A stretch of DNA of 34,736 nt from a bacterium (GTDB taxonomy: Bacteria; Spirochaetota; Spirochaetia; Treponematales; Rectinemataceae), in the NCBI GenBank assembly GCA_021779995.1, contig JAJXZP010000027.1, positions 1-34,736 on the forward strand, read 5' to 3'. Positions 1 to 34,736 of the stretch are shown here, one piece after another. The position numbers and the translations under genes were made by a program. Under the pieces are notes generated by a model that did no database searches, had not been told where the DNA came from, and saw only the letters and a program-made list of their open reading frames with translations. Numbering within the stretch: the stretch's first letter is position 1; every line of letters begins with the position of its first letter.

Positions 1-173
1 TCGCGGGACTCGATCGCTCCCGCATCATGCTGGGGCTCGAAGCCATGTTCTCCCGCCGGGTCTTCCACTCGCGGATCAGCTTGCCGGAGACCCTGGATAG
101 GATATGGAGGAAGACCTATCCGACGCCCCTCAAGACCAAGGCCGCGTATCTTCCCGCCTTCGCGCTTGGGTAA
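1..173 (+). CDS. 3' end of a truncated gene, product unknown
   Basis: An open frame enters from the left edge (first full codon at position 3) and stops with TAA at 171-173, giving about 56 residues that end in ...KTKAAYLPAFALG. The fragment is rich in Arg, Leu and aromatic residues and reads like an ordinary C-terminus. I do not recognise the family. About 50 bp separate it from the convergent SRPBCC gene. It is called because the frame is open to the edge and codon use resembles the neighbours. A chance open frame of this length is possible in GC-rich DNA. Confidence 0.4.
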   Translation, partial: AGLDRSRIMLGLEAMFSRRVFHSRISLPETLDRIWRKTYPTPLKTKAAYLPAFALG

Positions 174-224
174 CCGGGAGGGAGGGGGGTATCACTAGGC
201 TTCGTAACACTATTGAGGCGCTCG

Positions 225-1232
225 TCAGCTGTTCGGGCTGTGGGCGGCGTTGCGGGCGGCGAAGGCTTTCTCGAGTTCCCGCATCATGTGCTCGAAGTCG
301 CCCTGGGCGAAGAGTTGCATGATCTGGAGCTGCATGGGGAAGTCGGGACGGACGAGCATGTCGGTGCGGTAGGTGACGTGGATGGCGCTTTTGCCGCCCA
401 GCTCGAAGGCGTGGAGCCGCCAGCCGCCCGTGGAGCTGCGGCAGCTGCCGTCGCTCCCGATCATGCCGAAGCTGAGGGTGGCTGAGGTCGGCGACAAGCG
501 CGTGAGCACGTTGCGCAGCACCAAGGTCGAAGAGTATTGGAAGCCGAGCGCCTTCACCACGCTTTTCTGCTCGGTCACGGCCACGTCGCCCTCGGTCGAG
601 CGCACGCGCACCGAGGCGATCCGGGAAAAGATCTTGGGAGAGTCCTGGTAGTCGCTGAGGAGGCCGATGAGGTCGTCGAGCCTCCCCAGGAGGACAGTCT
701 CCACCTCCACGGAGTTTCTGATCCACCTCGAGCCGTCGCTCAGGGTGACGAGCTTGACCATGAAGCCGAGGGTGCGTACCCGGCCGAGGAGCGAGGCCGC
801 ATCTTTGGGCAGCGCTTCGGGTGCGGCCTGGGCGGCGGCGTCAGGGGCCGCGGCGCTCTCGGCCGCGCCGGGCTGCGCCGGGGCATTCGGCGCCGTACTA
901 CCCTGGGCGGTGCCGCTCTCGGCCGCACCGGACTGCGCCGCGCCGCTTTGCGCCGCACCGGGCGGCAGCGCACTATTCTGGGAAACGCCGGTCTGCGCCT
1001 CACTGCTTTGCACCGCGCCGCTTTGGGGCGCACTATCCTGGGCGGCGGCGCTCGGCACCGTGCCGCTCGGTACCATGTTGCTTTGCGCCGCACCGCTTTG
1101 CGCCGCGCTGCTTTGCGCGAAGGAGCCTGGGGCGCCGAGTGCGAGGAAGGCGGCCGCTGCCGCCGCGAGAAGGACTCCGGATGGTCGCCTGCGGGTCGGC
1201 GTCGGGGAAGGCACGAGGGGCACGCGGTTCAT
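225..1232 (-). CDS. Secreted SRPBCC/polyketide-cyclase-like protein with Ala-Gln-Ser repeat linker
   Basis: 335 aa from the ATG at 1232. The start is chosen because it directly precedes a signal peptide (basic RRR, then an Ala-rich hydrophobic core ending GSFAQ) and lies about 25 nt below a good promoter; an upstream in-frame start would begin inside the -35 box. After the signal comes a linker of roughly 100 residues built from degenerate five-residue units such as AAQSG. The C-terminal half (about residues 150-330) looks like the helix-grip START/SRPBCC fold: a helix with LDDLIGLLSDYQDSPKIFSRI, then beta strands, then a long final helix (MQLFAQGDFEHMMRELEKAF). Members bind lipids or other hydrophobic ligands. 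The ligand here cannot be told, and export is unusual for this fold. Fold assignment is moderate; export is fairly sure. Confidence 0.7.
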   Translation of the reverse strand: MNRVPLVPSPTPTRRRPSGVLLAAAAAAFLALGAPGSFAQSSAAQSGAAQSNMVPSGTVPSAAAQDSAPQSGAVQSSEAQTGVSQNSALPPGAAQSGAAQSGAAESGTAQGSTAPNAPAQPGAAESAAAPDAAAQAAPEALPKDAASLLGRVRTLGFMVKLVTLSDGSRWIRNSVEVETVLLGRLDDLIGLLSDYQDSPKIFSRIASVRVRSTEGDVAVTEQKSVVKALGFQYSSTLVLRNVLTRLSPTSATLSFGMIGSDGSCRSSTGGWRLHAFELGGKSAIHVTYRTDMLVRPDFPMQLQIMQLFAQGDFEHMMRELEKAFAARNAAHSPNS

Positions 1233-1263
1233 GTGGTTTCCGTTCGATGTCCGGGATAAAAAT

Positions 1264-1292
1264 AGCATAATCGAGCGGGTAGGAGAGGTCAA
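1264..1292 (-). promoter_or_regulatory. Sigma70-type promoter of the SRPBCC gene
   Basis: Reading the minus strand, TTGACC (1292-1287) is separated by exactly 17 bp from TATGCT (1269-1264). That is 5/6 and 4/6 matches to the -35 and -10 consensus. Transcription would begin near 1257, giving a leader of about 25 nt before the ATG at 1232. Confidence 0.6.
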
Positions 1293-1356
1293 CTTGATTC
1301 CGCCGGCCGAGCGGACTATTGTAACCGCGTGAGCCCGACGGTCTTTCGCGATGGAC

Positions 1357-1399
1357 CTGAGCCAATTTCAAAACTCGGTTAGTTTTGAAATTGGCTCAG
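1357..1399. repeat. Perfect inverted repeat, 19-bp arms, 5-nt loop
   Basis: Arms 1357-1375 and 1381-1399 are exact reverse complements around the loop CGGTT; the arm core reads GAGCCAATTTCAAAACT. It is AT-richer than the surrounding genome and is the first of three stem-loops leading into the DUF4160 gene. It has no poly-T tail, so a plain terminator is not obvious. Confidence 0.85.
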
Positions 1400-1436
1400 C
1401 ATTTGCTCCGGTTTCTTCGAAACCCTGCGCAAATGC
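1399..1436. repeat. Imperfect stem-loop, middle of a three-hairpin series
   Basis: Outer arms GCATTTGC (1399-1406) and GCAAATGC (1429-1436) enclose an inner perfect hairpin GGTTTC-TTC-GAAACC (1410-1424), with small unpaired stretches between the two stems. It abuts the first inverted repeat and lies 14 bp before the third. Confidence 0.7.
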
Positions 1437-1450
1437 CGCAATTTATGGTA

Positions 1451-1484
1451 GCTCTTGTAAAATGCGTCCGCATTTTACAAGAGC
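1451..1484. repeat. Perfect inverted repeat containing the DUF4160 start codon
   Basis: Arms GCTCTTGTAAAATGCG (1451-1466) and its exact reverse complement (1469-1484) flank a 2-nt centre. In RNA this would be a 15-bp stem with a 4-nt loop. The ATG of the DUF4160 gene (1462-1464) lies within the left arm, so the folded mRNA would hide the start codon. As DNA it is a 34-bp palindrome suited to a dimeric repressor. Confidence 0.85.
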
Positions 1485-1701
1485 CTCACCTTTCAGATTT
1501 TTCTTCTTCTCGCGCGAAGAATCGAGGATCCACGTTCATGTGCTCGGCCCCGACGGCGAGGCCAAGTTCTGGGTCGAACCTGCCGTAGAGTTGGCGTTCA
1601 ATTCGGGCTTCAGCGACCGAGAGCTCGCACGACTCGGGAACCTTGTCGCGAACCATAAAAAGGAGATCCTCAATGCCTGGCATCGCCACTTCCCCGGTTG
1701 A
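1462..1701 (+). CDS. DUF4160 family protein (possible toxin-antitoxin partner)
   Basis: 79 aa. The family signature is clear: FRFFFFSREESRIHVHV, then GPDGEAKFWVEP, then a helical end closing with AWHRHF. DUF4160 proteins are small, of unknown biochemical function, and commonly sit next to a DUF2442 gene in arrangements suspected to be toxin-antitoxin modules. Start at 1462 is preferred because the N-terminus MRPHFTRASPF then has the same length and spacing as my recollection of the family N-terminus (roughly MSPTVFR followed by an aromatic residue). No good Shine-Dalgarno precedes it, and the ATG is buried in a perfect palindrome. The stop overlaps the next gene by 29 bp, indicating translational coupling. 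Confidence 0.75.
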   Translation: MRPHFTRASPFRFFFFSREESRIHVHVLGPDGEAKFWVEPAVELAFNSGFSDRELARLGNLVANHKKEILNAWHRHFPG

Positions 1702-1921
1702 GATAGTTCAAGTGACGCGTTTCGGCATCTGGCTCGCGATCGAGGACGAAGAGCTATTCCTCGACTACGATCATTTCCCCTGGTTCCGGAACGCCACGAT
1801 CGCCGCGGTTTGCGCGGTCGAGATGCCGGCGAAAGGCCATCTTTACTGGCCCGAGCTGGATGTGGATCTGGAAGTGGACAGTATCCGCCGGCCGGAGGAC
1901 TTCCCCCTCGTCGCGAAATAG
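1673..1921 (+). CDS. DUF2442 family protein
   Basis: 82 aa: a short beta-rich protein with FGIWLAIEDEELFLDYDHFPWFRNATIAAV and a C-terminal HLYWPELDVDLEVDSIRRPEDFPL, which is the hallmark of DUF2442. The start at 1673 is set by AGGAG at 1661-1665 with 7-nt spacing; a longer frame from 1643 would have no ribosome site. It overlaps the end of the DUF4160 gene, so the two are made from one message. DUF2442 is generally considered the likely antitoxin or DNA-binding partner in such pairs. That role is inferred from genomic association and has not been shown here. Confidence 0.8.
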   Translation: MPGIATSPVEIVQVTRFGIWLAIEDEELFLDYDHFPWFRNATIAAVCAVEMPAKGHLYWPELDVDLEVDSIRRPEDFPLVAK

Positions 1922-2043
1922 TCCGCATGGGTGAGCCGGAAATTCAGTATACTCTGTATCGGCTCGCGCCGGCCGGGTTTCCGACGAACATGTCGTCGAC
2001 CTGCGCGGTCCGAACACGATAACCGAACAGGGAGGATTTCCGC

Positions 2044-3213
2044 ATGGACGATTTCGTCTTCCACAACACCACGAAGATCATTTTCGGCCGGGGGGCCGAG
2101 ACTCGGGTCGGCGAGGAGGCGAAGGCCTTCGCGTCGAAGGTGCTGATCCACTACGGCGGGGGCAGCGCGAAGAAGTCGGGGCTCTTCGACAGGGTCGCGG
2201 CCTCGCTCAAGGCCGCGGGCGTTTCCTATGTCGAGTTGGGCGGCGTGGCGCCCAACCCGCGGCTAAGTCTCGTCCGCCAGGGCATCGAGCTCTGCCGCAA
2301 GGAGAAGGTGGGCCTCGTCCTGGCCATCGGCGGCGGCAGCGCCATCGACTCCTCCAAGGCCATTGCCTTGGGCGTGCCCTACTCGGGCGATGTCTGGGAT
2401 TTCTTCACCGGCGCGGCCGTTCCCACGGAGGCCCTGCCCATCGGGACGGTGCTCACCATCCCGGCGGCGGGCAGCGAGGCGAGCACGGGCTGCGTCATCA
2501 CGAAGGAGGAGGGGCTCTTCAAGCGGGCGGTCAACTCCGAGCTCATCTATCCGCGCTTCTCGGCCCTCAACCCCGAGCTGGCTTTCACCCTGCCCAAGGA
2601 GCAGGTGGCCAACGGGGCGGCCGACATCATGTCCCACCTCTTCGAGCGCTATTTCACCAACTCCCGCCCGGTGGAGCTCACCGACCGTCTCATCGAGGCC
2701 ACCCTGCGCACGGTGATCGACGCGGCGCCCCGGGTCCTCGCCACGCCGGGCGACTACGACGCCTGGGCCGAGCTCATGTGGGCCGGCACGATAGCGCACA
2801 ATAATCTTCTCAACACCGGTCGCGTGGGCGACTGGGGCTCGCACGATATCGAGCACGAGCTGTCGGCCTCCTACGACATCGCGCACGGGGCGGGGCTCGC
2901 GGTCGTGTTTCCCGCCTGGATGAAGTACGTCTACAAGCACGACGTGCCGCGCTTCGCCCAGATCGCCGGCAGGGTCTGGGGCGTCGACAACGCCTACATG
3001 GACCAGGAGCGCGCGGCCCTGGCCGGCATCGAGCGGCTCGAAGGCTTCTGGCAGCACCTCGGCCTCAAGGTGCGGCTCTCCGGCCTGGGCATCGGGGCGG
3101 AGCGCATTCCCGAGATGGCCGACAAGCTGACGAACAAGGGCACGAGCACCGTGGGCAACTTCATCAAGGTGGGCAGGAAAGAGGCCGAGGCCATCTACCG
3201 CCTGGCGCTCTAG
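2044..3213 (+). CDS. Iron-containing NAD(P)H-dependent alcohol dehydrogenase, YqhD/BdhA type
   Basis: 389 aa, normal length for the YqhD/butanol dehydrogenase branch of group III alcohol dehydrogenases. These reduce aldehydes to alcohols with NADPH in the cytoplasm. The N-terminal nucleotide-binding half has GGGSAIDSSKAIA (about 96-108). The C-terminal helical half has the four metal ligands at the positions known for E. coli YqhD: D194, H198, H267 and H281 (ADIMSH, SHDIEH, IAHGAG). RBS GGGAGGA lies about 7 nt before the ATG. A TATACT -10-like box at 1948-1953 lacks a convincing -35. It stands alone, with the GreB leader ORF 13 bp downstream. Roles in fermentation or aldehyde detoxification are both plausible. 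Confidence 0.9.
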   Translation: MDDFVFHNTTKIIFGRGAETRVGEEAKAFASKVLIHYGGGSAKKSGLFDRVAASLKAAGVSYVELGGVAPNPRLSLVRQGIELCRKEKVGLVLAIGGGSAIDSSKAIALGVPYSGDVWDFFTGAAVPTEALPIGTVLTIPAAGSEASTGCVITKEEGLFKRAVNSELIYPRFSALNPELAFTLPKEQVANGAADIMSHLFERYFTNSRPVELTDRLIEATLRTVIDAAPRVLATPGDYDAWAELMWAGTIAHNNLLNTGRVGDWGSHDIEHELSASYDIAHGAGLAVVFPAWMKYVYKHDVPRFAQIAGRVWGVDNAYMDQERAALAGIERLEGFWQHLGLKVRLSGLGIGAERIPEMADKLTNKGTSTVGNFIKVGRKEAEAIYRLAL

Positions 3214-3226
3214 CGGAGGCTTTCCC

Positions 3227-3274
3227 ATGCTTCGAGCGGTTCCGCGCCCCGCCGGGGGCCGGGTCCTGATGTGA
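3227..3274 (+). CDS. 15-codon leader ORF overlapping the greB start
   Basis: A short frame MLRAVPRPAGGRVLM begins at ATG 3227 with a strong GGAGG (3215-3219) 7 nt upstream. It ends with TGA at 3272-3274 inside the junction ATGTGA, where the downstream gene's GTG (3271-3273) overlaps the stop. The downstream gene has no good ribosome site of its own. This is the layout of a translationally coupled leader peptide. It could instead be a fortuitous frame or mark a different real start for the downstream protein. Confidence 0.45.
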   Translation: MLRAVPRPAGGRVLM

Positions 3275-3828
3275 GCCGCGCCTTCGTGGACGAGGACGCC
3301 TCGGCTTCGAACGAGGCCGAGGCGCCCGAGCTCAAGATTCCCATCCCTCCCGGATCGCGGAACTACCTCACCGCCGAGGGGGCCGAGGCGCTGAGCCGCG
3401 AGCTGCACGAGCTCACGGCGGCCGAGCGGCCCCGGCTCCAGGCCGAGTTCGCTGTCGCTGCGGCGGCGGGCACGATGATCGACCCCGACGAGCTCTCGGC
3501 CCTCCGCGCGCGCCTGGGCGAGGTCGACCGGCGCATAGCCTACCTCGACGCGATGGCCGGACTGGCCGAGCTCGTCCCCCTCCCCCCGCCGGAGGGCAGG
3601 GACAGGGTCAAGTTCGGCGCGACCGTCCGCGTCCGCGACCCTCGGGGTGGGGAGACTGAATACAGGATCGTCGGGGTGGACGAGGCCGATCCCGGCCGCG
3701 GCCTCCTGGGCTGGCCCTCGCCCGTGGCGCGCGCCCTCATCGGCAAGAAGGTCGGGGAGCTCGCCCTCGTCAAGCTCCCCGGGGGAGAACTGAGCGTGCG
3801 GGTCCTCGCCATCGGCTACGGTCCCTGA
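3271..3828 (+). CDS. greB: GreA/GreB-family transcription elongation factor
   Basis: 185 aa from GTG 3271; the N-terminus MSRAFVDEDA matches the usual GreB opening, which supports the start. A coiled-coil hairpin (about residues 35-95, ending LGEVDRRIAYLDAM) is followed by the FKBP-like C-terminal domain (GATVRVRDPRGGETEYRIVGVDEAD ... LLGWPSPVARALIGKKVGE). Gre factors enter the RNA polymerase secondary channel and stimulate transcript cleavage. The tip that normally reads GDxSE is GTMID here, so the first catalytic acid is replaced by Thr and the second by Asp. Cleavage activity may be lost or altered, as in Gfh-type homologues. The gene is converging on bipA and is probably coupled to the upstream leader ORF. 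Confidence 0.82.
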   Translation: MSRAFVDEDASASNEAEAPELKIPIPPGSRNYLTAEGAEALSRELHELTAAERPRLQAEFAVAAAAGTMIDPDELSALRARLGEVDRRIAYLDAMAGLAELVPLPPPEGRDRVKFGATVRVRDPRGGETEYRIVGVDEADPGRGLLGWPSPVARALIGKKVGELALVKLPGGELSVRVLAIGYGP

Positions 3829-3879
3829 GGCGGGGCCCCGAGTCTGGACGCCGATCCGGCCGTGGGCGCCGCCCCGACT

Positions 3880-5718
<1,839 letters not shown>

Positions 5719-5816
5719 GCTCTGGTGTTTCCTGGGTTTCTGTACGAGGAAGGATGGAGCATCATAGACTCATGAGGAAAAACATTCTAGGCTGTCCGGA
5801 TAAGGAGACCACCAGG

Positions 5817-6305
5817 ATGAGCACGACCGACTACGACAAGCTTCTCGCGACCATCGAGGCGCAGGAGCGCGAGCTGCAGTTCGACAGTTTCTCCAACGAC
5901 GACGCCTGGGCCCTGGGCACGGCCCTGGTCGAGAAGGCGCGCTCGCGCCGCCTGGCCATCACCATCGACATCTGCCGCGGAGCCCAGCAGCTCTTCCACT
6001 ACGCCTTCTCCGGCACCTCGGCCGACAACGACCAGTGGGTGATCCGCAAGAACCGCGTGGTCGCACGCTTCGGGCGGAGCTCCTTCGCGGTGGGCCGGGC
6101 CCTCGCGAAGGACGGCACCACCATGGAGGCGAAGCACTACCTCAGTTCCGTGGACTACGCCTCCCACGGCGGGGCCTTCCCCCTCACCCTGAAGGGCACG
6201 GGTCCGGTGGGCACGGTCACGGTGTCGGGGCTCCCCCAGGAAGACGACCACGCTCTCGTGGTGGAGACGATCCGCGAGTTCCTCTCCTCGCGGCGCCAGG
6301 GATAG
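5817..6305 (+). CDS. UPF0303 / heme-degrading-domain protein
   Basis: 162 aa from ATG 5817, chosen because AAGGAGA (about 5801-5807) sits 9 nt upstream; an in-frame ATG at 5754 has no such site. The sequence fits the UPF0303 family (heme-degrading Pfam domain, relatives of HbpS and yeast YBR137w): WALGTALVEKARSRRLAITIDICRGAQQLFHYAFSGTSADNDQWVIRKNRVVARFGRSSFAVG, then ASHGGAFPLTLKGTGPVGTVTVSGLPQEDDHALVVETI. Members form oligomers and some bind heme or metals; the physiological role is not settled. It is a single gene, divergent from typA across a 98-bp gap. Confidence 0.85.
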   Translation: MSTTDYDKLLATIEAQERELQFDSFSNDDAWALGTALVEKARSRRLAITIDICRGAQQLFHYAFSGTSADNDQWVIRKNRVVARFGRSSFAVGRALAKDGTTMEAKHYLSSVDYASHGGAFPLTLKGTGPVGTVTVSGLPQEDDHALVVETIREFLSSRRQG

Positions 6306-6326
6306 GGAAGAGGGGGAGAAAAAGGG

Positions 6327-6358
6327 GAGAGACGCGGAGGCGCACAGACGAGCCGGTC
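6327..6358 (+). repeat. Dispersed intergenic repeat, copy A
   Basis: A 32-bp stretch containing CGCGGAGGC, then CACAGACG and GCCGGTC. It aligns at roughly 90% identity to 10273-10306, both in the same orientation and both downstream of a gene end. It begins about 21 bp after the UPF0303 stop. Confidence 0.6.
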
Positions 6359-6480
6359 GTCCGACTTTCGGAAAAACCTCAGCTAAAAAACGTTCGGGCG
6401 AGAGAAGGCCATGGCGGCCATGATCATTCACCGAGCGGATAAAAAGGGCCTGGACGGGTGTCTCCTGCGATGAAAGGCGG

Positions 6481-6528
6481 CCGGCCGCGCTGTCGCCCGG
6501 CCGCGTTGTCACCCGGCCGCGTTGTCAC
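6481..6528 (+). repeat. Three tandem copies of a 16-bp unit
   Basis: Unit CCGGCCGCGTTGTCAC at 6497-6512 and 6513-6528 is identical; the copy at 6481-6496 has two changes. A fourth, decayed start (CCGGCC) follows at 6529. It is a minisatellite-like array outside any gene. Confidence 0.8.
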
Positions 6529-6699
6529 CCGGCCCCTCGTCCCGGCGCTTCTCGCGCCGGAGGCTACGTGCTAGCATCCATCCGAGTGTCATCTGCGCCA
6601 GGTTGAGCGCCCCAGGGTCCGCCCCGGTGACCGGGCCCTCCCCGTAAGCCTGCGACCGGGCGCGGCGCATTCGAGAGACTGTCGGGGAGGACTGACACC

Positions 6700-7329
6700 A
6701 TGCGTCGACTCGCGCGAGCGGATAGGAAGGACGGCGCTCCGGAAAAGGTCGAAGGAGCCGGCTCCGGGGGGAGCGAAGCGCCGCTCTGCGCGAGGCGGGG
6801 CTGGGCCACGGGTCGCGGCTTTCCCCTGCTCCACCGAGTTTTCCAGATCGGCCTCGTCCTCAAGGGCTTCAATGCCCTCGTGGAACTGGCGAGCGGTTCC
6901 GTGCTGCTCGTCTTCTCGGTCGGGAAACTGCGGACGCTGGTCGATTCCGTCGCTGGAGGGCTGGGTAGTCCTTGGCTTCGTCGGCACTGGGCTTCCCTGT
7001 TTTACAGGATCGGGCAGGGGATCGCTCCCGATACCAGGACCTTCTTCACCTGGTTTCTCCTGAGCCACGGAGCCGTCAAGGTCTTCATCATCGTCTGCCT
7101 GCTGCGCGGCTGGATCTGGGCCTACCCCTTGGGTATCGCCGTGTTCGCGGCCTTCATCGCCTATCAGATCGCCCAGATCGCCGCGGCCCATCACTCGGCC
7201 CTCTTCGTCGTCCTCACCGTGCTCGACTGCTTGGTGATCTACCTGACGGCCAACGAGTGGCGCCACGCGCGCCTGACCGCGCCGGTCCGAGGCGGACGGA
7301 GGGAGGGCTCGCCCGGCGCTCCGGACTAG
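6700..7329 (+). CDS. DUF2127 family membrane protein
   Basis: 209 aa. After a charged, probably cytoplasmic N-terminus of about 40 residues, LLHRVFQIGLVLKGFNALVELASG matches the opening of DUF2127 proteins. About four hydrophobic segments follow (roughly residues 49-75, 120-147, 147-170 and 170-187), the last ending in YLTANEWRHAR. DUF2127 members are small inner-membrane proteins without known activity. The start is supported by GGGGAGGA about 9 nt upstream. Only 54 bp separate it from the ankyrin gene, so the two may be co-transcribed. Confidence 0.8.
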   Translation: MRRLARADRKDGAPEKVEGAGSGGSEAPLCARRGWATGRGFPLLHRVFQIGLVLKGFNALVELASGSVLLVFSVGKLRTLVDSVAGGLGSPWLRRHWASLFYRIGQGIAPDTRTFFTWFLLSHGAVKVFIIVCLLRGWIWAYPLGIAVFAAFIAYQIAQIAAAHHSALFVVLTVLDCLVIYLTANEWRHARLTAPVRGGRREGSPGAPD

Positions 7330-7383
7330 CCCTGGAGGAGAGGAGCCTTCGCGCCGATACGGTATACGAAGGAGCTTCCGGCG

Positions 7384-8328
7384 ATGCCTGCGAAGTGGGT
7401 GGCGATCTTCTCTCTCGCGCTCGCGGTGGCTTGCGGCGCCTTCGCCCAGGATATCTTCGAGCTGGTCAGGACCGGAGACTCCGATCGGGTCTCGGCCGCC
7501 CTCGCGGCCGGAGTCTCCGTTCTCCAGCGCGATGCGAACGGCGCGACGCCGCTCATGATCGCGGCCGCGTACGGCCGCGATGCCCGCACGATCGACCTCC
7601 TCGTCAAGGCAGGAGATTCCGTGGAGGACCGGGACGGGGCCGGCCTGACGGCCCTGATGTACGCCGCCAGGCACAATCCCGACGCGGCCTTCTGCGCCCG
7701 CCTCATCGCCGCGGGCGCCGCGGTCAACGAGCTCAGCTACTACCGCGAGACGCCCCTGATCCTGGCCGCCATGGGAAACCACAGCCCCGCGGTCGTCCGA
7801 TCGCTCATCGAAGCGGGGGCGTCGGTGGATGCGAGGGACATCAACGGCATGACCCCGCTCATGCTCGCGGCCCAGTATGTGAACCTGCCCGCCCTCGCGG
7901 CCCTCATCGCCGCGGGGGCCGATGTCAACGCGATAGAGCCGGACGAGCTCTGCTCCCCCATCATATTTGCCGCGTACTACGACGATGATCCGAAGGCCGT
8001 GGCCGAGCTCCTCGCAGCCGGCGCAAAGGTCGACGTCCGCGGCCCCAACGGATATACGCCGCTCATGTATGCGCTCCGGACCGACAAGAAAATCGCCGTG
8101 GTCGAGCCGCTGCTCGCGGCGGAGCTGAAGATCGCGCCTCGAAGCATCACCGGTCTCGATCGCGCGCTGAGCTTCGCGGCGCGCTACGACCACGATCCCG
8201 CCGTGTTCGAGCTCCTCGTGAAAGCCGGCGCGAATCCGGAGGCCTGCGACGATTCGGGCGTGAGCGCGCGGGAGTACGCCCGGGAGAATCCCGCACTGGG
8301 GAAATATCCCATTCCCGGGGGAAAGTGA
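7384..8328 (+). CDS. Exported ankyrin-repeat protein
   Basis: 314 aa. A cleavable-looking signal peptide (MPAKWVAIFSLALAVACGAFAQD) is followed by about eight to nine ankyrin repeats filling the rest of the protein, with motifs such as GATPLMIAAAYG, GMTPLMLAAQYV and GYTPLMYALRTD at about 33-35-residue spacing. Ankyrin stacks bind other proteins; location is probably periplasmic. AAGGAG about 8 nt before the ATG supports the start. A stem-loop follows 12 bp after the stop. No enzymatic domain is attached and no partner can be named. Confidence 0.9.
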   Translation: MPAKWVAIFSLALAVACGAFAQDIFELVRTGDSDRVSAALAAGVSVLQRDANGATPLMIAAAYGRDARTIDLLVKAGDSVEDRDGAGLTALMYAARHNPDAAFCARLIAAGAAVNELSYYRETPLILAAMGNHSPAVVRSLIEAGASVDARDINGMTPLMLAAQYVNLPALAALIAAGADVNAIEPDELCSPIIFAAYYDDDPKAVAELLAAGAKVDVRGPNGYTPLMYALRTDKKIAVVEPLLAAELKIAPRSITGLDRALSFAARYDHDPAVFELLVKAGANPEACDDSGVSAREYARENPALGKYPIPGGK

Positions 8329-8339
8329 CAGCTTCCGAC

Positions 8340-8374
8340 CCGCCGGATTGCGGCCCTCGCGGCAGGGCCGGCGG
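8340..8374 (+). terminator. Two-tier stem-loop after the ankyrin gene
   Basis: GGCCCT-CGCGGC-AGGGCC (8352-8369) forms an inner hairpin, and CCGCC (8340-8344) can pair with GGCGG (8370-8374) around it. There is no T-run, so if it terminates transcription it is not a classical intrinsic terminator. Confidence 0.4.
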
Positions 8375-8409
8375 AACGCCAGCGCGGCGCTACATCCCAT
8401 GCGTAGGGA

Positions 8410-8523
8410 CTCTTCCCGCGCTACGGCTTCCGCGCGCTGACCATTCTCGATAAAGGCAAGAGGAACCCAGGCGTCATCGTCTCCACGGATGTCTGGGGAC
8501 TCAAGCAGCATTTTGTCGCCTGA
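8410..8523 (+). pseudogene. Possible decayed gene fragment
   Basis: A 38-codon frame without a start codon reads LFPRYGFRALTILDKGKR, then NPGVIVSTDVWGLKQHFVA, and stops with TGA at 8521-8523; a stop codon lies just upstream. The composition (balanced Phe, Tyr, Lys, Val) looks more like a true protein end than GC-rich noise. The family is not recognised. It may be chance. Confidence 0.2.
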
Positions 8524-8611
8524 GGGAGCCGCCGCGGACGGCCGGCGGCCCGCAAAGCCCTCAACTCGCCGCGGCGCCCCTCCGATCCTAGATGGAGCAG
8601 GAGCGGCAGGC

Positions 8612-10165
8612 ATGAGCAGACTTTCTACGATCTGGGTTTTAATCGGCGGAATCGCCGCGTTCTCGGCGATCGGCCCCGTGGTGGCGGCCCAGAGCGCCGC
8701 GGCAAGCCAAAGCACCGCGGCAAGCCAGAGCGCCGCTACGGCGCTAGGCCCGGCGCCGACGGAGAGCGCGCCGGGTCCGGTCGTGCGCACGGCGCTCGAT
8801 GTGGCGGCCTCGTACACCTACCGCAGCGCGGACGAGATGGTGGAGCCGTACCAGTACAACAACGGCATCGACTTCACGAGGAACTACCTGGCCGCGCCGC
8901 CCTTCCTCAGCTACTCGGTGGACATCGGGCGCTTCCAGGGCCTGGCCATAGGCTTCACGGTGGACCTGAGAAGGAATTTCGGCTCCTCCTTCGGCGGCTA
9001 CTTCCCCTCGACCAACCTCCCCCTGAGCGCTGACGGCTCCTTCCCCGTCTCCTTCAACGCCATCAGCCGGGGCGTCCTTTCCTGGACCAGCCCGGTCCTG
9101 GACCTGAGCATCGGACGCGACAAGGTGGACTACGGCGGGATACTCCAGGGGAGCATCTTCCCCTCGGCGCGCCTGCCCTACCTCGACGCCTTCCGCGCCC
9201 GCGCGCGGTTCGGCCGCCTGAGCTTCGACTACATGATCTCCTCCCAGGACGCGATTCCCTCGTGGGACGGAAACGACGTCGATCCGAACGCCGGCGTCAC
9301 CTCCGTCACGAATCCGTACCCGTATGGATGGTACGACTCGGCCGATCCCACCAGCATCATCGAGACCTATCACTCGCTCTCCTGGGATTTAGGCCGGGTG
9401 CGCGTCCGCATCGCCGAGAACATGATGATCGCGCGGAGCAACAACCGCTTCACCGTGACCGATTTCCTGCCCATCATGTTCTGGCATCAGGGAAGCGTGC
9501 TGCCGAACAACGAGACCTTCCTGTGGAGCCTGGACTGGACGCCGAGCTCCGATCTGGCGCTTTCGCTCCAGGGCGGCTTCGACGCCTTCAACCCCAGCTT
9601 TCTCGCCATCCCCGACTCCGATACGCCGACGATACCCGCGCTCGTCCTAGGTGGAACCTATGCGACCCAGACGGGTATCGGAGCCGCGGACCTCTATTTC
9701 GAGACAGGGTATACCCACTACCTCTGGGGCAATTTCAGCGCCGCGGGTCAGGGAGGAATCAGCGAAGTAGATCCCCTCGAACGTTGTATCTACCGCTACA
9801 TGCTCGATGCCAACGGGCTCTCTGCTCTCATCCCGCTGACGAGTCCCTACGGACCCGGAGCGCTCTGGTTCCGCCTCCTCGCGGGCCAGACAATCGGAGC
9901 TTCGGGGATGCGCATCGGCTCCGACATCCTCCTCCTGGGCAAGAACACCGAGGCGAACCTCGTCACGACGCCCTACGACCTGGCGGTCCAGAACGCTCCC
10001 TGGGAGTTCTTCGGCCAGTTCGGCCTCAATCTCCGCTACGAGGCCGGGCCCTTCGAGGTCTCGATCGAGCCTTCGGCTTGCGTGCGAGACGGCGACTGGT
10101 GGATGGAGAGCAGCTTCGCCGTGGCCTACCACTTCAGGAGCGTCTCTCCGATCTCCGGGATATGA
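8612..10165 (+). CDS. Outer-membrane beta-barrel protein, unknown function
   Basis: 517 aa from ATG 8612, the start that places a signal peptide at the N-terminus (MSRLSTIWVLIGGIAAFSAIGPVVAAQ); AGGAG lies about 9 nt upstream, and the longer frame from 8489 would bury the signal. A short AASQS repeat linker (about 28-50) follows. The remainder alternates hydrophobic and polar residues with many aromatic residues (Tyr/Trp/Phe) and ends VAYHFRSVSPISGI, typical of a barrel. The segment AISRGVLSWTSPVLDLSIGRDKVDYG resembles Wzi/capsule-assembly-type barrels, but that similarity is weak. The AQS-type linker echoes the SRPBCC protein earlier in the window. Confidence 0.7.
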   Translation: MSRLSTIWVLIGGIAAFSAIGPVVAAQSAAASQSTAASQSAATALGPAPTESAPGPVVRTALDVAASYTYRSADEMVEPYQYNNGIDFTRNYLAAPPFLSYSVDIGRFQGLAIGFTVDLRRNFGSSFGGYFPSTNLPLSADGSFPVSFNAISRGVLSWTSPVLDLSIGRDKVDYGGILQGSIFPSARLPYLDAFRARARFGRLSFDYMISSQDAIPSWDGNDVDPNAGVTSVTNPYPYGWYDSADPTSIIETYHSLSWDLGRVRVRIAENMMIARSNNRFTVTDFLPIMFWHQGSVLPNNETFLWSLDWTPSSDLALSLQGGFDAFNPSFLAIPDSDTPTIPALVLGGTYATQTGIGAADLYFETGYTHYLWGNFSAAGQGGISEVDPLERCIYRYMLDANGLSALIPLTSPYGPGALWFRLLAGQTIGASGMRIGSDILLLGKNTEANLVTTPYDLAVQNAPWEFFGQFGLNLRYEAGPFEVSIEPSACVRDGDWWMESSFAVAYHFRSVSPISGI

Positions 10166-10181
10166 CCGAGGTGCTCGGTTT
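10165..10181 (+). terminator. Short hairpin after the outer-membrane protein gene
   Basis: ACCGAG-GTG-CTCGGT (10165-10179) begins at the last base of the stop codon and is followed by only two further T residues. It is a weak candidate terminator. Confidence 0.3.
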
Positions 10182-10272
10182 GGGTGCATGGCCTACTGCC
10201 TGACGCCGGTGAACCGAGTAGCCGTCCTATCGCCGAGTATCGATTTCCGCGGCGCCCGGGATAGCGGGGGGC

Positions 10273-10306
10273 GAGAGAGGCGCGGAGGCCCACAGACGGG
10301 CCGGTC
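10273..10306 (+). repeat. Dispersed intergenic repeat, copy B
   Basis: 34 bp matching copy A (6327-6358) with two extra bases and a few substitutions; shared core CGCGGAGGC, CACAGACG and GCCGGTC. A shorter related stretch (GAGCGGAGGCGC) lies near 10678-10689. Confidence 0.6.
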
Positions 10307-10320
10307 TGCCACTACGCTGC

Positions 10321-10494
10321 TCAGTTCAGGCGGCAGCGCCGGTCGACGACGAGGGCGTTGGCCGCGAGGCCCGCGACGAGGCCCGGGACTCCCGCGGGTT
10401 TGCGCGGCTCGAAGCGGCCCTGAAGGACGGTGTCGACGAGCACGCCCGACAGGGCCTGGCCCGCGAACATGAGGAGGGCGGCGAGCGAGGAGGG
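10321..10494 (-). pseudogene. Remnant of a YdcZ/DUF606-type DMT transporter
   Basis: The minus-strand frame ending with TGA at 10323-10321 reads LAALLMFAGQALSGVLVDTV, then LQGRFEPRKPAGVPGLVAGLAANALVV. This looks like the last two helices of YdcZ-type transporters, which carry a GQ-LDH-FG-P pattern followed by a final hydrophobic helix. Upstream of about 10494 the frame becomes unrelated Arg/Ser-rich sequence, and the other roughly 90 residues expected for the family are missing. It is therefore a decayed 3' end. Family match is from memory of the pattern and is moderate. Confidence 0.4.
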
Positions 10495-10828
10495 ACTGCT
10501 CTCTTCGGAGCGTGGCAGGATCCGCCTCCTCTCGCGGGACAAACTCGCGCCGCTGGCCCGGGACCTCTACCGCTAGCATCCGTGATGAGACCCGACCGCA
10601 GCGATCGCCTCTTCCCTTAGCGCCTCTGTGCCGTTCCGCGACTCGTTCCCTCGAAGATCGAGACAGGGTGAAGAGAGGAGCGGAGGCGCAAAGGCTCGCC
10701 GCGCGGTACCGGCACATTGTTACTATTTAATCCCATCAAGTATCGTTGCTTCGACAAGATGATGGGGAATGAGCCGAAGGGGAAATTGGCCTCACGGGAA
10801 GCCGCTTGAAATACCGCCACGCGTTACC

Positions 10829-12163
10829 TCAGCGAACTTTGCGTTTGCTCCCAGCCCTCTCCGAGTCCCCTTTCTTTTCTTCCCTTCGAGCCTTCGCGCC
10901 TTTCCGCATCGTCTCGGGCTGGGCGCCTGCGGGCTGGGCGGCGGGGATCTTCGCGAAGAGCCTGTCCAGGAGCCCGACGAGCATGCCGCGCTTGATCAGG
11001 AAGGCGAGCGCGGCGGTGATGACGATGCTGAAGAGCACGACGTCGTAGGCGTAGTCGCGGATGAGCTGGGCGCCCGCCATGCCCGCGGCGAGGGGCAGGC
11101 CGGCCAGGACCGCGGTGGCGAGTCCCTTGGGCGCCATGACCGCGACGAGTTCCAGGTCGCGCCGGGGCACGCCGGAAGCCGGACGGAGGACGCTGAACAC
11201 CATGCGCAGGACATAGATGGCGAGCGTCAGGGCCAGGCCGATGAGGATCGTCATCCAGCCCGAGAAGCGTATGGAGATGCCCAGGTACAGGAAGAAGAAG
11301 GTGCGGATGATGAAGATGATCTCGCCGAAGAAGGCCATCTCGCTCGGCGAGATTTTGGTGTCGGGCATCTTCATCTTGATGCCCATGCGCTGGACGATGC
11401 CGAAGGGCTTGTTGGCGAGGCCGAGGCCGAAGGCGAGGGAGGCGATCGCGCCCGAGAAGCCGAGGAACTGCGAGAAGCCGTAGACGATGAAGAGGAAGGC
11501 GAAGGTGGAGAGCATGGTGTTGGGAAAGCGCCGGACGAATTTGAGCAGCCTGAGCCAGATGTAGCTGCCGACGAGCCCGATGAAGGCCGCGAAGACGAGG
11601 GCGGAGAGCATCGAGCCGAGCATGCGCCCGAAGGCTATGCCGCCCGAGCCCTTGTCGGAGATGAGGGTGAAGACGAGGATGACGCTGAACACGTCGGTGA
11701 GCGAGGATTCGATCACCAGGACGTCGGAGGTCTCGCGCGAGAGGCCGAGGCCCTTGGCTATGGGCAGGACCACGGCCGGGGAGATGCTCGCGAGGATGCA
11801 GCCGAAGGTGACGGCGCTCAGGACGGGCAGGGCCAGGACGAACACGCCGACGGCCACCGCGACCGCGACGCTGCCGACGAAGGTGACCAGGAAGAGCGGG
11901 AGGGCGCGTCTGAGGGTCGAGCGGATCGATCCAATTTCGAGGGTCATGCCGCCTTCGAAGAGGATGAGGACGAGGGCGATGGCGCTCATCACCGCGCCCG
12001 ACTTGCCGAAGTCGGCCGGCGAGATCAGGCCCAGGAGGGGTCCGGCGGCGATGCCGATGACCATGAGCAGGAGCACGTCCGGGACGGCCTTCTTCTCGAA
12101 GAGCAGCGAGAAGCCGTGGGCGAGGAAGAAGAGGATGCCGACGACCAGGATCGCCGCGCTCAT
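10829..12163 (-). CDS. Cation/proton antiporter (CPA family)
   Basis: 444 aa with about twelve membrane helices and a very basic C-terminal tail (RRKGAKARREEKKGDSERAG). N-terminal ILVVGILFFLAHGFSLLFEKKAVPDVLLLMVIGIAAGPLLGL and the central FGCILASISPAVVLPIAKGLGLSRETSDVLVIESSLTDVFSVIL correspond to the NhaP/CPA1-type fold; the usual ND/DD ion-binding pair appears as TD in SSLTDV. Such proteins exchange Na+ or K+ for H+ at the inner membrane. The start codon overlaps the stop of the GPH symporter by four bases (ATGA), so it is the third gene of a minus-strand operon. Ion specificity is not predictable from the sequence. Confidence 0.85.
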   Translation of the reverse strand: MSAAILVVGILFFLAHGFSLLFEKKAVPDVLLLMVIGIAAGPLLGLISPADFGKSGAVMSAIALVLILFEGGMTLEIGSIRSTLRRALPLFLVTFVGSVAVAVAVGVFVLALPVLSAVTFGCILASISPAVVLPIAKGLGLSRETSDVLVIESSLTDVFSVILVFTLISDKGSGGIAFGRMLGSMLSALVFAAFIGLVGSYIWLRLLKFVRRFPNTMLSTFAFLFIVYGFSQFLGFSGAIASLAFGLGLANKPFGIVQRMGIKMKMPDTKISPSEMAFFGEIIFIIRTFFFLYLGISIRFSGWMTILIGLALTLAIYVLRMVFSVLRPASGVPRRDLELVAVMAPKGLATAVLAGLPLAAGMAGAQLIRDYAYDVVLFSIVITAALAFLIKRGMLVGLLDRLFAKIPAAQPAGAQPETMRKGAKARREEKKGDSERAGSKRKVR

Positions 12164-13701
12164 CGGGCCTCCTTCCCCCCGTGGGCCTCCTTAGCCGCGC
12201 GGGCCTCCGCCGCCGCCGCGCGGGCTGCGCCGGCGAGGGCCGCGCCGTAGCTCTTCTCGTCGATGGGGTAGCGGTCGATGAGGAAGAGGGCGCCGAGGAG
12301 GAAGACCGCGGGGATCGGCCCTATGAGAAGGCGGATCGCCAGCTGGGAAGCCGGAGCCTGGGCCGCGTTCGGCACGAAGCCGCCGAAGGAGAGCACGAGG
12401 CCCGAGGCGAACATGGCCACGGCCGAGCCGATCTTTGAGGTGAGGAGCCACATGCCGTAGAAGGCGCCTTCCTTGCGCGCTCCCGTGCGCGCGGCGTCGA
12501 GCTCGATCGTGTCCGGCACCATGGAATAGGGCGCGACGTAGCCGAAGCCCACCCCGATGCCGGCGTAGACCATCATGCCGATGAAGAACCAGGGCCCGAG
12601 GGCCTGGCCCAGGAAGAAGAGCACGAGGCTCGCGCTGCCGAGGGCGAAGAAGCAGATCTGGTAGGTCCGCTTCTTCCCGATGCGCTTGGACACGATGACC
12701 GACACGGGTATGAAGACCATGGCGGTGACGAGGAGGACGAGCATGGCGAGGGCCGTGAGGTCCTCGCGGGCGTAGATGTACTGGAAGTAGTAGGCGATGA
12801 TGCCCTGGAGGAAGGTGAGCCCGATGAGGTTGAGGGCGTAGGTGAGGAGCACGATGAGGTAGGGCCTGTTCCTGAACACGGAGAGATAGGTCCGGAGGAA
12901 GTCGCCTCGCCCGCTCCGGCGCGCGGAGGCTGCCGCCCCGGCGACAGGGGGCGCGGCTTTCCGGACGGGGCGCCTCGGGTCCGGGTCCGATTCCGCCGCG
13001 GCGCCGACTTCGGGCGAGAACTCGGTCCGGGCCTCGGACTCCGGCGCGGGAGCGGGCTCGCGCACCGTGAGGGCGGTCGTCATCGCGGTCACGAGCATGA
13101 CCGCCCCGAACAGAAGCCCCATCATCGAGAAGCCGAGGCTCTTGTCCGCGCCCTCCACGCCGCCGAAGGCGGCCAGGAGGGGCGGCACCGAGGCCGCGCC
13201 AAGCAGGGTGCCCAGGACGGCGAACATGAAGCGGAAGCCGTTGAGGCTCGAGCGCTCGTGGTAGTCCTGGGTGAGCTCGGGCGTCAGCGAGGAATAGGGA
13301 ATGTTGACGATCGAGTAGATGACGTTGAGGGCGATGAAGGAGAGGGCCGCCCAGGCGGTGAGCAGGACGGGGCTCTGGATATGGGGATTCGTGAAGAACC
13401 ACCACATGGCGAAGGCGAGGGGCACGGAGCCGAAGAAGATATAGGGCCGCCTGCGTCCCCAGCGGGTCCGCGTCCGGTCGGACAGGTAGCCGAGGACCGG
13501 GTCCCAGAGGGCGTCGACCAGCTTGCCCGCCATGATGACCGTGCCCGCCACCGCGGCCGCGATGCCCACGGTGTCGGTGAGGTACTTGAGCGCCCAGAAG
13601 CCCAGGGCCGTGAAGAAAAGATTGCCGCCGAGGTCGCAGACGCCGAAGCCCAGCTTGGTGCCCAGGGAGAGTCGGCCCGATCGGTCAGTCGTCGTGGTCA
13701 T
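12160..13701 (-). CDS. GPH-family (glycoside-pentoside-hexuronide) cation symporter
   Basis: 513 aa, MFS fold of about twelve helices. The family signature is plain: LGFGVCDLGGNLFFTALGFWALKYLTDTVG at the N-terminus and DPVLGYLSDRTRTRWGRRRPYIFFG in the loop after helix 2, as in MelB and relatives, which take up sugars with Na+ or H+. A central cytoplasmic loop is enlarged by about 50 Pro/Ala/Glu-rich residues (about 210-265). The gene overlaps the acyltransferase by 17 bp upstream and the antiporter by 4 bp downstream. With an ion antiporter in the same operon, ion-coupled uptake of a glycoside or lipid-linked sugar is possible; the substrate is unknown. Confidence 0.85.
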   Translation of the reverse strand: MTTTTDRSGRLSLGTKLGFGVCDLGGNLFFTALGFWALKYLTDTVGIAAAVAGTVIMAGKLVDALWDPVLGYLSDRTRTRWGRRRPYIFFGSVPLAFAMWWFFTNPHIQSPVLLTAWAALSFIALNVIYSIVNIPYSSLTPELTQDYHERSSLNGFRFMFAVLGTLLGAASVPPLLAAFGGVEGADKSLGFSMMGLLFGAVMLVTAMTTALTVREPAPAPESEARTEFSPEVGAAAESDPDPRRPVRKAAPPVAGAAASARRSGRGDFLRTYLSVFRNRPYLIVLLTYALNLIGLTFLQGIIAYYFQYIYAREDLTALAMLVLLVTAMVFIPVSVIVSKRIGKKRTYQICFFALGSASLVLFFLGQALGPWFFIGMMVYAGIGVGFGYVAPYSMVPDTIELDAARTGARKEGAFYGMWLLTSKIGSAVAMFASGLVLSFGGFVPNAAQAPASQLAIRLLIGPIPAVFLLGALFLIDRYPIDEKSYGAALAGAARAAAAEARAAKEAHGGKEAR

Positions 13702-15091
13702 CGTGGAACTCCTGTATGCCTTTCAGGAAGGCGCCCGAAAGATCGTCCATGGCGGCCTCGATCGCCGCCTTGCCGTCCATCCGGTACTCGCCCAGGCGGG
13801 CGGAAAAGTCGAGGCCCTCGCCCACCCGGACGACGGCTGTCTTGCGCAGGATCGAGGGCCGGCCGCCGAAATCGCCGCCGACCAGGCGCTGCGCCAGGTC
13901 CGCGAGGCTGTAGGCCGACTCGACGAGCCGGCCGAAGGAAGGCTCGCCGCCGCCCGGGCCGCCTTCGAGATAGTCCGAGTCGAGGTAGTGGCCCAGGTCG
14001 ACGAGCTCCATGTGGCGCATGGCGTACCAGGCCTCGCCCGCGCGCCGGTCGGCCAGGAGGCGGCCGAGGGGCGTCAGCCCCTCCAGGTCCGCTTCGGGAT
14101 AGATGCGGTCCCAGGCCTCCTGGCGGAGGCGGTAGACCCGCGTTATGCGATCCCCTTCGTGGCGGAGACCGAAGACCCCCTCGCCGCGCCGGAGCGCGGC
14201 TTCGAGCAGGGTCGCGCGGCGCTCCTCCCTCGTGCCCCGGTCCCGGGACGGCGCGAGGCCGTAGTAGGCTTCCGCGTGCGCGAGGAGCTCGAGGTCGAGG
14301 GCGACCAGCCTGGCCTTGAGGGCCGCGCGGCGCGCTTGCGGTCGCTCGGTCGGAGGAGTCCGCGGCCCGAGATCCCGCGGGGGCTCGAGGCCGCAGAGCC
14401 TCTCGGTTTTCGCGACGAGGCTCTCGAGTCCGCCTATCCTCTTTTCGTCGAAGCGGTGATGGACGGAAATGGGGAGCACGATCACCGGCAGCGGGCGGCC
14501 CGCGCGCTCCAGCTCCTCGGCGCACCAGAAGGCCAGGCGCGCGGTGCCGGACTCGAGGCGCGGCAGGGTTTCGGCGCGGTAGGAGACCTGGCCCTCGGGC
14601 GAGAGGGCGATCGGATGCGCCCCGCTCCGAAGCGCGCTCCGGATGCGCTTGAGTCCTGATCCGTCGAACCTGACGTGGTAGACGGGCAGGGCCCCGGTGC
14701 GCGGCAGGATCCAGCGGATGAGGGACCCGCCCCAGAGCGGCACGGCATAGTCGTGCAGGAAGAAGGCGTGCGGAGGCTGCGGCAGGCGAACGCCGAGCCG
14801 GCGGGCCTCGCGGCCGAGCCGGAGGTCGAAGACGAGGCTCAGGAGCTGCGGCTCGTCCCCGTAGGGATGGCGGAAGGCCAGGATGAGCCGCGACCTTCCC
14901 TCCTGGAAATCCTTGAACGCCGATACGAGGCCTTCGGCGTTCCGCAGCTCGATGGAGTCCAGCTTGAGAGCCAACCGCGCGTAGAGGGGCCCCGCGGCCT
15001 TCACGAGGAGTCCGGCGGCGAGCGAGTCGCGCGAGGGCGCGAGGGCGGGGCGGACTTTCGCGCGATCGACGGGTCTGAACTGTCCTGGCAT
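13685..15091 (-). CDS. PlsC-like glycerophospholipid acyltransferase, divergent
   Basis: 468 aa from ATG 15091, preceded by AAGGGAG about 10 nt upstream and a good promoter further up; longer frames would run through that promoter. LILAFRHPYGDEPQLL (about residues 69-84) matches the acyltransferase catalytic block, but the usual HX4D appears as H75 with D79 and E80, that is HX3D or HX4E. The later IALSPEGQVSYRAE resembles the EGTR substrate block, and PVIVLPISVHHRF the final motif. The C-terminal 250 residues are helical and not shared with short PlsC enzymes. It is the first gene of the operon with the GPH symporter and antiporter. Lipid acyl transfer at the membrane is likely; the acceptor is unknown. 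Confidence 0.7.
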   Translation of the reverse strand: MPGQFRPVDRAKVRPALAPSRDSLAAGLLVKAAGPLYARLALKLDSIELRNAEGLVSAFKDFQEGRSRLILAFRHPYGDEPQLLSLVFDLRLGREARRLGVRLPQPPHAFFLHDYAVPLWGGSLIRWILPRTGALPVYHVRFDGSGLKRIRSALRSGAHPIALSPEGQVSYRAETLPRLESGTARLAFWCAEELERAGRPLPVIVLPISVHHRFDEKRIGGLESLVAKTERLCGLEPPRDLGPRTPPTERPQARRAALKARLVALDLELLAHAEAYYGLAPSRDRGTREERRATLLEAALRRGEGVFGLRHEGDRITRVYRLRQEAWDRIYPEADLEGLTPLGRLLADRRAGEAWYAMRHMELVDLGHYLDSDYLEGGPGGGEPSFGRLVESAYSLADLAQRLVGGDFGGRPSILRKTAVVRVGEGLDFSARLGEYRMDGKAAIEAAMDDLSGAFLKGIQEFHDDHDD

Positions 15092-15134
15092 CCGGGCGGG
15101 ACTCCCTTCTCCATCATCGATGGGTCGAGCTGGC

Positions 15135-15163
15135 ACTGTAGCATCGAAGCCCGGGTGGGGCAA
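15135..15163 (-). promoter_or_regulatory. Sigma70-type promoter of the acyltransferase-symporter-antiporter operon
   Basis: On the minus strand TTGCCC (15163-15158) and TACAGT (15140-15135) are spaced by exactly 17 bp, each with four of six consensus bases. The start site would be near 15128, giving a leader of about 37 nt. Confidence 0.5.
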
Positions 15164-15288
15164 GTTCGCGTCGAGACGAGGGCAGGCCCTGCTCTCCCGC
15201 CTTCCCTCCGGGCCTCCGCGCCTCGATGGCTTTCCACTCGCGGCTCGTGCAGAATGGATCCGCATTTTCTGTCTCGTAAGGAGGGAAC

Positions 15289-16329
15289 ATGCCGCAGCGT
15301 ATCGGGATTGTCGGCACGGGCTGGGTGGCGGACAAGCACGTGGAGGCCCTCGGCAAAATCGCCGAGGCGCGTATCGCGGCCATCGCGGGGAGGAATCTCG
15401 AGCGAGCCGCCGAGCTCGCCGAACGGGCCGAGCGGGCGCCGGCCGCCGCGGGCTCGGCCCCGGCGCGCCCCGCGGTGTACGCCGACTGGGCCGAGATGCT
15501 GCGGCGGGAACGGCTCGACGCGGTCTTCATCCTCCTCCCGCCCCACCTTCACGGCGACGTGGAGGCGGCCTGCGCCGGCCGGGTGCCGGCGGTGCTCGTG
15601 GAGAAGCCGCTCGGCCGGGATCTCGCCACCGTCGAGCGCGCCCTCGCCGCCTTCGAGGCGGCGGGCACCTTCGCCGCCTCGGCCTACATGAACCGCTGCC
15701 GGCGCTCGGCGCTCCGCGCCCGCGAGCTTTTCGCCGCGCCGGAAGACCCGCCCGTCCTGGTCGAGGGCCGCTGGGTGACGCCCGTCCCGCCGCCGGCCTG
15801 GTGGCGGGACCGCAGCCTCTCGGGCGGGCAGTTCGTCGAGCAGTGCACGCACCTCGTCGACCTGGCGCGCTTCATAGCGGGCGAGATCGTCGAGGTCGCG
15901 GCCTTCGCGGCCTCGGGTTTCGTCACCGACCTCGAGGGCTACGCGACCGACGACGCCATGGTGGTGAGCGCGCGCTTCGCCTCGGGCGCCCTCGCCCAGT
16001 TCTCCACGGGCTGCTTCCCCTCGCCCGGCCCGGACGAGGACGCGGGGATAGGCCTGACGATCGGCTCGCGCCGAACGCGGTGCGCGCTCTCGGGCTGGGG
16101 CATGGCTCTCCGCGCCGAGACCTCGGGCGGCGGCCTGGAGATCATGGAGCCCGAGGAGGACATCTTCGAGGTCGAGGACCGGCTCTTCCTCGCGGCCGCC
16201 TCGGGCGGCGAGCGGAGCCTCTTCCCCTCCACCTACGCCGAGGGCCTGAAGACCCTGCGCGTCACGCTCGCCGCCGTCGAGTCGGCCCGGACCGGGCGCA
16301 CGGTGAGGATCGCGCGGGGAGCGCGCTAA
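15289..16329 (+). CDS. Gfo/Idh/MocA-family NAD(P)-dependent oxidoreductase
   Basis: 346 aa, normal size. The Rossmann domain opens IGIVGTGWVADKHVEAL (5-21); LVEKPLG carries the catalytic Lys at 106; the second domain has VEQCTHLVDLARFIAG with H188 and D191 matching the active-site HxxD pattern. These enzymes oxidise or reduce sugars, inositols and similar compounds in the cytoplasm. AAGGAGGG immediately before the ATG is a near-perfect ribosome site. The gene is divergent from the acyltransferase operon that contains a sugar symporter, so they could serve the same substrate, but nothing in the sequence identifies it. A GC-rich palindrome follows the stop. Confidence 0.9.
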   Translation: MPQRIGIVGTGWVADKHVEALGKIAEARIAAIAGRNLERAAELAERAERAPAAAGSAPARPAVYADWAEMLRRERLDAVFILLPPHLHGDVEAACAGRVPAVLVEKPLGRDLATVERALAAFEAAGTFAASAYMNRCRRSALRARELFAAPEDPPVLVEGRWVTPVPPPAWWRDRSLSGGQFVEQCTHLVDLARFIAGEIVEVAAFAASGFVTDLEGYATDDAMVVSARFASGALAQFSTGCFPSPGPDEDAGIGLTIGSRRTRCALSGWGMALRAETSGGGLEIMEPEEDIFEVEDRLFLAAASGGERSLFPSTYAEGLKTLRVTLAAVESARTGRTVRIARGAR

Positions 16330-16356
16330 CCTGGAACGGATCTCGGGGCGATCAGC

Positions 16357-16378
16357 TCGGAGGGCGGCCGCCCTCCGA
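16357..16378. terminator. Perfect 22-bp GC palindrome after the oxidoreductase gene
   Basis: The half-site TCGGAGGGCGG (16357-16367) is followed directly by its exact reverse complement (16368-16378), 27 bp after the stop. As RNA it would give a 9-bp stem with a 4-nt loop. No T-run follows, so termination is only a possibility. Confidence 0.4.
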
Positions 16379-16542
16379 CGGAAGCGCGCGCGACCTAGGC
16401 CGGAATCGACACGATCCCCATGAGGTCCTGCGCCCGGACGGTTGACAGCTTCGCCGGCACCGGCCATCCGCGCGCCGCGGTGAGGAAAACGCCGGCGGCG
16501 CAGGTCGACGAGGCGCGGCGGCGGAAACACCCGCCACATCCG

Positions 16543-16696
16543 CCGCGACGGGACAGCGGGCCGCGACGGGAGAGCGGCCGCGACGGGAGACCGGCCGCGA
16601 CGGGAGACCGGCCGCGACGGGAGACCGGCCGCGACGGGAGAGCGGCCGCGACGGGAGAGCGGCCGCGACGGGAGAGCGGCCGCGACGGGAGACCGA
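16543..16696 (+). repeat. Tandem array of nine 17-bp units
   Basis: Eight 17-bp units CCGCGACGGGAGASCGG (S = C or G) at 16561-16696 are preceded by one 18-bp variant at 16543-16560. The units differ almost only at the S position, reading G, C, C, C, G, G, G, C from left to right. Each junction forms CGGCCG. The array ends 22 bp before the first PadR half-site. Confidence 0.9.
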
Positions 16697-16718
16697 CCGC
16701 GGCGCCGGAGATCCGGCA

Positions 16719-16773
16719 TACTGTCAAAAACAGCTTACTGTCATTGACAGTACAAATCGATCCGCGGTATCTT
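16719..16773 (+). promoter_or_regulatory. PadR operator and overlapping, apparently leaderless promoter
   Basis: A perfect palindrome TACTGTCATTGACAGTA covers 16736-16752, and an extra half-site TACTGTCA lies at 16719-16726, exactly 17 bp upstream. The palindrome includes a consensus -35, TTGACA (16744-16749). A -10-like TATCTT (16768-16773) follows after 18 bp, placing the start of transcription at about 16780, the A of the padR ATG. No Shine-Dalgarno is present, consistent with a leaderless mRNA. A repressor bound here would block the -35 box, so autoregulation is likely. Confidence 0.6.
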
Positions 16774-16779
16774 CGCGTC

Positions 16780-17115
16780 ATGGACACTTCCGCGACCGGC
16801 AGCAGGCAGAGCCGCCACCTGGCGGCCTTCGTCCTGCTTTTCCTGAGAGAGGAGCCGTCCCACGGCGCCGCTCTCCTGGGGCGCATGGAGGCCGAGATGC
16901 CTCACTGCCAGGCCGACAGCGCCGGCTTGTACCGGACGCTCCAGGCGCTGGAGCGGGAGGGCTCGGTGAAGACGGTCTGGGAGGCCCAGGCTTCGGGAGC
17001 CCCGCGCAAGGTCTACACGGTCACGGCCAAGGGCCGCGCCGCCCTGCGCGAGCTGGCGGAGGACATCCGCGGCCGCGAGGAGAATTTCCGCTTCTTCCTG
17101 AAGCGCTACGAATGA
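16780..17115 (+). CDS. PadR-family transcriptional regulator
   Basis: 111 aa, the short PadR form: a winged helix with RHLAAFVLLFLREEPSHGAALLGRMEAEMPHCQADSAGLYRTLQALEREGSVKTVWEA, then RKVYTVTAKGRAALRELAEDI and a short C-terminal dimerisation helix. The conserved wing pattern (RKVYTVTAKG) is clear. PadR proteins are repressors that often respond to small toxic molecules and control efflux genes. The MFS exporter starts 62 bp downstream in the same direction and is the expected target along with padR itself. The start at 16780 follows from the promoter position; the frame extends upstream through a minisatellite and is not considered coding. Confidence 0.88.
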   Translation: MDTSATGSRQSRHLAAFVLLFLREEPSHGAALLGRMEAEMPHCQADSAGLYRTLQALEREGSVKTVWEAQASGAPRKVYTVTAKGRAALRELAEDIRGREENFRFFLKRYE

Positions 17116-17177
17116 ACGGACCCCGCGGCCCAGCCGCGAGGCATGAACCCGCGAGCGAATCGAAGTAGGAGGATCAC

Positions 17178-18404
17178 ATGCAGGCGAGCGAATCCGTCGG
17201 CGCCCCGGCCCCTGAGGGCGAGGTCGCCGGGCGCCGTCTCGGCCCGATCGGGACCTTGGGCGTCGTCTCGGCGGGACATCTTCTGAACGATCTGTACAGC
17301 AACTTCCTGCCGCAGCTCCTGCCCTTCCTCCTCGTGCTGATGCCCGGCTTCACCGCGGCGCAGGCCGCCCTGCTCGTGGCCGCCTTCAACATCTCCTCCT
17401 CGCTCTTCCAGCCGATCTTCGGCTTCGCCGTGGACGGCAAGGGGCATACCTGGCTCATCTACGTCGGCACGCTCTGGATGGCCGTCTTCCTGAGCCTCAC
17501 GGGCATCGTCCACAGCTACGCCGCCCTGGTGGCGCTCGCGGCGATAGCGGGACTCGGCACCTCGGCCTTCCATCCGCCCGCCTCGGCCATGGTCCACGGC
17601 CTGAGCGCGCGCTACAAGGCGGTGTACCAGTCGGCCTTCGTGGCCTTCGGCAACTTCGGCTTCGCCCTCGCCCCGCTCGCCCTGGTGCCGCTCTTCCAGG
17701 CCTTCGGGCTCGGGGCCTCGACGCTCCTCGTCATTCCCGGGGCCCTGGCCGCGGCGATCCTCTTCTTCGCCCTGCCGCGCCAGGGGAGGCGGCCCCGGGA
17801 GGCCGCGATGCTGGCCGTGGTATGGGCCTCGATCCGGAGGTCCGCTCGGGAATTGACCGCCATCCTGGCCGTGATCTCGGTGCGCTCGGCCGCCTACACG
17901 GGGCTCCTGGCCCTCCTGCCCCTCTACTTCCACTCGCGCGGCGTGTCGAACATCGCGGCCAGCCGGATGCTCACCCTCATGCTCTTCACGGGCGCCTTCG
18001 GCGGCATCGCGGGCGGCTTCATCTCGGACCGCTGGGGCCGCAAGATCCTCATCGTCGGCTCGCTCGTCCTCGCGACCCCCCTGTTCTTCGGCTTCCTCGC
18101 GAGCTCGGGGGTCTGGAGTCTCGTGCTCCTGGCCCTGGCGGGAGCGGCCCTCCTGTCGAGCTTCTCGGTGACCACGGTCGCGGCCCAGGAGGCCATCCCC
18201 GAGCACAAGGCCCTGGCCGCCGGCCTGAGCCTGGGCTTCGCCAACGGTCTCGGCGCCCTCGCCGTCATCTTCATAGGAAGGCTGGGCGACCTCTGGGGCC
18301 TGACGCAGGCCGTGGCCCTCCTCGTCTCCCTGCCCTTCGCCGCCGGGCTTCTGGGGCTCTTCCTGCGGCACCACCCGGGCCAGGCGGCCCCGAAGCGCCC
18401 GTAA
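17178..18404 (+). CDS. MFS exporter of the fosmidomycin-resistance (Fsr) type
   Basis: 408 aa with about twelve helices. SAGHLLNDLYSNFLPQLLPFLL, SSSLFQPIFGFAVD and GLGTSAFHPPASAMVHGLS are the characteristic Fsr-family blocks. These inner-membrane proteins expel small drugs or metabolites with protons; the fosmidomycin link is known for E. coli Fsr and need not hold here. TAGGAGGATCAC gives a strong ribosome site before the ATG. Directly downstream of padR, it is likely induced when the PadR ligand appears. It ends 311 bp before the chemosensory operon, which has its own promoter. Confidence 0.88.
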   Translation: MQASESVGAPAPEGEVAGRRLGPIGTLGVVSAGHLLNDLYSNFLPQLLPFLLVLMPGFTAAQAALLVAAFNISSSLFQPIFGFAVDGKGHTWLIYVGTLWMAVFLSLTGIVHSYAALVALAAIAGLGTSAFHPPASAMVHGLSARYKAVYQSAFVAFGNFGFALAPLALVPLFQAFGLGASTLLVIPGALAAAILFFALPRQGRRPREAAMLAVVWASIRRSARELTAILAVISVRSAAYTGLLALLPLYFHSRGVSNIAASRMLTLMLFTGAFGGIAGGFISDRWGRKILIVGSLVLATPLFFGFLASSGVWSLVLLALAGAALLSSFSVTTVAAQEAIPEHKALAAGLSLGFANGLGALAVIFIGRLGDLWGLTQAVALLVSLPFAAGLLGLFLRHHPGQAAPKRP

Positions 18405-18715
18405 GGCAGCGGCGCACAAGGCCCCGTAGCCTTCCGCGACACGCTCATCGCAGGCGAGACTCTTCTAGCCGATCCCGGAACGAGGAGGCGAGCCGCCGTG
18501 GAAGGTTATGCGGCCCGCCCTTCCCCGGGGACCCTGAAATAGCCGAAGCGCGACGATTCTTCCCTCCCCCCTCTCAATCCCCCCCCGAATCGCGCCGAAA
18601 AATACTACGGACGGGACTCTGGCGAATCACGTCCACATTTCGCGGGCGTCTCGTATATAATCGGAAATCGACCGTTCGTCAGCAGCATCCGCCTGAGCCA
18701 AGGAGCGCCTCGTTC
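18405..18715. other. Intergenic region upstream of the chemosensory operon
   Basis: 311 bp with no gene recognised. The middle has a pyrimidine-rich stretch with a run of eight C residues (about 18560-18590). The 3' end carries the operon promoter and the AAGGAG ribosome site (18700-18705). Confidence 0.5.
18632..18661 (+). promoter_or_regulatory. Promoter of the chemosensory operon
   Basis: TATAAT (18656-18661), a perfect -10, lies 18 bp after TCCACA (18632-18637), a 4/6 -35. Start near 18668, leader about 48 nt. It is the only strong promoter seen before the nine-gene operon. Confidence 0.6.
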
Positions 18716-20464
18716 ATGGGCACCGAAACGAAGCGAGAAAATCTTCAACTGATCCGCAGCATCCGCCGGCGCGTGGCGATCACGGTCTACGGGGTTCTGG
18801 CCTTCTTCCTCTTCTCGAGCGAGTTCCTGAACGCGATCTTCAACAATCGGCTCGACGAGCAGGGGGCCGGCCTGGGAAGCCGCATCCTGTTCGCGTTCAA
18901 GCCCACCGTCATCGCGCTCTATGTCGTGCTGGCCGTCTGCCTCTACGCCCTGATCATGTGGTATCTGCGCCCGCTCCTGCGCTTCCTCGCCGACGGGAGG
19001 GACCACCAGCGGGCGCGCAGCGCCGCCATCAACGTCCCCTGGGTCATCATCATCTTCCAGCTCGCGGCCTGGACGGTCGGCACGACCCTGTACTATCTCC
19101 TGGAAAACTGGAAGGCCGAGAGCGGCATTCCCTTCGCCCTGGGGCTCCTCTTGAAGATCGGGGTGGGCCTGCCCGCGGGGGTCTACATCTCCATTTTCTT
19201 CAATCTCATCCTCATCCCGACCAAGCGCCGGCTCGGCATGACCGAGATGCACCGCAACGAGAACGACCTCTTTTCCCGCTGGCGCGACCACATCGCCGTC
19301 GCCGCGGCGGCCGTCTTCATGACGATCAACTACAGCTACATCGTCTTCTACTACTCGAAAGCCTCGGTGGACCTCGGTTTCGCGGATTTCTACGGACCGC
19401 TCATCGTGCTGGGCATCCTCTTCAGCGCGGTCTCGGTGGGACTGATCGCCATCTCCAAGCGGGAGTATGACATCCAGATCGAGTCCATCCACTCCGTGCT
19501 GCGCGACATGGCGGCCGGCACGACGCGATCCGACCGGCGCATCCACATCCTCAACTTCAACGAGCTGGGGCAGACGGCCACCTACGTCAACATCATCCTC
19601 GACGGCTTCGCGAGCATCCTCCGCCGGATCAGCGACACCTCCGGGCTCCTGGCCGACTCTTCGCAGCGGCTCTCGGTCACGGGCCAGCAGAACGCGGCGC
19701 TCTCGAACCAGGTGGCCGCCAGCACCGCCGAGATCGTCTCCACCATGGAAAACCTGAACCAGCAATCCGGCGACATCGGCACCCAGGTGAAGCAGGTCGA
19801 GGAGCAGGCCATACGCATGAAAGAGGGGGTGTACGACGGCTCCACCATCACCAAGGAAAACATCGCGAAGATGCAGGAGCTGACCTCGTCCTACGCCGAG
19901 ACGATCGAGGGGATGAAGAGCCTGGGCGAGCAGATCACCGGCATCTGGGAGATCGTGAAGATCATCAACGGCATCGCGGGCCAGATCAAGATCATAGCCT
20001 TCAACGCCGCGCTCGAGGCCTCCTCGGCGGGCGAGGCCGGGAAGAACTTCGAGATAGTCGCCGCGGAGATCCGCCGCCTGGCCGACAGCACGGTGGCCTC
20101 GACCAACGAGATCCGCGCCAAGATAGGCGACATCCAGCACGCCTCGGACGCGCTCATCGGCTCCTCCGTGGCGGACACCCTCAAGATCCAGGACACCCGG
20201 CAGATGTCCGGCAGGCTCGAGAAGGTCTTCGAGACGATCCTCGGATCCTCGGAAACCTCGTCCGAGTCGGCGATGACGGTGAGGACGGCCGTCGAACAGC
20301 AGATCGACGCCTTCGAGCAGGTCCTGGCCACCCTGCGCCAGATCGCCGACGGCGTCCACGAGTTCGCGGGCTCGATCGAGGAAACCAGTGTCACCACGGA
20401 TCTTTTGCGGAAGATGGTGGACGATCTCAACGCCATCGTGGAAAGCTCGGAAGAGAGGAAGTAG
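18716..20464 (+). CDS. Methyl-accepting chemotaxis protein with six-TM sensor domain
   Basis: 582 aa from ATG 18716 (AAGGAG 10 nt upstream). The N-terminal 250 residues contain about six membrane helices (near 19-40, 58-85, 103-127, 137-162, 190-212 and 225-247) and hardly any periplasmic domain, so the signal is sensed in or near the membrane. A HAMP-like segment (IESIHSVLRDMAAG ... LNFNELGQTATYVN) leads to the cytoplasmic receptor coiled coil. The hairpin tip reads IAGQIKIIAFNAALEASSAGE instead of the usual QTNLLALNAAIEAARAGE, a variant shared with the next two receptors. It is the first gene of the operon; the next gene starts two bases after its stop codon. The ligand is unknown. Confidence 0.88.
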   Translation: MGTETKRENLQLIRSIRRRVAITVYGVLAFFLFSSEFLNAIFNNRLDEQGAGLGSRILFAFKPTVIALYVVLAVCLYALIMWYLRPLLRFLADGRDHQRARSAAINVPWVIIIFQLAAWTVGTTLYYLLENWKAESGIPFALGLLLKIGVGLPAGVYISIFFNLILIPTKRRLGMTEMHRNENDLFSRWRDHIAVAAAAVFMTINYSYIVFYYSKASVDLGFADFYGPLIVLGILFSAVSVGLIAISKREYDIQIESIHSVLRDMAAGTTRSDRRIHILNFNELGQTATYVNIILDGFASILRRISDTSGLLADSSQRLSVTGQQNAALSNQVAASTAEIVSTMENLNQQSGDIGTQVKQVEEQAIRMKEGVYDGSTITKENIAKMQELTSSYAETIEGMKSLGEQITGIWEIVKIINGIAGQIKIIAFNAALEASSAGEAGKNFEIVAAEIRRLADSTVASTNEIRAKIGDIQHASDALIGSSVADTLKIQDTRQMSGRLEKVFETILGSSETSSESAMTVRTAVEQQIDAFEQVLATLRQIADGVHEFAGSIEETSVTTDLLRKMVDDLNAIVESSEERK

Positions 20465-20466
20465 GA

Positions 20467-22467
20467 ATGGCCAAGTTGAGCCGGGTGATCGAGGTCGATC
20501 CGCAGAAGTGCGTCAACTGCCACGCCTGCATCGCCGCCTGCCCCGTCAAGTACTGCAACGACGGCACCGCGGACCACGTGGAGGTCGATCCCGACCTCTG
20601 CATCGGCTGCGGCTCGTGCATCACCGCCTGCACGCACGGGGCCCGCAGGGGCGTGGACGATTTCCCGCGCGCGCTCGAGGCCCTGCGCTCGGGCGGGAGG
20701 ATGATCGCCATCTCGGCCCCGGCCATCGCCTCCAACTTCCCCGGATCGTACCTGCGCGTCCAGGGCTGGCTCCAGAGCCTGGGCGTGCGCGATTTCTTCG
20801 ACGTGAGCTTCGGCGCCGAGCTGACGATCAAGTCCTACGCGGAGCACCTTAGGAGCGCCGCGCCGGCCACGCTGATCGCGCAGCCCTGCCCCGCCGTCGT
20901 CTCGTACATCGAGCTGTACCAGCCCGAGCTCCTGCCCTACCTGGCCCCGGCCGACAGCCCCATGCTCCACACCATCAAGATGATCCGCGAGTACTACCCG
21001 GTGTACGCGGGCTACAAGATCCTGGTGCTCTCGCCCTGCTACGCCAAGCGCCGCGAGTTCGACGAGACGGGCCTGGGCGACTACAATGTCACCTTCAAGT
21101 CCCTCGCGGACCACATCGAGGCCGAGGGCATCGACCTCGGCTCCTACCCCGAGATCGATTTCGTCGGCGACGCCGCCGAGCGCGCCGTGCTCTTCTCCTC
21201 CCCGGGCGGCCTCCTGCGCACCCTGGCCAGGGACAACCCCGGGGCAGCCGAGCGCACGCGCAAGATCGAGGGGCCGGATATCCTCTACGATTACCTGAAA
21301 AAGCTGCCGGCCATGATCGACTCGGGCTACGCGCCCCTGCTCGTGGACTGCCTCAACTGCGACATGGGCTGCAACGGCGGACCGGGCACCCTCAACCTCG
21401 AGAAATCGATCGACGAGATCGAGGCGCTCATCGAGCGGCGCAGCGCCGCGATGCGCGAGGCCTACCGCAGGCGGGGCCTGGGCTCGTCCGAGGCCGCGGC
21501 CGACCGCCGCGTGAATCGCGTCATCGCCAAGTTCTGGAAGCGGGGGCTCTACGGCCGGAGCTACCAGGACCTGTCGGGCAACAACGGCGTGCGCCTGCCG
21601 AGCAAGGCCGAGTTCGAGGACATCTACCAGCGGATGCACAAGCGCGACACGAAGGACTTCCTCAACTGCGGCGCCTGCGGCTACGACAACTGCGAGGCCA
21701 TGGCCGTCGCCATCCACAACGGCCTCAACAAGCCGAGCAACTGCTTCCATTACGAGCGCGCGAGCCGGCAGGAGATGACCGCCATGCTCTTCGCGGGCAT
21801 CAGGGAGTCGGCCCAGCGGCTCTCCGAGGCCCTCGGCCGCATGACGGCGCAGGATCGCGCCGCCGGAGCGGAGGCGACCGTCTCGGTCCACGAGATCGCG
21901 CGCATCTCGGGCGAGATGCGCGCCTCGATCGAGGCGGGCATGGGCTACATCGAGTCGACCATCGCCAACATGGACGGCATCCGCTCCTCCAACAAGGTGA
22001 CGGTGGAGCACATGGGCGCGCTGAACGAGCAGATCCAGAGCATCACGGAGATCCTCGGGCTCATCTCGGCCATCGCCGACCAGACCAAGATCATCGCCTT
22101 CAACGCCGAGCTCGAGGCCTCGGCGGCCGGAGAGACGGGGCGGAGCTTCGAGATCGTGGCGGCCGAGATCCGGCGGCTCGCGAACAGCACGGTGGACGCC
22201 ACCGCGCGCATCAAGCAGAAGATCGAGGGGATCCAGGCTTCCTCGCTGAAGCTGGGCGAATATTCCCGCCGCGAGAGCGAGAGCATCCACGACGGCTCCG
22301 GCTTGACCGCCAAGCTGCGCGATGTCTTCAGCCATCTCGCGGACTATTCCGTGGAGTCCGACCGCAAGATCCGCGGCTCGATCGAGGAGCAGGTGAGCAC
22401 CTTCAACCAGACCCTCGAAGAGCTGGATCACATCATCCGCGAGCTCGACCAGTATGTCAGCCGATAG
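20467..22467 (+). CDS. Soluble chemoreceptor: ferredoxin + [FeFe]-hydrogenase-like + Fe-S + MCP domains
   Basis: 666 aa without membrane helices. Domain order: two 4Fe-4S ferredoxin motifs (C15/18/21/25 and C45/48/51/55); a hydrogenase large-subunit domain (about 75-330) with the three H-cluster blocks PCPAVV (C141), SPCYAK (C191) and CLNCDMGCNGG (C298, C302); an extra Fe-S domain CGACGYDNC ... C (C401, 404, 409, 426); then an MCP signalling domain with tip DQTKIIAFNAELEASAAGE. All four cysteines expected to hold the cubane of the H-cluster are present, but the neighbouring catalytic Cys of the usual CCP motif is Pro140. That fits a sensory rather than a catalytic hydrogenase. The likely job is to report H2 or redox state to CheA. 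No maturation genes are in the window, so cofactor assembly is unproven. Confidence 0.88.
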   Translation: MAKLSRVIEVDPQKCVNCHACIAACPVKYCNDGTADHVEVDPDLCIGCGSCITACTHGARRGVDDFPRALEALRSGGRMIAISAPAIASNFPGSYLRVQGWLQSLGVRDFFDVSFGAELTIKSYAEHLRSAAPATLIAQPCPAVVSYIELYQPELLPYLAPADSPMLHTIKMIREYYPVYAGYKILVLSPCYAKRREFDETGLGDYNVTFKSLADHIEAEGIDLGSYPEIDFVGDAAERAVLFSSPGGLLRTLARDNPGAAERTRKIEGPDILYDYLKKLPAMIDSGYAPLLVDCLNCDMGCNGGPGTLNLEKSIDEIEALIERRSAAMREAYRRRGLGSSEAAADRRVNRVIAKFWKRGLYGRSYQDLSGNNGVRLPSKAEFEDIYQRMHKRDTKDFLNCGACGYDNCEAMAVAIHNGLNKPSNCFHYERASRQEMTAMLFAGIRESAQRLSEALGRMTAQDRAAGAEATVSVHEIARISGEMRASIEAGMGYIESTIANMDGIRSSNKVTVEHMGALNEQIQSITEILGLISAIADQTKIIAFNAELEASAAGETGRSFEIVAAEIRRLANSTVDATARIKQKIEGIQASSLKLGEYSRRESESIHDGSGLTAKLRDVFSHLADYSVESDRKIRGSIEEQVSTFNQTLEELDHIIRELDQYVSR

Positions 22468-22485
22468 GAAATTCGAGGCATGCGC

Positions 22486-24651
22486 ATGAACGAGAACGAC
22501 GAGGCTCCTCCTCCGATTGCCCCTGCGGGGTCCGCCGCGCCGAAGGACGCCGCATACGGGCGCCGAGGGCTGACCCGCACCCTGTGCGTGGGCGTCACCC
22601 TCCCCTTCGCCGCCTCGATGCTCGTCATGCTCCTGGTCGCCGTGCTGGCCTTGCGCGGCTCCGCCGATCGCCTGGCCGGGGCGGCGGCGAAGCGCGCCCT
22701 GGCCTCGGCCGAGGGCATGCTGGAGAGCGGGATGCGCGGCTCGATGGCCGGATTCCTCGAGGCCAAGGCCGAGAGCGCCCGGGACCTGATCGCCGCCTTC
22801 GACGACCGCGCGGCCCGCGGCCAGATGTCGAAGGCCCAGGCCTTCGCCTCGGCCAGGCAGGCGCTCGCGAGTCCGGCCTTCGGCTCCTGGGGAGGCTCCG
22901 GCTATTACGCCCTGGTCGACGGCCGGGGCTTCTGGCCGCTGCACCCGCCGGCCCGGGCAGGCGAGGCGGAGAAGCTCGCCTTCGTGCAGGCCGCCCGCTC
23001 CCTGGGCGAAGGCTTCCTGGAATACCGCTTCCAGGGCCCCGGCGATCCGGAAGCGCGCGAGAAGGCGGCCTACGTGACGCGGTATGCGCCGCGCGACCTC
23101 CTCGTCTGGGCCGTCGTCGACGAGGGCGAGTTCCTGGAGCGCCTCGATCCTGCGCGGCTCGAGGCCTGGATCAGCCCCGGCGACCGGAAGGAGCCCGGCG
23201 ATTTCTTCCTCCTGGACGCGGCCGGGAAGCTCGTCCTCGGCCGGGACCGCTACGGCCTCGCCGCAGGTGCGGCCGCCGCAGGAGCGGCCGCGGCCATCAC
23301 GGCCGCCGCCACAGCTGCCACGACAGCTGCCGCCCGAACGGCCGCAGCCCAAGCGACCACAGCCGGAGCGGCCGCCGCGACGACAGCCGCCGCTACGCCC
23401 GCCGCCCCTGCGGCCTCCGGCGCCCGGAGCGCTCCGGAATACGTCTCCGTGGGCGGCGAGCGCCTGCGCCTGGACTCGGTCCGACTGCCCGAGGGACCCT
23501 GGACCCTGGTCTCGGTGACGCGGCTGGGCCCCTACGACGCCCTCGCGGCCGCCGCGGCCGCGATCATGGCGGCCGCCCTGCTCCTCTCCGGCGTGGCGAT
23601 CAATCTCGCCCTGCGCCTCCTCCTCGCCCGGCACCTCAAGCCGATCCGCGAGATGCAGGCCGCGGCCGACAAGGTCTCCGCCGGCGACCTCACCGGGAGG
23701 ATAGAGGAGAACGCCGACGACGAGATCGGCGAGGTCTCCCGGATGTTCAACCGGGTGATGGACGAGTTCGCCGAGCTCCTGCGCAAGGTGAAGGCCATGA
23801 TAGCCGTCCTGGGCGGCTCCATCCAGAACCTGAGCACCTCGACCCAGGAGATCGCCAGCACCTCCAACGAGCAGGCCGCCTCGGTGAAGGAGGTCCTGAG
23901 CACGATGGAGGACTCGGACCGCCTCTCGAAGGGCGTGGAGGTCAAGATCCAGGAAGTGGCGCGCATCGCCACCCACACGAAGGACAATGTCGAGCGCGGC
24001 TTCGAGCTCATCCAGAGCAGCCTGGGCAAGATGGAGGAGATCCGCTCCACGAACGCCCAGACCCTGGTCGGGATCAAGACCCTGGGCGACCTCATCGAGA
24101 CGATCTGGGACATCGTCAACATCATCAACGGCATCGCCGACCAGACCAAGATCATCGCCTTCAACGCCGAGCTGGAGGCCGCGGCCGCCGGCGACGCGGG
24201 CAAGAACTTCCGGATCGTGGCGGGCGAGATCCGCCGCCTGGCCGACAGCACGGTGGATTCCACCAACGAGATCAAGGAGAAGATCAACGAGATCCAGCAC
24301 GCCTCCGACAAGCTCATCCTCGCCTCGGAGGAGGGGACGCAGCGCATCCGCGAGGGCTGGGACGTCTCCAGCAACATCCGCGGGGTCTTCGAGGACGTGC
24401 TGCGCTCCAGCGAGATCTCGGCCAACTCCGCCAACGACATCAGCCGCTCCATCAACATGCAGGTCGTGTCCTTCGAGCAGATCTTCCTGACCCTCAAGCA
24501 GATCTCGGAGAGCATCGACAATTTCGTGGAATCCACCTCCTACACCACGGAGGTCTCCGACAAGCTCAAGTCGATCTCCGAATCCTTCCGGGCCCAGGTC
24601 GAGTCGTACTCCATCGGCGAGGCGGGCTCCGGCCGCAGGGGAGGCGGCTGA
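22486..24651 (+). CDS. Cache-domain methyl-accepting chemotaxis protein
   Basis: 721 aa. GAGG at 22475-22478 is 7 nt before ATG 22486 but only 1 nt before ATG 22480, so 22486 is the start. Order: cytoplasmic tail, TM1 (about 31-57), periplasmic Cache-type sensor with GSGYYALVDGRGFWPLHPP, TM2 (about 351-380), HAMP (LKPIREMQAAADKVSAGDLTGRI), receptor coiled coil. The tip is DQTKIIAFNAELEAAAAGD. A low-complexity Ala/Thr stretch of about 50 residues (about 259-311) interrupts the distal part of the sensor, between LVLGRDRYG and PEYVSVGGE. Cache sensors bind small organic ligands; none can be named. Its stop overlaps the cheW start (TGATG). Confidence 0.88.
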   Translation: MNENDEAPPPIAPAGSAAPKDAAYGRRGLTRTLCVGVTLPFAASMLVMLLVAVLALRGSADRLAGAAAKRALASAEGMLESGMRGSMAGFLEAKAESARDLIAAFDDRAARGQMSKAQAFASARQALASPAFGSWGGSGYYALVDGRGFWPLHPPARAGEAEKLAFVQAARSLGEGFLEYRFQGPGDPEAREKAAYVTRYAPRDLLVWAVVDEGEFLERLDPARLEAWISPGDRKEPGDFFLLDAAGKLVLGRDRYGLAAGAAAAGAAAAITAAATAATTAAARTAAAQATTAGAAAATTAAATPAAPAASGARSAPEYVSVGGERLRLDSVRLPEGPWTLVSVTRLGPYDALAAAAAAIMAAALLLSGVAINLALRLLLARHLKPIREMQAAADKVSAGDLTGRIEENADDEIGEVSRMFNRVMDEFAELLRKVKAMIAVLGGSIQNLSTSTQEIASTSNEQAASVKEVLSTMEDSDRLSKGVEVKIQEVARIATHTKDNVERGFELIQSSLGKMEEIRSTNAQTLVGIKTLGDLIETIWDIVNIINGIADQTKIIAFNAELEAAAAGDAGKNFRIVAGEIRRLADSTVDSTNEIKEKINEIQHASDKLILASEEGTQRIREGWDVSSNIRGVFEDVLRSSEISANSANDISRSINMQVVSFEQIFLTLKQISESIDNFVESTSYTTEVSDKLKSISESFRAQVESYSIGEAGSGRRGGG

Positions 24652-25154
24652 TGGACAACGCCTCCCTCCTCCGGACCCTGAAGGAACGGGCCGCCCGGAA
24701 CCGCGCCAAGGCGGAGAGCGAGCAGGTGCTCTTCAAGTACGTGGTGTTCCTGGTCGGCGAGCAGAGCTACGCCCTGCCGGCCGACCGCGTGCACGAGATC
24801 TCCTTCGACAACGAGCTGTACTACGTGCCCTTCCTGCCCTCCTACGTCCGGGGCTACGCCAACCGGCACGGCCAGCCCTACACCGTCCTCGACATCCGCA
24901 TGCTCTTCGAGAAGAGCGCGCTCGATTCCTCCACCCTCCTCATCCTGAACGTCGCCAACGATCAGCTGGCGCTGCTCATCACGGACGTGGACGAGATCGT
25001 CAAGCTCCCGGCCGAGGCCGCCCATCCCCTGGCCTCCGAGGAGGAGAGCGCCCGCTACTTCGCCCACTCGATCACCGTGAAGGAGCGGGAAGTCTTCGTC
25101 ATCAATGTCGAGACTCTCCTCCTGCGGCTGGAGCGCGACGTTGAGCGCATCTGA
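24651..25154 (+). CDS. cheW: CheW coupling protein
   Basis: 167 aa. After a charged N-terminal helix (about 1-25), KYVVFLVGEQSYALPADRVHEISFDNELYYVPFLPSYVRGYANRHGQPYTVLDIRMLFE is a typical CheW SH3-like fold, as is LLILNVANDQLALLITDVDEIVKLP. CheW links receptors to CheA in cytoplasmic arrays. GGGGAGG lies about 7 nt before the ATG; the start overlaps the receptor stop, and the end overlaps the following gene by 14 bp. It belongs to the same cluster as three receptors with a non-standard tip and is presumably adapted to them. Confidence 0.92.
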   Translation: MDNASLLRTLKERAARNRAKAESEQVLFKYVVFLVGEQSYALPADRVHEISFDNELYYVPFLPSYVRGYANRHGQPYTVLDIRMLFEKSALDSSTLLILNVANDQLALLITDVDEIVKLPAEAAHPLASEEESARYFAHSITVKEREVFVINVETLLLRLERDVERI

Positions 25155-25695
25155 GGAGCTGCGCGTCCTCTTCCTGCAGTACGAAGGCGTCCACTTCCTC
25201 CTCGACCGGTCGCAGTGCGCCTCCAGCCTCTTCGCCTCGGAGGTGCAGGAGGTCGGCTCGCGCCACCGCTACCTCCGCGAGCTCCTCCGGGTCGGCGACG
25301 AGCGGCTCCTGTTCTTCGACCTGCAGCTCTTCCTGCGCGAGACCTTCCACGCCCGGTCGGGCGCCGGCGCCCAGCTGGCCATCATCGGGGAGCTGGCCGG
25401 CTTCGAATCGCGCACGCGCGAGCTGTTCCGGCGCTCGGTCTTCCCGTCCCTGGAGCGCCTGGAGCTGGACACCGGACGGATCGCCTTCCGCATTCCGTCC
25501 GACACCGTCATGCGCAGCCTGAGCCCGGAGGATCTGGCGCCGCACAACGTCTCGATACGCCGGCCGCTGGAGGCGCGGGGGCTGCTGGCCCTGCACCCCA
25601 CCGAGCGGTCGATGGGCTTTCTGCTCGACCTCGACCGCCTGGTCGGGTCGAGGCTGCTCTTCGCGTCCGCGCGGAGGAAAGAGGCGGACGAATGA
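25141..25695 (+). CDS. Small chemosensory-operon protein, possibly a second divergent CheW
   Basis: 184 aa if started at TTG 25141, which has GGAG 7-8 nt upstream; no better ATG exists near. The sequence (ELRVLFLQYEGVHFLLDRSQCASSLFASEVQEVGSRHRYLRELLRVGDERLLFFDLQLFLRE) has the beta-strand rhythm and position of CheW-like domains (hydrophobic strand, specificity strand, then a LLFFDL strand), but I cannot confirm the fold. It lies between cheW and cheB, overlapping both by 14 and 4 bp. It may be a scaffold specific to this pathway. Reality of the gene is nearly certain; its identity is not. Confidence 0.65.
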   Translation: MSASEELRVLFLQYEGVHFLLDRSQCASSLFASEVQEVGSRHRYLRELLRVGDERLLFFDLQLFLRETFHARSGAGAQLAIIGELAGFESRTRELFRRSVFPSLERLELDTGRIAFRIPSDTVMRSLSPEDLAPHNVSIRRPLEARGLLALHPTERSMGFLLDLDRLVGSRLLFASARRKEADE

Positions 25696-26756
25696 AGGTG
25701 CTCGTAGTCGACGATTCGATCCTGATGCGCAACATCCTGAAGGAGATGTTCCGCGACTCGGGCGTGGCCGTCCTGGGCGAGGGCAGCGACGGCCGCGCCG
25801 CGGTGGAGCTCAACCGCGCCCTGCGGCCCGACCTCATCGTGATGGACATCAACATGCCGAGCATGAACGGCCTCGAGGCCACGAGGGCCATCATGGGCGA
25901 GTGCCCCACGGCCATCGTCATCTTCTCCAACGAGATCGACGCGAAGATTTCCTTCCAGGCCATCCAGGCCGGGGCCGTGGAGGTCGCCGCCAAGCCCGAC
26001 ATCGACCAGTTCAACGATCCGGCCTACACGGGCAAGCTGCTGAAGATGCTGCATGCCGCCGCAGGGGTCTTCGGCGGCGGCCGCGCCAAGCAGGCCTGCG
26101 CTCCCGGAGAGAGCCCCGCTCCGGCCGCGGAGACGGCGCGCGCCGGCCGGGCCGCGGGCCGCCTCGCGGGTCCGGCCTCGGGCCCGCGGCGCATCGAGGC
26201 CGTGGTCATCGGCGCCTCGACGGGAGGGCCCATGGCGGTCCGCGACCTCCTGCGCGGCCTGCCGGCCGACTTTCCCGTGGGCATCGCCCTGGTGCAGCAC
26301 ATCGAAGAGCGCTTCGACAAGGGCTACGCCGAGTGGCTCGACGGCGAATGCGAACTCCGCGTGCGCCTGGCCCGGGACAACGACAGCTTCACGCCCGGAG
26401 AGGTGATCGTCGCGCCCTCGGGACACCACCTCGTCTGCGGCGAGCGCCGCCTCATCCTCGCCGACACCCCACCCGTGGGCAATCAGAAGCCCTCGGTCGA
26501 CCGGCTCTTCGAGACGGCGGCGCTCGGCTTCGGAGACCGCCTGGCGGCCGTCCTCCTGACCGGCATGGGCTCGGACGGCGCCGAGGGCTGCGTCAAGGTG
26601 AAGGCCGCCGGAGGCCTGACCCTGGTCCAGGACGAGGCGACCTCCTTCATCTACGGCATGCCCAAGGCCGCCGTCGAGCGCGGCGGGGCCGTCCGCGTCC
26701 TGGGTCTGCCGCAGATCCCGGCCGCGCTCCTGGAGGCGGTCGGCTATCATGGATGA
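25692..26756 (+). CDS. cheB: CheB receptor methylesterase/deamidase
   Basis: 354 aa. An N-terminal receiver (1-122; phosphoacceptor D52 in LIVMDINMPSMNG, conserved D7/D8) is joined by a Pro/Ala-rich linker (about 128-165) to the methylesterase domain. The catalytic triad is visible: S176 (GASTGGP), H203 (LVQHI) and D295 (GMGSDG). CheB removes methyl groups from receptor glutamates when phosphorylated by CheA, giving adaptation. ATGA overlap with the preceding gene and an 8-bp overlap with cheR show tight coupling. Its presence means the three receptors probably undergo methylation-based adaptation. Confidence 0.95.
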   Translation: MKVLVVDDSILMRNILKEMFRDSGVAVLGEGSDGRAAVELNRALRPDLIVMDINMPSMNGLEATRAIMGECPTAIVIFSNEIDAKISFQAIQAGAVEVAAKPDIDQFNDPAYTGKLLKMLHAAAGVFGGGRAKQACAPGESPAPAAETARAGRAAGRLAGPASGPRRIEAVVIGASTGGPMAVRDLLRGLPADFPVGIALVQHIEERFDKGYAEWLDGECELRVRLARDNDSFTPGEVIVAPSGHHLVCGERRLILADTPPVGNQKPSVDRLFETAALGFGDRLAAVLLTGMGSDGAEGCVKVKAAGGLTLVQDEATSFIYGMPKAAVERGGAVRVLGLPQIPAALLEAVGYHG

Positions 26757-28188
26757 GAGCTTCGTCGACAAGGCGGTGGACTACGTGGAAGCGTTCACCG
26801 GCCTGAGATCGCCCGCCTCCAACCGCGCCCACTTCAGGCGGGCCCTGCTGGGCCAGGCCCGGGCCGCGGGGATGCCTCCCGAGCGGCTGGCCGCCGAGCT
26901 GAGCCTCGACGCGGGGATCCGGCAGCGCTTCCTCAACGCGGTGATGATCGGCGAAACCTACTTCTTCCGGGAGGCCTCCCAATTCCGCCTGCTGCGCGAG
27001 GCCCTCGCGGGGCGATGGGCCGCGACCGCTCGGAGGCTCCGCTGCTGGAGCGTCTCCTGCTCCACCGGCGAGGAAGCGGTGAGTCTGGCCGCCGTGCTGG
27101 ACGAACGGCGGCGCGAGCGCGGCGGGCCGGAGTACGAGGTGCACGCCTCGGACATCAACGACACCGCCCTGGAATGCCTGCGCGGCGGCGTCTTTCCGCG
27201 CGCCTCCCTGCGCCGGGACGGACGGGAGTTCCACGACAGCCTCTTGCGGCGCCACGTGATCCGCGAGGACGAAACGGGCCTCACCCTCGATCCGGCACTC
27301 CTGGCCAGGATCTCGATCCATCATCTCAACTTCTTCCGGGACCCCCTGGGCGCCATCCCGGACGAGCTGGATGTCGTGTTCTTCCGCAACACCCTCCTGT
27401 ACGCGACCCTGGAGAAGCGGGAGTTCATCGTCGACCGGATCGTGCCCAAGCTGCGCGAGGGCGGCCTCCTCTTTCTGGCGACGAGCGAATTGCCCTTCGT
27501 GAAGCGAGCCGACCTGCGCCTGGAGAAGTCCGACCACGCCTACGTCCTCGTGCGGGAGAGCCCGGATCGGTCTCGCGGGAGCGCGGCTCGGGAGAGTCCG
27601 GCTCGCGAGAGTTTGGCTCGCGGGGACGGCGGCGGGCCGGGGCCCCTCGGGAGTCCGGACCCCGCCGAGGCGGACGCGCAGGTCACGACCGAGGCCGTCC
27701 TGGGCTTCCTCAACGGCGGCGAGCGCGCGCGCGCCGAGAGCCGCGGGGACGCCGTCGCCGAGTTCGCGCGGCTCGTGGCGAGCCTCTTCGCGGCCCTGGG
27801 CTCGGGCCGGAAGGACGAGGCCGCGCTCCTCCTCGGCGCGCTCGAAGCGGCCTCGAGCCCCGGCGTGGAGTCTCTCGCGCGCTACTGCGCCGGCCGCTTC
27901 CACGCCGCGACCGGCGATTCCGGGCGCGCCAGGGCCGAGTTCGAGCTGGCGCTCGAGGCGGACGGATCCTTCTGGCCGGCGCGCTTCTACCTCGCCTCGC
28001 TCTCGGCGCCCTCCTCCGGGCGAAGGGCGCGGCGGGAGTTCGAGCGCTGCCTCGCGGCCATCGAGGCCGAGTCGCGGGGCGAGCGCTTCGCCTGTCTGCT
28101 CGAGGGCTTCAACAGCGCGTATTTCCGGCGCATGTGCGTCCGATGGATCGAAAAACTGGCGGAGGACGGGGGTCGGGGATGCCCATAG
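26749..28188 (+). CDS. cheR: CheR receptor methyltransferase with C-terminal helical extension
   Basis: 479 aa, about 200 longer than minimal CheR. The methyltransferase (1-275) has FLNAVMIGETYFFREASQFRLL, the SAM-binding CWSVSCSTGEEAVSLA and HASDIND; the usual CRNVLIYF block is FRNTLLYAT. A low-complexity linker with RESP repeats (about 276-310) leads to a helical C-terminus (about 320-470; LARYCAGRFHAATGDSGRARAEFELALEADGSFWPARFYLASL) that resembles TPR repeats, as found in CheR proteins of other alternative pathways where it mediates protein binding. It adds methyl groups to receptors using SAM. It overlaps cheB by 8 bp and cheA by 10 bp. Confidence 0.92.
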   Translation: MDESFVDKAVDYVEAFTGLRSPASNRAHFRRALLGQARAAGMPPERLAAELSLDAGIRQRFLNAVMIGETYFFREASQFRLLREALAGRWAATARRLRCWSVSCSTGEEAVSLAAVLDERRRERGGPEYEVHASDINDTALECLRGGVFPRASLRRDGREFHDSLLRRHVIREDETGLTLDPALLARISIHHLNFFRDPLGAIPDELDVVFFRNTLLYATLEKREFIVDRIVPKLREGGLLFLATSELPFVKRADLRLEKSDHAYVLVRESPDRSRGSAARESPARESLARGDGGGPGPLGSPDPAEADAQVTTEAVLGFLNGGERARAESRGDAVAEFARLVASLFAALGSGRKDEAALLLGALEAASSPGVESLARYCAGRFHAATGDSGRARAEFELALEADGSFWPARFYLASLSAPSSGRRARREFERCLAAIEAESRGERFACLLEGFNSAYFRRMCVRWIEKLAEDGGRGCP

Positions 28189-30446
28189 ACCGTGCGGCCT
28201 TCATCGAGAACTACGTCGATGAAACCCGCGAGAATCTGCGAAAGATCGACGACGGAGTGGTCAGGCTCAGGAAGGACCCGGAGAACCAGGACGAGCTCGG
28301 CTCGATCCTGCGCGCGCTCCATACGATCAAGGGCTCTTCGCGCATGCTCAAGTTCCGCGGCATGGAGCAGGTGGCGCACGGGACGGAGAGCGTGTTCAAG
28401 GGCATCCGCGAGCAGCGGTATGCGCTCTCCTCTCTCCTCATGCGGCTGGTGTTCTTCGGCGGCGATCTCCTGCGCCAGGGCGTGGAATCGATCCTGAAGG
28501 CCGGCTCCGACGACGCGCGGATCGCGCCCCATCTCGCGGCCTATCTCGCGGCCTGCGAGCACGCCTACGCCGACGAGCCCTTCGTCGAGGAATTCGAGAA
28601 ACTGCAGGGCGCCCTCGCCGGGGGGGAGGCCCAGGCGGCTCAGGCGCCCGGGGCGGGCGGAGCGGAAGCGCCCGGCACAGGGGGCGGCCCCCTCGCCGCG
28701 GCCCAGTCCGGCGAGAACGGCTACGACAGCGTGCGCGTCAAGACGGGCAGCGTCTCGCAGATAATCGAGACGCTCAATACCGTCATCATCAGGCAATTCC
28801 AGTTCAAGCAGATCCAGGAAGAGCTAGGCGCCCTCGAGCGCGGCTTTTCCGATTTCTGGACCGACACGCGCACGAGGATCGCCGAGGCGAAACGACAGGG
28901 CCGGGGCGAGGGGCGGACCGCCTTCCTGGCCTCGGGGCAGGCCCTGCTCAAGGCGACCCAGAGCCTGCGCAAGGAATTCGTCGACCAGATGGCCGCGCTC
29001 GAGCAGCACTCCTACAAGCTCCAGGAACAGGTCATGCGGCTGTCGATGCTGCCCCTGGATCTGATCCTGGGCGAGCTGCCCCGGATGGTGGCCGAAACCT
29101 CGGCCGCGCTCGGCAAGGAGATGGACTTCACCGTCACGGGCTCGGACGTCCTCATGGACAAGGCCATTCTCGAAAGGTTGAGCGATCCCCTCCTCCACCT
29201 GGTGCGCAACTCGGTGGACCACGGCATCGAGACCCCGGCCGAGCGCGTCGCGGCGGGCAAGAGCGCCGCGGGCAGGATCGGCGTCGCGTGCAGCTCCGAG
29301 TCGGGCAACATCGTCATCAGGGTCACGGACGACGGCAGGGGCATCGACCCCGAGCGGATCAAGCGGCGGGCGGTGGAGCTCGGCCTCCTGAAGGAGTCCG
29401 ACGCGGCAGGCCTCGAGGAGACCGAGGCCTACGCCTTCATGTTCCGCTCCGGATTCTCCACGAAAGAAGCCGTCTCGGAGCTCTCCGGGCGCGGCGTGGG
29501 CCTGGATATCGTCAAGTTCAACGTCGACAAGGTCAAGGGCAAGGTGAGCGTGCGCAGCGTCAAGGGCCAGGGCAGCGAGTTCATCCTCTCGGTGCCCCTG
29601 TCGCTGGCCACGGTCTCGGGCTTCTTCGTCAAGGCCGGGGGCGAGAAGTTCCTCATCCCCAGCAACTTCGTCCAGAAGATCGTCAGGCTCGCCGTCGCGG
29701 ACAAGGTGGTCTACTACAACCGGGAGGCCTTCAAGCTGGACGGCCAGATCGTGCCGCTGTACTCCCTCGCGACCCTCGTGGGGCGCCAGACGCAGAACCG
29801 GGGAGCCTTCCTCTACGTGGTCGTGGTGGAATCGGTCGGCGAGAAGATCGGCATCGTGGTGGACGCCGTCCTGCAGCACGCGGCCCTGATCTACAAACCG
29901 GCGCCGCGCAACGTGCAGAAACTGAAGCCCATCCAGGGCATAGTCTTCGACGAGAGCTACCGGATCATCAACATCCTCTTCGTCCCCGAACTGATCGCCC
30001 GCTTCAAGCGCATCCGGTCCATCGATCTCCTCGGCGGGGTGGGCGGCGAGAAGCCGAAGCCGAGGCAGGCCCTCGTGGTCGACGACTCGATCAACACCCG
30101 CGAGATCGAGAAGTCGATCCTCGAATTGGAGGGCTTCGAGGTGACGGGCGCCGAGGACGGGATCGAGGCCTTGCAGCTCCTGAAGGAGCGGCGCTACGAC
30201 CTCATCCTCTCCGACATCGAGATGCCGCGCATGGACGGCATCACCATGATAGAGAACATCCGCAAGGACCCCTTCTACGCGAACACCCCCATCGTGGTCG
30301 TGACCTCCTATTCCGACGAGGCCACGAGGAAGCGGGCCCGCGAGGCCGGGGCGGACGCGCAGATCGTCAAGTCGGATTTCGACCGCAACGGCCTGCTCGA
30401 AATCGTCGAAGGCCTGATGGGCGCGGTCAAGGCGGTGGAGATATGA
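28179..30446 (+). CDS. cheA: Hybrid histidine kinase CheA with C-terminal receiver
   Basis: 755 aa from ATG 28179, inside the end of cheR. Order: HPt with phosphorylatable H48 (LHTIKGSSRMLKF); an Ala/Gly-rich linker (about 150-185) in place of a clear P2; dimerisation helices; HATPase with HLVRNSVDHGIE, DDGRGID and SGRGVGLDIVKF; CheW-like P5; then a receiver with D679 (LILSDIEMPRMDG). CheA phosphorylates receivers in response to receptor state. The fused receiver may act as output or phosphate sink. With CheB, the following cyclase and its own receiver, there are three receivers but no free CheY in the operon. It overlaps the cyclase gene by ATGA. Confidence 0.94.
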   Translation: MPIDRAAFIENYVDETRENLRKIDDGVVRLRKDPENQDELGSILRALHTIKGSSRMLKFRGMEQVAHGTESVFKGIREQRYALSSLLMRLVFFGGDLLRQGVESILKAGSDDARIAPHLAAYLAACEHAYADEPFVEEFEKLQGALAGGEAQAAQAPGAGGAEAPGTGGGPLAAAQSGENGYDSVRVKTGSVSQIIETLNTVIIRQFQFKQIQEELGALERGFSDFWTDTRTRIAEAKRQGRGEGRTAFLASGQALLKATQSLRKEFVDQMAALEQHSYKLQEQVMRLSMLPLDLILGELPRMVAETSAALGKEMDFTVTGSDVLMDKAILERLSDPLLHLVRNSVDHGIETPAERVAAGKSAAGRIGVACSSESGNIVIRVTDDGRGIDPERIKRRAVELGLLKESDAAGLEETEAYAFMFRSGFSTKEAVSELSGRGVGLDIVKFNVDKVKGKVSVRSVKGQGSEFILSVPLSLATVSGFFVKAGGEKFLIPSNFVQKIVRLAVADKVVYYNREAFKLDGQIVPLYSLATLVGRQTQNRGAFLYVVVVESVGEKIGIVVDAVLQHAALIYKPAPRNVQKLKPIQGIVFDESYRIINILFVPELIARFKRIRSIDLLGGVGGEKPKPRQALVVDDSINTREIEKSILELEGFEVTGAEDGIEALQLLKERRYDLILSDIEMPRMDGITMIENIRKDPFYANTPIVVVTSYSDEATRKRAREAGADAQIVKSDFDRNGLLEIVEGLMGAVKAVEI

Positions 30447-32293
30447 GCAAGATCCTCCTCGTGGACGACTCCGCCCTGATCCGCGGCGTCCTCGAAACCT
30501 TCCTCGCGTCGAAGGGCTACGAGGTCATCCTCGCCGAGAACGGCCTGGAGGGCATCCTCGCCGCCTATCGCCACGTGCCCGACCTGATCGTGACCGACGT
30601 GGAGATGCCCCGGCTGCAGGGCTACCAGATGAGCCGCCTCCTCAAGAGCCGCCGGGAGATCCGCAAGATACCCATCATCATGCACACGAGCCTCTCCGAG
30701 GACCGCGACAAGTTCTGGGCCGACTCCTCGGGCGCGGAAGCCTTCATCACCAAGGACTTCGACAATCTCGAGGCCCTGGCCGCGCAGCTGAAAAGCTCGC
30801 TGGCGAAGGCCGTCCCCGTCGACCGCGACCTGATCGCGGAGGACGCCGCGGGCATGGGGGAGGCGGCGGCCCTCGAGATGCTGGGAAGCCTCTTCGACGG
30901 AGAGCTCTTCAAGTCGACGATCATGAACGAGCTCAACGAGGTCGAGCGCCACATCGGCTCCCTCTCGCTCTCCGCCGCGGAGGTCCTCAAGATCCTGAGG
31001 AAGGTCTGCCAGGTCCACATCGGCGTCTTGATCCTGCGCCAGGAGAACGACGCGCAGATGTACATCCTGCCCTCGACGGAGGTGGTCAAGGCCGATGTCG
31101 AGCGCTTCCAGGCCGTCTGTCTCCGCGAGTTCGAAGGCCTCGCGGGACCGATGACCGGGCAGCTGACGGCCAAGGTCCTCGGCGTCGAGGGGCGAGCCGA
31201 CTACGAGAGGGGCCGCATCGACGGCCGCCGTCTCAGCTCCCTGCATTCGGCGGAGCTCAGGGGCAAGGGCGAGACGGTCATCGGGACCCTGCACGTCGGC
31301 AATCTCGCCAACAACTACTTCTCGGAGCTGATCGTCGGCAACATCCGCTCCTTCGCGGACGGGGCCGCTCCCGTCCTGGAGAACGCGGTGCTCTTCCGCG
31401 CCATCAACGAGATGCGGCGCAAGATCGACACCATGTTCTCCAAGTTCGTGCCGCAGGAAGTCATCCGGGAGCTCCTCTCCCGGCGCAGCGACACCGAGAT
31501 GAAGATCGGCGAGAAGCGCAGCGTCGCCATCCTCTTCTCCGACATCCGCTCCTTCACGGTGATCTCCGAGAACAACTCCGCCGAGAAGATCGTGGACTTC
31601 CTGAACCGCTACTTCCAGCTCATGGTGCGGATCATCCGCGCCCAGGGCGGGATCATCGACAAATTCATAGGCGACGCCATCCTGGCGGTCTTCGGCGCCC
31701 CCGTGAGCTACGAGGACAACGCCGCCCGCGCGGTGCGCGCCGCGGTCGCCATGGCCGAGGCCCTGCGCGACTTCGACACCTCGGGCCTCGTGCTGCCCGA
31801 GGGCGGATTCCGCGCGGGCATCGGCATCCACGAGGGAGACGTGATCGTCGGCAATATCGGCAGCGAGGACAAGTTCGACTACACCGTCATCGGCGACAAC
31901 GTCAACCTCGCCTCGCGCCTGGAGGGACTCACCAAGCACTACCGCGCGACGATCCTCGTCTCCGACGCGGTGCGCCGGGCCGTCGGCGAGGACCTGCGCG
32001 TCCGCGAGGTGGACACGGTGCGCGTCATGGGAAGGGAGCAGGCGACCACCCTGTATTCGATCGAGAGCGCCGACCAGGGCCTCGTCGACGAGGCCGCCTG
32101 CGAAGTCTACCGCAAGGCCCTGAGCATGTACAAAATGCGCAATTGGACGACCGCGATCGACTACTTCAGGCAGGTGCTCGCGAAGCGCTCCGACGACTAC
32201 CTGAGCCTCATGTACATCGACCGCTGCGAGGAGTTCGCGAAAAATCCGCCGCCCGACGACTGGGAAGGCACCATCCGCCTCGACTTCAAGTAG
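30443..32293 (+). CDS. Response regulator - class III adenylate cyclase
   Basis: 616 aa. Receiver (1-120, phosphoacceptor D52 in LIVTDVEMPRLQG); a middle region (about 150-325) that looks GAF-like; class III cyclase (about 355-540); a short helical tail (about 545-600) resembling one TPR. Catalytic residues are complete: metal Asp D367 (FSDIRSFT) and D411 (IGDAILAVFG), adenine-selecting K407 and D479 (KFIGD; KFDYTVIGD), transition-state N488 and R492 (NLASRLE). ATP to cAMP is therefore predicted rather than cGMP. Receiver placement implies control by CheA phosphorylation. It is the last gene of the operon and looks like its dedicated output. Confidence 0.9.
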   Translation: MSKILLVDDSALIRGVLETFLASKGYEVILAENGLEGILAAYRHVPDLIVTDVEMPRLQGYQMSRLLKSRREIRKIPIIMHTSLSEDRDKFWADSSGAEAFITKDFDNLEALAAQLKSSLAKAVPVDRDLIAEDAAGMGEAAALEMLGSLFDGELFKSTIMNELNEVERHIGSLSLSAAEVLKILRKVCQVHIGVLILRQENDAQMYILPSTEVVKADVERFQAVCLREFEGLAGPMTGQLTAKVLGVEGRADYERGRIDGRRLSSLHSAELRGKGETVIGTLHVGNLANNYFSELIVGNIRSFADGAAPVLENAVLFRAINEMRRKIDTMFSKFVPQEVIRELLSRRSDTEMKIGEKRSVAILFSDIRSFTVISENNSAEKIVDFLNRYFQLMVRIIRAQGGIIDKFIGDAILAVFGAPVSYEDNAARAVRAAVAMAEALRDFDTSGLVLPEGGFRAGIGIHEGDVIVGNIGSEDKFDYTVIGDNVNLASRLEGLTKHYRATILVSDAVRRAVGEDLRVREVDTVRVMGREQATTLYSIESADQGLVDEAACEVYRKALSMYKMRNWTTAIDYFRQVLAKRSDDYLSLMYIDRCEEFAKNPPPDDWEGTIRLDFK

Positions 32294-32322
32294 CGGCCGG
32301 AGCTCCCCGGAAAGCGGCCGCG

Positions 32323-32347
32323 GCCGGCGGGCGCCCCCCGAGCCGGC
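32323..32347. terminator. Stem-loop between convergent cyclase and patatin genes
   Basis: GCCGGC at 32323-32328 and again at 32342-32347 (self-complementary hexamers) can pair across a 13-nt loop in either transcript. The 58-bp gap separates convergent genes, which fits a shared terminator, but there is no T-run on either side. Confidence 0.3.
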
Positions 32348-32351
32348 GGCG

Positions 32352-34736
32352 CTAGCGCTTGTCCTCCACCCTGCCGTCGGTGAACGAGCCCATCTCGATC
32401 GCCAGGGCGGGCGTCAGCGGCTGGACCTCGTCGAGGTTCCCGAGGAGGCTCACCCCGACCATGATGCCGAACTCCCTGGCCAGGCGGGTGCCGGCTCCCA
32501 GGCTGAGGTCGTAGCGCAGCGGCGTCAGGCCGTAGGTGGAGGGATCCCCGGACTGGGCGACGCCGGCGGCGCTCGCGTTGCCGAAGAGATAGACCTCTCC
32601 GCCGACCAGCGAGCTGATCCGTCCTATGCGGTGCCGGTACTCCAGGCCGACCGCGGCCATGTCGTCCCCGACGCTCCGGCTCGAAGCGTAGCCGAGACCG
32701 TAGAACATGCCCGGATGGCGCAGGCTGGGATAGTAGGAGAGCTCGGCGGCCTGGGCCCCCGGCACGAGGCCCGCGAAGTCGGTCGCGCCGAAGGCGGCGA
32801 GGCCGATGGTGTCGGACTCGCCCGCGGGAATCGCGGCCATGGCGTCGAGCTCGGCCTGCGCGAAGGAAAGGGAGCCGCCGAAGGCCGGGCTGAACCACCT
32901 GCCGTAGGCCGAGAAGGCCGCGCCGCGATGGGCGAACACGGTGGTGTCGCGGTCGTCGTAGCGGAGCGAGGCGCGGAGGGCCGCGGCGGTCGCGGGAGCG
33001 AGATCGAGCCAGTTGTCGCCCGAGAGGACGTTCTCCAGGGAGTAGCCGACCATGAGGTCGGCGTCGCGCCCCAGCACCCCGCCCAGCCAGGCCCCGCCGC
33101 CCGCCGTCCGGAACTTGGAGACGAGGGCCACGGGCACGCTCTCGGAGGCGTAGGTATCGTATTCGAAGGCGTAGCGGCCCCAGGGCCGGAAGAAGAGGGG
33201 GCCGAGGGGCTGGAAGTACTCGAGGGTGGCCCGCACCTTGTTGACCAGGGAGTCGGAGAAAAGCAGGGCCGAGTTCTTGCCGGTGAAGCCGCGCATGAGC
33301 AGGGCCGTCGACAGGACGAGATCGCTCTCCATGTTGTTCGAGTACGCGCCGTGGTAGTCGAGTCCGGCGAAGAAGGCGTTCTCGGGCGTCCGGTCGGGGC
33401 TGAGCCGGACAATGCCGACGAGGGCGCCGGGGGCGGCGGCAGAAGCGGCACCGGCAGAGGGGGCGCCGGCGGACGGGGTGCCAGCGGCAGAGGGGGCGCC
33501 GGCGGGGGCGGACGGAGCGGCGCCGGCAGACGGGGCGGCGATGGCCGGGGAGCCGGCGGCACCCTCCGCCCCGGGCGAGGCCGGCCGCCCCAGGTCGAAC
33601 TTCACGAGATCGAAGCGGCCCGTCTCGTAGACCCGAGCGATGGCCCGGCCGAGCTCGGCGCGCGAGTAGGCGCGGCCCTCCAGGGGCGAAAAGATCGTGC
33701 GCACCAGGACGGCGTCCGCGGGAGTGCCGCCCTCGACCCTGATCGAGTCGAACTCGGGCGGAGGGCCGTAGGCGGCGCGGTTGGGCTCGGTGTCGGGGGT
33801 GACCAGGGGCCGCGCCTTCGCGATCTCGGCCGCCAGAGCCTTGAGTTCGGGCATCGCGGCCTTGCCCGCCTCCTCGCCCCGCGCTATCAGCTCCTTGGCG
33901 CGCGAATAGCTCGCCGTGTTGAAGCCGCTTAAGTCGGGCACGATGAGGAGATCGGCCTTCTTCTCATTTGGATCCATGTTCTGCCGGATGAAGAGATTCG
34001 CCGTCTGCGCCGCTATCTCGGCCGAGGAATCGAGCTCGTCCCGGCTGGAGGGCGGCTTGGGCTTCGATTCCACGGCGATGATAATGTCGGCCCCGAGCCG
34101 CTTGGCGACGTCGACCGGCAGGTTGTCGACCACCCCGCCGTCGACGAGGAGGCGGCCCTGGTACTCGTAGGGCATGAAGACCACGGGTATGGACATCGAA
34201 GCGCGCATGGCCTCGGCGATCGAGCCGGAGCCGATGACGACTTCCTTCCCGGTGACGATGTCGGTCGCGACCGCGCGGTAGGGCACGGGGAGATGGTCGA
34301 AGTCCTTGTGGTCGAGCGACTGGGCGGTGAGGGTGGTAAAGAGCGTGAGGATGTTCTGCCCTTCGAGGAGGCCGGCGCCGATGTTGAGCCCCTTGGAGTC
34401 GAAGCCGATGCGCAGAGGATAGTGCTGCTCCACGAGCCGCTCGAAGCGGTCGCCGGGCGTGGCCCGCTTGTCCATGAAGACCGCGTTCCAGTCGATGGCG
34501 CCGATCACGCGGCCCATCTCGGAGGGAGAGTATCCCGCGGCGTAGAGGCCGCCCACGATGGAGCCCATGCTCGTCCCGACGACCATGTCGATGGGGATGC
34601 CCGCCGCCTCGATTTCCTTGAGGACGCCTATGTAGGTCAGGCCGAAGGCCGAGCCGCCCGAGAGCACGACGGCGACCCTGGGCCGTGGTGCGGCGGGGGC
34701 TAGCGAGGCCGACGACCCGGGTGCCGGCGTGGCCGA
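32352..34736 (-). CDS. Patatin-like phospholipase with POTRA and BamA-type barrel (5' end missing)
   Basis: The frame is open to the right edge, so the N-terminus and any signal peptide are outside the window; 794 residues are present. Patatin domain: VVLSGGSAFGLTYIGVLKE (oxyanion hole), GTSMGS (nucleophile Ser) and VDGGVVDN (catalytic Asp). Next a POTRA-like stretch (VLVRTIFSPLEGRAYSRAELGRAIARVYETGRFDLVKFDL), a low-complexity Ala/Pro/Ser linker, and a C-terminal barrel ending LALEMGSF-like (LAIEMGSFTDGRVEDKR). This is the architecture of PlpD-type class Vd autotransporters, whose lipase is displayed at the outer membrane. Other known family members lack surface release, so fate of the passenger is unknown. 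It converges on the chemosensory operon. Confidence 0.88.
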   Translation of the reverse strand, partial: SATPAPGSSASLAPAAPRPRVAVVLSGGSAFGLTYIGVLKEIEAAGIPIDMVVGTSMGSIVGGLYAAGYSPSEMGRVIGAIDWNAVFMDKRATPGDRFERLVEQHYPLRIGFDSKGLNIGAGLLEGQNILTLFTTLTAQSLDHKDFDHLPVPYRAVATDIVTGKEVVIGSGSIAEAMRASMSIPVVFMPYEYQGRLLVDGGVVDNLPVDVAKRLGADIIIAVESKPKPPSSRDELDSSAEIAAQTANLFIRQNMDPNEKKADLLIVPDLSGFNTASYSRAKELIARGEEAGKAAMPELKALAAEIAKARPLVTPDTEPNRAAYGPPPEFDSIRVEGGTPADAVLVRTIFSPLEGRAYSRAELGRAIARVYETGRFDLVKFDLGRPASPGAEGAAGSPAIAAPSAGAAPSAPAGAPSAAGTPSAGAPSAGAASAAAPGALVGIVRLSPDRTPENAFFAGLDYHGAYSNNMESDLVLSTALLMRGFTGKNSALLFSDSLVNKVRATLEYFQPLGPLFFRPWGRYAFEYDTYASESVPVALVSKFRTAGGGAWLGGVLGRDADLMVGYSLENVLSGDNWLDLAPATAAALRASLRYDDRDTTVFAHRGAAFSAYGRWFSPAFGGSLSFAQAELDAMAAIPAGESDTIGLAAFGATDFAGLVPGAQAAELSYYPSLRHPGMFYGLGYASSRSVGDDMAAVGLEYRHRIGRISSLVGGEVYLFGNASAAGVAQSGDPSTYGLTPLRYDLSLGAGTRLAREFGIMVGVSLLGNLDEVQPLTPALAIEMGSFTDGRVEDKR

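Follow-up and report, generated by a model that had tools for sequence, protein, structure and literature searches.

The three consecutive hairpins at positions 1357–1484 of the window (the whole stretch of 34,736 nt of spirochaete DNA that was analysed) very probably constitute a single non-autonomous MITE of 129 bp, which was inserted at codon 10/11 of a gene encoding a DUF4160 protein (the toxin partner in dhiTA-type modules) with duplication of ACCT, and which would be moved by an enzyme with DUF772 and DDE_Tnp_1 domains (IS1182/IS5-like). The copies of the element are dispersed, they have fixed ends and many are flanked by target-site duplications, and in the window the element interrupts a reading frame. 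A preliminary description of this DNA had read the hairpins as a possible regulatory array and had mentioned a transposable-element origin as an alternative for the outer hairpins; the latter proved correct in view of the copies and duplications, except that it applies to all three hairpins and not just to the outer two.

The hairpins themselves are real, as first described, and their arm positions, complementarity and predicted fold all bear this out. Hairpin A has arms of 19 nt (1357–1375 and 1381–1399, 100% complementary) with a loop of 5 nt, hairpin C has arms of 16 nt (1451–1466 and 1469–1484, 100% complementary) with 2 nt between them, and the middle hairpin B is imperfect (arms of 16 nt at 1399–1414 and 1421–1436, 81% complementary). 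The fold energy of 1340–1520 is -79.6 kcal/mol compared to a mean of -41.6 kcal/mol for 200 dinucleotide shuffles (z = -10.1), and none of the 200 shuffles was equally stable. The region was also said to be AT-richer than its surroundings, which agrees with a GC fraction of about 0.50 against 0.65–0.77 in the intervals to its left. No Rfam family matched the window at the gathering score. Further to the left, a long open reading frame on the minus strand (225–1292) carries an imperfect 15-nt tandem repeat (families D1 and D2) and has no Pfam match.

The boundaries of the element (1359–1487, plus strand, left tip GAGCC..., right tip ...GCCTC) were set by full copies in other genomes together with the direct repeats, the two copies of ACCT lying at 1355–1358 and 1488–1491. 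Positions 1357–1358 are thus target DNA that by chance lengthens the first stem by 2 bp. In hairpin A (1359–1399), which corresponds to covariation helix 1, the left terminal inverted repeat comes first and its inverted copy second; hairpin B (1399–1436; helices 2–3) is central and of a type common to the copies of two other genomes (G078 and G052); and in hairpin C (1451–1484; helix 4) the inverted copy comes first and the right terminal inverted repeat second. The inverted copy inside each tip differs in its outermost bases (GGCTTTG, GGTAGC). The left tip GAGCCAATTTCAAAA (1359–1373, plus strand) is identical over 15 bases to one end of an insertion sequence of G078 (locus L233), and the right tip, which reads GAGGCTCTTGTAAAA on the minus strand (1473–1487), is identical at 14 of 15 bases to the other end. 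All full copies follow one common plan (GAGCC–hairpin A, hairpin B, hairpin C–GCCTC) with a length that is nearly constant per genome, mostly 142 bp in G012, 139 bp in G030 and 129 bp in G078 and the window. The full copies examined for duplications span 92–169 bp, and none of them contains a transposase gene.

The interrupted gene can be read on both sides of the element. Ten codons from a GTG start (1329–1358, plus strand) give (V)SPTVFRDGP, matching MSPAVYREKG of intact plasmid genes (L326 and L327), and the remaining coding sequence, intact from FRFFFFSREE... to the stop (1492–1701, plus strand), begins with FRFFFFSREESRIHVHVLGPDGEAKFW... in the 3′ flank. The intact genes used for comparison were L172 and the plasmid genes, two of which have annotated starts reading MSPAVYREKGFRFYFFSREEPRMHIHV (L327, Aeromonas salmonicida) and MSPAVYREKGYKFFFYSNEEQRMHVHV (L326, Shewanella baltica); across the site that the element splits in the window, the sequence of an intact relative is MSPAVYREKG-FRFYFFSREE. 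Since both flanks match intact DUF4160 N-termini, the element sits at codon 10/11, and this comparison of protein sequences also speaks for its mobility. Element and duplication together add 133 bp and shift the frame, and the frame of the original GTG ends after 17 residues at a TAG in hairpin A (1380–1382). Another open frame (1351–1701, plus strand, putative translation of 116 aa) runs through the element into DUF4160, with an ATG at 1351 and a further one at 1462 in hairpin C; the Pfam match to DUF4160 (E = 1.3e-14) covers its residues 48–111. No ribosome-binding site was evident by eye for either of these in-frame ATGs, and the ATG at 1462 lies within the stem. Judging from the stop in hairpin A and from ATGs that have no evident ribosome site, DUF4160 has most likely lost its function through the insertion. 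The downstream DUF2442 gene (1673–1921, plus strand; Pfam match with E = 5.3e-15), a putative antitoxin gene of DhiA type, overlaps the end of DUF4160 and is untouched by the element.

According to one report, DUF4160/DUF2442 genes form the dhiTA toxin-antitoxin pair, which is active in Dickeya and Escherichia coli and has the toxin gene first (PMC8198452), and in Thermus a plasmid without the second open reading frame is reported to have given no transformants (PMC12724237). The window shares with dhiTA the order of toxin and antitoxin, the overlap and both domains, and differs in that its DUF4160 gene is split at codon 10/11; PADLOC gave no match for either DUF4160 or DUF2442.

This relationship to a toxin-antitoxin module gave some ground for the regulatory readings, in which the hairpins are either a series of operators for autoregulation of the pair or an RNA switch that hides the start codon and so regulates the operon. 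The dhiTA promoters are reported to be autoregulated (PMC8198452), the region folds strongly and, as was pointed out in the preliminary description, the last hairpin holds the ATG of DUF4160. On the other hand, the same element occurs at many unrelated sites, including genomes without any DUF4160 match, its copies are dispersed without relation to the gene pair, and in the window it interrupts a coding sequence. The ATG at 1462 does lie in hairpin C, but copies of this hairpin at other genome sites have it in their consensus, and it is therefore not a feature of the DUF4160 gene. Likewise, the usual family length of the protein was correctly noted (79 aa from ATG 1462 against 78–80 aa in relatives), but this is a coincidence. 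When other DUF4160/DUF2442 pairs were compared, four plasmid pairs were found to begin DUF4160 directly at the conserved N-terminus. Both regulatory readings are consequently highly improbable, and the many copies elsewhere, unrelated to such gene pairs, are what had been expected of mobile repeats instead of operators.

A related possibility is that the MITE insertion was recruited by the host, providing a new N-terminus or start (ATG 1351 or 1462), a folded leader or both, with DUF4160 still being made, perhaps at a low level. The frame 1351–1701 is open through the element, the product from ATG 1462 would have the family length, and palindromic elements within genes have been reported in several species (PMC3733652). 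However, the two ATGs have the shortcomings given above and many copies of the element are crossed by an open frame (at least one in 21 of 36 copies, with two each in the window, L009 and L013), so the frame in the window is no sign of selection or use. We regard recruitment as quite unlikely.

The search of the own genome for further copies, as had been proposed, revealed many copies and fragments beyond the window. With 1340–1500 as query, 30 rows were obtained at E ≤ 10, self-matches among them, the best other copy lying at C151:12755–12880 (query bases 20–145, 85% identity). Hairpin C was also turned into a covariance model (R1, built from 13 copies, with changes on both sides in 9 of its 15 pairs), which gave 76 rows in the own genome at E ≤ 1, corresponding to fewer loci given that many rows are the two strands of one palindrome. 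R1 matched 16 of 39 genomes at E ≤ 0.01, the own genome included; at E ≤ 1e-5 it matched 75 of the 291 genomes sampled from the order, and these belong to 44 of 82 genera. Many copies were found in genomes without any DUF4160 match (G012, G004, G030, G020 and G022), and the element thus exists as multiple dispersed copies with fixed ends. A pattern search of contigs yielded 40 loci, all inspected by eye and 18 tested with R1; six of them (L275, L276, L281, L287, L288 and L294) had no R1 match and were discarded as chance. A tip pair 1.43 kb apart in G022 (C48) was considered as an insertion sequence and rejected: one tip belongs to a truncated MITE, the other is a chance match, and a host gene lies between the two.

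Other repeats were observed during these searches. The best second copy of the own genome (L009, about 1190–1390 of its locus, on C151) has an extra hairpin abutting its left end that resembles a nested or tandem remnant. A second hairpin family exists in the same genome as elements or single hairpins (L020 at C310:4437, L021 on C78, L023 at C225:3134 and L024 on C183), with a left hairpin GGGTCTTTCAAAACTCGG..., a right hairpin loop AAGTCGTCCGACTT and a longer, variable middle; no duplications were found around L020 and L021. Additionally, a dispersed stem-loop of a separate repeat family (GTAGCCTCTAAA...TTTAGAGG-like) lies within about 10–100 bp behind the G030 copies L137, L140, L141 and L145.

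Target-site duplications were analysed in two sets of copies. In the first set (53 loci, from which 17 were left out as consisting of hairpin C only, and in which L140 has no left flank), identical 4-bp flanks were found in 15 of 36 full copies compared to a shuffled mean of 1.1; in the second (20 loci, three of which, L312, L317 and L318, were left out because hairpin A is missing), 9 of the 17 full copies have a 4-bp duplication and 3 a 5-bp duplication. Among the 52 copies of both sets with two flanks, exact 4-bp duplications occur in 24 and exact 5-bp duplications in 4, against means of 1.42 (maximum 7) and 0.17 (maximum 3) in shuffled pairings; duplications of 3 and 6 bp showed no enrichment over shuffles in these copies, and 24 of the 52 MITE copies have neither a 4-bp nor a 5-bp duplication. 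In one spirochaete MAG (L289, Spirochaetota) two tandem copies have AGCT on each side of each; an empty site for this locus was sought in G030 but not found, since the sequences on its two sides match separate contigs at 67–69%.

A candidate for the mobilising enzyme emerged from a search for DDE_Tnp_1 in nine genomes, which led to an insertion sequence of about 1.37 kb in G012. Its tips are GAGCCTCTTTCAAAAC, one of the two ends having a different first base, and it carries a 385-aa frame containing DUF772 and DDE_Tnp_1. The best NCBIfam model for this transposase is IS1182 (E = 1.3e-23), with a score of 83.7 bits that lies below the curated cut-off of 270 bits. Relatives of this transposase are present in 29 of the 291 genomes of the order. 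Ten copies of the insertion sequence have two visible ends (L227, L228, L230, L231, L232, L233, L240, L257, L258 and L259), and five of these are flanked by duplications (TCAA in L228, TTAA in L257, TCTA in L258, ATAT in L233 and ATCAT in L230), a matching duplication being absent in the other five. In G078, the insertion sequence L233 is flanked by ATAT at either end, has the tips GAGCCAATTTCAAAAGTC and GAGGCTCTTGCAAAAGTC and contains a transposase interrupted by stops, and the MITEs have the tips GAGCCAATTTCAAAAGTC and mostly GAGGCTCTTTCAAAAGTC, so that 15–18 terminal bases are common to both kinds of element at both ends. Terminal inverted repeats are thus shared with the larger, autonomous type of element in G012 and G078.

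Based on these termini, the DDE transposase of the DUF772 + DDE_Tnp_1 insertion sequence would bind tips of the form GAGSCnnTTTCAAAA and move the MITE in trans by cut-and-paste. The inverted copy of the tip inside each end turns that end into a near-perfect hairpin, the central hairpin at its conserved position completes the element, and the hairpins would serve, or accompany, its mobility. Element and transposase occur together beyond expectation: the element is found in 15 of the 29 transposase-bearing genomes and in 60 of the 262 others (one-sided Fisher p = 0.0014, a value that ignores shared ancestry).

These 60 element-bearing genomes of the 291 sampled, which have no transposase match, speak for another transposase as the mover, in which case the match of the tips to DUF772/DDE insertion sequences would be convergent. 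The transposase has no match in the own genome (88.6% complete, 334 contigs), nor in the element-rich G004, G022 and G030. The tips of the insertion sequence gave 16 pattern matches in the own genome, and seven regions that were read contained no transposase match; at one contig end (C252, L330) an IS-like tip with a short similar stretch was found, the transposase not being there, which is plausibly an assembly break at a repeat. Against convergence stand the 15–18 terminal bases shared at both ends in G078 and the equal length of the duplications; moreover, the tip pattern is absent from all the other PF01609 loci that were checked. We therefore consider a different transposase unlikely and retain the DUF772/DDE enzyme as the probable mover. 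Separately, one locus of G012 (L182, 1271–1565, on C12) is an internally deleted derivative of the insertion sequence with an IS-type left tip, a MITE-type right tip and no matching duplication; it may represent an intermediate stage in how such elements arise.

Dispersed stem-loops also recall REP/REPIN-type palindromes, which are moved by RAYT transposases of the IS200/IS605-like Y1 class. The tag GTAG of RAYT-linked REPs (PMC3733652) is often present at the foot of hairpin C, and one Y1 gene exists in the own genome (L104, C229:280–618, a Y1/RAYT-like gene with none of these hairpins nearby). However, the duplications and the pair of fixed tips indicate a DDE element, and Y1 genes do not track it: no Y1 match at E ≤ 0.001 was found in the element-rich G012, G004, G030, G020 and G022, the element occurs in 7 of 21 Y1-bearing and 9 of 18 Y1-free genomes, and hairpin C was found at none of 30 Y1 loci with flanks of up to 1.5 kb. 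Y1 transposases were accordingly rejected as the mobiliser, and such an origin is extremely improbable.

The ends of the MITE are near-perfect hairpins that are kept by compensatory changes, and the parent insertion sequences share the tips but are not consistently hairpins. In an alignment of 24 copies (A2), 22 of the 36 consensus pairs were changed on both sides, and 95.0% of the cells were paired compared to 33.8–55.6% with the partners slid; these controls leave shared ancestry in, and the structure itself came from this alignment. When the first 45 nt of 12 insertion-sequence ends were folded, 11 had values of -3.0 to -10.1 kcal/mol and the remaining end, from L240, reached -14.9 kcal/mol, whereas the MITE ends of 36 copies averaged -16.5 kcal/mol for hairpin A (weakest -3.2) and -20.4 kcal/mol for hairpin C. 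In our reading, the transposase may be helped to use the element by binding sites that come in pairs or by an end that is folded. A bolder and rather doubtful extension is that the DUF772/DDE (IS1182-like) transposase reads the folded ends as hairpins or cruciforms and not only as sequence, the fold being what selection favoured as the tri-hairpin family spread among spirochaetes. IS1272, a member of the IS1182 family with a stem-loop target preference, is reported to replace stem-loops at the sites that it enters (PMC5678879), which gives structure recognition by this group a target-side precedent.

The element agrees with known bacterial MITEs in being short and dispersed, in lacking a transposase gene, in sharing its termini with a larger insertion sequence and in its duplications; it differs in that each terminus is a near-perfect hairpin made of the tip and its inverted copy, with a third hairpin between them at a conserved position. 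The candidate transposase has the DUF772 and DDE_Tnp_1 domains of the IS1182 and IS5 families and is closest to IS1182 among NCBIfam models, but it scores below the cut-offs, and no duplications are reported for new IS1272 insertions (PMC5678879) in contrast to the 4–5 bp seen here. REP/REPIN systems (PMC3733652) resemble it in their dispersed stem-loops and in the GTAG motif, and differ in the duplications, the DDE-type tips and the Y1 association that is missing here. No description of a spirochaete tri-hairpin MITE was found in the open-licence literature that was searched; the event is an ordinary one, a MITE entering a small gene, and the element family appears to be unusual and undescribed.

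What seemed to be a regulatory array is thus a mobile-element insertion, by which a toxin-type gene has apparently been broken. It belongs to a MITE family that is distributed patchily over a whole bacterial order and whose ends are hairpins with compensatory changes (22 of 36 pairs), which offers a concrete way to ask if the secondary structure of DNA at the ends of transposons is recognised by IS1182-like transposases. If they do, the reading of structure at these ends would be the donor-side counterpart of stem-loop targeting by IS1272.

Follow-up and report, generated by a model that had tools for sequence, protein, structure and literature searches.

The window analysed here, the whole of a 34,736-nucleotide contig (C69) from a spirochaetal genome, contains a gene that joins a hydrogenase-like domain directly to a chemoreceptor signalling domain, raising the question of what such a receptor senses and where its signal goes. 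A preliminary description had suggested that the protein reads H2 or redox potential and passes the signal to CheA. We lean, if only slightly, towards the reading that it is an Fe-S redox receptor that would not need the [2Fe] subcluster and that would belong to a private array with cAMP output. The features of the gene, all on the forward strand, are as follows.

20467..22467, + strand: hydrogenase-like chemoreceptor gene, ATG start, 666 aa (two Fer4 domains, H-domain, FeS domain, MCP domain)
20485..20649, + strand: two ferredoxin-type [4Fe-4S] sites (Pfam Fer4; Cys 15, 18, 21, 25, 45, 48, 51, 55)
20701..21384, + strand: compact [FeFe]-hydrogenase H-domain, residues 79-306 (PF02906, 93.1 bits, cut-off 22.1; fold match)
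20884..20889, + strand: L1 motif, with Pro140 (CpI C299) and C141 (CpI C300)
21031..21048, + strand: L2 motif SPCYAK, with Ser189 (CpI M353), C191 (C355) and K194 (K358)
21349..21372, + strand: L3 motif CLNCDMGC, with an extra C295, Leu296 (CpI M497), C298 (C499) and C302 (C503)
21661..21744, + strand: C-terminal [4Fe-4S] domain, C401, C404, C409 and C426 in Cx2Cx4Cx16C spacing (PF04060)
22000..22446, + strand: MCP signalling domain, residues 512-660 (PF00015, 79.4 bits)
22084..22119, + strand: variant hairpin tip TKIIAFNAELEA, in its own genome common only to the receptor, MCP1 and MCP3

Pfam assignments on the 666-residue protein (Fer4 twice; Fe_hyd_lg_C, residues 79-306; FeS PF04060, residues 399-426; MCPsignal, residues 512-660) and a hydropathy profile with no membrane-helix-like segment (maximum over 19 residues, 1.25) agreed with the earlier account of a soluble protein that fuses two ferredoxin clusters, a hydrogenase domain, an Fe-S domain and an MCP domain. 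As an MCP, it combines the PF00015 match of 79.4 bits with the presence of cheW and cheA in the same operon. A purine-rich stretch lies 5' of the ATG. Structure prediction, one of the checks proposed at the outset, recovered the [FeFe]-hydrogenase fold; the AlphaFold2 model of residues 1-441 had a mean pLDDT of 93.4, its best PDB fold matches were [FeFe]-hydrogenases (E down to 3e-19), and its secondary structure included a predicted helix at residues 427-440, directly after the C-terminal Fe-S domain and leading into the MCP tail. The 16 cluster cysteines of the four [4Fe-4S] sites were invariant in a 34-sequence alignment. These include the eight ferredoxin-site cysteines, which were also invariant among 45 spirochaetal sequences, and the H-domain cubane ligands C141, C191, C298 and C302, which had been rightly reported as kept. 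Because this conserved family spans several phyla, the architecture is not a product of chance. Judged by its sequence, the protein is a predicted four-cluster Fe-S module on a sensory [FeFe]-hydrogenase scaffold, fused to an MCP tail.

Analysis of the pocket placed the receptor apart from the catalytic enzymes. With Pro at the position of C299, Ser at M353 and Leu at M497, the catalytic group A signature is absent; the group A model TIGR02512 scored 89.5 bits against a cut-off of 405.95, and the NCBIfam models of groups A and B1 both gave scores well under their cut-offs. The spacing between L2 and L3 is 107 residues, near that of B/C/D-type sequences (assigned by motif), compared with 144-158 in group A. 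Since only group A is longer, truncation of the H-domain was ruled out as an argument against an H-cluster. Pro140 was correctly reported at the position of the proton-transfer cysteine and is the rule rather than an exception, being nearly invariant in the 34-sequence alignment and present in 43 of the 45 spirochaetal sequences, with one Thr and one Ser. The altered residue had been offered as a sign of sensory function, which is borne out to the extent that groups C and D also lack C299; Pro at this position, by itself, shows neither sensing nor loss of the H-cluster. Loss of Cys299 was ruled out as proof of sensing, since the residue is missing not only from groups C and D but also from Nar1, which is no hydrogenase.

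In its pocket the receptor is like TamHydS (group D, from Thermoanaerobacter mathranii), which has Ser at M353 and Leu at M497, lacks C299 and works with an H-cluster (PMC8163306). TamHydS and the receptor share two N-terminal clusters, the H-domain, a C-terminal Cx2Cx4Cx16C motif, the Ser and Leu changes and the loss of C299 (PMC8163306, PMC13104023), and the spacing of the C-terminal motif in the receptor matches exactly the one described for HydS of groups C and D. Given this pocket and the compact spacing of the B/C/D types, an H-cluster is still possible by sequence. In contrast to the receptor, TamHydS has no MCP domain, and group D-type sequences (by motif) mostly carry Ala at the C299 position and form a separate clade. 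TmHydS of Thermotoga maritima (group C; PMC10055695) likewise offers a putative H2-sensing scaffold with C299, M353 and M497 altered, but it has Gly at M353, Ser at M497 and a PAS tail, and group C-type sequences (by motif) also form a separate clade. In the tree, the 66 rows of the receptor family and its sister lineages fell on one side and groups A, B, C and D on the other (SH-aLRT 99), with groups A-D labelled by motif, length and gene neighbours rather than by published reference sequences and with groups E-G outside the comparison. The suggested phylogeny against HydA and HydS therefore separates the family from everything labelled by motif as group A, B, C or D, and it ruled out group C or D proper, so labelled, as the home of the receptor.

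Is the receptor nevertheless an H2 sensor? In a true H2 receptor of the kind proposed for HydDB C2, HydEFG would load the [2Fe] subcluster, the H-cluster would bind H2 or oxidise it slowly, and the resulting change would reach the MCP tail. The genome carrying the window (3.45 Mb, 88.6% complete) provides part of what this requires; the genome search for hydEFG found HydF and HydG, both above cut-off, and two HydA of group A6 type. HydE had no match above cut-off in this genome, which is uninformative in a MAG of 88.6% completeness whose hydG sits at the end of a contig. With HydF and HydG encoded, the combination that would have left only an Fe-S redox sensor, namely no hydEFG and a pocket unable to hold the diiron site, is not what this genome presents. 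The TamHydS-like pocket, the HydS-type C-terminal motif and the 107-residue spacing near groups B, C and D (assigned by motif) also speak for H2, and retention of K194, P85 and the bridging Cys302 counts against a redox receptor. In addition, the receptor gene adjoins or sits inside a hyd maturase cluster in the related genomes G236 and G294 (L118:6550-12539; L119:7957-14156) and lies 7.6 kb from hydG in G374, which hints at a role in hydrogen metabolism in those lineages. Besides hydG and hydF, the G236 and G294 clusters contain another gene similar to HydG, which is probably hydE.

The distribution of maturases across the family points the other way. Carriers of the module (match at E<=1e-140) numbered 82 among 393 Spirochaetota genomes, and HydF and HydG were searched for in an equal number of genomes, drawn the same way and matched by the same handles. 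Maturases were commoner in carriers than in non-carriers (51/82 versus 86/311; odds ratio 4.3, Fisher P 2e-8, uncorrected for kinship), where a positive genome has at least one of HydF and HydG, and HydG was above cut-off in 20 of 28 further named genomes from several phyla that have the module or a sister, so that most carriers outside Spirochaetota have HydG. Yet 31 of the 82 carriers had neither HydF nor HydG. Among them are the near-complete genomes G157 and G232 (two contigs, 99% complete). In 23 of these 31 maturase-minus carriers, HydG was sought again at a looser threshold (E<=1e-5) and no match reached the family cut-off; the outcome for HydE was the same. Group A HydA was also missing from 19 of the 31.

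The ligands and pocket of the module are in essence unchanged in such genomes. A comparison of 30 sequences from maturase-plus genomes with 15 from maturase-minus ones showed no difference in the cluster cysteines, S189 or L296, and single exceptions only at P140 and K194; residues G304 and F243 were more variable in the maturase-minus set. Placing the maturase label on the tree required at least eight changes, indicating that the module has been retained repeatedly without maturases. Taken with the unaltered pocket and ligands in carriers lacking HydF and HydG, this argues that the module has no general need of the [2Fe] subcluster and that the H-cluster is not what selection keeps in maturase-minus genomes. 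The most pointed case is G376, which has a matching REC-cyclase chemosensory cluster and in which HydF, HydG and HydA were not found. Dependence on HydEFG is therefore not borne out for the family. What stands of the original proposal is a sensory hydrogenase-type module, with pocket changes as in the putative sensory TamHydS, joined directly to a chemoreceptor; what does not stand is H2 as the general rule. The absence of maturases has to be weighed against 79 genomes that have group A HydA without HydF or HydG, the sampled ones of which, including the single-contig G358 (L096) and G130 (L097), have intact L1-L3. For such genomes, either the lack of maturases is an imperfect proxy or the HydA present are unusual in themselves; these proteins may work without an H-cluster, or their maturation may not be understood. 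Overall, we regard the protein as doubtful as an H2 receptor, and H2 sensing in this particular organism as possible, at roughly the same low level of confidence.

We propose instead that the input is a four-cluster relay, in which two ferredoxin-type [4Fe-4S] clusters would be followed by the H-domain cubane and by the C-terminal [4Fe-4S] cluster, which directly adjoins the signalling helix. Such a relay would most likely report the reduction state of a low-potential (ferredoxin) electron pool, or the integrity of the clusters themselves. Reduction or loss of a cluster would, we infer, shift the helix pair and alter CheA activity. In organisms that have HydEFG, loading of an H-cluster could let H2 feed the same relay as an optional, putative input.

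A rival to this reading is another metal centre, in which the cubane would be joined by a group other than an H-cluster that would sense O2, NO or sulphide; it might be a labile [2Fe-2S] cluster and might involve Cys295 (21349-21351). Cys295 was invariant in the 45 spirochaetal sequences and absent from groups A-D (assigned by motif) and from the sister lineages shown, and a labile [2Fe-2S] cluster has been proposed for Nar1 (PMC12621388). However, Cys295 replaces the neighbour of CpI M497 rather than a pocket-facing residue and may point away from the pocket, and we consider such a centre improbable. Nar1/IOP1 does resemble the receptor in using the hydrogenase fold without HydEFG and in keeping the cubane site, although it is a eukaryotic Fe-S assembly factor and not a receptor (PMC12621388).

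As to where the signal goes, the receptor is the second gene of a nine-gene operon (MCP1, receptor, MCP3, CheW, a protein with no assigned function, CheB, CheR, CheA-REC and REC-cyclase) whose genes overlap or lie no more than 12 bp apart. Besides the receptor gene, the operon region comprises:

18632..18661, + strand: sigma-70-like promoter match TCCACA-18-TATAAT, a weak match (10/12 positions in a consensus scan), 54 bp upstream of the first operon gene
18716..20464, + strand: MCP1, with about six membrane-helix-like segments by hydropathy, no named sensor domain and tip KIIAFN (MCPsignal, 78 bits; start by inspection)
22480..24651, + strand: MCP3, membrane receptor with sCache_2-type sensor, HAMP, MCPsignal and variant tip (Pfam)
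24651..25154, + strand: CheW (PF01584, 62.9 bits)
25105..25695, + strand: small protein with no Pfam match, between CheW and CheB
25692..26756, + strand: CheB (REC and methylesterase)
26749..28188, + strand: CheR (PF01739, 109 bits)
28179..30446, + strand: hybrid CheA with Hpt motif HTIKGSSRM, HATPase, CheW-like domain and C-terminal REC
30443..32293, + strand: REC-class III nucleotidyl cyclase (PF00211, 89 bits; PF00072)

The sensor half of MCP3 contains an Ala/Thr-rich low-complexity stretch (23290-23460), and an uncharacterised ORF occupies the same place in G376 as the small protein at 25105-25695.

Chemosensory systems with non-flagellar output combine a complete che operon with a gene for a non-motor effector. 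In this operon the effector gene that is neither CheY nor motor-related encodes the REC-nucleotidyl cyclase, a putative function, so that the system differs from others of its kind in having a REC-class III cyclase-like protein as output and a hydrogenase-like protein among its inputs. The operon CheA retains the Hpt motif HTIKGSSRM and the REC aspartate. By inspection, the cyclase keeps SDIRSFT, KFIGDA and DYT, motifs that suggest an adenylyl-type enzyme. The likely target of the signal is narrower than the CheA first named, being an operon of its own whose output is REC-adenylyl-cyclase-like. In the reading that we favour, the redox signal would enter a private CheW/hybrid-CheA array common to the receptor and the two membrane receptors of the operon, and the likely output would be the phosphorylated REC-adenylyl-cyclase-like protein, and hence cAMP, rather than the flagellar motor.

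The hairpin tips bear directly on membership of this array. The genome has 29 MCP-domain matches, 25 with a readable tip, and KIIAFN (KII-FN) occurred only in the three operon MCPs, which suggests that they form an array of their own and signal through cAMP. The alternative is ordinary flagellar chemotaxis fed by the receptor, with the cyclase a mere neighbour; in its favour, CheB and CheR, the adaptation enzymes, are in the operon, and a paralogue of the receptor (L005; identity 45% over 621 residues and 54% within the sensor module) has an ordinary tip and probably serves the flagellar array. Nevertheless, the tip private to the operon MCPs argues against a flagellar role for the receptor itself, as do the 4-bp overlap of the cyclase gene with cheA and the position of a cyclase after cheA in G376 as well, making this alternative rather unlikely. 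On the simplest reading, one copy (L005) would act in the flagellar array and the other in the private cAMP array.

In G376, genes for an MCP, CheW, an uncharacterised protein, CheB, CheR, CheA and the cyclase are followed by two tandem hydrogenase-MCPs (L135:8455-12600), of which the first has the variant tip and the other an ordinary tip, and the sensor modules of the pair are sisters in the tree. Sister modules on different tails indicate that modules move between tails, which we read as module shuffling or gene conversion. In L040, MCP1 adjoins the receptor and MCP3 adjoins CheW. Elsewhere the module was linked to HATPase, PAS-HisKA-HATPase, PAS-SpoIIE and HAMP-MCP outputs, a variety that fits a generic redox input.

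Comparison with published classifications showed that the category to which the receptor belongs is already known. HydDB lists an "[FeFe] group C2, chemotactic (putative)" of sensory-type hydrogenases expected to act via MCPs, with its role given as undetermined (2016, Sondergaard et al., PMC5037454). By that description, the receptor has the H-domain (by Pfam and fold) and MCP domain of the group and is a member of this named, uncharacterised class. The HydDB paper was the source of this category; searches of the literature for MCP-hydrogenase fusions by name returned nothing direct. In the part of the HydDB account drawn on here, H2 sensing is proposed for the group, whereas the maturase distribution suggests that an H-cluster is not generally needed, and that part makes no mention of a REC-cyclase operon. 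The decoupling from maturases and the REC-cyclase operon are two additions that were not seen in the literature searched. An acetogen survey dropped its C2 hits after further checks (PMC9431212).

It is a tentative suggestion, somewhat short of even confidence, that most of the MCP-linked [FeFe] hydrogenases whose annotation is putative H2 chemoreceptor do not in fact sense H2, having given up [2Fe], perhaps for another centre, and serve as a portable Fe-S redox gauge both in ordinary arrays and in a private CheA-cAMP array. HydDB-type surveys would class the family as H2-sensing hydrogenases. If the module functions with no H-cluster, their counts would be wrong and the hydrogenase fold would have become a general bacterial redox sensor, parallel to eukaryotic Nar1. 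Signalling from such a receptor to a REC-cyclase would also couple the state of the electron pool to cAMP in spirochaetes. Genomes that lack the maturases allow the redox reading to be tested directly, G376 foremost among them, with its matching chemosensory cluster and no HydF, HydG or HydA detected. The genome carrying the window also encodes, in separate genes, an H-domain protein of group D type, similar to TamHydS but lacking the C-terminal Fe-S motif (L004), and a group C1-like histidine kinase with Fer4, H-domain, FeS, HisKA and HATPase domains (L003).
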